This document shows positions 1-64,000 of a stretch of DNA of 64,000 nucleotides, piece by piece. Where the stretch lies: assembly GCA_030386875.1 (NCBI GenBank), contig CM059575.1, positions 18,810,293-18,874,292 of the forward strand. The letters run 5' to 3'. Every line of letters starts with the position of its first letter. The stretch's first letter is position 1. Below the pieces are notes generated by a model. The model made no database searches, was not told the origin of the DNA, and saw nothing but the letters and a program-made list of their open reading frames with translations. The position numbers were made by a program, and so were the translations under genes. Origin of the DNA: Morinoia aosen. Lineage: Eukaryota > Arthropoda > Malacostraca > Amphipoda > Talitridae.

Positions 1-1100
1 GCGGTCTGTAGCGCTGATAGTAGCGGTCTGTAGCGCTGATAGTAGCGGTTTGTAGCGCTGATAGTAGCGGTCTGTAGCGCTGATAGTAGCGGTCTGTAGC
101 GCTGATAGTAGCGGTCTGTAGCGCTGATAGTAGCGGTCTGTAGCGCTGATAGTAGCGGTCTGTAGCGCTGATAGTAGCGGTCTGTAGCGCTGATAGTAGC
201 GGTCTGTAGCGCTGATAGTAGCGGTCTGTAGCGCTGATAGTAGCGGTCTGTAGCGCAGATAGTAGCGGTCTGTGGCGCAGATAGTAGCGGTCTGTAGCGC
301 TGATAGTAGCGGTCTGTAGCGCTGATAGTAGCGGTTTGTAGCGCTGATAGTAGCGGTCTGTAGCGCTGATAGTAGCGGTCTGTAGCGCTGATAGTAGCGG
401 TCTGTAGCGCTGATAGTAGCGGTCTGTAGCGCAGATAGTAGCGGTCTGTGGCGCTGATAGTAGCGGTCTGTAGCGCTGATAGTAGCGGTCTGTGGCGCTA
501 ATAGTAGCGGTCTGTAGCGCTGATAGTAGCGGTCTGTGGCGCTAATAGTAGCGGTCTGTAGCGCTGATAGTAGCGGTCTGTAGCGCTGATAGTAGCGGTC
601 TGTAGCGCTGATAGTAGCGGTCTGTAGCGCTGATAGTAGCGGTCTGTAGCGCTGATAGTAGCGGTCTGTAGCGCTGATAGTAGCGGTCTGTAGCGCAGAT
701 AGTAGCGGTCTGTGGCGCAGATAGTAGCGGTCTGTAGCGCTGATAGTAGCGGTCTGTAGCGCTGATAGTAGCGGTTTGTAGCGCTGATAGTAGCGGTCTG
801 TAGCGCTGATAGTAGCGGTCTGTAGCGCTGATAGTAGCGGTCTGTAGCGCTGATAGTAGCGGTCTGTAGCGCAGATAGTAGCGGTCTGTGGCGCTGATAG
901 TAGCGGTCTGTAGCGCTGATAGTAGCGGTCTGTGGCGCTAATAGTAGCGGTCTGTAGCGCTGATAGTAGCGGTCTGTGGCGCTAATAGTAGCGGTCTGTG
1001 GCGCTGATAGTAGCGGTCTGTGGCGCTAATAGTAGCGGTCTGTAGCGCTGATAGTAGCGGTCTGTGGCGCAGATAGTAGCGGTCTGTGGCGCTAATAGTA
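1..1100. repeat. 22-bp tandem minisatellite, 50 units
   Basis: The window opens inside a tandem array whose unit is 22 bp, starting GCGGTCTGTAGCGC and ending GATAGTA. Exactly 50 units fit 1-1100 without any length change. Units differ at a few fixed positions (GCGCTGATAG versus GCGCAGATAG or GCGCTAATAG, TGTAGC versus TGTGGC, GGTCTG versus GGTTTG). The variant order repeats: bases 105-559 and 545-999 match base for base at an offset of 440, so 20 units form a higher-order unit present twice. Every frame is closed by stops. The array probably continues to the left of the window. Confidence 0.97.
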
Positions 1101-1437
1101 GCGGTCAGTAGCACCAGCAGGCAGCAGCGGTCAGTAGCACCAGCAGGCAGCAGGGGTCAGTAGCACCAGCAGGCAGCAGCGGTCAGTAGCACCAGCAGGC
1201 AGCAGCGGTCAGTAGCACCAGCAGGCAGCAGCAGTCAGTAGCACCAGCAGGCAGCAGCGGTCAGTAGCACCAGCAGGCAGCAGCGGTCAGTAGCACCAGC
1301 AGGCAGCAGCGGTCAGTAGCACCAGCAGGCAGCAGCGGTCAGTAGCACCAGCAGGCAGCAGCGGTCAGTAGCACCAGCAGGCAGCAGCGGTCAGTAGCAC
1401 CAACAGGCAGCAGCGGCAGTAGCACCAACAGGCAGCA
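1101..1437. repeat. 26-bp tandem minisatellite, 13 units
   Basis: A second array follows without a gap. Its unit is 26 bp, starting GCGGTCAGTAGCACCAGCAG and ending GCAGCA. There are twelve 26-bp units from 1101 to 1412 and a last 25-bp unit to 1437; the last two carry CCAACAGG in place of CCAGCAGG. The first half of the unit closely resembles the preceding 22-bp unit (GCGGTC-GTAGC shared), so one array very likely derives from the other. Confidence 0.96.
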
Positions 1438-2916
1438 GCAGTACCACCGGTATTACTACAGCTGCGTCTGCGAAGTACAAGAAACGCGTGTACTGGAGGT
1501 TTCATACCTCCTAGGTGCTGGTGTTGTTGTGAGGAAACGACGCAAGGACTTCCCTAAATTTCCGAACTTGTACTCTTTCGAAAATGTTTATGAAAACATA
1601 AAAATATTGAAAAATCACTATCTAACACGTTCGTTGAATAACTCGTATGAAGATATTTTAACTATTTGTATAACAGTGAACAGCAATCGACAAAAAAGTA
1701 TACGGCCGCCTTGAGAAAAACCATCAGCTAGTAATTTAAGTGAAGTTTTTTTCAAGTTACAAAAACATTTCTCAGTCTGGCAAGCATAAGTTAAAATTCG
1801 CGGTTTAAGATTCACAAATTTTGAGCTTATCCTGCTGCAACCTGATCACCAGCACTATTTTCCCGGGCTGTTTTATCCATAAGTGGGAAAAGAACCATGA
1901 TGTCAACCACCCTGAAGTTCGGTAATAGCAGCCAGCCATGCTCGTCAACTCTCATGCAGAGTGCTCGGTGGGTGGAGTCCCCATACGCGTACAGCAATGT
2001 TTTGCGTTGCGTCAAGAGCTACGAACTGTAGGGTAGATTGCAAATGTATTCGAAGTATTTCTGTGTGGTACAAAAACCTGATTGTGGTTGCATACATGAA
2101 CATAAAAAAATAATTACATGTGGAAATGAGGCCGAATTTTTGCGACTCTTTTATAGTTTCGTCCAGTGATTGCTGCAGATTCAGAGCATTCAAATTTATG
2201 AGTGTTACCGTGCCTGTGAACTACTCGACTACATAGAGCGGCAAGAACTACAAGAGTTGACTTCAAAGAGAGCTGTACGGATACATCCTGACATGAAGAG
2301 AACAAAAATACTTTAACTGTGGGAAATTCTTATACTCGATCCCATTCATGTCGTATAATATACTGTTTTTTTAACAGCACTAGGAATGACGTTAACATGA
2401 AAGCAATTTTGCGGAATTGTTCAATGAATGTTCCCTGTTTTTTCAGCTTTTGAATTTCCAGTTCACCTAACATTCTGCCAAGAAAGAATGATCCTTTGAA
2501 TAAATAAATAGGTTGTTCAAAAAAATCGGAAATTGTTACCTGATTAAAAAAATACACTCACTTCTATTTCATATCCCGATCGTGTGCCACACATACCGAG
2601 GGGAGCTGACCATCACTTCCGTCGAGTCAGTTAGCTTCCCTGATTTGGTGGCGTAGAAATGTTTCCCACATTTCCCCCCACAGCACCTTCAATTTAATAC
2701 GCATTGTTATTACGCATCTCACTGTGTGGGGCCGACAACCTACCTTCTCTGTCTCGCTGACATCCAGGACTGTATCCGCCCATCGCTCTTCCTTGGATTT
2801 GTTCTCACTCTGCCGTACCCTATCTTGACTGTGTCATTATTTCGTCCTCACAAAACCTAGACTCTGCCAACACGCCACCATCATTTCATTTTGAATCTAC
2901 CCTTTGCCTGCTCTCT
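1438..2916. other. no recognised feature
   Basis: AT-rich unique-looking DNA. Short open frames (62-82 codons on the minus strand at 1827-2557) have no recognisable motif and no exon-like context. The 3' part from about 2740 turns pyrimidine-rich on this strand. Confidence 0.5.
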
Positions 2917-3048
2917 CCCTACTTTGAACCTGGCCTCACCCTACAAATAACCTGTCCTAACCCTGCTTTGAACTTACCCTCACCCTACCAAGAACCTGCC
3001 CTCACCCTACCAAGAGCTTACCCTCACCCTGTCCTCATGAATCCCTCG
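2917..3048. repeat. 22-bp pyrimidine-rich minisatellite
   Basis: Five consecutive 22-bp units start at 2917, 2939, 2961, 2983 and 3005, each beginning CCCTAC or CCCTGC and ending CTCA or CTAA; a sixth, diverged unit starts at 3027. The array sits inside a longer C/T-rich tract (about 2740-3140). The short open frame across it (2968-3150) is proline- and serine-rich simply because of the base composition. Confidence 0.8.
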
Positions 3049-3382
3049 CCTCTGTTCCCACCGGGCTCTTGCATTACTTTCCCCTCACGCCCCTCTTCTC
3101 CCCTCCCCTCCTCACCACCTCCACACCAGCCCTCCATAAGCATCCATTAGGGCGTTTCCGTTTGGCTTACTTTTCAGCGCACCGTGTAGCAAATCTCTTC
3201 GTGAACTTCAACGTGCCAAAATTTATTGTTAATTCTTCCATTCGTTTCTACAGCAGAGGTCATGCCGTCTTCGAATAACTCTATCTAAAGTTTGATCATT
3301 CTATTTAGCCCCTAAAAAATTGTTTTCTTAGGTGTTCGAAATCCTATTTAGTCCATGCTCATTCAAATAGACACTTTATATA

Positions 3383-3385
<3 letters not shown>

Positions 3386-3423
<38 letters not shown>
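3386..3423. repeat. (TA)n microsatellite
   Basis: An almost uninterrupted alternating TA run of 38 bases. Confidence 0.97.
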
Positions 3424-3428
<5 letters not shown>

Positions 3429-6400
3429 GGAACCTTTTATTCATCTTTTCTTGTGCGTTATGATAAGACAAATCTACCATGATGCCTTTTAAAGGTAATT
3501 GAGTTTTATTTTTTATAATATTTGTATTGATGGCACACTTTTAGCAGTTCAATTTTACATTGACTTTTATTATGCAACCACGTCTCACAAAAGCATCAAC
3601 TTGGAATCCAGGCTGCAAGCGTTTCTGTACGGTAGTCAGTCTCTGCATATTGTGGGCTATTTCGTGCCCCAGCGTAGTTGTCCTACGCCTCTTTGTCCTC
3701 CTCGTGTTAGCTGTCAAAAATGTGCGCTCATATTTTGTTCAAAATTCGTCGCGGGTACACTGTCATTATTGGTGAAATGCGCAAGCCAATGATCAATAAT
3801 CAATTCTTCTCAAGCAGAGGGACAAGCTTGTTGACTGAGGAAAGTAACGGTATTCTTAGCATGCAATAAAATAATAACTGATCCTCAACGAATTGCTTTG
3901 AAGTCATGACATTAGTCAAGTAAATCCTTACGGCCTTCTTTGCGCATTGATTTGTGTTCTAGAGAGATGTGGGTGTCGTCTTTGTAAGGCCGCTCTCTTA
4001 TTGCCTAGATTTTTATTGTTTCTTGGCCTCCATGTCGTCGAGATCAGTCCATCTCGGTAGCAATATTTTTATGCCGCCTAGAACAAAGCAGAACAGCAAC
4101 ATAATTAACGAATTTGCTCAAACGCTAAGAAAATTCGCTGCTGTTACAGCCTGTTGAGCCTTTATTACAATGTGACAACTGTTTCACGAGAGAATCGTTC
4201 ATCATCAATAAAACACAAGTCAGTAGCACTGACTGTAGCATTGAAAGGCCTTAGCACTGACTAGCAATTTGTACCGTTTATCGGAAACTTGCGACTTACT
4301 CCATTGTGACCGAGAGTATTTCCGGCATCATTACTATTAGAATCATAGTAATAAATTATTTCTCGTACGTCCATCAGTTTTTGTATCTTTCAGATCCTAA
4401 CTAATTCTTCTCTTTGAAATGCCGCATGTTAAACTCAGATTCGTTTACTAAAATTATTTTCGAGAAGATTCATCTTTTTGGTGTGCTCGCCTTTTTTTTA
4501 AAAGTTGAATCATGGCATCTTCCTGCTTTTTCCGTGGAAGCCATCAGCTGGTAAAGTGTTCTTTGAATTAGTCGGCATCCGTTCTTGAATAAGAAAATTT
4601 TTATAGGCATTTTGTGCCCATTCGTGACATTGAACAGTATCGCATGCAGTTTCTTTTTGAAATTCAAATCTTCCAAAAAAAGCCATTCAACTTTAGCGCG
4701 CACACCTGCATTCACTTGCGGCAGCACATATCTCACCGTGCGCTCACGTAAATACGATCGTAATCCCTAAACGATCCTATTGATTGAAACGCATGTTTAA
4801 GTGTGGTACAACCAATATAAATTTTTTTTCTTCGAGGGGGGGAAGAGGATGGAGGGAACAGCTTTCCCTAGTTTCTTCATGTTCTGTTGCCTTTCGTATG
4901 TATCTTTCACAGGAAATACTCTAGTTTTCATTCTGGCTATTAGACGAACGAGCGTCAGAATGCAAGTAACTTCCCCTGCCTCCCTCACTCTGCTCTTGTT
5001 GCTTTTCTAATTTTTGTTACACTTCTTACTTGTGGCAGACTTGCCCCGTAACTCCCCGTCCATCCGTCTTGCCTGCCTCTTACCTCCCTCCCCGTACACT
5101 CCCCTCTCCTTACGGCTTCACTCTTTTCACTGAGTGTCCCATTCTTGCCCTCTAATGAAGGGTTTGCAGCCCCTTTGAAGAGGCAGCGTTTTGCTGCCTC
5201 GCTGATGAGCGCAATGCAGCGACTGCTTCGCAAGTCATGCAGTCTCATCAAGTCCTCCCTAGTGACCCGTTCACCGGAGGCCTCCACTTTAACCTCACGC
5301 TGACGTTATTCCCATTAAGTACGTCTTTTCTTTCATCAAGTCTATCACTATGTTCCGTCAGCTAGATCTGGAAGTTCAACGGTCTACCCATTATTCTGCG
5401 AGAGTTTTCATAATTCCAACTTTTCCCATCTTCTGTATATATGTATAACGCTACCTTCTTACGAGGGATAGTCTCATATCTAGCAACGAACCTCACTGAC
5501 GAGATAACCGGTTGTATTATCATCAATAAGTGGAACTTCTCACGCATCTATTAAGTTGTTCGAGCCATGTCATTACCATGTTCTACTGATTTGATTTAAA
5601 TGTTCCTCTTCAGAAATATTCCTTCAAATTATTGATGGCTATCAATCAGTATTATGAAATAAGCGTATTTCAGTGTATTAGCATCATTTTGGTTGAATAC
5701 CAATCTGCCGTTTTAATAATCCCCAATTAGCTTTATTGTTCACCTCTTTTTCTTCAAATAGACTCTTTAAATAGGTCATTATATTGATGAATACGGCTGA
5801 ACTAAATAGAACCCCTCAAGTGTTTCGAGGCCCAAATTCGAAACTTTCAATGTCCCTTTTATAAAACTTTATGAAGTGCTGTCACTCCTGCTCCATAATC
5901 CACTCGAACAAACCAAGAGTTTTTTGAGCCAAGTGTCGGATTGCTGCCTTCTGTACCTTCAATTCTTATGTCATGAATAACAGATTGTCGTTTGAAGTGA
6001 AGAAAATATCAGGCTCTATTTTCTCAATCTTTTACGACCAGGACGCTGTTGAGATTTTACACTATATCGTTCTGAGTGGTCTGTGTCACATTCATATCCA
6101 TCCTGTTCTCCGGGGTGACCTAATTGTTCTCTAATGAAATCATCGTAATTCGGGTCATATGGGGTTTTAGTACTTTTCAACCATTTCGAGTGGAATTAAA
6201 TTACCTCGCAAAGAGATCGAGATACTTCATTGACTCCTTTGTTAGTAGACATCTTATCAAAACAATTCAAATTTGGACAACGATTGAAAGGGGGACGCGT
6301 GTCTGTAGATGGAACCAAACTTTTTAGATAAAATTATTTTTCTTAACTTTTTTCTCGGGCCAACTGCTAGACTGCTAGTAGTATTGCGCTGCACTTCTGC

Positions 6401-7162
6401 CCGACAATGGTGAGTTCGAGGTCATTCTAAAATGCTTAGTTTACTTGCCCGCACGTAGACCTAAATTAAATACCATGGTCTTGTGTGTCACAGTTTCAAT
6501 TTCTGTTCTGTTTTCTCGCATGTCATACGAGCACCAAATACCTTTGTCGATCTAGCACAGCTCGGTATAGTTCTGTATTAATTCAGCGTAATTCAGTGAT
6601 CCTACTCGTATTAACTCACGGTTCACCTAACAGCATGCGTACTTTCAATACTCATCAACTTGCCTCTATGTTTCATCATTAATTTTGTGGTCGTGTAAAA
6701 GTTTTTGTTGTGTCTTTGACTTATTAAATGTTACTAATTTTCAAGATTGTTTATCTTCGCTCATTTCTAAAATTAATTTTCGTCTCAAAATCACTCAAAA
6801 AAAATTCGGGTTTCAAGAGTCCTTCGCTGAATTTATCATCACGAACTTAAGGCTCGATTTCGCCCTGATGACGATTGCACTCATTCTCAAAATTATCAGT
6901 TCAGAAACGTCGTTTTGAAATCTTGTTTTCTTCGGGGTCACATTAAATTTTTGATCATGGACACTTTCAATTATTGTTAGAAACTTTCATTACTAAATTT
7001 AGCTCAGACTCTACAATACAATGCCATCGTAAAATTACTTTTATTTTGTGAAAGCTCTCAGAATTTTCACACAGACAACTAATATCAATTATTTTCAAAT
7101 CTTCGCACAACGAGTACTTAAAAGTTCCGTTGCATTCGCTATACGAGTGTGCGAGTATACGC
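3424..7162. other. no recognised gene; pyrimidine tract and weak tRNA-like stretch
   Basis: Open frames of up to about 100 codons (3499-3792 plus, 4985-5287 minus) show no known motif. About 5040-5130 is C/T-rich. About 6365-6425 reads vaguely like a decayed tRNA-derived SINE head (GCGCTGCACTTCTG followed by GAGTTCGAGG), too weak to call. Nothing else stands out. Confidence 0.45.
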
Positions 7163-7711
7163 AGGGTGTCCGCTAAAAAAAGCAGCCGATTTAAAAATGC
7201 TGTGGTTTCTAAATATTAGTGCTAGAGGCTGATATATGTTTCATTGGAATGAACAGGAGTTAAAGTTTGATTTTATTTTGATAATCTTGTCTATTTGGCA
7301 AACCTTTCAAATAAATGTTGCATTTATCACTAAAAATGATGCTATTCAACAATGTTTGATCAGAACTGCTCTTGTTTTTTTTTTACGGCAAAATATTTAC
7401 CTCTAATCTTTATCATTCACTGAGATTTTTCGATGATATTGCATTTTAAGGGGTTTTAATAAACTTCCTTTAAAAAAAAATTTGCTGTAGTTTTCTTTAC
7501 CTGCGTCTCAGATGATAATTTTGTCACTGATTTCACAGTTAATTAAAATCCTTACCAAGTTAATTCTTGTTTCTGTCCTTCTGATATGACATACGGAAAA
7601 AATTATCGAAATAAATTAAAGCTTAAATCCTATTCTTTTCAAGGAAAATTATTTTAGCTTTTTAGCTTTAATGTTTTACAAGCTAGAGCATTTTTAAATC
7701 GGCTACACCCT
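7163..7711. mobile_element. MITE-like non-autonomous DNA transposon
   Basis: An element of about 550 bp is bounded by inverted repeats. The left end reads AGGGTGT (7163-7169), then a short extra segment, then AGCCGATTTAAAAATGCT (7184-7201). The right end is the exact reverse complement of both blocks joined directly (7687-7711). The left end therefore has an extra 14 bases that split its terminal repeat. The interior is AT-rich with no coding potential. A CAGGGTGT-like end is common among mariner/Tc1 relatives, but the family cannot be fixed and no clear target duplication survives. Confidence 0.75.
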
Positions 7712-10014
7712 TTACACGAATGTTTAAGTATACCATGATTTCTAGAGAGCAGAATTTCTGATACATCCCTTTTCTTAATTTTCGTCTTTTTCCGTGTGCC
7801 TGTGTAAACAACCCTCATGAGATGGCCTACGTTGTGAATATTTCCTACACTCGAATCGTCTTCCTTCGAAACGTCTCCGTCATTTTACTGCGCACACTTG
7901 AATTTAATTTGCATGACTTGCCTGTCGCAGAAACTCTAGAGAAAAATCAATCTTCTAAAAAACTGCGAATTTACTGCCATAGTGACCTAAATAGGTTATG
8001 ACATTCAACTTCCATTCTGCTTCTTTGAAATATGATTCATGGCTGAACACTTCCAAAGTGAAATTTTAAATACAAGATGAAAAATCGAAATCATGTTTTT
8101 GTTTCTTGTGTTGTTTAATGATTGATTCTCTACACATGAAATATGAATACGTATATATTTTTCATTATTTTAACACCGATCTCTAATGATCAATGTCACT
8201 CGTGAAGAAAAGTTTACACTCACCAATCCTCGTCTGTGACCAATTCATGTTCTATTTGAATTTGAATCAGCAATATACGCAAATGCGTAAACCTTCAGGT
8301 CTTTCTCGTGCAATGTAAAAAGCCTGTTTTCTGATCGTGTAGAGCTGTTCACGGTCGTGACGTAACGAAGTGCTGCCTCTTATTGACACTATCATGGCTC
8401 CTTCTCAAATGTAATCTTCGAGCACCCACTTCGCACACTGCCGTTCAGCCCTTGCCTTAAGCACCACTTCTCATCACAGAAGGGCTCACCCACCTTCGCT
8501 TGTACCCGTCACAGGACCTTCCTGTGTCGGTCGGTGGTTCAAACACCATCTGCGCTAATTCGCTCCGTTAATTTTATTCTATTCAGCACCGGGCGTGCTG
8601 CTCTCCGTTAATTAATTTTCCATATCAGAAGTTTTAAAGAAATTTCATCCTCCGTTGATCCCCGATGTCACCCCTCTACCCTCTCTCCACCCTCGCTCTC
8701 TCCCCTGTACCCTCGATGGCTTAGCTTTCCTCTGAGCCCTAAAAGGCAATGAAGCGGAGCTTTCTTACCTGAGTCTTCCTGGCGCCTGCTGATCCAGCTA
8801 CACCTTAGTTTTTTCGTCACTTTACTTGAGTTCTATTCCTTTCTTGCTGCTTGTCCATGCTAAGTGGTAGTCATCCATTGTGGGTTTTAGACTTGCACCT
8901 TAATTCTCTATTTCATTTCTTTAATTCTCTAAAATACTGCAGCTGCCCCAACTCTAAAGTTTTCATAGCACTATAGAGGCTTTCATTTAGTGATAAATGA
9001 TAGAGTCTTTTGTCTTGAGGCTGCTGTTTTCTTGACAGATGATTGTGGCCCAACGCTGTTCGTTGTTGAATTCAGCGACTAGGTCGGTAATGGGATTTTC
9101 TTCATTTAGTGTGTTTGTTTGAATGACACCACAAACTCAAGGGTATTTCTTTTAGCAGATCTTTTTCCTGAGATAGATATTTGTGTAACGACCAGCGAAG
9201 GATGCTTAAATGCAACGCAAAATTTACTCACTAAAATTTCGTTCTGCATGTATCGCGTGTTCCCAATCTTTGACCCCTTGATTTTTTTGTACTTTTTGTT
9301 TACATAGAGTAATGACTCACATTTACTAATCCTGACATTGGTTTCGATCTCTGTTCATTGCAAGGTCGTGATGATGGACTGCCTTAGTCAACTCTCACCT
9401 CCTTCTTTCCTTAGCTAAAAAATGAATACAAAAAATTTCAGAAGTAACTAAAATGGTGTTTCTGGAGATTATATCAAAAGGTGCATGTGGAATTGGAAAA
9501 TTTCTTTTTGTATTAACATCTGTTCTTCACCATTAGTTCTGTTTAGAGCTAATGAAAACCTGCCCCAACTGACGTGTGTTTAGATTAGTCATACCAACCG
9601 TTACAAATATCCGCCTCAACATTGCGCTAAATATTTATCTTTGAAAGTTTAAAAGACATTTTCTGTGTGCAACATTCCATAATTCTAAAGTAAATGCTTC
9701 ATATTTCTGTTTTACAACAGACATTAATTAAAGCTGGTTTAAGCTGTGCATTTTAATGTTCTAGAAAATGGTTCCCTCGCGTCATTCAAATGTGCCGATG
9801 GGCCGAGTTGTAGCCGTGCGATTTCCTTCACTTTGTTTTACGCTAGGAGAATTCCCAACTGTTCTTGGCTTGCTTTAAAGTTTGCAGGCGGCATTTGTGG
9901 AACATATTTTTGTCTTTATTTTTGCGAGCCGCGCGCCGGAAAGGAATCGCGGTTTGCGCTCCATTAACTGCGCGGCTTGCTGGTGCACTGCAGCTTGTGC
10001 TGGTGGTGCACATG
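7712..10014. other. no recognised gene
   Basis: AT-rich DNA with a C/T-rich tract at about 8640-8720. No repeated structure, RNA gene or conserved protein motif was recognised. The open frames at 9746-10205 run into the GT-rich minisatellite that follows and are compositional. Confidence 0.45.
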
Positions 10015-10156
10015 TTGCTGCAGTGGCTGTGTGTGTGTTTGTGGTCACATGTAAGACCTGCTGCTGCCGTGGCTGTGTGTGTGTGTGTGTGTTCACATGT
10101 GAGACCTGCTGCTGCAGTGGCTGTGTGTGTGTGTGTGTGTGGTCACATGAGAGACC
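10015..10156. repeat. 48-50-bp minisatellite with internal (GT)n, 3 units
   Basis: Three units end in AGACC at 10058, 10106 and 10156. Each begins with a TGCTGCTGC block, runs through GTGGCTG and a GT run of variable length, and ends TCACATG-AGACC. A fourth partial unit starts at 10157 (TGCTGTTG). Unit length differs only by the number of GT steps. Overlapping open frames on both strands (9865-10205) are cysteine/valine low-complexity products of this repeat. Confidence 0.9.
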
Positions 10157-11146
10157 TGCTGTTGTAGCTAGTTGGCCGTGTCCTGTGGTTCGTTTTGTTA
10201 CCTAAACAGTCATGGTAGTAGATGGTTTTTGATTTAATTTTGCTTCAGATTTATTCCCCGAGACATAAATGGGGATTCAAATCTTATAGTTCGACATTTT
10301 GAATTTTCGTCATAACCGACTATCACAGTTTGTAAACCATCAACTAGCTGTCCTGCAACATTTTTCAGTACGAAAATGTAGTGAGCTGGGAATTAAAGGC
10401 TTTTGAAACAAATTTATCAATTAGTTTCCATGAATGATTGCCATAAATTTGTGCGGGTGTAAACCAAAAACAGCACTTGAGGAAAGAACCTTTCGGATGC
10501 CGTGGAAAAGCATTGGCTTGGGAGAAAAAATTCTTAGGCATTTTCTCCCACGATCACATGGACAGCAATGACTGCTATGGTTTACCAAGAGAAAACTGCT
10601 GCACCCTATAACGCATCGGACAAAAAGTATTCCGTGGGGGCATCAGCGGATAAAATTTCTTGCAAGACCGAATTGACAGAAACTTTTAGACAATGACCAT
10701 CTCAGGCATACAACTGGCGAACGCAAGAAAAGCACTGGTCAGAATATTTAACAGTATCAGTATTTACTTCAATAAATATTCATTCCAATTGTAAAGGTAT
10801 CCTCTCCCTCAATTTCCTCGTATGTAAAGTTAACTTTGATACGTCATTAGTAGTAATTTTTCGATAAATATCACTCACACTTTACTACGCTTTGCTTCCC
10901 TATCTTGCGAGCTACCTCCCTAGCAAATCAGGTGCAAAAATTCAGCAGAGCACGTAAAATAAGTCCTAATTTGACTTCTCATTGTCAATTTTTTTTGCGT
11001 AGTAGGAAATATAAGAAAAAGTTAGAGTTAAATTCTGCCAAAATACATTTGTCGATGTGCAAATTATGCGAAATATAGCATCATACGTAAATGCAATAAA
11101 CGCATTGGTCGAATAAGATAAATATTGGTTTTGTTTCCTGCATATA
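10157..11146. other. no recognised feature
   Basis: AT-rich DNA between the minisatellite and the mariner-like element. No open frame, repeat or RNA motif that could be supported. Confidence 0.4.
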
Positions 11147-11722
11147 TAGGCTGGTTGCGAAAAATGCATACTTTTTAAATTTCTCTAACTTTTTTCACAG
11201 ACAGGATAGGGAAATAACACTGGTATTATTGGAAAGAAGAAAAAATAATTTTAAATTTTTATTTTACCTTGCTGAACCTATTCGGGTCTTCATCCTGGAT
11301 TAGAGTTCTCAGTCTTTCAAAATTTTCCGCTGTCCGTTCAGAAACTTTACCTTCAGATCTTCCTTTAATAATATTTCTCAAAATAGACTGGGGTTGACAA
11401 TTTTGGAAGTTCCTCGGAATCGTTATTTTGTTAGGTTTGAATCGGTGTTCCAAGAAGAATTTTCTCTGACTCCGAAGATGGATCTAATTTTGGCCATTTC
11501 TACTATGAACTTGCGTTGTTGAAGAGTCAGCTGTGCCGTGTTTGCTGATTACAGTAATCGCTCCTGCACCCTTGATGTTTATGCGTTTGGGAGTGTATAC
11601 CAGATTTGTGAGAAAACAATGAATTCTGTCCTTTTGTTTGTTCTAGATTATAGTCTCCTATTTCATATATTTAAAAAGCTATTAGATTTTTAAAAGGTAT
11701 ACACTTTTAGCTACCACCCTGT
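11147..11722 (-). mobile_element. internally deleted mariner-like DNA transposon
   Basis: The right end, read inward, is CAGGGTGGTAGC followed by TAAAAGTGTATACC (ending 11721). The left end at 11147 reads TAGGCTGGTTGC then GAAAAATGCATAC, the same sequence with substitutions, so the two are inverted terminal repeats of at least 40 bp. A TA lies just outside each end, as expected for Tc1/mariner insertion. Total length is about 575 bp, far shorter than a full element of about 1.3 kb. Only the N-terminal part of the transposase remains inside (see 11259-11530). The element is dead and must have relied on a relative to move. Confidence 0.75.
11259..11530 (-). pseudogene. mariner-like transposase, N-terminal DNA-binding fragment
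   Basis: On the minus strand two adjacent frames give a coherent N-terminus. The upstream frame reads LTLQQRKFIVEMAKI, the usual opening of transposases of this superfamily. The downstream frame (from about 11483) includes a helix-turn-helix-like stretch and then VSERTAENFERLRTLIQDED, matching the R-T-x-E-N-x-x-R-V-R linker typical of mariner-like proteins between the paired helix-turn-helix domain and the catalytic core. A frame change near 11480 separates the two parts, and a stop follows at the 3' end. No catalytic aspartates are present, because the core has been deleted. The family assignment rests on remembered motif patterns, not a search. Confidence 0.65.
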
Positions 11723-14700
11723 TAAATGAAACTGATTTTTTGACGCTCACAGAAACATGTCTAACGAACTCAGCACATTACTTTATTTAGATGTCACCAT
11801 ATGATAACTTGTTCCCTTGGGATGTGCAGGATGCGCAATAAGTGAGAATAAATGAGACATGAGGATGGCGAGGCATGAAGTCACGGAGAGATACAACGCA
11901 ATGTTGAAACTACAAGTCAGCCTTCAGACCTACAGTCGCCTAAGAAGCGACGCCAACTCCATGCAATTTAGGGCTTTTACTTCGGATTACCTGGACAAAC
12001 TACTTCATTTTATAATGCTTCCTGAGGCCACTTAAGGAAGCGAGCGGTGGAGATAACAGGCTCGGTGAAATTAATTGCTCGCTTCGAGTGCGGCTTGTGC
12101 AGATGTGATACTCTCAGGCATGGATTCAAGCCGTTTCTTCACACATAAAATACTGGGAATCGACCTGAATCGACGGATCTGAATGATCAATTAAAATTAC
12201 TTCCATGATTTACGCAGTGGAAAGTAACGCATTGTGGCTTCAATTCAAATTGCGCCGTTAACTCTCGTAGTATGCTGTGTAAGTTTTCATTTGGGCATCC
12301 GCCAAATCAGATTTGTGGTTCATGTTTCAAGCATCAGTGTTGAAATGCTGGTGGGATATTTACAATGCACGTTACAACCTTCAAAACTGGGGCTGTAGCA
12401 CCTTTTGCCTATTTTTGCAGCATCTCCCAGACTAATCAAAACAGCTGGTGCAAATGTAGTTGAAATACTAAAACTGGACGGAATTGGAAAACAACTGCTT
12501 GATAGCTGAAGCAATTTTAGTTGAGGTAAAGCAGCTTTTGAAGCCTAAACTGTTCAAGTGGCTTAAGTATCTTGGGTTGTTGCTGAAGCAGTCCTTTTAG
12601 ATAGGAATTATTTCGTATTCAAACCTGGTGTAGCTCATGCTTTGTCTTAGAAGCGTGAGAGCAACAAACGAAAAGCTATAGCAGAAACTGACTTCTTGAG
12701 AAAAGGCTTCTGAGCAAAATGCTTTGTCACGAAATAACAGCTAATTTAAAACTTCTAATTTTAACATGTGCGAGTATTGCTAAACTCCTTTTATTAACTC
12801 AAAAACCACAAAGTCTGGTCATAACGTTCTCAGCTCTCTTGTTCAGAAGCACGCTAGCCATCTCCTACTTGTACTATTTCTGTTTTCTTGAAAAAAAAAA
12901 CAATTTAAAAATTCTCGTAAAACACCTAAATATCTTATTTTAAGGCTTTCAATCCCAAAATTGTCTCACACGTTGCACTTAAATTTTGGTTCTCAAATTT
13001 TTGTGAAGAAACCACATATTTTATATTTAGCCTGATAACTAAATCCGTTCACCTTCTTTGGTTTACTGAACAAATTAACGGTGCTTCAACAGCGCTAAAC
13101 TTTGCAAAACATCACCAATCAATTTTTGCTGTTTTTGAAAAGCCCTGGATTCTTACAGCTTCAATTATATTTTTGACCACATAGTGTAACTCCAAACCAG
13201 TTCTTAGCTTTACCTACACTTTAATTTTGGTTGAGGAACATATTAGTGCGCATAGGCAGCAATTACATCCACATTTCCCTCAAGAATCAGGTGCATGAAG
13301 AGTTCTTATTTTAAAGTCGTTTCTTTTAAAGCAAGTTAGCAGAACCACGCCGAAATATTGTTGAGCACGCATCAGATCTTCCAGCTTGAACTAATGTGAG
13401 CCCCATTAGCACGACCTCCTCAGGTGTAATACAGTAAATACTTAGATGCCTGGAAAACCGTTCACTAGAACTTTAAAGGCTTAAATATTATCAGTTCGCT
13501 GTAATAGAATATTCTTCAGCAAAAATTTGTTGATAAAAATTTGTGCTTAGAGTGCAGTTTTTATCAGCAGTTTCTTTCTAAGACGTTTAAGTTATACATT
13601 TATTTATAGAATTGATCACTTAAATCTAATTCAGACTTAGTTTGTCTGCGTATTCTGCGAATTTCTTCCCGTGTAGCTTTACAGCCAGTCTCCTGAAAAA
13701 ACTAAATTACTTCATATTACGTACGATTTTCAGGCAGGCGCAAAAAACGCTCAAGAGAACAGTTTTCTTTAACCAGCAGCCTCTGGCATAATATAACGGG
13801 GCTAATAGGAGCTGCTCGTGAATTCCTGCCGATATCATTCCAATTACTCATTTTAAGAGTAACTCAAATATTTGGTGCCTTTTCCGTAGATGATTTTGAA
13901 GCGAAATGTTTAATCCAGGGTAGTAAGCTTGCACACTTGAAATAATTTCATTAATTTCATTTCAGTTATTAAGGACTATGGCCTAAATTTCTGAATCATA
14001 GATGTCGGTTTAAAATACGCAGGTTCAAAATAGACCATTCAACAGTATTCTTCAAATTCAGATTACGAAATTTTTAGCTACAACACCACATCTCTTCAAT
14101 TACCATCATACCTTTTTGTAATTTTCTCAATGTTCAGAGAGGTTCCTCTCACATTACCTTGTGTAACATGGGTTCATTGTGAAGGTAGCAGACAACAGAA
14201 AGTATGATACAAGCAGAAAGTAATCCTCGAGCCATAATCCGAGCAGAAGTCGAGCAGCCTAATGCCTCATTAGTCGAAAACTTGTCAGCGGTGATTAGGC
14301 GAGCTGTATGTCTGCCATGCAATACCTCTCATTAGCCAGCAAAATCCTGGTCTTTTTTTCAGAAGAAATAGCGGACCGTAATTTGAACTGCAGGCTTGAA
14401 GATGAACGCACTTGTGCTACTTCCTAGGGTACCCTCAATCGAAAGACATTACTGGTGGCTAAATTCGTATCACAATTCACGGTGCAGAGCTCTTGTGCGT
14501 TTCATAAAGACGAATCTAAATGTACAACCCACCTAACATATTCTCATAAGCAATACCTTTAATTGGTTGGTAATGATTAGGAGAAATTTTTATTTATCAC
14601 GCCGGGGGCTAGAATGTGGCAGGGCTTCTAGATGTTTCGAGGTCAGCCATACGATAATGCCGAACTTCTTGTGAGACTCACACCCCTTCTGCGCGTGGGC

Positions 14701-16440
14701 ACCAAAGATGAATAAATGATTGATATATAAATAAAAGACAGTTTTTTAGAAACCTCGTGAGAAATCTAATATGAGTGCAAACATGCCTGACGCTAAAGGG
14801 GAACGAGCTTCCAATACGTAAACTGTGGAATATTTTGAAACTTTTTGTCATTACATTTGATCATTGCTTAATCTCATTTTGTTGTGCGGTCGGGTTTACT
14901 TCAAATCTAATTTACTGAGAGGTAAAACTTCACTTGTCGCACCATATGAATCCAGACGAAGAGCTCACTTGTCCCTGCTCAGCTCGTCTGTCAGCCGCAT
15001 GCCGCTACACGCTCTGTAATTTTCTTCGTTAGTCCAATTTTGACAGTTTTTATTATTGGGACTTAGTTACACATTGCACGATCTGTGAGTGTGTCGTGAC
15101 GAAGAATATTTATCATTGTAACATGATGAATATTTAACCCTTCGTTGCATAATATGTGACCTTCAACAAATATGGCTCATAATCACTGAATAAATTTAGT
15201 TATCAGACAGCCGATGATGAAACTCTCTGAAAACATCAGGAATTCAACATGATTTTAAAAACTTCTAAATTGTCTGCCATTCAAAATCTAAACAGACATT
15301 TCTAGAACGCATCATTTTTGGTGCAGCATTCAGCAACTGTACGCGCTCCCCACCCCAGCACCCGCTCATGACTCATCAATTGCTAACTGCAATCAGCGGT
15401 ACAATTATGGCCTACCCTCCTCCTGCCCCTGGCCCCTCCCTATTCCTCCTCCTGTTCTCATGTCACGCTTTGTTGGATGTCTGCTCCAGTGTTCCATTTA
15501 CAGCATGGGTTGCGCCATGGGTTGGTTTACTTCTTGCATGCTCTTCTGTTTGTCTTTGTTTCCTCACTAACGTATTTGAGTACAGTTGGACGTTATGCAT
15601 AACTTCATAATGTCACTCCTATTAGCAGTTTCAATAATCCTGTGAAGCTCGAATTAATTGTTTGTAGCACTTTTAAATCTGAAATCCAACGCATTCATTT
15701 TTGCTGAACCCAAAATTTAGCATTCCCTCAGTGATTTCTTTTTTTAAATCGGTTTTCCCCATAAACAGTAACTATTATTTTATTTCATACCTGATTCTTT
15801 CACATATTTTACCTTCTTCAGAATGTATGTTTCTTTTTCACAAACAATTTTTTTTCCTTAAAGATCTTAGGGTCTCTAAGCCTCCTTGCTGTACACCTCT
15901 TGTCTAATTAAAAAATTAAAGTTCAAAGTATACACAATGTTCATCTAGACAATTTATCAAGTTGGTTCTTTTTTCTCTCGAATTGCGACCAATTATTAAC
16001 ACTCACCCACATCAATCATCGTCCTGATCGGTGATAGTCACCTCAATAAATGTTCCTAGATCAGCCTCAGCATCTACCGACTCTTTTATGCTCAACCTAC
16101 CATATCGTCTCCTGTCATTTGCAATTTTTCCCTAAGAGTTCAGTTCCCTCTTTCGAATTTAGCCGCTGCAACGCTCCAATGTCATTTCCCCTTCACATTT
16201 TGATCATCCCCCACCACCAGGAGCATAATGAAGTCATTGTGAGCAAGAGAGCAAAAACTGCGGCGTCATCATTTTAGAAATTATTGGCTTGCTGCTATGA
16301 CTGCTTGCCAATTTGGTTTGAACCAATTACTAAGCTGATTTAGTTTCTGCACAGATTTCGTTTACAAAGTCGTTTTTATGATTTTATTAAACTTGTGAGG
16401 CTCTTCAAAAAGTATTAACCAGTTTTTTCACGCAAGGGAC
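11723..16440. other. no recognised gene
   Basis: Long AT-rich stretch without open frames above 80 codons. The motif CTCATTAG occurs twice at about 14265-14335 in a block of mixed composition. C/T-rich tract at about 15405-15460. No mobile element or RNA gene recognised. Confidence 0.4.
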
Positions 16441-17215
16441 TTTCACCGACTTACAATTTACTCTAGAGACAACTCTAGAGAGAGAAGACAACTCCCTCAG
16501 CTTGGAATTTACAGAAAACCAACCCATACCGGACGATACCTCGATTTCTCTTCAAACCATCCTAATAACTAAAAACGTAGCGTTGTTGATTCCCTAGTTA
16601 GTAGAGCCTTGCAATTGTGTAGTAATGATTAAGTCGAAAATGAACTAAAATTTATTAAAGAGTAGCTACAAAAAAACGGATACCAAGAAAAAATGATTAA
16701 ATAATCAATCAGAAAACTAAAAAATCCGCGATAAAATATCAGCCAAAATTAGAACCCAAAAATTAGCTATTTTAGTGCCCCTTATGTAAAAGGCACATAT
16801 GAACGTGTCAACAGGATACTCCGGCCATTCAATGTACAAATAGCAAAGAAGTCAATTAACCTGATAGGAAGAAATTTATCAAAAATTAAAGACAAACAAG
16901 CACCTGGAGACTGTTGCGATGTAGTGTATAAATTAGGTTGTAAAAATTGTTAAAAAGTGTATATCGGTGAAACTTGCAGGAATTTAAAAATCCGTGTCAA
17001 TGAACATTGCCAAAATGTGGAAAAATAGCAAATTAATTCTTTAGTTTACTAACATGTTCGGGATACGGGTCACTAAATAGATTTTCAAAATTATTAAATT
17101 ATATCTCAAAATTCCAACAAGAAACAAAGAAGATACTTAGAAGCTTTCTATTCCACAACTAATTCAAATTCCTACAATAGATATCTCTAAATTCCGGATG
17201 TTTATAAACCACTTT
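16441..17215 (+). mobile_element. Penelope-like retroelement, 5'-truncated fossil
   Basis: Plus-strand translation gives fragments in the order expected for a Penelope-like element (PLE). First comes the end of the reverse transcriptase region with [19 protein letters not shown] (about 16505-16562). A linker of about 110 codons follows. The GIY-YIG endonuclease start comes next: VVYKLGCKNC (from 16921) and KVYIGETCRNLKIRVNEHC (from 16954), which carry the V-Y and Y-I-G motifs and the conserved arginine. A tail containing RRYLEAF then supplies the usual glutamate (about 17130). In this family the RT primes at exposed 3' ends and GIY-YIG nicks the target. The copy is old and broken, with several disruptions, and lacks the 5' part of its gene. 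It is unrelated to the LINEs further right. Confidence 0.85.
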
Positions 17216-18658
17216 TGAAATAATTACTGTGACTACTGAATGTTCCACCGATGTCCGCTTTCGTTTATCTTATATGTAATATCTTTCCCTTGTATCCAGG
17301 ATACCTGCTTTGGCCATAACTTTGCTTCCAAAAACTTCAGTCTCTTGTCCTGAAAACGAAATTTGTTAAAAATTTCGAAAGCTCGACCGAAAATAATATT
17401 TTCCAGCTGAATACGAATTTCATTTGACAATTTACTCTAAGTACTTCTCATTGACAAAACCTCATAATTATGATGAATTTGTTCTGATTGCACTGTATTT
17501 CCTTCATTATAGTCGTATTGTGTTATTCCTGGATTCATGGAGACAGGAGCTGATTTGAGAAACTAAAACGGAAATTTCTTCCTTCCAGTATCCCGCGCTC
17601 TTGATGCTAGTTTCGCTGATTCAGCCTCAAAAATCGACGGACAGTCTCGTGTTACTGTTGTGATGCACAAATGCAAAGGCTCGTCTCCTCTTTTACTCTA
17701 TCACAACATTCATTTCGATAAAATAATAATTTAAAATCTTTCACGAATTATAGGAATTGCTGCCTAACATTTCGGTACACCTGTTTGAGCTGCAAGACTT
17801 CGACGTTCCGTTTACAAGTTGCCGTCACACTTTCTTTTTACTAGCAACCACTGGAACAAAATTAAATCAAAACTGGTGTAGGTAGGTTATAAATTTGTAG
17901 ACGATCCCACGAGAAGCAACTAGTATCACTCTAGCTATCTGATTTTACTCTATAAATGTAGTTTATCATTTAAATCTTAATCGCCATACTAAACTCAATC
18001 GCCAACTTATTACCATTTGAATCTTCCAGATTATTTTAAACTGTATTACTGGGCGACTCTTCAAATCCTCCGCATTAAAGTTTACTTTTTGTGTTTTTCA
18101 TAATGTGTAATCGTTTCACCATTAATTCAGTAATATTGTCAGGTCTCTGTGGTCATTTTTATGTGCGCTCAGCTATTGCACATTAAGTTCGGAAACTAAT
18201 TTTCACCATAGATTCAAATTTATATTAGATCAGTTTCCGACATGGACAAAAGTATGCAGATAAGTTGAGCTATTGTGGTTATTATTAAACTATATTACGC
18301 GTGGAAGATTAAATCAAAGTGTAAAGTTTATGAATGAAAATCATCCTCGAAATTGTCACTTTCGATCATCTATTAGTCACAAATAATGAAATCTGCCCAA
18401 GAAATAGTGAAACGAAATCAGAAGATCAGAAGATGTTAATGCAATTGTTAGCGAGAAAAATTAATGTTTTTTTTAAACCATGAGCTACATTAATTAAAGG
18501 TTGAATTTGTAGTGGTTCTAGATGCTAAAGCGTAAAGCGCCATTAACTTTTTAACCCTCTAAGAGAAATACTTGTGTTTAAAGTAAAAATTATTCATAAT
18601 TAAATCAAGAAGGGTGTGCTCTCACTAAAATTTTCGTATATTCCATTAGAAAATGTTC

Positions 18659-18674
18659 GTTGCCTAGGCGACGT
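18659..18674. promoter_or_regulatory. X-box-like near-palindrome (possible RFX site)
   Basis: CGTTGCCTAGGCGACG is an imperfect palindrome that fits the RFX X-box pattern GTNRCC-spacer-RGYAAC except for one position (GCGAC instead of GCAAC). It stands in AT-rich DNA with no nearby gene. A single 14-16-bp match in 64 kb is weak evidence. Confidence 0.2.
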
Positions 18675-19107
18675 TGAACTGCTAGAATAAAAAAGCGCAG
18701 AAAAAATTCCTCGCAGAGGTTTCAGACTCCCAAGGAGGTTTTCAAACGTTAACTCGCTTCGGTCATTACCATTTCCAAAATATGGACTTTCCTCTCATTT
18801 TTAATCTAAAATATTCAAGATAAACACATCCAGTAAATATTGACTCCTGCTCACTTGGAAGCTAAAAGGCATTTCAGAAACTAAACAATCACATTAAGAA
18901 ATAGCGCATCCTCTCACACGTCTTACCACATTTTCAGAGGTTTTTAGCGAGAAAATGTAGCTCCCTCGCAATGCTTGATCTCAATTTAGCGTAATTTCCT
19001 GTTTGGTCTATTCTCAAGTCTTAACTGTATTGCTATCAAACATCGCCACCACCATCACGAGTGACGGCTTTCGATCAGCGTCGCATTCAGGTGGTTGGTT
19101 GGTTGAG

Positions 19108-19140
19108 CCAGCGTGGCGCAGCGGCAGCGCAAAAGAGGCC
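19108..19140 (+). repeat. tRNA-like A-box segment, possible SINE head
   Basis: The stretch GCGTGGCGCAGCGGCAGCGC resembles the D-arm and A box of a tRNA (TGGCGCAGCGG fits TRGYNNANNGG). No convincing B box follows at the usual spacing, so this may be a 3'-decayed tRNA-derived SINE or chance. Confidence 0.2.
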
Positions 19141-21395
19141 ACCTGACCGCAGTACCTGCCACTAGCTCAAATAACTTGCTTAAAAAGACGCAGTTTGGCG
19201 CAGTCACACGGCACTCGGACATTATTTAATATTCTACGGTGAACTGCCTTCACGTGAACATTACTGCGTTGTGTGGGGCTTACTGCCGCTATTCTGCATT
19301 GACGACGGCGGCGGTTTACAGTTGAAAAGAATGCAACTGCCTCCCCACATACAACAACTAAGTTTCTGTAGCCCTCTCTTGAAAAGGTGGGGACAAAAAA
19401 TTCCTCAAGACATGCTGTATGGTACGAATGAAAGTTTTCGAAGCAGACTCGATTTTGAGATTCGATCTTGAATTAGGGACATTGAACAGCAATTGATCGT
19501 GGTGCTAGTCGAAAATTGATGTCACTCTCAAATGTTGCAATACCTGATGATTTTTTCGTCTTGCTAAAATGTAAAACTATTTAGTAAGCCAAACTACTTT
19601 CTCTCCTCCTCTAAGTGGACTGAAAAATTTCACTTTTCATCCTATGAGGAGAACTGCGCCTTTACTAGCCAAACTTTAATATCACATCCTGGCTCAGCAC
19701 AACGCTGATGCCTGAAGCTGAGTCGCTGAGCGGCTGGGAGGTTGAAATGCGGGAGTTTAACATCTGCTACTGAAGCCCATAGTTCCAATCGTCAGGTGTG
19801 TAGTTTATTGTCGTCACTGACGCAACAGTAATTGGTTGCCTAAGCTGAACAGTGTCACCATTTTTTAAATATTTTTGCTTGCAGGTATCGAGATGCGATT
19901 TAAAATAGTGATGTCGTTCGGCTCAAAAAGTGTCCCAGAAAATAAAGCGATCTAAAAGAACGTTTTGTCACGCATGTGAGAATGCTACGTTGTTGCGCCA
20001 TGTCTCCATAAATAACGTCCGCTTAGATGCAGTTCCGACCCCTGTTTCCTTGAATGTGTGCGCTGACTCCAAAAAATACCTCAAATGTCGGTCAAAGCAA
20101 TCGACAGTTGCCCCATTGTGCTGAAATCGTCGCTTATATCTTCATTGCGCGGCACAAAACGTGCTCTGCGGCCTGGAAATAGTTGCTCCAAAGCTGGGAA
20201 ATGCAGTTGATAAAAACGTGAGAAATATTTTTCATCTTTTTCATAAGAAAGCTGAGAAGTTATTCCTTGTTCAATGAATTTTCCTCAAAACTGGTGTCCA
20301 CATTTCTTCGAAGCAATTGGGAAAGTATATATTTGTCACAGTTATTACAAAACCTGTTTCAAAAACCAGCTCGATTCTCAATGGTTATTCATGATATTAA
20401 GTTAGAATCCAAGTTTCTAAGCTGAGAAATTAAGAACAATAGTAGAGTTCATCAAGAGTAGTTGCAAAAACTATGAAAATCGTTATAGCAATCCTCGGTC
20501 CTTACAAATAAAAGTTACAAACATATTGATGAACGGACAAGCATCACGCACAGAACTCTGTTCAAGCGCCGACTTGTTTCCTAGCAAGAGCGAAGCCATT
20601 GCTAATGAAGGGCTGCTTGCATCAGATAAATTGATCTGTACTCTATATGAGAGCTCTCGTCCGCACAGACTTCGCAGGCGTACGTGAAGGGAGACCGGCA
20701 AGTTAAATTTAAGCAGTCTGCCATTCATTTAAATTAATTAGCTCGTTAAAGGGCTTTCTTAATGAGACGCTTCCTTCAACAGAACGTCTTTGTCATTAAT
20801 GAGTTGCTGCGACTCGTGGCTCACGGCTCGTCCTCATTAACGAAGGGCTAATGAGAGCAGCGGGAGATGCGGTGATGCAGACGATCTCTACTTAGCCCCC
20901 TGCGTTCGCTGCACGCATCATTTCCTGATAACTTTTTGCCGATACGACAGCAGTCGACAGAATTTCAAATTTGTCGTGCGTCGAGCTACAACTTGGAAGC
21001 GATCTATACCTGAGTACCAAGACATACCAAGGGATCTCCACTGAGTATCTCCTCTTGTTTGAGTGTTGAATAGTTCTTTTTCTCCAGACGGATTTGAAAA
21101 TGTCGTTCAACAGCTTACGTAACGACAGCATATCTTTTCTCGAGCTCGGTTTATATCCCATTGGGAAGAGAAAGAATGTTAGCCACAATTCCTTCCGTTA
21201 TCCATGTGTTCGAGATGGGAACTCACAAACCGCGGATAACATGCAGTCATTGCCGACTTGCGTTTGTTGTACGACATTTGTAAAACCAATGCGCAATGTA
21301 ACCAAGCACTCATCTGGAGATTGCAGCGTAGATTCAGCATGTGATTCAAATGACTTTTATTTTCAGGGAAACACTCCTTGAAACACTCTGAGACG

Positions 21396-21420
21396 TTCAG
21401 ACACTCCCTGAGTGTCTGAA
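21396..21420. other. perfect hairpin, 10-bp stem, 5-base loop
   Basis: TTCAGACACT, loop CCCTG, AGTGTCTGAA. Just upstream lie diverged repeats of ACACTC (21371-21390). No terminator or RNA-processing context is apparent. Confidence 0.7.
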
Positions 21421-22158
21421 TGTGTACACACAGAATATGGCGCCGTTCTATCCGTACAACATTAGCCATAATACTTCAGCGTTGTTGGAGGCATAAATCA
21501 GTTTTTCCCTTTTGTGTGCTTATTTCATTTTGAATAAGTGCTTGGTGCTTCCAATTATAAGAGCTTAGTTCATTGTGAGATTGGAATTTTGTTCTCAGCC
21601 GGTAAAGTGTTTCACGATTTTTCGATGCTTCTGGCGGAAGTTTGACTTCTTCTGATTGAATATGTGTGTAGAGTATATGAGCTTGTTATAAGCTTTCAAT
21701 ATGTCCATACTGAACATCAATGGGCTTGTTATCATAGGACTTCACAGTGAAAATGCTCATATTATCCGAAGGAATCGAGCCATCAGAAACAATAACGGCA
21801 TTTTAAATCCGCTATTTTAGCATCACTTTGAACTCATTCCTTCTGCCCGTGCATTGTACTGTGGGTTCTCCTCAAATTTAATTTTCGGCACTCAACTCCC
21901 TTTCACTTTTCATTCCCTTAATTCCGTTCTCTGAGCTGCAGCTTCAATTCCCACCGACTGCCCCGCTGAGCCCGCCCCTCTGCCCTGCACCATGTAAAGT
22001 TAACATTCATCAACGTCACAAAAAGTTGGGACGGGCCAAACTTTGTCCGAACTTCGCGTGTGTTTGGGCCCAACTTTGAGCGCTGCAAACCGCTCCTACC
22101 GATCTCGCTGCTTTGAACTTGTGCATTAATGGTGCATTAGATGATGGTTTTGAGCATT

Positions 22159-22684
22159 AGGTGATGGATCGGTGCGTTAGGTGAGCTTAGTGTTCGTGCA
22201 TAGGGTCATGGCGCTCAATATAGGTGATGGATCGGTACGTTAGGTGAGCTTAGTGTTCGTGCATAGGGTCATGGCGCTCAATATAGGTGATGGATCGGTA
22301 CGTTAGCTGAGCTAAGTGTTCGTGCATAGGGTCATGGCGCTCAATATAGGTCATGGATCGGTACGTTAGGTGAGCTTAGTGTTCGTGCATAAGGTCATGG
22401 CGCTCAATATAGGTGATGGATCGGTGCGTTAGGTGAGCTAAGTGTTCGTGCATGGCGCTCAATATAGGTGATGGATCGGTACGTTAGGTGAGCTAAGTGT
22501 TCGTGCATAGGGTCATGGCGCTCAATATAGGTGATGGATCGGTGCGTTAGGTGAGCTTAGTGTTCGTGCATAGGGTCATGGCGCTCAATAAAGGTGATGG
22601 ATCGGTGCGTTAGGTGAGCTTAGTGTTCGTGCATAGGGTCATGGCGCTCAATATAGGTGATGCATCGGTGAGTCAGGTGAGCTT
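22159..22684. repeat. 63-bp minisatellite, 8 units plus a partial
   Basis: Units start at 22159, 22222, 22285, 22348, 22411, 22466, 22529, 22592 and (partial) 22655. Each begins AGGTGATGGATCGGT and ends GGCGCTCAATAT. The fifth unit is 55 bp: eight bases are missing between two CAT triplets, a simple slippage. Positions such as GTGCGTT versus GTACGTT and GCTTAG versus GCTAAG vary between units. Degenerate forms of the unit (GCATTAATGGTGCATTAGATGATGG) precede the array from about 22120. Confidence 0.95.
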
Positions 22685-22851
22685 GATGTCGAATTATACT
22701 GCGTAGAGTCATTACTTCTCTTTATATATGAACTCCAACCGTTCACACGTGAGCGGAGGCATATGTGTATAAAGTTAACTTGGTGTGTGCTTGGCAATTG
22801 TAAAATGTACGTAACTGGTCACTAAATGTACATTATCGTAAATGTACGTAA

Positions 22852-22883
22852 CTGTCACCAATACTGCGCAGTATTGGTGACAG
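22852..22883. other. perfect 32-bp palindrome
   Basis: CTGTCACCAATACTGC is followed immediately by its exact reverse complement, with no loop. The left part of the palindrome is also part of a direct repeat: AAATGTACGTAACTG and TCAC occur at about 22803-22822 and again at 22841-22857. No mobile-element ends or coding context are visible. Confidence 0.9.
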
Positions 22884-22884
22884 G

Positions 22885-25163
22885 CTCGCTTGAGATTCTA
22901 TTGCATACATTTTTGTTTTATGAGCGAGCGAGCAGGTCGTCGCGAGGCAGCAGGGCAGCGCTCAGGGCTGGAGAGCCCGAGCAGGCGATGACTCAGCACT
23001 TCTCCCGAATGGTTCATTAAACGAGGAGCATTTTCTAAAGGACAAGGAAAAGCAAGCTGTCCACTAAAGTAACAAAGGAATATAAAATCAATCTAATACC
23101 ACTTCGATGATCTTTGAAATAAAAGTTGAGCTTAGAAGCACTTTATTTGCTACCGATGCTCAGCGTGAATAGTAATATATACGAAAATAATTATGGGAAA
23201 AGTTTAACATCCAATACCACTGATTATTATCTAAAATTTGTCCCAATTCTTTATATCGTTATTCGTGTAGCCCATGAAATCTTTATTTTTTCCGTATCAT
23301 CGCCTCAAATTAATTATCAAATTAACAAAAAAACAATTTTCTAATACATGTCCACTAGTAAAACCGATAACTGATCTTTAACTCACAACATTCGCTCTCT
23401 AGCCTTCGTTGCTCACCAAGATTGACAAATTTCATTCTGGAATTATGTGAAAAAACTGTAATTGATCGAGTGGACCCTGTCACCAAAACAGTGGCTCATG
23501 AAATTTAGACAAATTAATCTTAGTGCACATTCAATAAGAGTTAAGAGAGCGTGCAACTGACAGTGTTAATCCCGTTAGGGGCTTCATACGGTTTTCTAAG
23601 AGAAGCTTCTCCACAAAAACCGAAATTTACTACGCTTTCTGGAATGCTCTCTATGCCATGACATGAACGCTTTTAGTGCAGAAGAATTTAGAAGCCTTTC
23701 TTTGCACAAATATTACACTCTTCTTTCGAAAACATATGTACACCCTCATACGTAGAGAATGTTCTGGTGATAGCTCGGACAGACGTTTGCCCATAGCGTC
23801 ACTTGTAAAAAATACACTTTCGATAGTTAGAGCAAAGTCTGTGTGTTATGAAGCACCAAAAAGTGCTGTCATCATCGATGAAATCAATGAAATAAATAGA
23901 TATAATTTGAATGCTAGACACTTACGGAATAGGTAGCCAACAATATAGCTCTCGAAGAACCCATTGGGATATTTTTATGAGATTGAGAAATTCTTCTGAA
24001 AAACTCATGAGCTCATCATCGATTTGTTCTCTGAATAAATGGCAAAAAGCAGGTTTGACATCCTAAAGACATTTTAGCCAATTCTCCAAATTTACTCCCC
24101 AAATCAGTGCCGCGAAGAATTCTCTAAAGAAAAGAAAAAATCGAGGGATAGAAATTTTTCCAACTCTGAATTCACACGTTCTGAGCAGTATAGACGAAAG
24201 ACTCTCCTTCGTAATGATTTAGAAGAAGCTATTTTCAGAATTTTAGCAACTGTAAAACAATGTGGCAACGCTCTTTTTTCGATCATAAAGTTAAGAAAAT
24301 TCTCACCCTGAACTCTGGGAAATTAAGTTTTTACCAAACCGAATAATTCAGTACCTGAAATGTCTTTGCCTCGTTTCAGTAATAAACTTTTTAATTGAGA
24401 CGCTGAGTAAATGATTTCATTCAACATTTTGTACTCACTCTTGCATCTGGAAATTTATTTAAAATATACGTTTGATTTCCGAGTTTAACTCACTGATTAA
24501 ATTTTGATGCTCTGTTTCAACCGCGCCGTAACCATTTTAGATGAATTTGATTCATTTATTGGATCTCCATTAATTTTGGGGAGCGGAATACGGCGACTCG
24601 GTGCAATATTTGCCCCAGTCTGAAGCAATAATTTAGCTGCGCTTAATCGATTCCGTGGCGCATATTTGCTGGCAGCGCCGGGTGATTAATGCTGGGGCAT
24701 CTCCCCTGCCCCTCCGTCCCTGCCTCCATTTTATTCCTCTCTTCTGCATCCTCTTATGCCTCCCTACCTTTCTGCCCCTGTGCTCACTCTTTTGTGTAAT
24801 GGGTGATAGATTTGAGTGGAGGTATTGGGCCTTATACCTTGTTCTTTGATTCCATGTGCATGAAATTAGTGTATTTTGGACTTATTAATCAATTTTTAAA
24901 TTGTTATAGCCATTTAAATGGCAATTTCTTAAAACTAAATGGAAATAAAATTTTGTAATGTCGTGAATCACTGTATTGAAATTCTGGTCAATGCTTCAGC
25001 ATGATTTGGTGGCCATCATCTGGAACATAAAATATGTACAACTAAACAAAAATTTCATTTCAATGTAGAATGGAGTTCTAACAAGAGTCTTTTGCATAAT
25101 GTAAACAAAGATCTCATACAACAGTCAAGTACATCGAAAAATATATCTATGAGTCATTGTTGC
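22885..25163. other. no recognised gene; mixed-composition block at 24540-24690
   Basis: Open frames up to 86 codons (23676-23936) are unremarkable. The block at 24540-24690 carries three separate TAAT-core motifs (CATTAATTTT at 24569, CTTAATCGATT at 24641, GATTAATG at 24683) in sequence of higher complexity than its surroundings. A C/T-rich tract follows at 24695-24790. Confidence 0.4.
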
Positions 25164-25390
25164 TTCACGCGTTGGTCGCGAGGTGAGCTGCCGGTGTACA
25201 AGGCAAAAAATTTCTAATGCTGCTTACCGAGCAGTAGTCACAAACTCAATTTTCATAACTATATAATGAAAACTAATTTATGGTGCAATCCAGCTAATGT
25301 TTACTGTTTTCAAAATTGCTCACTCCTATAGACTTTGAATTTCAATTGAATATTTTACTTCAGTTTAAGCCATCACGATCAACGTGTTAA
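25164..25390 (+). mobile_element. TTAA-flanked MITE, copy 1 (piggyBac/Kolobok-type target)
   Basis: This 227-bp segment aligns along its length with 61568-61796. Shared landmarks in order are the left end (TTCA-CGCGTTGG here, TTAA-ACCTGTTAAG there), a CCGGTG block, GCAATCCAGCTAATGTT (compare GATCCAGTTAATGTT), TTTTCAAAATT, ACTTCAGTTTAA, and the right end CAACGTG-TTAA. The right end reversed (TTAA-CACGTTG) mirrors the left end, giving short inverted repeats inside a TTAA target duplication, one copy of which has mutated to TTCA. Non-coding and non-autonomous. Confidence 0.75.
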
Positions 25391-28300
25391 TTGAACGAGT
25401 GTTCTGCTCTCTGCTACCGCTGCCCGACGTGGCATGACGGCTTCCTGCTCGTGTGAGTCCCCTATACAAGAGAACTGTCAAGAAAGGATTCAAGGTGTGT
25501 TCAATTAAAGAAATTTGAAACCCTGCTCTTATTTCACATTGATGTACAGATTTCCTGTTTTGATGCTAATTCCCTCGACTTTTTCCAGTATAGGTGTACA
25601 AAATTCTACATGTCGATGTAAATTTAAATTCAAAATGTAAAATTTAGATACCTGCGGCTGATACATGCTAGCACATTTTGTTCGGAACTTCATTCAAGAC
25701 GTGACCGCAGCTGACCTCAAAACGCAACAAGTTTGAGCGTCAGATTCCTCACCAACCCGCCACTGTTCACTTCATCTAATCTCCAGTGCCGTGTAATGCG
25801 TTCAGGCAACGTAACGTTTACGCTTACACTTCAGCCCAGGTTCGCGTGCTGTACTATTGTATTATCGTACTGTTTGCGCGCTTGAACCTCGTCACCGCCT
25901 CTGTAGGCTGCCTGTCCGGAGGGAGCCGAGGACGTGTGGGAGCTTCTCGGACCGTCGCATTGATGGCCCAGACTGGGTAACCGTGGAGTGTGCCAGGAAC
26001 ACTCTTGTGGCGTATCAATTATGAACTATAACGTTCTGGTCCTCTGAGCAAGAACCTGATAAATTTTCACTTTAAATGCCGTGTATTGTATAGATCAACC
26101 TGTAGCTATTACTATTTAAATTTCAAACGTTCAATTACTATTGCCCCGACTGTAACTGTGACTGTAACAGTAATTTACTAAGAAATTTCATTTATAGGCA
26201 TAAAAGTGTGCGCTGGATGGGAGATGCCGGGAGGGAGGAGTCGGGAGTGGTCTCTGGTTTAAAATAAAACTTTCCTTAGAGCCCTAGACTTTTCTTCAAT
26301 CTTTCAGTATTCTGCGCAATAGGGATTTGCATAGTCATGGCTGAATATTATCGAAAAACTCTTCATTTAGGTTGCAGCAGGGGATACACTAATGTGATGC
26401 TCAAATAAGAGGGGGATTCTTTACTTCAGGCATTGTAGCTAAGCGGCTTACACCGCTTACCAACACCGCTCAGTTTTTTGTCTGTTTCTATTTTTTATTT
26501 TTTGACGTTTTTGCCCTCGTTCGCATTTATCCGTACCTATTACTCTAGAATAATTCCCCAGTTTTGTTTTTATCAGACGAAATGTGCAGTTGCAGTTTTT
26601 ACATTTTAGTTTTGTTCGTGAGTGGTTGAAGTCCTCTTTGCACTTTAATGTTGTTAGTAATGTTATTTTATTTAAGAAAGCACTAGCCTGGGCAAGTACG
26701 TGCCAGAAGAGGCAATACACCACAGTGAAGCACAAGCACTTCAGGAGCTCTATAGTGAAGCTCGTTATCGCCCCTGGGCCTGGGTGGTGCCGGCGAGCTC
26801 AGGCAACTCCGTGACACAGGTCAAACTTGCCCCGTAGTTCTCCAATACATTCGTGTGTCCCCGCTCAAAAATTGTATGAACTAGGAAAATATTCAGTGAT
26901 TGACACGGTTGTCTGGAAAGTCGGGTTGATTAGAGAAAAATTCCCGAACATAGATTTCAGATTGATAATGGTTTATGCGTGAACAAATGCATCGAGAATC
27001 GGTCGACCTATTCGGTATTATCACATATCTTTCAGTTAGCCAGTATCATTATTCTGAAATGAGTGATATCGATTGAGTTGAAACAATATTATAAAAATGT
27101 GTATTTTATTACCTTCAAGATGATTGCATATGAATTGCAATGCTTCTTACCACTAATTACCTTCATTCACTCAAGCCCTACAACGATGCATTCAGCACAC
27201 TGGTGCTTGCCTGTCATGGTAAAATGCCTGTCGTGGTACAAGTCATCAAAAATAAGCCCAACATGGTATACCTCAGTGACGGCGCGTTAACGCAGCGCCA
27301 GAAGTCTCTGCTTTATACATTTACGGATTACGCAAATTTCACAAATACCTGGTTAGTTTCTCGTACCCTAATCTTTGAAAACGCGAGTGCAATAATTTGA
27401 GAAATAACGTGAAGAAGCGCCAGCGTCTGAGTAACATTTCAGGTCCGGTGCACATCACCGGCAATCCAGGAGCTGCTATGCTCAATCCCAGCCCCAGAAT
27501 ATTCCCGACCGACCGAGGGATGCCATTAGCGATACAGTGACGAGATTTTTATGGTAATTTTAGGAACCGGGAATGGGAAGGGCAATACCCAGCCCTTACA
27601 CAGCATTAAGGGCTTATTTAAGATAATGTTTAAATGGAATTGCCGCTTCCTTTTTAGCATGTCCTGCGAAAAGCTCTTGGATTCCAACTGATGTTAGAGT
27701 TAGGTGCGTATTGTGCGCTCACACTTTCTCCAAAATGGGAATAAAATTGGAACCTGTTGATGGAACAATTGGCACGGACTGAAAGAATGGCTGAAATCTT
27801 ATGAATGAAAGCTCACCGTGGTATGAAAAAAATTATTATAATAAACTGGAAATATGTTTTTAATGGCTGTCGGAATTCATGTCTTTTGGATAGACGCAAG
27901 TACAGCAAAGAATGAACAAACTGTCTATTTCGTTGCTCTCGATATTGCACAATCTTCCTACAAGCCTGTACTATTCCTTCTCCCAGAGCTCCTTTAGAGC
28001 TGTTGACTCTGATGTAGATATATAACTACAAATGCTGCAGTACATTATTAATAAACATAAAAACCTTAACTGAAAGTGTGACATCAAGTTTCTGGGTTGG
28101 AAGCTAACACTTTTTTAATCATCTATTCAATGATAGTTTTCACCTACGGGCATGACTGAGCCCTCGAAGAGCACACACTTTTTACGGGTATTCTGTCAGT
28201 GCAGAAGATAATTTTTCACCGTATCATATTGACAGGCATGTCAGCATTGACCTCGTCCTAGGGGAACGAAGAAAAGTGGACACTTCTTCTCTGGACGCTC

Positions 28301-30216
28301 TCAGCGGCATCAGCAAGCCCTGCGTGTCTCGTGAAGCTCCGTTCGTGCGAAGCCTTCCCGAACTCGTATGTGTGATATAACGCGCAAGATTGACACTATA
28401 CCGGTTCAATTTATTTTCTCTAAATATAATTTGCAAATTATTTTTGTTACTTATTGTAACAACAGCTTTCGAATTCACAAACTCGTCTAAAATCGCCCAT
28501 TTTAATGTTCGTTGACTTTATCCCTGACTCTGAATCGACCTTGGAAATGTCAATAGTGGAAGCTCATCACTAAGTACGAGTGTTCTCAAGTACCGTCTTA
28601 GATTTCTAATAACACAAATTCTCAGTCTTATTTTTAACCTTCATCGACACCTCCATCTCGTGTCTCTCTCAAGACTGAGCGATTTTAAATATCTTAACCA
28701 AAATCTCTATGTAGCACAGTGCCCGTGTTAACTAACTTTTACTCAATTTCACATGAACCCAAACTCCAGAAAGAAGCAAGCTACGTAGAGCCAGTCCTTA
28801 GCTTTGACGTAAAGTCATAGGATGATAATCCAAATTGAAAATTAAGAGATGTATGCCTGAGAAGTGAACATTTATCCGGAAACTCATTACATCGCAGTAT
28901 TGTAGTTGGATAGCTATCAGTTTCATAACGAAGAAAAGTATTACGTAGATAACTTTATTGTAAATTAACAATGAAATGCGTACTTGTTGAAATTTGCTCT
29001 CTATATTTAATTTTAAATCCCCATGAGGAAATCCTAAGAAGGGCAGTTGCAGGTTCCGTTCGAAAAAATTCAAAATTGAAAGCGTGTGTGCCGACGTTTG
29101 CATAGAAATAGTCAATGATATTTTTAGTGACTTTTCAAATTTTCAAGCCAAGCTTAAATGGAGCTTAACAGCAGCCGCCAATGACAACGTGAACGATCCC
29201 AACAGTTCATTCGTCTTCGAAAGTCCAGATTTAACTTGAAAGTTAGTTTCCAGGACCTCATAAAAAATAGTTTAAACAATTTAAGCTCTGCTGCGGGCAG
29301 TTTACGGTTAGCCTTGGGCTAACTTGCCGCAAAGTTCTGATACTTTCCTTCTACAATAATTTCAAGTCTAACCTCTACATTGCACCTCTCGCTTACTGCA
29401 GTTCCGTCATCACTGCCGACCGATAGTTCTCCCTTCTCCTCACACTCTGGCCCCCCTTCTTCTTCCACCCCATCAACATGTATACTCCTTACTCCTGTAT
29501 ACTCCCCACACTCGCCTCTGCATAACCGTCACTTTTCACTCTGAACACTCCTAGTTCTCACTTAATTCCATCCTCTCTCCAGTCCTCTTACCTTTCGGTG
29601 CTACAATCGTTCTTAGCGTTCATCCTCCATTGTGATGCCCTATTCGTCTTCGCTATGCCTTCTCCCTCACGGTTGAAACCTTCTCAATGCAATCAGTTGA
29701 TTTAAGGAAAATACTCGTATGCACTGCTCGTCCTCTGATGAAGAACTTCAGAAGTCTAGAGCCGGTAAAAATTACTCAGAGTCCAGGCAGGCAAAAACTT
29801 GAAGTTTTACATTAGTGAATTTAAGAAAGCAGCGATGACTTTTCCACAAGGAGATGCAGATGGACCTTCTGTAAAGGCAGCAAAATTCAGTGCATGTAGA
29901 GATGGAAAAAGTAGATACTGGAAGAAATACCAATCAAAGGTCGCGGTTTGCACTAAGGAGATAGGGACTGATACCCAGTTTGAAAAGAGCAAACTATAAA
30001 ACCAGAGCCATTTTTAGACCAACTGTAATACTACCTCGGGACTAAAGATTTTCATCGTTGAAAAGGCTTCTGGAGAGGTATTTAAATTTTATCATGATCG
30101 CTTTTGTCATGAAATGTTTTACTTTTCTTGATTGTCGAGGTCTTAGTAACTAGCTTGTCTCTGCATCAGATGTTTTCAAACCAACGGTCCTTACAGCACA
30201 GCAGTCCCTAGAGTTA

Positions 30217-30385
30217 GAGTTTTTTAGCGTCTCAGGCCCAGTCTGTCTAACAAGTTTTCTAAATCGACGTGACGTCTAATAACAGACGAAGAAAACCAGC
30301 TCTTCTTTTTTCGCGTCTCGTTCATTACTGCCGAAAAATCTATTGGTTTTGTGGATTGGAAAACTGATTTTCAAAAAAAAAATTT
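30217..30385 (+). repeat. dispersed repeat, copy A
   Basis: AGTTTTTTAGCGTCTCAGG, then CCAGTCTGTCTAAC, then CAGCTCTTC and finally ACTGATTTTC recur in the same order at 50656-50760 (AGTTTTTAGCGCTTCGAG, CCAGCCGCTCAAC, CGGCTCTTC, ACTGATTTTC). The copies are diverged and of different length. Type of element unknown. Confidence 0.45.
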
Positions 30386-33380
30386 GGGAGTCGGAAAATA
30401 GTCCGTTAAATCCTATCTCAGCTTAAATTGCACATTCATTTAATTAGCCAGAGATAATATTGGCTCTGTTATTTAAGGGCCCGACGCTGGCTTGATCTCG
30501 CACACCGGCAAGATTGCCATTAAAAAGCAATGTTAATAATACAAAAAGTTTATCGCATGATATACAAGAACGCTACATTCATGTGTTTTCTATTTTCAAT
30601 GGCAATTTTTATTTTTACACACCAAATAACACCCTCATGAAACACCCTCACCCTCAACGCCCTAACACCCTCAATAATGAAATGCAAGATAATCTATCAT
30701 TCTTAATTTACTTTAACAGTTTTAAAGCAATTAATTTTTAAATGTGTAGCCCAATTTCTCAATGTCGGGTCAAGTTTTGCTAACTTTTTTTGGTGGAGGT
30801 AAGGAGATGAGAAATTAATTTGTACTTGGCTTTGGGATTCATCAGCCGTAAGTGTTTGTTGCGCTCTGGTTCACACAAAACCAAATATGTAATACATCAG
30901 CTTGACTGAGCTGGAATTTGTTGGCATACATTTTTAATTCGCTGAGCAGAAGCCTCTGAACAACTATTTCGGTGATTGTTTCCCTTTTTCTCATGAATTA
31001 GTTTCCACAGCGTTTCTTACGTCGGAGACTAAAAGTATCGCATATTACTGAGCATTTAAAAAACTGAATAGATGTCAATAGTTTGCTACTCTGCTCTCAA
31101 GCTAACTTAGACATAAGACGTTAAGCCTTTAACTTTGAAAGTCTGCAGTACTCTCAGTTGCTTTCTTTGAGCATACCGAGTTAGTTTGAAGGATTTTCTT
31201 CTTAAGAAAGAGATGAATGAATCATTGTACGTGTGAGAAGAAAAAACTGACACCTTTTTTTAGCACGACGTATTTCTATAAACTCGTAAATACTTCGCTG
31301 TATTTTATTTTAAAATTTGTTTTTACACATCCATGTAGCAAGATTAAGGAGCGTGCCCAAGAAATTGAAGCAATTTCACATCAAAAGTTAAAATACCTAT
31401 TTCAGTTCAAAAAGTTTAACAAAACCTAATTAAATCAATTAATCAAATTAAAAGTTCAATAAAACCTAATAAAACCAAGATGAGTTATCTTTTTGTAACC
31501 TAACATATTTCAAGAGTTCTTCAAATTGTTTTAATGGTCTCACATGCGAGGCACAACACGTCGTTGGAAGCTGAGCTGCCACTCGTGTTGCTCTTGCGAG
31601 TTACAGTGTGTCTATTTCGTTCATCCAAGCAACAAACCTTGTGGGCTTCCCGCCGCGCCGAGTTTCCCAGTTGACTGACGCTGAGGCAAGTGAAGTTGCT
31701 TCGTCTTGGCGCCCTCTTGAATCTAACGTGGAGGCTTTCCCTTTGCCTGCTAAGTTGTGCCCCTTACACTTTCCCCTTTCTTTCTCCGTGCTCGTTAAGC
31801 TGGCCGCCTTGCTAACCCTGATGCAGAGCAGGGCAACATCCACCTCTCATTATGCAGCCCTCCCACCACCCCTGGTACGGAGAGGCAGGGAGCTTTACTC
31901 AGTCCTTTGATTTGCAGCGGCAGCAAACCTTGACTTTTTTCAAAGCTGCCTTTCTTGTGCTGCTGTGAGTGGCGGCCTGCATTCAAAACTGCAGTTAGAG
32001 CACCGCGCTTTCTTGCTCTTAACTCCTGTAAATGAAGCCGACTGAGGCAGTTTTTAAATGCAACTTGATAACCCTGGGATCTAAATGAAGCTCACGGCAT
32101 TCATTGCTCTTTGAGTGATAAATATAGTTAAATGAATAATCTCCATGAAAACTGATTTGATGAAAGTCTGAGGATCAACTCGTTTATGGGAATTTTTTTT
32201 AAATATTTGAACTGCTTTTAATGAATCGATGCTAGACAATCCTAGAGGGCTTTCAACCTTCTAAGAAAATTTTCTGTTCGAATATTGTAAAACTAGCTGG
32301 ACCTCAAGAATTTCTGCGGTGAATATTATCGCAATAGAATCTGAAGGGAGGGCATGTAATGCAGTGTTTATTTTCAGCGTTTTTTCATTAAATAATCAGT
32401 TTTATTTATCTGCTTATACCTGTCACGAGATTTGGTCCCGCCTCCTTACTAAATTGTTTCTAGTAAGAAAATCAGGTTCTCGGAATTGAGGATTTGGAAT
32501 ACCTCCAAAATGACGCAATACACAATGAATGCAAGGGAATATAAAAGAACACAGACACTAAGAAAAACAAGCAACTTGTGCATATACTAAATTCAGGAAT
32601 GTACTCATCGATGGTTAGAGACCTGACTTACAACAGCGCGTTTCTGTGCGCTATCGGCCTCGATAAATGTGATGCTAGCGTTAACGGGGGTTTTAAACGC
32701 CAGTGAAATGCTAAGAAATTTTTATCGTTAAACACCCTACTGCAAAACATTAACCGTAAATTACTGGGGCTGTAAATTACACAAATTGACAATGGCTGCT
32801 CTACCTAATTGACCGGTCAATTTCTATAAGAAAACTGCACACCGAACACATATAAAGAAATGATGCCTAACTGTCGAAGTGGCGCACTCCAACGGCACAA
32901 TGGATGGTTATCAGCCTCGGATCACAAATTCATTCGCCCAAGAGCACCTTCAGTTCAAATCCCTGTTTCATATACAGTGCAGATAATGTCTTTCGACGTT
33001 TTTATGCAGAGACCGAACTTGGAAACGAAAAGGAAAAAGGCCGCCCTCCTGTGGGACAGCAAAATTTACCGATTACTTTGATTCTACAATTTTCTCATAT
33101 ATATTTATAAATATATATATATTTACATATTCGGCATTTAATTCAACTGCACCAATCTTCTTTTTAGGTTATATGAACCTGTTGTTTCAATGGTATCTAT
33201 CTTGAAAAAAGAACGAGTCTTACCCGCCCTGACGAAGCAACTAAGAATTTTTTTTTTAAACGACCTCCACGGTACGGGACCTTCTTCCCTCTGCAAAAGT
33301 AGATGCGAAATTTTAAACTATTGATTCCAAAAAAAACATATCTTAACAAGTTTCACTTCTCACTTATTTTTCAACGTATG

Positions 33381-33447
33381 ACATTTTAAGTTAACACCTA
33401 GTCACGACGCAGAGTATAACATTTTAAGCTAACACCTAGCCACGACG
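33381..33447. repeat. 29-bp direct duplication, period 38
   Basis: ACATTTTAAGTTAACACC and TAGTCACGACG (33381-33409) recur with two substitutions at 33419-33447, separated by nine bases. Confidence 0.85.
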
Positions 33448-34611
33448 TACCTTATCGGAAGGCTCGCAAAAACTTACTAGCTCTTGTTCCCCACGATACC
33501 CAGAGTGTTCTTAGAGGGCTACCCTCTTACCGAATACATGGCCAATAGTGCTTCTCCTTCACTTCCAAACACACGCCTACTTCATTCCATTGGCTGTTTT
33601 GGCGGTCGCACGCATCTTCTTCGCTGTGACAAGAACGCGACTTATCCCGCCCACCTTTTACGAGTAAATCTTGAAATCAGAAACCGTTGCTATATGGTTA
33701 CTCTGTGTCTTAAGTGCAAATATTTCACTGTCAGCCCCTTGAGTTTTCAGCGAACGCTTCCCACGGCTCTGCCCCTATACCCTGGACTGAGACTCTCGGT
33801 CAGCAATAAATTTTTGCGTGCGGTTACACGGCCACTCTGTTCTCTCGAGGTCTGCTTTCAAAGCAAACATTAGCCCTAGACTCGAGTGTCCAACTACACT
33901 CACTCGATACATAAACTTATGTTGAATATAAACATTCAGGCCTACAACACTCATGTTGGAGCGAGCCATCCGTAGTGCTGGAATGCGCCTGAACACAATT
34001 TATAAACTCACAATTTTTAGTTCAAACAAAAAAAAGTAAATACGCACAACTTATCCCAAAAATTTAGGCATGAAAGTATATTCCAATAAAATATAAAAGT
34101 ATATCCTAACATACCTGCAAAACAGAAACATTTGACGCTCACAGGGGCAACACAATTTTTTTTTAAGATCACGTAAGAAAATTAAAATATGTGTATTTAT
34201 ATTGAACTTGATTTATAAAATATATAACATTGGTTTTTAAAATATATGATGATAACCCTTAGGTTATTATACATTGTGATAAATTATATGCATATTATAA
34301 TACATAGGTATTATAATTTGCATATCAATGAATCACTTTCAGTAAAACCCAAATTTTCGACTGCTCGTGTACGTTCAGAAAAGTGCGATTATTTAGACTC
34401 AATCAGTGTTCTATCTTTGTCAACTCGCAGTTCTACGCAGACATTCGGATGCAAGAAAACTGGTAAATTTAAAGCAAATTTTTATAATGTTATCAGTGTA
34501 CAATACATTATATTGCGATAGTGAATGGGTAACAATATCTAGTATTTTGAGCCAGGTGTGCTTTCTTAACTTCCAAATGTGTATTTTTCATACTGCAGAA
34601 AAATTATAATA

Positions 34612-34640
34612 CTGAAAAAGGCCTGTGGCCGAAACGTTCG
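34612..34640 (+). ncRNA. hammerhead-ribozyme-like motif of the Penelope type (remnant)
   Basis: CTGAAAAAGGCC, loop TGT, GGCCGAAAC has the order of a minimal hammerhead core: CUGA box, a stem II closed by GGCC/GGCC, then GAAAC. The PLE hammerheads described in the literature have very similar text (CTGA-NGA-AGGCC...GGCCGAAACGT). Not every core position matches and stem III is not obvious, so this is probably an inactive remnant of a PLE terminal region. No reverse transcriptase or GIY-YIG fragment is visible beside it. Alternatives are a chance hairpin or a repeat of another class. Confidence 0.45.
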
Positions 34641-34898
34641 AGGTTAGGTTTTACTCAGATTTTTAGGTTCAAGTTTACAGTGGTTGGTTTTGTCTTTCAT
34701 TCATAAATATTGAAAGCTTTTTTTCAAGCTGGTAGGTAGTATTGCTTTTTTCAGAATTGTACTTAGGAGGTTTTTAGAATGTCTTCCTTAAAAATAAAAT
34801 CATAAATTAAAGGGATGCCACTCACACGTGTGTTATTTCAAAAATCAAAATCAGAAAAATCAGCCAACAGCTAGCAAACGTACTGTCTGATTGGAAAC

Positions 34899-35452
34899 AT
34901 CGGTAAATCTGAAGGAGATGACAGTTGTCGATTTTCCACTTTTTGGTGCCTGAACCTAATTAATTGAATCAAAATAAACAAGTTTTCTTCCATTCTTTTT
35001 TCGTCTCAAATGAGTATTTTACGATTTATAGCGGTAAGTTTAGTTTCGTCATTGATGACGAATGCGCTCGAATAAACAGCTACTCATCGATATTCGAATT
35101 TTTGTTGCTTGAAACATGGTAATAACATCGAAATAATCAACTTTTATTCTATACACTTTTTTCGTCAAATGAGTATTTAACGAGGTATAGCGGTAGGTTT
35201 GGTTTCGTCTTTCAAGACAGAGCGCTGGAAGCGAGACGCCATTGCAGTATTGCCATACAACTCGATCAAAGAATTTCTTTCCGCTTCAAAGACTGGAGTT
35301 GCGGTAAGTCATTTACCGCTATAACTAATAAAATACTCATTTGAGACAAAAAGTGCATAGAAGAAAACTTGTTTATTTCGATCTAATTAACTATGCTAAG
35401 GCATCGAAATTTACAAAATCGACAACTGTCATCTCCTTCAGATTTACCGAAA
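34899..35452. mobile_element. inverted-repeat element with three copies of one module
   Basis: The left arm (34899-35040) contains CGGTAAATCTGAAGGAGATG, ACAGTTGTCGATTTT, AAAATAAACAAGTTTTCTTC, CAAATGAGTATTTTACG and ATAGCGGTAAGT. The reverse complement of the same blocks forms the right arm (35313-35452). A third, partial copy in direct orientation lies between them (about 35125-35230: ATCGAAATAATCAACTTTTA, CAAATGAGTATTTAACG, ATAGCGGTAGGTTTGGTTTC). The arms are about 140 bp. There is no coding capacity. It may be a MITE with long inverted repeats or two nested copies of a shorter repeat. Confidence 0.75.
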
Positions 35453-35988
35453 CATCTTTCACGCTATTTTTTCATCTAATAGCTGCAAAAAAAGTTGAAA
35501 TGTGGATGACTTTGTTGATCATGAAAGTGTATTAGGTTGCATGTATGACCAGTGTTCATAATCTGTTTATATGACTCTCATATAATAACCTGCATCTGCG
35601 ACTTAAATGCATGGCCAGTATGAGCGACATGCACGAAAACCACAGTACATGCAAGCAGATATGTGTTTCCTGTTGCGTTCATAGCTTGCGAGAAATTTGT
35701 TATATTTTAGCATCGGACCATCTTGCGACAAGCGCCTACTTTGACGTCAGTGAGGGAACGAGCCAGAAGTTCAATGTGTATTACACGTACGCGTCGCAGA
35801 GTCTGCGAAATGCTCCGCTAAGGTAACACTAAAGCATTAATACATACTAGTGTACCCGACCCGACAAAAATGACGAAATTAGAGGTTTTCCTGAATCCAA
35901 TTTACTAGATGTAAATGACATGCAAATATCTTCACCCTAATAGTATCTGCGATCGAAATATTCTTCATTTCACAGATACGGTCATTAA

Positions 35989-36545
35989 GTCCTAAACTCT
36001 TTGTCAGCAATTAGTTATTGCAGTTTAATATTCAACTCAAATTTGAAGTCAATTTTAATGAACAATTTTGGAATTAGCAATCATTAACTGGATGATGCCT
36101 TCATTTAGCATTTAGCATCATACTAAATAATAAAACTCAAGGTGCCTCCTTAAATTTGAAATTTTTTAAATAAATAATTAAATATGTAAGGTTTTTGTGC
36201 GTAATTTCTCCTGCGATATGATATAACTATAGGAATATCATCGAACACATTAAACTCATTAATCCGTCTCTCATCTTCGCTTTTAAAGGATTCTTAATGA
36301 CCGTATCTGTTATGAGAGTCTTACAATGCTCGTATACAAGAATATTTTAATCACGAGTACTATTAGGATGGATATATTTGTTTGGCATCCATTTCTTGAG
36401 ACTTATTTTAAGAAATTATCGAATACCGTCATTTTGAACGGGTCGTGTGCACTAATTTATGCCTTTTAAGCTTGTGACTACTGATCGGTCAGCAGCAATA
36501 TAAAAATTCTCTCCGTGACCACCGGTGGCACACGTTGCGGTCAGA
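35989..36545 (-). mobile_element. TTAA-flanked MITE copy 2, itself interrupted
   Basis: On the minus strand the two halves of the MITE seen at 25164 and 61568 are both here. The right half is at about 35993-36127 (forward text CATTAACTGGATGATGCC and TTCATTTAGCATTTAGC). The left half is at about 36476-36544 (CGGTCAGCAGCAATAT, GTGACCACCGGTGG, CACACGTTG). The MITE sits at a site that in the other repeat-A copies reads CCTTAAGAGCGTGAC; here CC-TAAA precedes it and TCAA-GAGCGTGAC follows it, two decayed copies of TTAA. About 335 bp of inverted repeat A split the MITE. Confidence 0.7.
36128..36459 (-). repeat. dispersed repeat A copy 2, inserted in the MITE
   Basis: Read on the minus strand, this copy begins TAGTGCACACGACCCG, passes TATCCATCCTAATAGTACTC and GATACGGTCATTAAGAATCC, then AGGAGAAATTACGC, and ends GGAGGCACCTTGAGTTTTATT. 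All blocks occur in the same order in copies 1 and 3. It interrupts the MITE and is therefore the youngest of the three layers. Confidence 0.7.
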
Positions 36546-38919
36546 GTGTCAAGAGCGTGACAGAGAGATGAACCAACTAACCAAGCAACCAAACAACAAC
36601 TGTGTATGAGTGTAGACATGTGCCATTGTAAAAACATAAGACAAATTGAGCATTAAATAAATAAATAAATTGATTAATTATTCATTTATTTAAAGAGACA
36701 CCAGACATTTTATTATGAAAGAAAAATCAGAGTATGCCAACAATTATTCAGTTTTCTTGTTCAGATTGTACGGAGTTTGCGCAGCAAACGAGTTGACTAA
36801 ATGCACCAACAAAATTAGTGCATGAAAAGAAACAGCATGGCATTGGAATGGAAGTGTTTTTTTTTAAATGCCCATGAAATTGGATTCACAGAAAGCAAAA
36901 ACTTTCACGAATTGAAAATTTCAAAAGATTTGCAAGTAAGTTACTAACGCATAATTTTACGTTTGTCGCAAGCTGACTTCCTCGGTTCTCTCATTCGAAG
37001 CAGCCATTTTATAGGAGAGGGCTCGACACACAAATGGAAATTCGTCAATATTGAGCTCAGACTGCAACAAAATTCAGACGCCCACAGTGCATATATAAAG
37101 AAAACCAGATAAAGTGTATGCAGTCTTTTTCCGCCATCGAGTAAAAAGTGCGTTTCTCCACGGAAAAAGTCAATTCACTGGTAGACGTCCAAAACTGAGT
37201 TCCTCGCCATTGTTGCTGCTTGTTAACAGATATCGCCGGTGGGATACACTCTGTCTCACATGGAATCAAATTTATTGATAAAAAATTTGATTTGCTGAAA
37301 AAATGAGTTAAATTCAAATGAATTAGGCAAACGACCAATTAAATATTTCAAAAATAAGATGATATGTTTCATCTTACTTCAAATTCAGGGAGTTGGTGTA
37401 CTTCAAATATCTTCAACTCCTTCCCTAGGGAAGTTGGTTAAAGCTAATGCAGGAAATTATCCCTTCATCATTTCGGCTCAGACTTTTTTTACAACGAACA
37501 AAGCGGCTGAAGAGGGTGGTTTTGCCCGTTGCCCAGTATGTCTGAAACGAATTAACTGGCTTATTTAAAACAGCTGTCAGTTTATTTTTACAAACATCTA
37601 AAGAAGACTCAACTGAGAAAGATACTGTTCAGTTGCGAATGACGCCGTACAACATATGCATGATGGAGGGTTTGATTCATCACACTCCTGCTTGCATCTT
37701 CTATAAAAACTCGTACTGTTGCTGTTTGCCTCAAGATACAAACTAAAATAGTCAAGTGTCTCATACAAGAATACAGCGGGCATGGAAAATTAAATTAGCT
37801 CAGTCAAATCTCGTACCAAACAAAAAAAAGTGTTGAAATTATAGTTTAGGTGGTCGTAAGCTTCGAGACAAACACTGTACATACGACTTTTGTTTTTTAA
37901 TTGTTATATTTATCATCCTGCGAAAATCAAGACCTATGTTTAGTAGATTTTTTTTCATGCAAGATGTACCTGCAACACTTCAGTTGTGTAGAACTGAAAG
38001 TTTGGTCGAGTTGTTCGATACGTGCGGGCTTGATCAACTTCAGAAATTTTCATTTCCTTTATAAAAATTGGAATAGTGAAACCCCTTTTTCCCTCAGAAT
38101 TTTTTGCAAAAGATATTTCTGAAGGCTTGAAAGTTTTCATTAAAATAGATGATTTTCTGTACGTAAGATTTAGAGATGTCACCTGAAAATATTTGCAAAA
38201 CGACCATTTCTTATGAGAAGTCAATTTAGTCCCACATAACTTCACTACAACCTTAGCCTACCAGCACAAATTTCGGATCAAATGTTGTACAGTTGCACAA
38301 ACAAAGAGTAAGGGTGCAAACACGAGTGTGGCATCAACTTTCACCTCTAAACCGAAAAGGATCTGTTTCCAAAATGCAACTGCAACTCCAGCTGCTTTCA
38401 GATTTTTTTTCCCAATGTCAGCTAAACCGTTTTCGACTGTCATCATTTCCATAAGTATTATTACCATATTTTAAGCCCATGGAAGTATTTTATTTCTTGC
38501 CACTTGTTATATTTTCTCGATCATCTCGTTTGTTTGGAAAAAATTAAAACACAAAAAAAAATTATAAATATATCAAAGCGAGATGGGCAGAAAGGACGCC
38601 AAAACGATCTCGAACATCCTCAGCGTTGGCAGTACACCGACTTGCATCAACGCCTACCTCTCCATCCTCTCCATCTCCATCTCATCCTACCCTGTTCCAT
38701 TTAAATCTTCGTTTCTTTGCAAAACTTAGACGTACTTGTCACCACAGGAAGATTCGCTACTTATTCTTCTTTATTATTAATATTAAATGATCAATGTTGA
38801 TTAAAAGTATGGCTAAATAAGAAGGGATAGTTTGGTTACAATTTTTAGTAAGCCATGTCATTATACGAATCTTGCTTGTTAACGTTTTGTATACGGCGAT
38901 TGGTATTGTCAAATTTATG

Positions 38920-39480
38920 CAGGTTGGCCCATAAGTAAGGTACCTTTTTAAACTGTTATAGCTATAAAACTAAAAATGGTGAAGAGATTTGGTTAGTTCA
39001 GAATGAAAGAAGAAATTTCAAAGCTGAATATAAATTTATAAATGAAATAATAAAATACGTTTAATTATGGAATATAATATCTTTTGAATGACCTCTATTA
39101 TCAGTCAAACAACGCCATGTTTTTTCATAGGTGCTGTTCATTACTTTCCTTAATGTCTCTCGTGAAATGTTGTTAATCTTTTGAATGATGTTTAGTTTCA
39201 ATTGCTGTAAAGTATAAGGTATTTCAATGTACACATTTTCTTTTAGGTATCCCTAGAGAAAGAAATCAGTAGCACTTAGATCTGGAAATCGAGGCGACCA
39301 CAATATATCACCAAAACTAAAAACCATTTTGTTTAGAAAAATTGTTTTAAAATTTCAATTGTTTCTATGTTTTGATTTTGAAAACTTTTCATTCATTTTG
39401 AACTAACGAAATCTGTTTACCACTCGTAGTTTTATAGATATAATAGTTTCAAAAAGGTACCTTAATTATGGGTCACCCTG
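38920..39480 (-). mobile_element. short Tc1/mariner-type element with transposase remnant
   Basis: Inverted terminal repeats of about 90 bp bound a 561-bp element. The left starts CAGGTTGGCCCATAAGTAAG and continues GTACCTTTTTAAACT. The right, read inward, starts CAGGGTGACCCATAATTAAG and continues GTACCTTTTTGAAACT; both then reach ATAAAACTA and GTTAGTTCA. TA follows the right end and TG (a mutated TA) precedes the left. The interior holds only the transposase C-terminus (39061-39327). A full element would be more than twice as long, so this is an internally deleted derivative that probably moved with borrowed transposase. Confidence 0.85.
39061..39327 (-). pseudogene. IS630/Tc1/mariner transposase, C-terminal remnant
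   Basis: The minus strand encodes about 89 residues starting MVFSFGDILWSPRFPDLSAT. This is the family signature G-D-x-x-W-x-P-R-x-P-D-L-x-x-x-D-F-F-L, in which the D of TDFFL is the third catalytic acidic residue. It continues GYLKENVYIEIPYTLQQLK and ends NRGHSKDIIFHN before TAA, the usual C-terminus (N-G-H-x-x-D-x-I-F-x). The conserved tryptophan codon after DFFL (TGG) has become TAG, the only stop in the stretch. The N-terminal DNA-binding region and the first two catalytic aspartates are missing. The frame is otherwise intact, so the copy is moderately young or its parent was active recently. Confidence 0.9.
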
Positions 39481-39484
39481 TACA

Positions 39485-39990
39485 AGGACTGGTGTACGCG
39501 GCCCGTCAAAAATGACAGGTTTCGATATCTTCCTTAAATAAATTTTCCAGACGTGGATGAGGACAAACATATCCATCCTAATAGTACTCGCGATTGGAAT
39601 ATTCTTGTACTTGTGCACTGGTGAAATTCCTCACAAATACGGTCATGAGGCATCCTTAAAAACGTCACAGACACACGCACCAACCAACCAAGGAACAAAT
39701 GCGTATTATTATTTAATTTAATAATTATTAGCCAGGAAGTTTTTGAAAAAGTGGCTATATCATTTTAATCGTGATAAGCTGCATTTTCCTAACAACAGAT
39801 TTAATTTTCAAGCAAAATTTTCAACTTAATCAAAAGTGAGCAGATGTCAGGTTTTTACATGATTTGGATGTTATTCATGAGAGCAATCAAGCATGCAGAT
39901 CCCCATTTTTATAACATAGGAGAAATTGCGCCCGAAAAAATTTATATGTATTTATAAATTTATGGAGACACCTGACGTTTTATTGTATAG
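39485..39990 (+). repeat. dispersed repeat A copy 3 with internal extra segment
   Basis: It starts immediately after the mariner-type element: GTGTACGCGGCCCGTC, AAAAATGACAGG, ACATATCCATCCTAATAGTA, ATACGGTCATGAGG, CACCAACCAACCAAGG. After about 200 bp of extra sequence (39702-39905) it resumes with ACATAGGAGAAATTGCGC and ends GGAGACACCTGACGTTTTATTG. Block order agrees with copies 1 and 2. Confidence 0.65.
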
Positions 39991-39999
39991 TGTTCATGA

Positions 40000-40085
40000 T
40001 AATTACCATTAAGTGAATCCTTAAGAGCGTGACAGAGAGACGGACCAACCAACCATTCAACCAACCAAGCAAGTCCATGTCTATT
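40000..40085 (+). repeat. dispersed repeat A, partial copy 4
   Basis: ACCATTAAGTGAATCCTTAAG, GAGCGTGACAGAGAGACGG, ACCAACCAACCATTC correspond to the middle of the family and preserve the empty TTAA target that copy 1 shows occupied by the MITE. The 5' and 3' parts are not recognisable. Confidence 0.55.
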
Positions 40086-41380
40086 ATTATCTGTACAGTA
40101 TGTGGGACGAGCAAAGGGAGTGCCCTCGCTTCGCCATCGCCAGCCTTGCTGCTTCAAGCTTTGCTTTAGCTATCAACAGTGTGTCATTGCCTGAGTGACA
40201 ATTCAGGATGCAATACCTCCCTTCATTTTTAAATTTTTACATTAAAGCAAAATTTATCAAGCACTTGTCATTACTCATCCAAAACAATATTTGTTTTTAT
40301 AACACCTCAGTCTGAAGAAACCCTTGTATTTAATATTGAATAGTAGCAGTGAAGCTGGAATCTTGAATCTGCGAATTATCTTCTATGGTAAATGGGAAAT
40401 GAAATCGATTATAAAATCAAGCAGTTGACGTGTGAGTTGGAGGCAGTATTTACATTTGTAATGATATCCGAAAAACAAAGTGCTGTACTCTGTCTCAAAA
40501 GAAAAATTATGCCTTAAAATTAAAAAAGAAAATCATGACCTTACCCAAACAAAAGTGAAACCAGACTCAATGCACTTGCCTCCGAACGCTCGTGGCGTAA
40601 CGCGCTCCTCACAAAACTCACAAGACAACGCGCGTGATACGTTCCTCTACATCGCAGAGAAGACTTCGTGGCAAAGAAAATCTGTGATCCTAATCGAAGT
40701 CGTAGAAGATAACCTGAAAGTGTGAATTTCTTCATAACGATATTATGCGGTATATGAGAAGCAGAGAGAAAGACATGTCCTAGACTCGCCAAGTAATGCC
40801 AGAGTAACGAGAACATCTTTTTTGGTTATTTGATTTGGACCACATGACTTCCGACGGTGAAGGAATTTGGGCCCCCGGACGCTGCAGTTCCTAATTCAGG
40901 CAAAAACTTCGGAAACAAAGCACGGGTTCTGAAGAATGCCCAGCTTTAATAGACCTGAAGCGCTCAAAGTGAAGCAACGCAGCCTAATGTTTGTTCTCGT
41001 TACCGCGGTTGGCGAATTAACAGAACAGGATCAGGGCGCTCGTCATTTTTAGTTTCATTTCGAGGGGTCGATTTTCAATTACGAGAAACAAGAGGCAATT
41101 GCAGCTGCATGCAGCCTGGGCTGGGCAGGAGGGGAGGGAGGAGATGAAGAGCAGGAGACATGACGAGGGCCACGCAATTGGAAATTAAAGGCCACAAATT
41201 TCGCAAGTGATCTGCAAAAAAAAAATTTTAAACCTAGAAATGACTCATATTATTGTGGACCAAATGCCTCGAAAGACATGGTCTATGATTGAGAAATCGC
41301 TTTTTTAGTATGGCTTTCGTATTTTCCTGATTAATTCTTGGAATTTATACACTGAACGGATGATTTTTTCCACGCCCGGA

Positions 41381-41404
41381 CGAGTCTCACATAACTGAGA
41401 CTCG
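41381..41404. other. perfect hairpin, 9-bp stem
   Basis: CGAGTCTCA, loop CATAAC, TGAGACTCG. It lies about 10 bases outside the terminal repeat of the adjoining mariner-type fossil, so it belongs to the target DNA or to another element. Confidence 0.7.
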
Positions 41405-41412
41405 ACCATGTA

Positions 41413-42200
41413 CAGGAAGGCCCATGAGAAGCTCACCCTTTTTGAGACTTGATAACAAGAAAACCGTGATATACAATGAGTTTGGGATCATTTAAAACGG
41501 TGTAGTAAAGTTAAGAATTTTATGTACTGGTCGAGTATTGAATATAACATTTTTTAGATGACCACCATTTCTGTTCATGCAAACTTGCGCTCTTGCAATG
41601 GCACAGTTCATTACGCTACCTATAAGACCTCTGAAATTATTTCCGTAAACTCTGAAAAATATTTCATTTTACGCTTTGTAACGTATAAAATTTGCTGATG
41701 TAAACTATTTCCTTCAAATATCTTCAAAGGAAGAAATCATATGCCTTCAAAAATGGGGGTTGAAGCGGCCACAATACTTCATCCAAACGTGAAATTAATC
41801 GATGTGGAAAAATTGTCTTGAGCAAATAACCTTTGTTCCTCTGGCTTTATGAGGTGTAGATATATCTCGTAGCAACCTAGTGTTCTCTCAATTCATATTT
41901 TCCAATTCAGGTAGTTACTATTATCGAATCATCAGCCTACACCTTGTTCCATCAACAGTCACTGCATCAATACCAGCATCTTCAGAAAAAATGCGGATTA
42001 ATGAACTTGGAAAATGTGATATCGCTGCATAAATTAATTTCAGCTGAGTTAAGAGTATGCTGAAAAAAATTCTACGATTCTTGAACGACCAGAATAATAA
42101 ATTTTGTGTATTAGCTTCACCATCAAGATAGAAATAATCTTCATCGACATGATTACGTTTGGTATGAAATATTCCTTTTCTGTAGGTCGCAGAAATGGGC
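41413..42200 (-). mobile_element. older relative of the 38.9-kb element, one end preserved
   Basis: The end at 41413 reads CAGGAAGGCCCATGAGAAG then CTCACCCTTTTTGAGACTT, clearly the same terminal repeat as at 38920 (CAGG-GGCCCAT-AG, ACC-TTTTT-AACT), and is preceded by the dinucleotide TA. The transposase core follows on the minus strand up to about 42170. I could not find the opposite terminal repeat, so the other end is deleted or decayed beyond recognition. Confidence 0.75.
41538..42170 (-). pseudogene. IS630/Tc1/mariner transposase, catalytic-core remnant
   Basis: Minus-strand fragments in family order: VDEDYFYLDGEANTQNLLFW (matching the D-E-x-x-F-x-L-D-G-x-V-N-x-Q-N block with the first catalytic D, about 42150), then FSEDAGIDAVTVDGTRCRLM (F-E-D-x-x-G-x-A-V-T-V-x-G), then FPHRLISRLDEVLWPLQPP (F-P-x-R-x-I-S-R), KAYDFFL with the third catalytic acid, RYLKEIVYI, and finally NRNGGHLKNVIFN at the C-terminus (about 41540). 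The fragments lie in more than one frame and contain several stops; the conserved W after DFFL is again a stop codon (TGA), and the middle catalytic block is the least recognisable. Much more decayed than the copy at 39.1 kb. Confidence 0.85.
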
Positions 42201-42967
42201 GTGCAAAATTTCTCCTCTTTTGTTAGTCTGCATGCTGGAGCTCTCTCTCGTGTCAGCTCAATTTTATGAGGATGTTAATATTACTTTTATTAAATGCGTT
42301 GCGGTGATGTTCGAGACATCTTTGACTGAGTTGTACAATTCCTCGTCAAAGTTGTGGACAGAGAAGCGGCACTCTTTGAGACGAGCTGAATTGGGGCATT
42401 ATTTTGCGGTCTGTCACAATGCTGTTTGTCTGATACAGATCTGGATTCTTTGAATTTAGAGACCTTAAATTCTATGCTGTTTTTACCCAGACTTCTGTAG
42501 CTACAAAAAAGCTTCCTTCAATATCATTACACGGTAAGAAATGCAATATAATACTAGAAGTAACGCTCGACAAATTTAGTTCGCAGCTCTTTTATGAAAC
42601 TCACATTTTTATGGGATAAAGTTTGCAATTAGTAAAGGATCCATGTTATGATTGTAGGTAGATTAGAAACCACAATTGGTTAACTTTAAATTACTTGTAT
42701 CATTTTAAGTTATCCTAAACTCTTCATGTTTCATAGTTTTCTTAGTATAGATTTTCAAGAATAGAGAGTTACTTATGTCGAGTCCCCCTATCGGTACGCA
42801 GTTCTGGCAGGCATTGCGACCACAAATAATTTTTTAGTCTCTCCCTGCAGGGAAAGAATGCAATAATGGGAGCTTATTTTAATAACTAAGACGATTAAGT
42901 CAACATCTCTTGGTTGCCTAGTTCCCGTGGAGCAAAACAAGGAAACATTTATCAAGTATCATTCGCT

Positions 42968-43060
42968 TTTATTTGTAGATAGCTGGTAGCTTTTATTTAT
43001 AGAATATTTTATTTGTAGATCTTTTTTATTTTATTTTATAGCTTTTATTCGTAGAATCGC
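42968..43060. repeat. imperfect TTTTATTTGTAGA repeat
   Basis: TTTTATTTGTAGA, TTTTATTTATAGA, TTTTATTTGTAGA, then TTTTATTTTATAG and TTTTATTCGTAGA occur in close succession. Confidence 0.7.
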
Positions 43061-43099
43061 TCTAGCTGGAGGCGATTTTCTCTGTTTGGTATAGGGGAA

Positions 43100-43275
43100 A
43101 AATTCCAATTACAATGCCCCACTCTACCCAGGTGTCTGAAATGGGTACCGGTCTTGACCGGGGGAAAGCGTCATGGCGTCCTGGTGTTAGTTATAGGGCA
43201 TTTGAAAATCCAATGCACAAGGTGATTTGTATCGGGCTTGAAATTGGAAATAAAGCATTCGTAAATGCCGTTGTT
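43100..43275 (+). repeat. possible SINE
   Basis: AAATGGGTACCGGTCTTGAC followed by CGGGGGAAAGCGTCATGGCG and CCTGGTGTTAG, then a tail with GGAAATAAAGCATTCG, resembles the conserved central block and 3' end of SINEs seen in several invertebrates. This is from memory of similar text; there is no second copy in the window to confirm it. Confidence 0.3.
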
Positions 43276-46200
43276 TAGAGTTGTGTTCCCTTTACTGAGG
43301 GTGCATCAGCGCATCTAAAATCGGTTCGAAAGTTGCATTATTGATAAAGTCTTTTAGAGCTATTCCATTGGAACACAACTGGTTTCACTGCGCTACAATC
43401 TAAGTAACCATTACCACAATCCTTCAGTGCCACTTGATGAGTTTGAATCTGCAAGTATTCTGTACACTTCTCTACGTTCATCTCATTGCATTCTGTACCG
43501 TGCACCCAACGCTATAGCATTTTATTCATCTAATGAAGTGCCTTTAAACTTCACTCAAAAATGGTACACATAGCTCTTTTCGTTCCATTTGTTTAACTTA
43601 TTGAATATTTTGTAAATTCTGATTCCTTTTTACCCATAATAATTTAATGAACATTGGGGAAGAAATGAGTGCTTCAAGTTAGAGTTCTCTTTCTGATCAA
43701 CTTTACTCCCACTCGGTCATACAGCTCTTATACCCTTCTTCCTTTATCTTTACTCCCTCCACCTTCAGTTCTCTTTCCTCCCTCCAGACTCTCCCTCCCT
43801 TTCTCGTCCCTCCGTCACTCCTCCCGCTCCCCTCCCTACTCAGCGTAATTATGAACTGAGAAGCTTTCTCGATTTCACGAGGAGCTCTCATTTGCCTCAT
43901 GTGCGCTGCTTGCGCTTTATTGCAGTTCTAATTCTTGCTGGAGGGCTGCAGCTGCGTGATCAGCGCCGCAGCCGTAGCTTCTGCACTCTCGCTGTACATC
44001 ACCATTTCGCATCTGCAACATCGGTTACTCTCAGTTCCTCTGGTCGCTGTTCAGGCCCTCGCGAAGGTATCGCCACGCTAATGCTATCACTTTACGATTT
44101 CTTCATCAAAAACATAAAAATCATCTGTGTATTCGCTGCATGAACTTGTTTGCTGGTTTTTCATGCAGGCAAACCAGGGACATCACATCACAAAATCACA
44201 TCACATTGTAGAAAAATAGCAATAACGTCAATTCAACTGTCCACACCATATCCGAGTATCTAAGTCTGTAGATGAGCAAATCGAGCATTTCTTGATTTTC
44301 ACAAATATTGAAAGTCGGTGGCGCCAGGAGAAGCTCCACGAAGGCAAGCTCGTCACGACCAAAAAGCTAGCACCAAATTGGCATCGTCGCTGTTATTCAT
44401 CACCTTTTTTATATTTCCTTTGCCATGAATATGGGCGTGAGGTCTTTTTTTATTTCCTACTCCTACTCTCAACTCAGTTTTATTACATAAGCTTTTCAGA
44501 ATGTTAACACATATTTCCACAGCGAGCCGTACAAAATTACTCAATGCTTTGTCTCAAAACTCTGGTATGGCTCCGGTCCACAGCAGGGAAGTACAATAGC
44601 GAACAATTTTCAGCGTCGCAATTCTAAGTTTTCTGATAAATTCATTTGAAACACGAGGCGGCACAGCCATTGCGCTGTCTGGCTCTGCAGCCTCTTAACT
44701 TTGGAGGCTTAGAGGGATTCCCGTTAGATGGGAAAGAGCGTTCTGCGTTGCAAAATAGCGGGATCCCCGGTACAGGGAAAGAGAGCTCGTACAGTAGCAA
44801 CGTCGAGATTCATGGCAGAAAAAAGGGCTGAATGAATTTGCAGGCTTCGGGAAATTACTCAAAAGAATGTCATTGGAAGGTTTTGCATCAAGTAAGGGAG
44901 AGATTATTTAATTTAATGAAGATTAATAGCGAATTAGAGATAAGTGATACATCCGTCGTAAAAATTCAAGGTCGAAATAATGAAAAGGTTGAATCGTGAG
45001 AAAATCACGAATACTATTAGGGTTACTTATGTGTTGATGGCTGTAATAGTCTGTGAGCGTTGTCTTGTGGGAAATGCAGGAATTTTTCAGCCCAAGTTTC
45101 ATGCAATGTAGAGATCGTGACAAGAGATGTACCAAACTCTCTACTTAAAACGCTTGACGAGGCTCATAGGCCTACATTTCACATGGGTTCATTGTCCAAT
45201 ATACGTTTTTGAGTTACTAGAAACTTCGAACTTGGTACCGGATAAAGTTTTGAATTTTCGTTTCATTTATTATCATGTCACAGATAACTCATTACCGATA
45301 TGTTAACTGATGAACCCTAAATGTTTCACCTTAACTTTTTTAATACATAATTTTCAGTATATGTAGCTACTTATTTTAGTCTTACGAAAAGAACACTGTC
45401 AAATAACAAATTTATTTCAGCCACAGGTAACCGAAGTGCTGCACCGTGGCACAGAACGCTGTAATTTTGTACGCTCAAATTTAGTTTTTTTCTCTACAGT
45501 AGAAAATTCTATCTACATTAATACCTCGATGTTCTACGGCCCTTAAATTTATTTTTTACCGTTTTGAAATAGTGTGAAATTGGTCAGGCAGCGTTTATTC
45601 AAATAGCATAGTTTGATATTTAAATATATTCCATGAAGAAGTCCTAGCAGCATAAATGAATGTTAAAATATTCGCAAGACAGCTTTTAAACTTTGACTTC
45701 ATAGAAATGCACCATTATATTGTTTTTTTGAGGAGAAATTTACATATAGGTACCCCAATGTAGAGATTCGTGCACGTAAAGTAGGCTTCAAATTTCAGAA
45801 TGCCCAACTTGATGCATGATGAGCGGAATAATTATTATTGCTCAAAAACGACTCTAATTAAAAAACTCAAGTGTCACAGTAAATTTAAGAGATTATAACG
45901 CGTTTGAATTTGCATGTGAGCGCTGCATTTAAAGAATTTTCAAGACATTGATGCACCTCATTTTCATCAATCACCCCTCAGATTTGGCCCAACACTGAGG
46001 TAATTTTCTTCCATTTTGCTTTCTAACAACTGCCTCATTTAAATGGGATCTTCATGGACTGCTTCCGTGGCATACATCTGGAAATGGTAATTTTGTGATG
46101 TTAAGACCTTTAATTACTTGCCTTGCTTGCTCTGTCAGAATATGTGTGTTTCATTTCACGCGTTTCTTGATGGGAAGCCGAGTCGCCGAAGAGGTTCATC

Positions 46201-47473
46201 AGAAAAGTTGCATAAAGCGCGGAATTGAGTCTTTTTAAGAAGCGCTGGGTGAATTACCGCTAGCTCACGTTTGATCTCGGCGCACAGTGTCCTTTGTCGG
46301 ATGGACATATTGTTTTTGATCAGCTTTTTGTTTCATTGCTGCATCAAAATAGTTTGTAAAGGGTTCGTGTAACACAATATGATGAGTAAATTACCCAAAA
46401 ATTTTCATTGTTTTATTAAAAATCCGAAGATGGAAAGCAGATAAACGAATAATTGATAGGTAAAGTGTCAATGAACTCAATGAAATTTGGATAATGAAAT
46501 GAGTTGATCGTTGTGACGACCTCACGATGACACCGCCCATCCTGACTCACGCATCCTCACTTCTGTCCCGTATCGTGAGTACTCAGTGTTTTTTTATCGT
46601 TTAATAGCAGGGTTGAACTTCTATACACTCCTGTAAGTGATGGAAGAGGTTATAAAAATTGTTTTTGAGTTATAAGTTGTAGGATTTTTGACAACTGCGA
46701 AGTTTAACTTAATTGATAACCTCCACGACCCTCAATTCTTAATCAAAACTGATCGCGCTTAGCGGCTTCTGTGCTTTGTGGTACTTTTCATAAATTTCTC
46801 GTTCTGTCGCTTTTTGGGGACTAGTAGATTTCAATTCAGAGAAGAGTTCTGTGCCGGACCCAGGTAACAGACCTCCCTCCAGCCAACTTTGTTTTCTATG
46901 ACCTGAAAAATTTTCTTGTCTGTCGAAGAAAACGAAAAAATTTAGGAATAACTGCATTAATATACGCTCTTCCTTCTACTAAATTAGTTTTGTATTAATA
47001 GTGTAACTTTAATGTAAATAAAACTCTGTAAAATATTCATGAAGTTTTATTAAAGATAAAAAACCTAAGATTTACGGGTTGCCTTAGGTCGTTTGGGTGA
47101 GCTGCTATGGGTAAAAATAATTCATCCTAAATTATAATTTGAAATCAACATCACCGATTCGGTTCTGAACATTTTATAACCCATTTCGCAACGAAAAATG
47201 TGTTAACTAACTCATATTCTACTTAAAACTATTTCAAGACTGAATCTGTTTTGTGTCTAAGTCTTATTTTGTTTTCTATGAATATAAAAAACGCCGAAAT
47301 GAATTAATTTTAGGTTTTTCATCACTTTATGTTATTCTTCACGAATGCTCGCGTGACATCCAATCCAGCTTTGCTTTGCTCACTCCAATTTTAAAGTGAT
47401 ATGATATCAAATTCCATCATCGCAGTTTTATTTCTACCAGAATTAGTCAGGACAGGTGAATATCAACTCCCAA

Positions 47474-47506
47474 AATACTGGCTTTAGTGACACTCCAGCC
47501 AGTATT
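47474..47506. other. hairpin, 10-bp perfect stem
   Basis: AATACTGGCT, 13-base loop, AGCCAGTATT, about 180 bases upstream of the LINE fragment. No function is evident. Confidence 0.65.
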
Positions 47507-47687
47507 CGGAAGCACTTTGATATGCATCACCACGTTAGCGCTTTCAGTGTCATACGAGGCAAATCACAAAGCTTCTCCCTATATTTTACTGATTTTGTGA
47601 AGAGTTAAGAGAGCTTTAAGCACTGGGGCTCTCTTGGTGTCAACGAATTTAAAAAATTGCAATCGGCGTGGCTGAGGTATGACTTGA

Positions 47688-48936
47688 CTTCCTCAAGGTT
47701 CAATCATCGGCCCACTCCTATTTTCAATTTTCATCAACGATTTCCCCACCATGCCGGCAAACACAAAAATCTCAATGTATGCTGATGACGTACAAATTGC
47801 CATGACAAGCTCAACAGCGGATTTAACAGAAACACAAGCCAACGCTGAAAACCTTCTGAGAAATCTGAAATTGTGGTATGACCATAATGGCCTCAAACTT
47901 AACGCAAGTAAAACGCAATGCATTATTTTTGGATCACAGAATGCGACTGAAAATTTACCACCATTCCAGCTAACATTTGGAGACGATACAATTAAACCAG
48001 TCGATAAGGTTAAAAATCTGGGTGTTTGGTTTGACAAAAATATGACTTTCAATTCACACGTCGAAACAATGTGCAACAAAATTAACGGAACCTTAATGTT
48101 CTTTCATCGTATAAAGAACACACTTGACGAAAAATCTAGATTATTAGTGATTCAGTCTTTAGTTTTATCGCGTCTGGACTACTGCAGTCTTGTGTGGGGA
48201 GACTTACCTAAATGTCGTCAGGAAGAGTTGCAAAAATGTGTAAACTTCGCCGCCAAGGTGGTATGCAAAGGAAATTTTAATAAATACGATCATGTCACCC
48301 CTCTTTTAAGAAAACTCGACTGGATCCCAATACCGAACAGATTCATGATCCAGAAAGCTCGACGAGTATTCTCCTCTCTGTACCTCCCCCAAAGTAATGC
48401 TGAGGTGGTAAAATTTTTTCCATCTAATATCCCAAACGAAAGACCAAACCGGAGGAACGATGTTTTAGTCAGTTACCGTTCATCTAACGTGGGACAAAAA
48501 GCTCTCTCAGTTTCTGGAGCTTTTTTGTGGAACAAGCTTCCCCAGCATATCAAAAACTCTAAAACTGGAAAAGAATTTAGAGTAAATGTGTCACGTCATT
48601 TTACATCTCTGTCATAGGGCCTGCAGCATCTCGGTGTGAACTTCCCATCTATCAGAAATTTTAATTTTTCCCCAAATTTCTGTTAGAAATTTAGAACCTA
48701 TTTCATTTTACGTTTGCTAAGCGATTCGTATATTCATCTTACTTAATTCTGTCGACAACAATGAGCACCACAGCCGTCAGTTCAGTGCAGCAGAACGAAC
48801 GTTCTTTCCATAATTAGGAGTATTTCCTCATCTTTATTTTGTTATTTCTTTCTCTTTTCTGTATTAATATTTAACGTCCGTATGACAAATATACCATGAA
48901 ATACATTTTGTGTGTACACCAATAAACAGGTTTATA
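47688..48936 (+). mobile_element. 5'-truncated CR1/Jockey-like LINE
   Basis: The copy starts inside the reverse transcriptase just before the LPQGSIIGPLLF motif (47688), keeps the C-terminal half of ORF2 and a 3' untranslated region of about 320 bp, and ends near CCAATAAACAGGTTTATA (48920-48936). Most of ORF2 (endonuclease and the RT fingers) and all of ORF1 are missing, as is usual after incomplete target-primed reverse transcription. There is no poly(A) tail; the AATAAAC-G-TTTA ending resembles that of the second LINE tail at 53.8 kb. No clear target duplication was found. Confidence 0.9.
47751..48617 (+). CDS. LINE ORF2 fragment: reverse transcriptase palm to C-terminus
   Basis: A 288-codon frame, continuous upstream to 47688, encodes the end of a non-LTR reverse transcriptase, which copies element RNA at a nicked chromosomal site. 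Motifs in order are LPQGSIIGPLLF (47688, before the first ATG), the catalytic YADD (47778-47789), the NGLKLNASKTQCIIF block, KNLGVWFD, a thumb region with SRLDYCSLVWG, LRKLDWIPI, and a C-terminal GAFLWNKLPQHIK typical of CR1/Jockey-group proteins. Neighbouring frames are closed and the stop at 48615-48617 is the natural end. The ATG at 47751 is simply internal and not a genuine start. It has no stop over more than 300 codons, so the copy is young, but it cannot make a working enzyme. This is the only open frame here clearly longer than chance. Confidence 0.93.
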   Translation: MPANTKISMYADDVQIAMTSSTADLTETQANAENLLRNLKLWYDHNGLKLNASKTQCIIFGSQNATENLPPFQLTFGDDTIKPVDKVKNLGVWFDKNMTFNSHVETMCNKINGTLMFFHRIKNTLDEKSRLLVIQSLVLSRLDYCSLVWGDLPKCRQEELQKCVNFAAKVVCKGNFNKYDHVTPLLRKLDWIPIPNRFMIQKARRVFSSLYLPQSNAEVVKFFPSNIPNERPNRRNDVLVSYRSSNVGQKALSVSGAFLWNKLPQHIKNSKTGKEFRVNVSRHFTSLS

Positions 48937-49502
48937 GACGTGAGGGTTGTGCAAAGTTTATAATGAATTAAATTTTTGGCTAACGTTGTCTCGCTATTTC
49001 AAAATCATTCTCGAAGATGTTTTCAATCGATTTTCGGCTGAGCTGGAGGGAAAGGGGTAATTTAAGCATTGCATTTAGTCTTTTTATTTTTTTTTCTTTT
49101 CGTGCGTTCAGCGCACACTAGCACTGAACTTTCAAATCGGAAAAAACTCTAAATTTCTGTTATCAAAATTATCATTTTGGACCAAGGCCTAATCTTCCTA
49201 TATGTGCCAATTTTGTGAATATTCTCCACTCAGATGTGATATCCGGCCACAATGTTACTCCATTTTATCCCACGTACACATGTCCCTATAATGCTGAAGA
49301 GTTGTGTTGCTTCTTGACTATAATCTGATTTTTCTTAAAAATTTCTGTGAAGAAATTAAAAAACAGCTCATTTTTATGTTTTTCGAAGTCTTCTCTTCCT
49401 TTTAGTTATTTTTTTTGCGAAAAATTTCTTAGGATTACAGTGAGCTCAGCTGTCATTTTCTGTGTAGTAGATGGTAGGTTGCTTCTATCTTTTATGTTAT
49501 AT

Positions 49503-49536
<34 letters not shown>

Positions 49537-50090
49537 CTAATATTTTATTTTCAATAAGTATATAAATTAATATGTGTGTGTACGTGTGTAGGTATATATA
49601 TGTATCTACATAAATAGATATACATGTTTCTATTTCATTTCTTCACGCAAAAACCATTCGGTTAATAAATTTTATTGCAATTGCGAAATGATTCAAAAAT
49701 AGATCTAGCACTTCCCCAGAGGGCGTTTCTGTGAATTGGATTAATGTCATATATAATTAATGAAATAAAGTGCAATTTGAGCATATGAATCGTAGTAAAA
49801 TTATCTTTCTGTCCGTGTGTTGTACAAGCTATGAATTTTTGATATTGAATATATGTTTGTTTACCCATTTCTACCAATATTTTGTAGATATTTGTCAATC
49901 ATGAGTGGTAACCGGCTTACACTGTATCTCTATTTTATCCCATGTACCCATGTCCGCATGATGTGGTGAATATCGAGAAGATACGAAATATGTTTTTGGT
50001 GGTGATAGGGCTTTGCATATTTTTTAGGGCATATTTTTCATTTCTCATTCAACTACCCTTGACAGAGATAGACTATTGGCAAGCCACGTG
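48937..50090. other. no recognised gene; simple repeats
   Basis: A 29-base T run lies at 49508-49536, followed by TA/TG-rich simple sequence to about 49630. No coding signal. Confidence 0.5.
49508..49536. repeat. poly(T), 29 bases
   Basis: Uninterrupted T run. On the other strand this is a poly(A), but no retroelement body could be identified next to it. Confidence 0.95.
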
Positions 50091-50520
50091 TGGTTTGTCT
50101 ATTAGTACGCCTCGTATATTTTGTCTATTAATATGCCTCGTATGGTCTATCTATTTTGTACACCTCTGATAGCTTGTCTATTAGTACACCTCGTATAGTT
50201 TGCCTATTATTATTATGCCTCGTATGGCTTATCTATTTGTACACCTCGGATGGTTTGTCAATTAGTACTCCTTGTATAGAACTTTTGTTAGACTACTACA
50301 CACCACGAATGGTCTGTCTATTAGTACGCCTCGTATATTTTGTCAATTAATATGCCTCGTATGGTCTATCTACTTGTACACCTCTGACAGTTTGTCTATT
50401 AGTACACCTCGTATAGTTTGTCTATTATTATGCCTCGTATGGCTCATCTACTTGTACACCTCGGATGGTTTGTCAATTAGTACTCCTCGTATGGAACATT
50501 TGTTTTAGGATGCCCTATAT
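50091..50520. repeat. 26-bp minisatellite with 219-bp higher-order period
   Basis: Monomers of about 26 bp follow the pattern TGGTTTGTCTATTAGTAC-CCTCGTA. Eight successive variants (alternating GTACGCCTCG, ATATGCCTCG, GTACACCTCT, GTACACCTCG, ATTATGCCTCG, GTACACCTCGG, GTACTCCTCG and a diverged AACTTTTG or AACATTTG unit) occur once from 50091 and again in the same order from 50310. Two full higher-order units are therefore present. The overlapping open frames (50156-50508) exist because several monomers are multiples of 26 without stops; they encode repetitive leucine/tyrosine/serine text and are not credible genes. Confidence 0.9.
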
Positions 50521-53245
50521 TTAAGAAACTTTTAAAAGCCAATATGTTGGCATGTATCTCATGTGACAATTTGGAAATAAACATTTTTTCTTTTTTCTTT
50601 TCTTTCTTTCTTGCAACACATATGTTCTTGCATAGCTAAACTGAAAGAAACTGAGCAGTTTTTAGCGCTTCGAGCCCCAGCCGCTCAACACGACGCAGAG
50701 GTGTGATGCGAGCCGGCTCTTCGTTATATCTTGGGACAATGGAACTGATTTTCCGCACGTCGAAGTTTACCTATCGAAGTTAACTCAATTTCCCATAATG
50801 ATGACCACGATTTCTCAAGATCAAATTTTTTCGGTTAGGAATCATTTAATTCTCAGCCGTCCTCTTCATAAGATAATTGAGATTACCATAGATTTGTTGA
50901 ACTCAATGCTTGCAGCAATGTCAACTTTTAAAATACAAATTTGGTTTGGAATTATAATCACAACAATGAAAGCAGCAACAACTTTTTCAGTTTGAATACC
51001 GTTCGTATTGTAGATGTCAGCCTTGTGGGAATAGGTGAAAGGGTAAATAATATTGGAAGACTCAAGTTTCCTTTTTCTCGGAGAACATACAATGTTTAAG
51101 GCAACATGAACCCCCGTCACGATAGCTTCTTAGGAACTTCGTTTTTTCCAATCGCGTGACAAAATGTTGCTCAGCTTGCATTTATCTATGAAGTTGAAGG
51201 TTATTCCTTCGCAAAGGTAACACCACGAGATCACCTCTTAACTGGCACAACGGGGGATTTTATTTGATCTAGCCTCACGGCTGGGGAGCACTGTTCCACT
51301 TCTGTGATACTATGAAGCTTTGCGTTACAGACTTTACCTGTGCGAGCACTACGAGTTTAGTGCTTGCAATTCAGGAAGTAAATTAAGTAAATTATGGCCA
51401 AAAACAGATTAAAGGCGACTCATATAAGTAGTATTATTTCCATTGTTGAATTGCTGTTTGTAGTGTGGAGCAGTATTGCAAGTAAATTGATAGTTTCAAT
51501 AACTATACAGACTTATCATATGTTATAGCTGACATTATAGTCATTCTTAGGGAGAAAAATTAATGTGTTGGTGCATATTCAGGTTCAACTCGTGACATTT
51601 TTACATGTAGAATACGACAAGGTATTTTTGCTTTCAAAGGAAAAACTTCTGAGACTTTCCAAACTAAAACTAAGATAAATCGAACTGGCTAGAATTTTAC
51701 GTAATGAAAGAATCGTTCATGCCGCAGTGTAGCAGTACACGACTGAATACCAGCTGGAGTTGAAGGCCCCTGCAGGGGTACGTCGTCACCACGTGCGAGA
51801 GAAGCTTACGCATCTGGGCACTATTATGGCGATCTGACATTAATTCCAATGCATACATTTGGTTGCAGGATAGATAAATGCGAATATTTTGGTCAATTGG
51901 AACCTTCTTTGAATTCGTTGCGTCACTCGCTCGCTTGATTAAAAAATAATTATTTCTAAGCCAACAAGTGAATAATCTTTTTGATTTCAATATTCAGTTA
52001 ACTATTTCGCACATCATATATACTAATATCTTTTGACTATCTTAGGCTTTTTATTTGTCGGTCATTTGTTGCACATCTTCAAGAACTTCCCTTATTTTTC
52101 TCTCACCATTTCATTTTAGGAAAATTTCATTAAACTATCTTAGTCATCTTATTTCTAGGCTATTTGTTGCACTTCTCCAAGAATTTGCCCTACCCCAACC
52201 CCGCCTCCTCACCAGGAAAGCATGACCGTAAAATTTTTGGCTTGTGTCACGAGTGTCGTTAACGGCGTCTGTACGGGCCTCTTGCTCGTAAAAACACGTC
52301 TGCTCTGCCTTACCTCATTTCAATTAAAAAACATGAACACGCTCATGAACAACTCGTGGGCATCAAAACTACCGACCGCAATAATGGGTCTATTTCTAAT
52401 CATATTTTTTACATTTTTTCTGGCTTTAGACCATGAAGCAATTGCTCATACCTTTTACTCAGCGCCATCTATAACGCTTTGTTTTCGTCAACTGAAAAAA
52501 CAGCTGAGCAATGTTCATTTGTTCTTGGCTAGACAAAATGTCGTAATGTCGTGCATAAGTCTTCTAGCCATCTCTTTAAATGTTGACCCTATCTCTGATG
52601 TGAATGCTTATTCGTTGTCAGATCCTACACGAGAACCAGCCTGACGTATTATACGCTCCTCCATCTTACGAGGCTTCGTTTAGTTGCCATTAAAGAGTGC
52701 AACAAGATTGCTCAGTTATGTGGCCCGACCGCTTGTCCAGTAGTTCCGAGCATGCAATCGAGAGGCAGTTGAATCCAAACCTTCTGAGTTCAGGTTCCTA
52801 ATGGGAATAAAAACTCACGACATGGAACAGCTTCCATTTTATTGCTGTACTGACCACACTTTTACTGAGCTAAGAACTTAGCTTCACATATTTTTGAGAA
52901 GAAGTACTCTAGATTTCTAGTTTTACTAGGTTTTTATGGTACCGAACAGAATGTTAAAATAGTAATGCCCAAACGTCGTTAGGGAAGCGTTCATTTTGAA
53001 AACTGTTCTTATAAATTGATTGCATCACCGGAATTCGAAGTTCGCATATATGACTGCTCGGTCCATTATAAGTTCTTTCTTTCTTCAGATTACGCTACAC
53101 CGATGCTCAGCATAAAATACTTGAAGCAAAAAGTAATGTTGGAAATGTGCACGATTCTTGAATGAAAACTGAAAGCGAAGGATGCACAAGCAGCAATGTC
53201 CTGCAGGAAATTTATCAACTCATTAGCCATTGCCTTGTAACATTT
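50521..53245. other. no recognised gene
   Basis: It begins with a second copy of the dispersed repeat found at 30.2 kb (50656-50760). The 140-codon frame at 52222-52644 contains one possible membrane segment (IMGLFLIIFFTFFLAL), but its length is within chance expectation and no family is recognised. The sequence near 52730-52800 has faint tRNA-SINE character that I could not support. Confidence 0.4.
50656..50760 (+). repeat. dispersed repeat, copy B
   Basis: Counterpart of 30217-30385: AGTTTTTAGCGCTTCGAG, CCCCAGCCGCTCAAC, CGACG, CGGCTCTTC, ACTGATTTTC in the same order, shorter than the other copy. Confidence 0.45.
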
Positions 53246-53264
53246 TACTACAGCTTTTTAACTT

Positions 53265-53430
53265 TAATTTAAAAAAGGTCAAGTTCAATTTAAAAAAGGT
53301 CAAGTTCAATTTAAAAAAGCTCAAGTTTAATATAAAAAAGCTCAAGTTCGAATTAAAAAAGCTCAAGTTTAATTTAAAAAAGTTCAAATTAAATTTAAAA
53401 AAGATCAAGTTTCATTTAAAAAGTCTCAAG
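53265..53430. repeat. 21-bp subrepeats of the left foldback arm, about 8 units
   Basis: The unit AATTTAAAAAAGCTCAAGTT plus one base occurs about eight times with variants (GGTCAAG, GTTCAAA, GATCAAG). Because 21 is a multiple of three and the unit lacks stops in two frames, both strands stay open; the products are heptad runs (FNLKKLK on plus, FFKLNLS on minus). Confidence 0.9.
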
Positions 53431-53812
53431 CAGACTATATTTAAAGAAATCAAATTCAATTTTGGAAAGCTTATGTTTCTAAAATTGCATACTTATGTAA
53501 TAATAATATAATTGAAGTTTATTCATGAGAATGCATATTTATTTAAAATTACTGGCACCGAAAATAGAGTAAATCGAATATCAGACAAGGCAAGCTGCTG
53601 TAATTTTGTACTCAATTTGACATTCTTTAAGTTTTACCTATGAATCATTTGCTAAACAGATCATCGGTACTTTTATCTACCGACAAAAATGATGCGAATA
53701 AACTTTATCTAATAAGAAACTGTATGACAATTAGCAAACTGCACTGACTGAAAAATTAAACATAACTGAGCTTCAACTTTTCAGTCAGTGCAGATTGCTA
53801 ATTGTCCCACAG

Positions 53813-54480
53813 TTTAAACAATTTAAACAATTTTAAACAGTTTATTTACCCCAGGTGATACAGAGGTAGAATGTTTCTCAAGTCTAGTACAATGGTCAAA
53901 TTTGAGTATAGCTACCTGTGGGCCCGAACAAGTTCAGCGACTTCTAGGGCATCCTACCATCACGTTATTCTAGGGTGTACAAAAAATGTTTAACCTAGTT
54001 CACTAAACCTAGTTTCGCATTAGACTGATCATTGAGATAATTAACTCGATATTTTATGCTGTATTTTTACAATATAGGTCAAATCGGCTATATTTAACAG
54101 TATGTTCGAAAAAACGATTCAAGATCAGACAGAAGATCGGTTATGGTACCCAAGGCAAGTTACATTATGACATTATCATTAGTTACATGTAGGAGGCAAG
54201 GTTTTAACATGGTGATCTTACACGACTAGTATTCTGATAGGAAGTGAGACTCAAGATGTCTTTTGAATACTTTGTACGAATTACATTCACGGATCTCTGC
54301 AGGTATAGAGTTCCAAGTTTTGGTTCCAACGAAGAGGATACTGTGTTGCGACCTGGCCATTGAATAGTAAGGAAGCATGAATTTACTTCTATTTCGGGTT
54401 AAATGGTTGTGATGACCAGTTTGCGCAGTTAATAATTGTCTTAGGCAATTGCCGCCATCATTTATTAATGGGTTATTTAA
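53813..54480 (-). mobile_element. 5'-truncated LINE tail inserted in the foldback arm
   Basis: On the minus strand about 85 codons of ORF2 C-terminus are followed by a 3' untranslated region of about 370 bp ending GGGGTAAATAAACTG. A short tail of repeats TTTAAAATTG, TTTAAATTG, TTTAAACTG follows (53810-53845). Outside the tail the foldback arm reads GCTAATTGTCCCACAG-TTT. Beyond the 5' junction it continues CTTATTACATAAAGTTTATT, exactly where the left arm's reverse complement predicts, so the LINE came after the palindrome. Short 3' tail repeats instead of poly(A) are known in CR1 and related LINEs. Confidence 0.85.
54226..54480 (-). pseudogene. LINE ORF2 C-terminal fragment
   Basis: About 84 residues ending at TAG (54226-54228): DGGNCLRQLLTAQTGHHNH, then LTRNRSKFMLPYYSMARSQH, then SILFVGTKTWNSIPAEIRE, then SYKVFKRHLESHFLSEY. 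The G-x-x-x-W-N-x-I-P-x-x-I-R and F-K-R-H-L elements are the standard C-terminal tail of CR1/Jockey-type ORF2 proteins. The fragment carries no RT motif and no internal stop. It differs in sequence from the C-terminus of the LINE at 47.7 kb, so the two are related but distinct families. Confidence 0.85.
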
Positions 54481-54779
54481 TGTAACTTATTACATAAAGT
54501 TTATTTGCATCATTTTTGTCAATAGATGTAAGTACCGGTGATCTGTTTAGCAAATGATTCATAGGTAAAACTTAAAGAATGCCAAATTAAGTACAACATC
54601 ACAACAGCTTGCCGTGCCTGATATTTGATTTACTCTATTTTCAGGGCCAGTACTTTTAAGTAAATATGCCTTCTGACAAATAAACTTTACTTATCTTATT
54701 ATTACATAAGTATGAAATTTTAGAAACAAAAGCTTTTCAAAATTGAAATTCATCTTTTTTAAATATAGCCTGCTTGAGA

Positions 54780-54900
54780 CTTTTCAAATTAAACTTGAGC
54801 TTTTTTAAATTGACCTTGAACTTTTTTAAACTAAACTTGAGCTTTTTTAAATTAAACTTGAGCTTTTTTAAATTGAACTTGAGTTTTTTTAAAGTAAAGA
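54780..54900. repeat. 21-bp subrepeats of the right foldback arm, about 5-6 units
   Basis: Reverse complement of the subrepeats at 53265-53430 (CTTTTTTAAATTAAACTTGAG and variants), with two or three fewer units than the left arm, so the array has changed length since the arms diverged. Confidence 0.9.
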
Positions 54901-54916
54901 TAAAAAGCTGTAGTAT

Positions 54917-57768
54917 CGTGTATTTTGAGAAACTTTTGTGTTCGGTAAAAGTTAGCATAATTAAAATGTTAATGTCTATCAAACCCTCCGTAGTATTTGA
55001 TTTCGCAATTACTTACGTTCACCTAAGAAAATGATGCCGCTAACACGACAGTACATAAGGCTCAAGTATCTCTCCATCAAATGTTGAGAAGACCTTCGAT
55101 GATTCGAGAAATGGTCTTGTCGAAGACATCAAAGGACTTGTACGATCTACTCTATAAGCTCGCAAAAGCTTTTACACTTCCTGAATAATTATTAAGAAGA
55201 ACGTCGACCCTCCAGTTCATTGTGCAACGCTTTCATGGCGGGAAAGCCGACATCGCTTGCTCGCTCTCATCGCCGTCAGCTCACCACGACCCTCATCCTC
55301 CACACACGTACCAGCCCCCGGCATCAATGCCTCTGGTGTGAGTCAAGCCATGTCATCAGGACACCACGCCGTTAAAAAATACAATTATTTTTCCTGGTAT
55401 CGCGTAGGGATTTTTATTCATTTACATAGTAGAGATAAGACGTAAGATTCCTTTTCTCGACGAGCCAATCGGAATAATTGTAGATATTTCTATCAGATAA
55501 TTGACATGCTATGTTCATAGCCTTGATACGTCATCGTAACGCGTCTCGAAGTTCAGGTAACTAGTGTTGCTTGGTGTGGGAGAGCACAGGCATTCGCATG
55601 GAAGCTGCTGTTACTTCAGCTCACCACGCAAGATTTTTTTTTGTAGGACTACCGCCACTTCAGACCATGTGGCGGTGGTCCTCCATTCTTTACAATGTTG
55701 ATTTACATCAGTGAAGCTACACATGTTCGGCTCAAGCTCTACTGCGGTTCTGATTTTTCGTAACGTTTTATGAATGAGAGGTTCAATTTACCTTGGCCGC
55801 TCCTAATCAAGTGTTTTTTAATCATTTATTCAGCTTCCCTGTCCCTCTATTGCCGAAACCGTCTTGAAACCCGCTAAATACTGCGCCCTAATCGTTCCCA
55901 TGTCTGCCCATGTTTTTTCTCTCGAGCTTAGCTATGTTAATATTTCTCAGGTCATTCTTTCAATAGTACGCCCGCTTGTCTCTTTAATTCTTTTTGTAAA
56001 TTAAGAAGAGATACAAAGAGAAAGATGAAGATATAATACGGAAAGTGTGATGGAAAAAGAGAGACGTAAATCATGCAATATTTATTGACGAAGTAGAACA
56101 TACTGTACTCTAATAAATGATTACCTTGAAGATGTGATCATTTAGGTATAATCGGCGCGCTTACTAAATGAATTGTTTGAGAATAGCTTTGATTTAGTAA
56201 ATTATTATACTCATGCGATTAATTTCCAGTATGAGACTAGTGGTGGGCACTTATGCTAATATCTCATTGAAATAGTTCTGGGGAAATTATTGGAAAAAGA
56301 GGGTATTTGACTGACAAAAGCGAACTGCAGTTTTTGATGTTCGTGCAATAGTATCACCAAAAAAGTTAGATCAAAACATCCAAATAGTTAAAAATGAACA
56401 CTGCAAACTCTACTATTGAGTGCCCTGCAGAATTCAAGATTTCATGACATTGCAAGCATTACCAGGAGCGCTGAAGTTCCCGGCTTCCCTGACACGATGT
56501 TTAAAGCGCGCCTGCCAAATTTTAATACCGTAAAGAGGGAAGCATGATTCCGCTGCAGGAGTGCACAATCGTCTGCAAATGCTTCATAAGTAAACTTGCT
56601 TCTTTTGTGAAAATAATTGCTTCAATCTGGAAACACTCTTCGCATCATGGACTTTTTGACGTAGCATCAAAATTATGTAAAATCTAGTATTTGAGTCACG
56701 TTATATAACTAAAGTATCTAATCAGTATTTTAGAAAAATTTTATCTGTACCGTAAAAATATCTTTGCGAGTGGTCAAGCTGCGATACATCCTTCACTCGT
56801 GCGCTTCTGAAATTTATACACTCACGTAATACACCTTCGGGTATTCATTTATATTTTTTTGAGTGCACCCTCGCAGAAATCCCGACACATCCTGAACTTA
56901 TTCAACTTCAACCACATGTTTATCATTACTGAACCCAGCATCATTCACCACACATGCTCCTATAATGTTTTAGTTGACATTAAATTAAGCTGTGTGTACT
57001 TGCCTCTGTCACCTGGAGACGGTTATGGTTGGTTTAAGCGGCCCATTAGGGTCCATTAAGGCCGTTTATCGTCTGCCACAGGCGTCAATCAGCGCAACCA
57101 CTTGAGGGCAAGCATTGTGCGGTCTCCAGATTATTTCTGCGGCTTTACTTGGAGGATTCAGCTTGCTTCGTTGTGAGGTGTCTAGCTCACTCTTGGTTAC
57201 TGAGCTCGTGTAGCTTAGTGTACAGCATCCATATTCTAAATTTACAGTGCCTCCCTGTTACTTTGTCAGTGGAGGGCACTAATAAAAATTATTAGAGCAA
57301 ATTATTTATTTTTCCTCTTCTTCTTGTTTCAACTTCATCTGCTCGTTTATTTCACAGTTTTTTGTCAAGCGTGTGGAATTACAGTTGGTTGATAGAGTTC
57401 ACAGTTTCATAGCGCAATCTTTAACGTATACGCTTCTGTCCCTTCTTGCACAGCGTTCAAGATGTAATTTTACTTCTCTGTGAACAATACTTTTATTACT
57501 TCCACTCTAATTTAATGATCCATCAATTACTTGAATGGACAGAGCTTAATGGTTCAAGGTTACCTTCCACATCACTGCTAACAACCTTTCTCTACCTCCA
57601 GTAGAGTAACGCACCACCTCACTTCTAGCATCACCGAATAAATTTTTTTTTTCTCCACATCGTCGCAGGATCTACCATGCTTTGGCGGGAGTATTTTTCT
57701 TTAGTCTAGATTTCAGATTTCAATACTAGATCACCCCAAAGTATAATCTCCCTAGTTAACGTGGCCCT
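54917..57768. other. no recognised feature
   Basis: AT-rich DNA with open frames no longer than 66 codons and no repeat visible by eye. The transition to GC-richer sequence starts after 57770. Confidence 0.4.
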
Positions 57769-57935
57769 TCACCTGAAACATGCATGAAACTGCTGCTTTG
57801 CCACGTAAATAAATAGCTGCTCAGACTCGCGGAACAGTTACTTTATCACCTGAAACAGCTCCTTCGTCACGCAAAAGAGCAGCTCCGTCATCAGAAACAG
57901 CTGTTCCGTCACATGAAACAGCTGCTGTGACACGG
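57769..57935. repeat. 21-bp minisatellite, about 4 clear and 3 diverged units
   Basis: Clear 21-bp units start at 57846, 57867, 57888 and 57909, each of the form TCA-CNTGAAACAGCTN-TTCCG. Diverged versions extend left to 57769 (CACCTGAAACATGCATG, GAAACTGCTGCTTTG, GCGGAACAGTTACTTTA). The minus-strand open frame here (57821-58015) shows the resulting heptads (VSCDGTA, VSDDGAA) and is not a believable gene. Confidence 0.8.
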
Positions 57936-58309
57936 CACGCACCACAACCCACAAGCGACGTCTTCACGGTGCCACACAAATAGCAGCACAACATCACAAG
58001 CCGAACTCCCCACATCCATGAACATCACCCAGCTCAGCCAGCGCGCTCCACCGCCCTCAGCGAGCTGAGAGCCCCAAACACGACGCTGAGGCAGGGCTGA
58101 ATAATACGGCACGTCACGCGGCTCATTGCGCCGGGGCACAACATGAAGTCCTGATTGCCGGCCCCGGTGCCCAAACTAATGCGCCCCGCCGCTGCGCACA
58201 CCGAGTTCTGCTCGCCGCTCCCGATGGTCTGCTCGTCTCAGACGCTCCGCTCCTGTCTCAACATTTCATTGTATTCAAGTTTGTTGATTTGAACTGGATG
58301 GGTTCGTTT

Positions 58310-58635
58310 CCCGACACAAATTTAGGAACATGAAGTACAAGCGTTTGTTGTGTTCATATTCCTGTAAAAATTGGGATCGTGAACGCAAGCATTTGATGTG
58401 TTCTAATCCCTGTAAAAATTTGGGATCATGAACGCAAGCGTTTGATGCGTTCGTATCACTGTAAAAATGTGGGATCAAGAACGCAAGCATTTGATGTGTT
58501 CTTATCCCTGTAAAAATTTGGGATCATGAACGCAAGCATTTGATGCGTTCGTATCCCTGTAAAAAATTGTGATCATGAACGCAAGCATTTGATGTGTTCA
58601 TATCCCTGTAAAAATTTCGGATGGTGATCGCAAGC
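58310..58635. repeat. 49-bp minisatellite, 6 units
   Basis: Units start at 58332, 58381, 58430, 58479, 58528 and about 58577, each GAACGCAAGC-TTTGATG-GTTC then ATCCCTGTAAAAATTTGGG. A degenerate half unit precedes at 58310. Units alternate between GATGTGTTC and GATGCGTTCG forms (58381 T, 58430 C, 58479 T, 58528 C, 58577 T), hinting at a 98-bp dimer as the amplified unit. Confidence 0.92.
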
Positions 58636-58640
58636 GTTCG

Positions 58641-61567
58641 TTTTGGCCTCTGTTGCTGGTGAACTTTGAATAAAAATAAACGCCGGAAACTGATTAATGA
58701 AATGCATGAGAAAATTGGATAGGTAGATTGAAGCCCAAACTGAAATTTTCAGGTCAAAGACTCATTGATGTTTTGGGTCGCTTCGTGAATAGATGAAGCA
58801 CTGAGTTTAAAAATATATCAAACAATTATGACCAACCGACCATCCCTTGCTAGTCAACCATTCAAACATACATGTCTAGATATTGTTGAGCTATGAATGT
58901 TATTACTAGGCTGGGCAACGCAGTCACCAAATTTTGACCAAGTTAGGAAGAAGCACAATCAACACTACCTGTGTGTTTTGCTAATATTCCTACTGAGTTC
59001 ATTTTACTTCCATTTCTGGCTATTATGATTTTGTATTGCACGATTGTGAAGTTGTATTTACTTGTCTAATTTGGATTAGTTTTTGCTAGTTTATTCATTT
59101 GTAAATTACCACGAAATGAGAAAAGGAGAATTTCTTCCATCCCAGTACGTACCGCTCAAGTTTTGCGTTGCTCTCAACATTTCCGACCGATTTTTTTCAG
59201 CTGAAGACGCATTTGCGTATTTTTGGTGGAGTGACGTCCACTAGTTACTAATGCCCAGCATGCAAGGCACTGCCTCGTAACTCCTCATTAGCAATTAGTT
59301 ACGCTCCTTGACACGCTGCACCGCGCGCCACGTACGCTAAACTTCTCAACGATACCAGCGCTCAACCGCAGCGCTCTCTAACCTCAAGCGTCCGTCATTG
59401 CCGTATCACTCCTTGTGCTTCTATTTTGTTCTGTGATTTGTGTGGCTAACTTAATGCGCTCTCATTGGCGTAGTCTTTCTATTGCATTTTGGTATGTCGT
59501 GCACACACCATGCGCTTCTCTGTTCCATTAGTTCGGTGATAATAGCATTGTTTGATTGTAAATGTTATTCTGCGACTTGAGCTTATTATATTGGAATGAC
59601 TTCTTATCATAAACATTTATTATAACGTGTTCCTGTGGAGGATAACTAAAAAACCTTCTAGTATGATTAGTTACTTTTAAAGGCTTGCTGATGTTGCGCC
59701 AGTTCAAGTCTGTATCATTTCTCATCTCACTACGGATGTTCATGATGTCGACGGCTAAGATCACTAGAAATAACATATCGTGTTGTTGAACTAAGGTGTG
59801 GAATTCGAAACGCAGTCATGTTTAAAAAACAGTAGGGATCACTGTTGCATATCCTATATTTTTCTCCATCACTATTTAGCGAATTAAGTTAGAAATATTC
59901 AAGTACTGATAAGAGCTGAATTGTTGACAGCTTAGGCTCAGATGTAGCAGAAGTCGCTCATAAACTGTTGACAGCTATGCCTCAGTTCACAAGTTCACAA
60001 TCATAGCAATCTTGCTCTCAAAGAAAACGTGCGACTAAAGAAAGACATCATCAAAGACTCATGGCACGCCATCAGCGAGACTACTGAAGTCATAGCGTCG
60101 GCTTTCCTTTCTGGGGAGAAACCCTAGTTTAACTTTAATGTCTTGCTCCTGTCGAGGAAAATTATTCAAATTCATTGCATATCCCGCAGTGTTCACAGAC
60201 CATAGCAAGTCTCGAACAGCAGGTACTGAGAATATTTCTCTCGTCCTTGTTCTTGCATCCAATTATTGAAGCAATATAGGAATGATCTTCTACCGACAAC
60301 GACGGAACCATCCAGAGGCTGTTATCAACATTATCATGCTGACGATTGAAGCCCTGCCGGTGAAAAGTAGAGGAAAAGGTAACAGTTTAGGCATCCTTGT
60401 ACATTAAAATTAAAATTTGCTCGATTAAATACGATTTTTTGCTACAACATCAACTCGTTATCATCCATTTTTTGCTAAGATCTAAAAGCGTCAAGCGTTT
60501 CCATACGCAGTGTCATTAAGAAAAATCACTTCTGTGCATCTATCACCTCAATTAACGAGGGTAACACTGCATACACATTCAGGAGAATGATAAAACGGGT
60601 TTCAAGTGGAGTAATTTCCCGAGACTCTTATTTGTACAGTGCTTGTTTGATGTTCAGTTAGTGTCCTTCCCCTGACACATTACGTACAACAAGCTCAGGA
60701 AATTCATACTCAAGGCTACATGTATAGGGATCGTGAAGCAGAGCGTTCTTCATTAATTTGAACCAATTTTCACTGGAACTGAGATAAGCCGCGATCGCTT
60801 AAATATCAGTGGCGGATCACTGATTCTCGCGGGTTCGATCCTCTAATCGATCACGTTCTTTCCATGGCGATCATTTGATCGCTGTCTCCTCTGTTTAGAT
60901 TACATCGACCCATTATTCAACTAATGGAACTTTGGCAGTACTGTAGCCAATACTGTCGAGTCATCCGCCTTGATGAATTTCATCTGTTCATGTAAAGTAA
61001 ACCAAGAGTTAGCGGTTCAGGGGCTGCGTGTATTCATAAAATAAATATAAATTTCCGTCGAGATTGTTATCCTGCAGCAATATGTTGGTCATGTGCTCGG
61101 CGAGAGCATCGCTTGCCACTACATCTTCCAGGGACCGTTCTCTGAGTTGCGGTTCACGTGCATCTGTTTCAATGTTCATCATCGTCTTCATTTTTTACCG
61201 TTATTTTAGTATACCAGCATTTCTTGCAATTCTTGAAGCATTCCTCTGCATATTTTACCTCAATGAAAACGGCGAAATGAAATATCATCCCAAATTTATT
61301 CAGCGTGGCATTTTATTCTCGATTAAGAACTTAGAAACTTGTACGGTATTTACCATAAACGGTGAAATTCTTTCATTATTTTCTCTCTCGCACTCTTAAA
61401 TATTATTCTCATTGGCGCATTGTCCTACGAGAACAGTAAGAGCGCAGCGAGAGCATAGAATCGATCCTGCCAGATCGCGTCTCTGCCCAGAGCGGAACGC
61501 AGCACTCTCCCCTACACCAGTACAACACTCGGCTGCATATCAGCACGTGTGTAAACTAATTCAGGGG
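58641..61567. other. no recognised gene
   Basis: A faint echo of dispersed repeat A (ACCAACCGACCATCCC, CAACCATTCAAACATACATG) lies at 58826-58880. A mixed-composition block with CTCATTAGCAATTAG is at 59230-59345. A 60-codon minus frame at 61009-61191 has normal protein-like composition and an upstream in-frame stop but no known motif. Otherwise nothing. Confidence 0.4.
60796..60850 (+). repeat. possible tRNA-derived SINE head or tRNA relic
   Basis: ATATCAGTGGCGGATCACTG followed by ATTCTCGCGGGTTCGATCC parallels a tRNA D arm (CTCAGTGG-AGAGCACT), a shortened anticodon region and a perfect B box (GTTCGATCC). The acceptor stem and a stable cloverleaf are absent, so it is not a functional tRNA. Confidence 0.3.
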
Positions 61568-61796
61568 TTAAACCTGTTAAGTGCGGCGTGACCCACCGGT
61601 GGTCAATGAGGAGATTTTCATAATACTGCTGACCGGCCACCAGTTACTGACTCAATGTTTATAAATACTAAATGAAAGCTAAATGAAGGCATGATCCAGT
61701 TAATGTTAGTTATTTTCAAAATTTCTAACTAAAATTGAATTTAAATATTGGCTGGATATTGAACTTCAGTTTAACCCGCCGCACTCAACGTGTTAA
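61568..61796 (+). mobile_element. TTAA-flanked MITE, copy 3 (best preserved)
   Basis: A 229-bp element lies between TTAA at 61568-61571 and TTAA at 61793-61796. Left end ACCTGTTAAGTGCGGCG and right end reversed CACGTTGAGTGCGGCG are inverted terminal repeats. The interior holds GACCCACCGGTGGTCAATG, GATCCAGTTAATGTTAG and ACTTCAGTTTAACCCG. TTAA targets are used by piggyBac and Kolobok transposases, so one of these presumably mobilised it. Copies 1 and 2 lie at 25.2 and 36.0-36.5 kb. Confidence 0.85.
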
Positions 61797-63059
61797 GCAT
61801 CCCTAAATCATGTCATGTCGGTAACAATTGCAAAACTGCTTGAAATGCTTTGATGTTAGAGAATTGCAAGATAAAATGGCACAGTAATGAGTAGAGAGTA
61901 TATTTTATTTAAATAAACCTGATTCAGGTTGCAATAGAAGCACCGCTCGTTTTCAACTGGCAGTATGACTGAATATGACCTACGTATCACAAACGGTCAC
62001 TATCGTCGTTCCACAATAAGCTTGGCAGCGACAGCGAGCTGGTTCCAACTCAAGTCAGCGTTATGACAGTATTCGCGTGTAAAAGCTCACCAGAAAAGTA
62101 CCAATAAAGACTTCTATGGCTTTACTTTGTTGCATGGAGATAGTTCATCATCATGGGAATTTGAACCTTCATGCAACACAATTATCTTCATGCCATGAGG
62201 CAAATGTTTATATGGGAAACTTCCTACCAAATCTTTTCTCTGGATTTAGCTCCATCTGATTTTCCCTTTCATCGCAGTTTAGACACTGATCTCAGGGTGG
62301 ACCCTCATACTCCAGGAACCAACGAGCTGAACGAACTTCAATTCTTCATTTTCTTCATTGAAAAAATGAGAAATAGCGTGAGAACTATAGAGATAAGCGA
62401 GCAGAAGTTGTCGACAACTGTGGGAGTTAGTTGAGATGTTTAATAAAATGCAGTTGTGTGTTTTATATTAATCTCGTAGTCAAAGAAAACTTATCTCACA
62501 GCTATTTACGAAATCCAAAATGGGCATTCAGAACACAGGTTGTCTGGTTGCCACATAGCGTCCTGGAGTTAACGGTTACCTTTATTATACACATAAGTGA
62601 ATAATGAGACTGATTTTTGTTGTGCAGGTAAGTGTCCTGCGGCGCCCTGCGGCTGATACCGTAGGTAAACTTTGCCAACGCATGACTGCCGTACTTGTTT
62701 ATCTTAATGATTTGTGTTGTAACTGCTAGTCTACACTAAACTTATCAACATTGCTTTAAAAAGTTCATAAATCAAATCATGAATGCAAAATCGTAAAAAT
62801 TATTTTGGCTGTTTGAATTAAAATGATCAATTCTTCTTCCACACATTTGAAAGTGAGATTAATGAAGTGTCATTCCCAGTTTGTTACATTACTACGTTAG
62901 GAAGCAATTTTATAACTTCTGCTAATTGTTGGTTCAACTCGAATTTCTCTTCAATTATGGCTAACAAGTTTCGTTATCCATGACAAACGAGTGACCTAAA
63001 ATTTATATTACTGTACAGCGTCAATTTTGAAAGTTTAAAGCAACTCGAGTTGAAATTAC

Positions 63060-63150
63060 GTGTATAATTGCCGCATGTAATTAATTTTGCTCGTAATTAT
63101 TCACTGCTCATGTGCAGCCGGTAACATGATTAATTGAACCGTCTAATTTG
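63060..63150. promoter_or_regulatory. cluster of TAAT-core motifs, candidate regulatory block
   Basis: Within 90 bases: TATAATTG, GTAATTAATTTT (63077-63088), CGTAATTATT (63092-63101), GATTAATTGAACC (63129-63141) and TCTAATTTG. Such clusters are typical of homeodomain-bound enhancers, but AT-rich DNA makes them by chance too, and no target gene is visible. Confidence 0.25.
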
Positions 63151-63675
63151 CCCTGAATGCAACTTCATTTGTTGAGTTCGTAAAAATTACGGTAAGAGAA
63201 AGATTTTGATTCCTACAAAAAATGGACTGGGACGGGAGGCTATTAAAGCGATGAAAGAGCTCCTAACATTCTGCTCGAGGGTGGTGAATGATGCATTAAC
63301 CGACGCATTTTAAGTGCCTCAACAAATAACATATTTTGTTATGCTGCCATATCATTTGAATACAGTGTACCGCGCACGAAGGAGATAGGAAGACCGTTAA
63401 AGAGCTACTGATTTCAAAGAGACGCCAGAAGCAGCATCGTCTTGATTTGCAGCGCATAAACTGCACTTGAATCACACTGTAACTTTCAATTGCACTCGCT
63501 TGAAATCTGAAAAAGCTTGCAACGTAATGCAGCTGTTAATTGTTCTCAAATTCGATCTCCCCTCCGGACTCCCGCTGAAAATAGAGCTAAAATTTATTTC
63601 AGCAGCTATCATTGAGCAGCTACAAAAATCTTGCATGCCTGACAGGTAAATGTGCTTCAACTTAGAAAAAAGCTC

Positions 63676-63726
63676 GGCCGCGGCTTTTAAATTTAAATTA
63701 AATTTAAATTGTATGATACCGCGGCC
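63676..63726. other. hairpin with GGCCGCGG arms and AT-rich inner palindrome
   Basis: GGCCGCGG (63676-63683) pairs perfectly with CCGCGGCC (63719-63726). Between them TTTAAATTTAAATT and AATTTAAATT form a second, inner palindrome. The GC arms are unusual in this AT-rich surrounding. Confidence 0.75.
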
Positions 63727-64000
63727 ATTCACAGCTTGATTAGGGAACCATGTTGATCGTATGTTCATTACTTCTTCTGAAAATGCGTAGGTTATTTGCA
63801 TGAAATGCTCTTTTTAGGTAGCCGTCATTTTATTCCATAATTAGGAGAATAATAATTAACCAGAATGCTGGGCAGCGACTATTTTGTTAACATTCCCTCT
63901 AATGGATTCATTGCTCCTGTGCTTACGGTCAACTCTCTTTTCCTGGAATTTTTTAGTCTGGAGAAGACTTTGAGAAATAACTTTGCGGTTCAAGAGTGCG

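Follow-up and report, generated by a model that had tools for sequence, protein, structure and literature searches.

Structure of the palindromic element

The window analysed here, a stretch of 64,000 nucleotides from contig CM059575.1 of Morinoia aosen, carries a palindrome at positions 53248–54913, the parts of which are collected in Table 1. A repeat search of the window returned inverted repeats of 277 nt (88%), 164 nt (85%), and 142 nt (89%) between 53246–53716 and 54486–54915. With the AT-rich subrepeats excluded, the two inner arms are identical at 253 of 286 positions as inverted repeats, and their local alignment score is 218, whereas dinucleotide shuffles of one arm (500 in number) scored 18.9 on average and 33 at most. 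It can be observed that the arms are bordered by 21-bp arrays in opposite orientation. An earlier note on this sequence had described a kilobase palindrome with terminal subrepeats, and both features are borne out; the alignment of the arms outside the AT-rich subrepeats, failure of which would have spoken against the note, is also confirmed. The note had also placed a tiny loop at the centre, between arms of 29 bases; the tiny loop stands, while the core had been drawn slightly short, as the paired arms extend to 44 nt (39 of 44 paired) around 11 nt. The ends of the element read CTACAGCTTTTTAACTTTAA...GTTAAAAAGCTGTAG, the end sequence also being given as CAGCTTTTTAACTTTAATTTAAAAAAG. The window element has a foldback structure, and its long inverted arms contain tandem repeats.

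Table 1. Positions and strands of the parts of the palindromic element in the window.
Feature	Position	Strand	Basis
Whole element, CAGCTTTTTAAC...ATAAAAAGCTG, later LINE insert included	53251–54910	.	Sequence and like ends in fetched copies with both ends found
Left target remnant, A-CTA; TA (53249–53250) read as one copy of the target duplication	53247–53250	.	Sequence; empty CTAG site around L025
Left terminal array, 21-bp unit AATTTAAAAAAGCTCAAGTTC, 7.9 copies	53266–53430	+	Repeat search
Left inner arm (a-arm)	53431–53716	+	Self-alignment
Central hairpin, 44-nt arms (53717–53760 and 53772–53815), 39/44 paired, 11-nt loop	53717–53815	.	
Later insertion, LINE 3' tail, A/T-rich tail at low-coordinate end	~53815–54481 (667 bp)	-	
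Right inner arm (b-arm), 253/286 identical to left inner arm	54486–54772	-	
Right terminal array, 21-bp unit of the left array inverted, 6.0 copies	54773–54898	-	Repeat search
Right target remnant, TAG-T; TA (54911–54912) read as second copy of the target duplication	54911–54914	.	Sequence; L025 array

Elsewhere in the window, positions 1–1439 are occupied by long tandem arrays with units of 22 bp (50.5 copies) and 26 bp (13.1 copies), part of which is crossed by open frames.

A LINE tail within the right arm

The right arm is interrupted in the window copy and continuous in all six other copies that were aligned on the plus strand (fetched places carry labels beginning with L). In five of these the junction runs from 53814 to 54482 with an overlap of 3 nt, and in the sixth, L046, from 53812 to 54485 with a gap of 2 nt, which places the insert at about 53815–54481. 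On its minus strand, the insert encodes a peptide that resembles, as judged by eye, the carboxy terminus of a LINE, which we take to be of the CR1/L2-like clade. An open fragment of a LINE reverse transcriptase (309 codons, Pfam RVT_1) lies at 47688–48617 of the window, and the insert peptide shows a weak match to this ORF (27% over 52 aa, E 0.002); a Pfam search of the short peptide itself returned no match. The DNA of the insert recurs in L072 (79% over 310 bp and 81% over 81 bp), where the palindrome arm is matched in short weak stretches only. The tail was absent from every fetched palindrome copy except that of the window, in a comparison covering the places other than L001, which is the window's own. 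Consequently, on this sample of copies, the possibility that the LINE forms part of the element was rejected, in agreement with the earlier note, and the tail is an insertion that arrived after the palindrome had formed.

Copies and forms of the family

The left arm was used to search the host assembly (1.99 Gb in 29 contigs), and the best 40 of 4340 first-look candidates were scored. The 39 places fetched are those that resemble the window arm most closely and represent no random draw. A 31-mer taken from the terminus has 388 exact matches genome-wide, compared with none for the reversed control. Among the 39 elements with both ends, the length ranges from 1082 to 2231 bp and the number of matched 21-bp units from 6 to 46 per side. 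A comparison with a phage collection gave no match.

Two forms of the element can be distinguished. An extra segment of approximately 394 bp, always on the side of the b-arm (for example L010:1678–2071), is present in 28 of the 39 elements, and the remaining 11, including that of the window, are without it. The foldback picture proposed earlier accordingly holds for the window copy, while the 28 elements with the segment are asymmetrical. The segment is bounded by approximate copies of GACTTTTTAAATTAAA, a 16-bp direct repeat. In the 21 copies compared at this place, a one-base difference beside the segment separates the two forms fairly well: with the segment, GCTTGC is found in 9 of 10, L027 being unreadable at that position, and without it GCCTGC is found in 9 of 11, the other two (L018 and L037) carrying GTCTGC. 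It should be noted that the count of forms includes L015 and L024 in addition to the set used below for the flanks, and that L019 and L024 probably go back to a single insertion, which was copied together with its surroundings.

A side observation concerns L035 (2371–4601), in which about 46 units were matched on one side and which lies 26 bp from another copy; it is a possible seed of a satellite.

History of the arms

The arms were compared in the 39 copies that have two arms and no more, L035 having been dropped because it has four; these are again the best-scoring copies and not a random sample. Within a copy, the two arms are on average 88.2% identical (84.2–98.7%). Between copies, mean identity is 94.3% for a-arms, 92.1% for b-arms, and 87.7% for an a-arm against a b-arm. 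In the midpoint-rooted tree, 36 of the 39 b-arms form one clade (support 0.96), and all 39 a-arms together with three b-arms form the other. Since arms of the same side cluster across copies, the palindrome was formed, and its arms diverged, before the sampled copies spread. A recent inverted duplication at the window locus was rejected for the same reason, as arms of the same side resemble each other more across copies than the two arms do within a copy. In a few copies (L018 and L037, to judge from the near equality of their arm matches) the arms were homogenised later.

DDE_3 transposase genes with related ends

The genome was searched with the Pfam DDE_3 profile; 150 matches were scored and listed out of 6722 candidates, and seven of the loci listed were fetched. 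Two of these encode a DDE_3 domain in long frames, L068 in 404 codons (Pfam E 1.2e-23) and L069 in 392 codons (5.1e-21), and both give matches to a Tc3-type HTH that are below the Pfam cut-off. In L068 the residues D202, D284, and E320 give, by count, a D-x35-E spacing.

Terminal arrays with a period of 21 bp, or of its double, are found in three of the seven loci, the array search having covered the six other than L073. In L069 the two ends carry 12.5 and 5.1 units of 21 bp, inverted relative to each other; L068 has 10.6 units at one end, while its other end shows similarity over a short stretch; and in L070 a period of 42 bp (2 x 21) was seen at one end. The array of L071 is based on 15 bp, and no terminal 21-bp array was seen in L072 or L074. 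At the best rotation, the unit of the window element agrees with that of L068 at 16 of 21 positions (a fraction of 0.00075 of 4000 shuffles) and with that of L069 at 14 of 21 (0.0385).

The ends are also related. One end of L068 and one of L069 read TA-CACCTTTTTAGCTTCAAA and TA-CACCTTTTTCGATTCAAG, respectively, with the shared form TA-CACCTTTTT... The end of the window element is identical to the former at 25 of 33 positions, which none of 100,000 shuffles reached, and to the latter at 21 of 33, which was reached by 4 of 100,000; these shuffles preserve base content only. The score of 25/33 concerns a single end of L068, the other end of which reads CCCCTTTTAACTTAG. As the right end of L068 is flanked by TAT and not TAG, and a search for that of L069 found none, a CTAG target is no more than a possibility in these relatives.

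The exact terminus of the element is absent from all seven DDE_3 loci, and no partner transposase gene was found among them. L068 and L069 could thus be cousins of the element rather than its partner. The seven transposase loci were rejected as a source of the arms or of the 394-bp segment, the matches being short and weak.

Two further observations were made on these loci. In L072, a copy of the LINE tail that entered the window element is present as two pieces, with a DDE_3 element (789–2431; frame of 324 codons, inverted ends of 225 bp) between them. Furthermore, the 19 best DDE_3 matches among those listed fall on contigs C27 (60–67 Mb; 18 matches) and C26 (20.5 Mb; one match), the top match scoring 137 bits compared with 83 on the next contig; these 19 possibly represent a different type.

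Ends and target site

Flanks were compared in 37 copies, namely the window element and 36 others; L015 (mutated left end), L023 and L029 (one end not found), and L024 (with the flanks of L019) were dropped. The element is bordered by CTA and TAG in 36 of the 37 copies. The bases outside these trinucleotides are A and T in 25 of the 37, one of the 25 having TGG for TAG. Genome-wide, the C before TA is nearly absolute, with 388 matches compared with only 8 further matches of the 31-mer that have another base in this position. The outer A and T in 25 of 37 copies can be compared with the window itself, where 8 of 122 CTAG sites are ACTAGT.

In none of the 37 copies were the flanks at the CTA/TAG boundary identical over 3–12 bp. 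Over lengths of 2–12 bp, the mean identity of a copy's own flanks was 24–31%, no better than the 26–30% of crossed flanks. Identical 2-bp pairs numbered 5, with 3.6 expected, and a shift of the flanks by one base gave one identical 3-bp pair, with 0.83 expected. The flanks of L014, TAACCTTT and TAACCCTTT, are imperfectly alike over 8–9 bp, which could reflect either chance or a longer duplication.

A view of an empty site is provided by L025, which lies within a tandem array of a 32-bp unit. The unit of this array reads CCAA-CTAG-AAGC, compared with CCAA-CTA...TAG-AAGC at the element. Of the 14 units matched at the insertion point, 9 read CTAG, 2 TTAG, and 1 TTGG, and 2 are irregular; the nearest unit on each side of the element reads CTAG. 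A second view is provided by L037, inserted in a frame that resembles, as judged by eye, that of a reverse transcriptase. Ten loci were compared, of which L048 is the query place itself, five aligned on both sides, and four (L053, L055, L056, and L057) gave no plus-strand match. In the five paralogues, the flanking CTA and TAG correspond to a spacer of 4 bp, TTCG, the register of which fits a duplication of 2 bp. The paralogues of L037 support the spacing and not the letters, which are supplied by L025 alone. The TA duplication is thus seen at L025 and its spacing at L037, two insertions only. CTAG is best read as the target, with TA duplicated inside it, and on this basis the element proper extends from 53251 to 54910. 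The genome search for other copies with target duplications that had been proposed earlier found many copies, and the duplication is best read as TA and not as one of 7–10 bp.

In the flank of L044 the homology to other places ends short of the junction, and a comparison of L031 and L040 with window repeats gave nothing informative. Two other repeats were observed to end at the junction or within a few bases of it, in either orientation (L009, L030, L032, and L042 for one; L027, L039, and L021 for the other), and their ends perhaps supply the CTAG.

Three alternative readings of the element were weighed. The first, which is very unlikely, assigns it to the Tc4 foldbacks (Tc4/Tc5, pogo-like, with a DDD transposase) as they occur in nematodes and arthropods. 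Tc4 of Caenorhabditis elegans is a foldback DNA transposon with the target CTNAG, of which TNA is duplicated (PMC11071193), so that it shares with the present element the foldback shape, a palindromic C..G target, and the duplication of the centre alone. However, the empty site at L025 is of 4 bp and not 5, as is the spacing at L037, and the relatives with like ends carry a DDE_3 domain in which the third residue is E, compared with DDD in Tc4. Terminal arrays of 21 bp are not known to us in Tc4.

Highly unlikely is a reading in which no target duplication occurs, CTA and TAG being the terminal bases of the element itself and 4 bp being replaced at the target. The near invariance of CTA...TAG, together with the bias towards C, would be expected from it, and the TTCG found in the L037 paralogues would fit. 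However, the site in the L025 array reads CTAG, which a TA duplication explains with no deletion. Furthermore, a TA duplication is described as the rule for IS630-Tc1-mariner elements, with TATA in Sailor (PMC8533490). Models of this kind, Spy- or Helitron-like, were rejected once the array had shown the empty site.

Finally, kinship with the Foldback/Galileo elements, as put forward in the earlier note, is extremely unlikely and was rejected: although long inverted arms, internal tandem subrepeats, a short middle, and the roughly alike flanks of L014 speak for it, Galileo, of the P superfamily, and Tetris are described as having duplications of 7 bp and 8–10 bp, respectively (PMC3573991, PMC4079207), whereas no identical one of 3–12 bp was found at the boundary in the 37 copies, and against it also stand the TA within CTAG at L025, the agreeing spacing at L037, and the match of one end of a DDE_3 element to the end of the window element.

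Comparison with known systems

The likeness to Foldback, Galileo, and Tetris concerns the long inverted arms, their internal tandem repeats, the short centre, and a repeat number that varies between copies, while the difference concerns the target duplication. The tandem repeats in Galileo arms are reported as repeated binding sites (PMC3573991, PMC4079207). Regarding the target, IS630 inserts preferentially at TA in CTAG, as given by a title (Tenzen and Ohtsubo 1991) cited in PMC2170065. The present element shares with it the CTAG target with TA within. However, IS630 is an insertion sequence of bacteria and carries a transposase of its own. We know of no foldback arms or terminal arrays in IS630. 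The host loci L068 and L069 are alike in their 21-bp terminal arrays (at both ends of L069 and one of L068) and in their related ends; they differ in possessing a transposase frame, and their similarity to the arms of the element is limited to short, weak stretches. No eukaryotic CTAG-targeting element, and no foldback Tc1/mariner element, was named in the titles found in the open-licence literature.

Proposed origin and mode of transposition

Most probably, the palindrome in the window is an old copy of a DNA transposon that belongs to the IS630-Tc1-mariner type, is non-autonomous and present in high copy number, and has the anatomy of a foldback. The best reading of the element is a non-autonomous foldback member of the DDE_3 group, Tc4-like in shape, but with TA in CTAG.

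The following course of events is proposed for this transposon. A DDE_3-type transposase supplied by another element, of the kind that the DDE_3 elements of this genome encode in frames of 392–404 codons, probably binds to the end sequence and to the 21-bp arrays, which would serve as repeated putative binding sites by analogy with the tandem repeats of Galileo arms. The enzyme would then cut the element out and paste it into the TA within CTAG, usually ACTAGT, and insertion would duplicate the TA, an outcome shown at L025 and backed by the spacing at L037. The palindrome was already in place when the sampled copies began to spread. Later changes affected the lengths of the arrays, separated the two forms that differ by the segment of about 394 bp, and homogenised the arms in a few copies. 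The window copy later received the LINE tail in its right arm.

A broader proposal is put forward tentatively, as a possibility somewhat short of an even chance. The host may harbour a separate branch of IS630-Tc1-mariner, characterized by D-x35-E, frames of 392–404 codons, and 21-bp terminal arrays, which targets CTAG as bacterial IS630 does, at least in its foldback members, and from which foldback satellites may have arisen, converging on the architecture of Tc4 and Galileo.

Significance

A foldback shape is often treated as naming a family. Here the element that bears it has a target of the mariner type, as deduced from an empty site, and the shape therefore looks convergent. The element is otherwise a typical satellite transposon. 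Its near-absolute CTAG target, in a genome of 2 Gb, resembles that of IS630. Furthermore, as 21-bp arrays are common to a foldback devoid of protein and to transposase genes of one and the same genome, the two constitute a pair with which the role of such arrays as binding sites may be tested.
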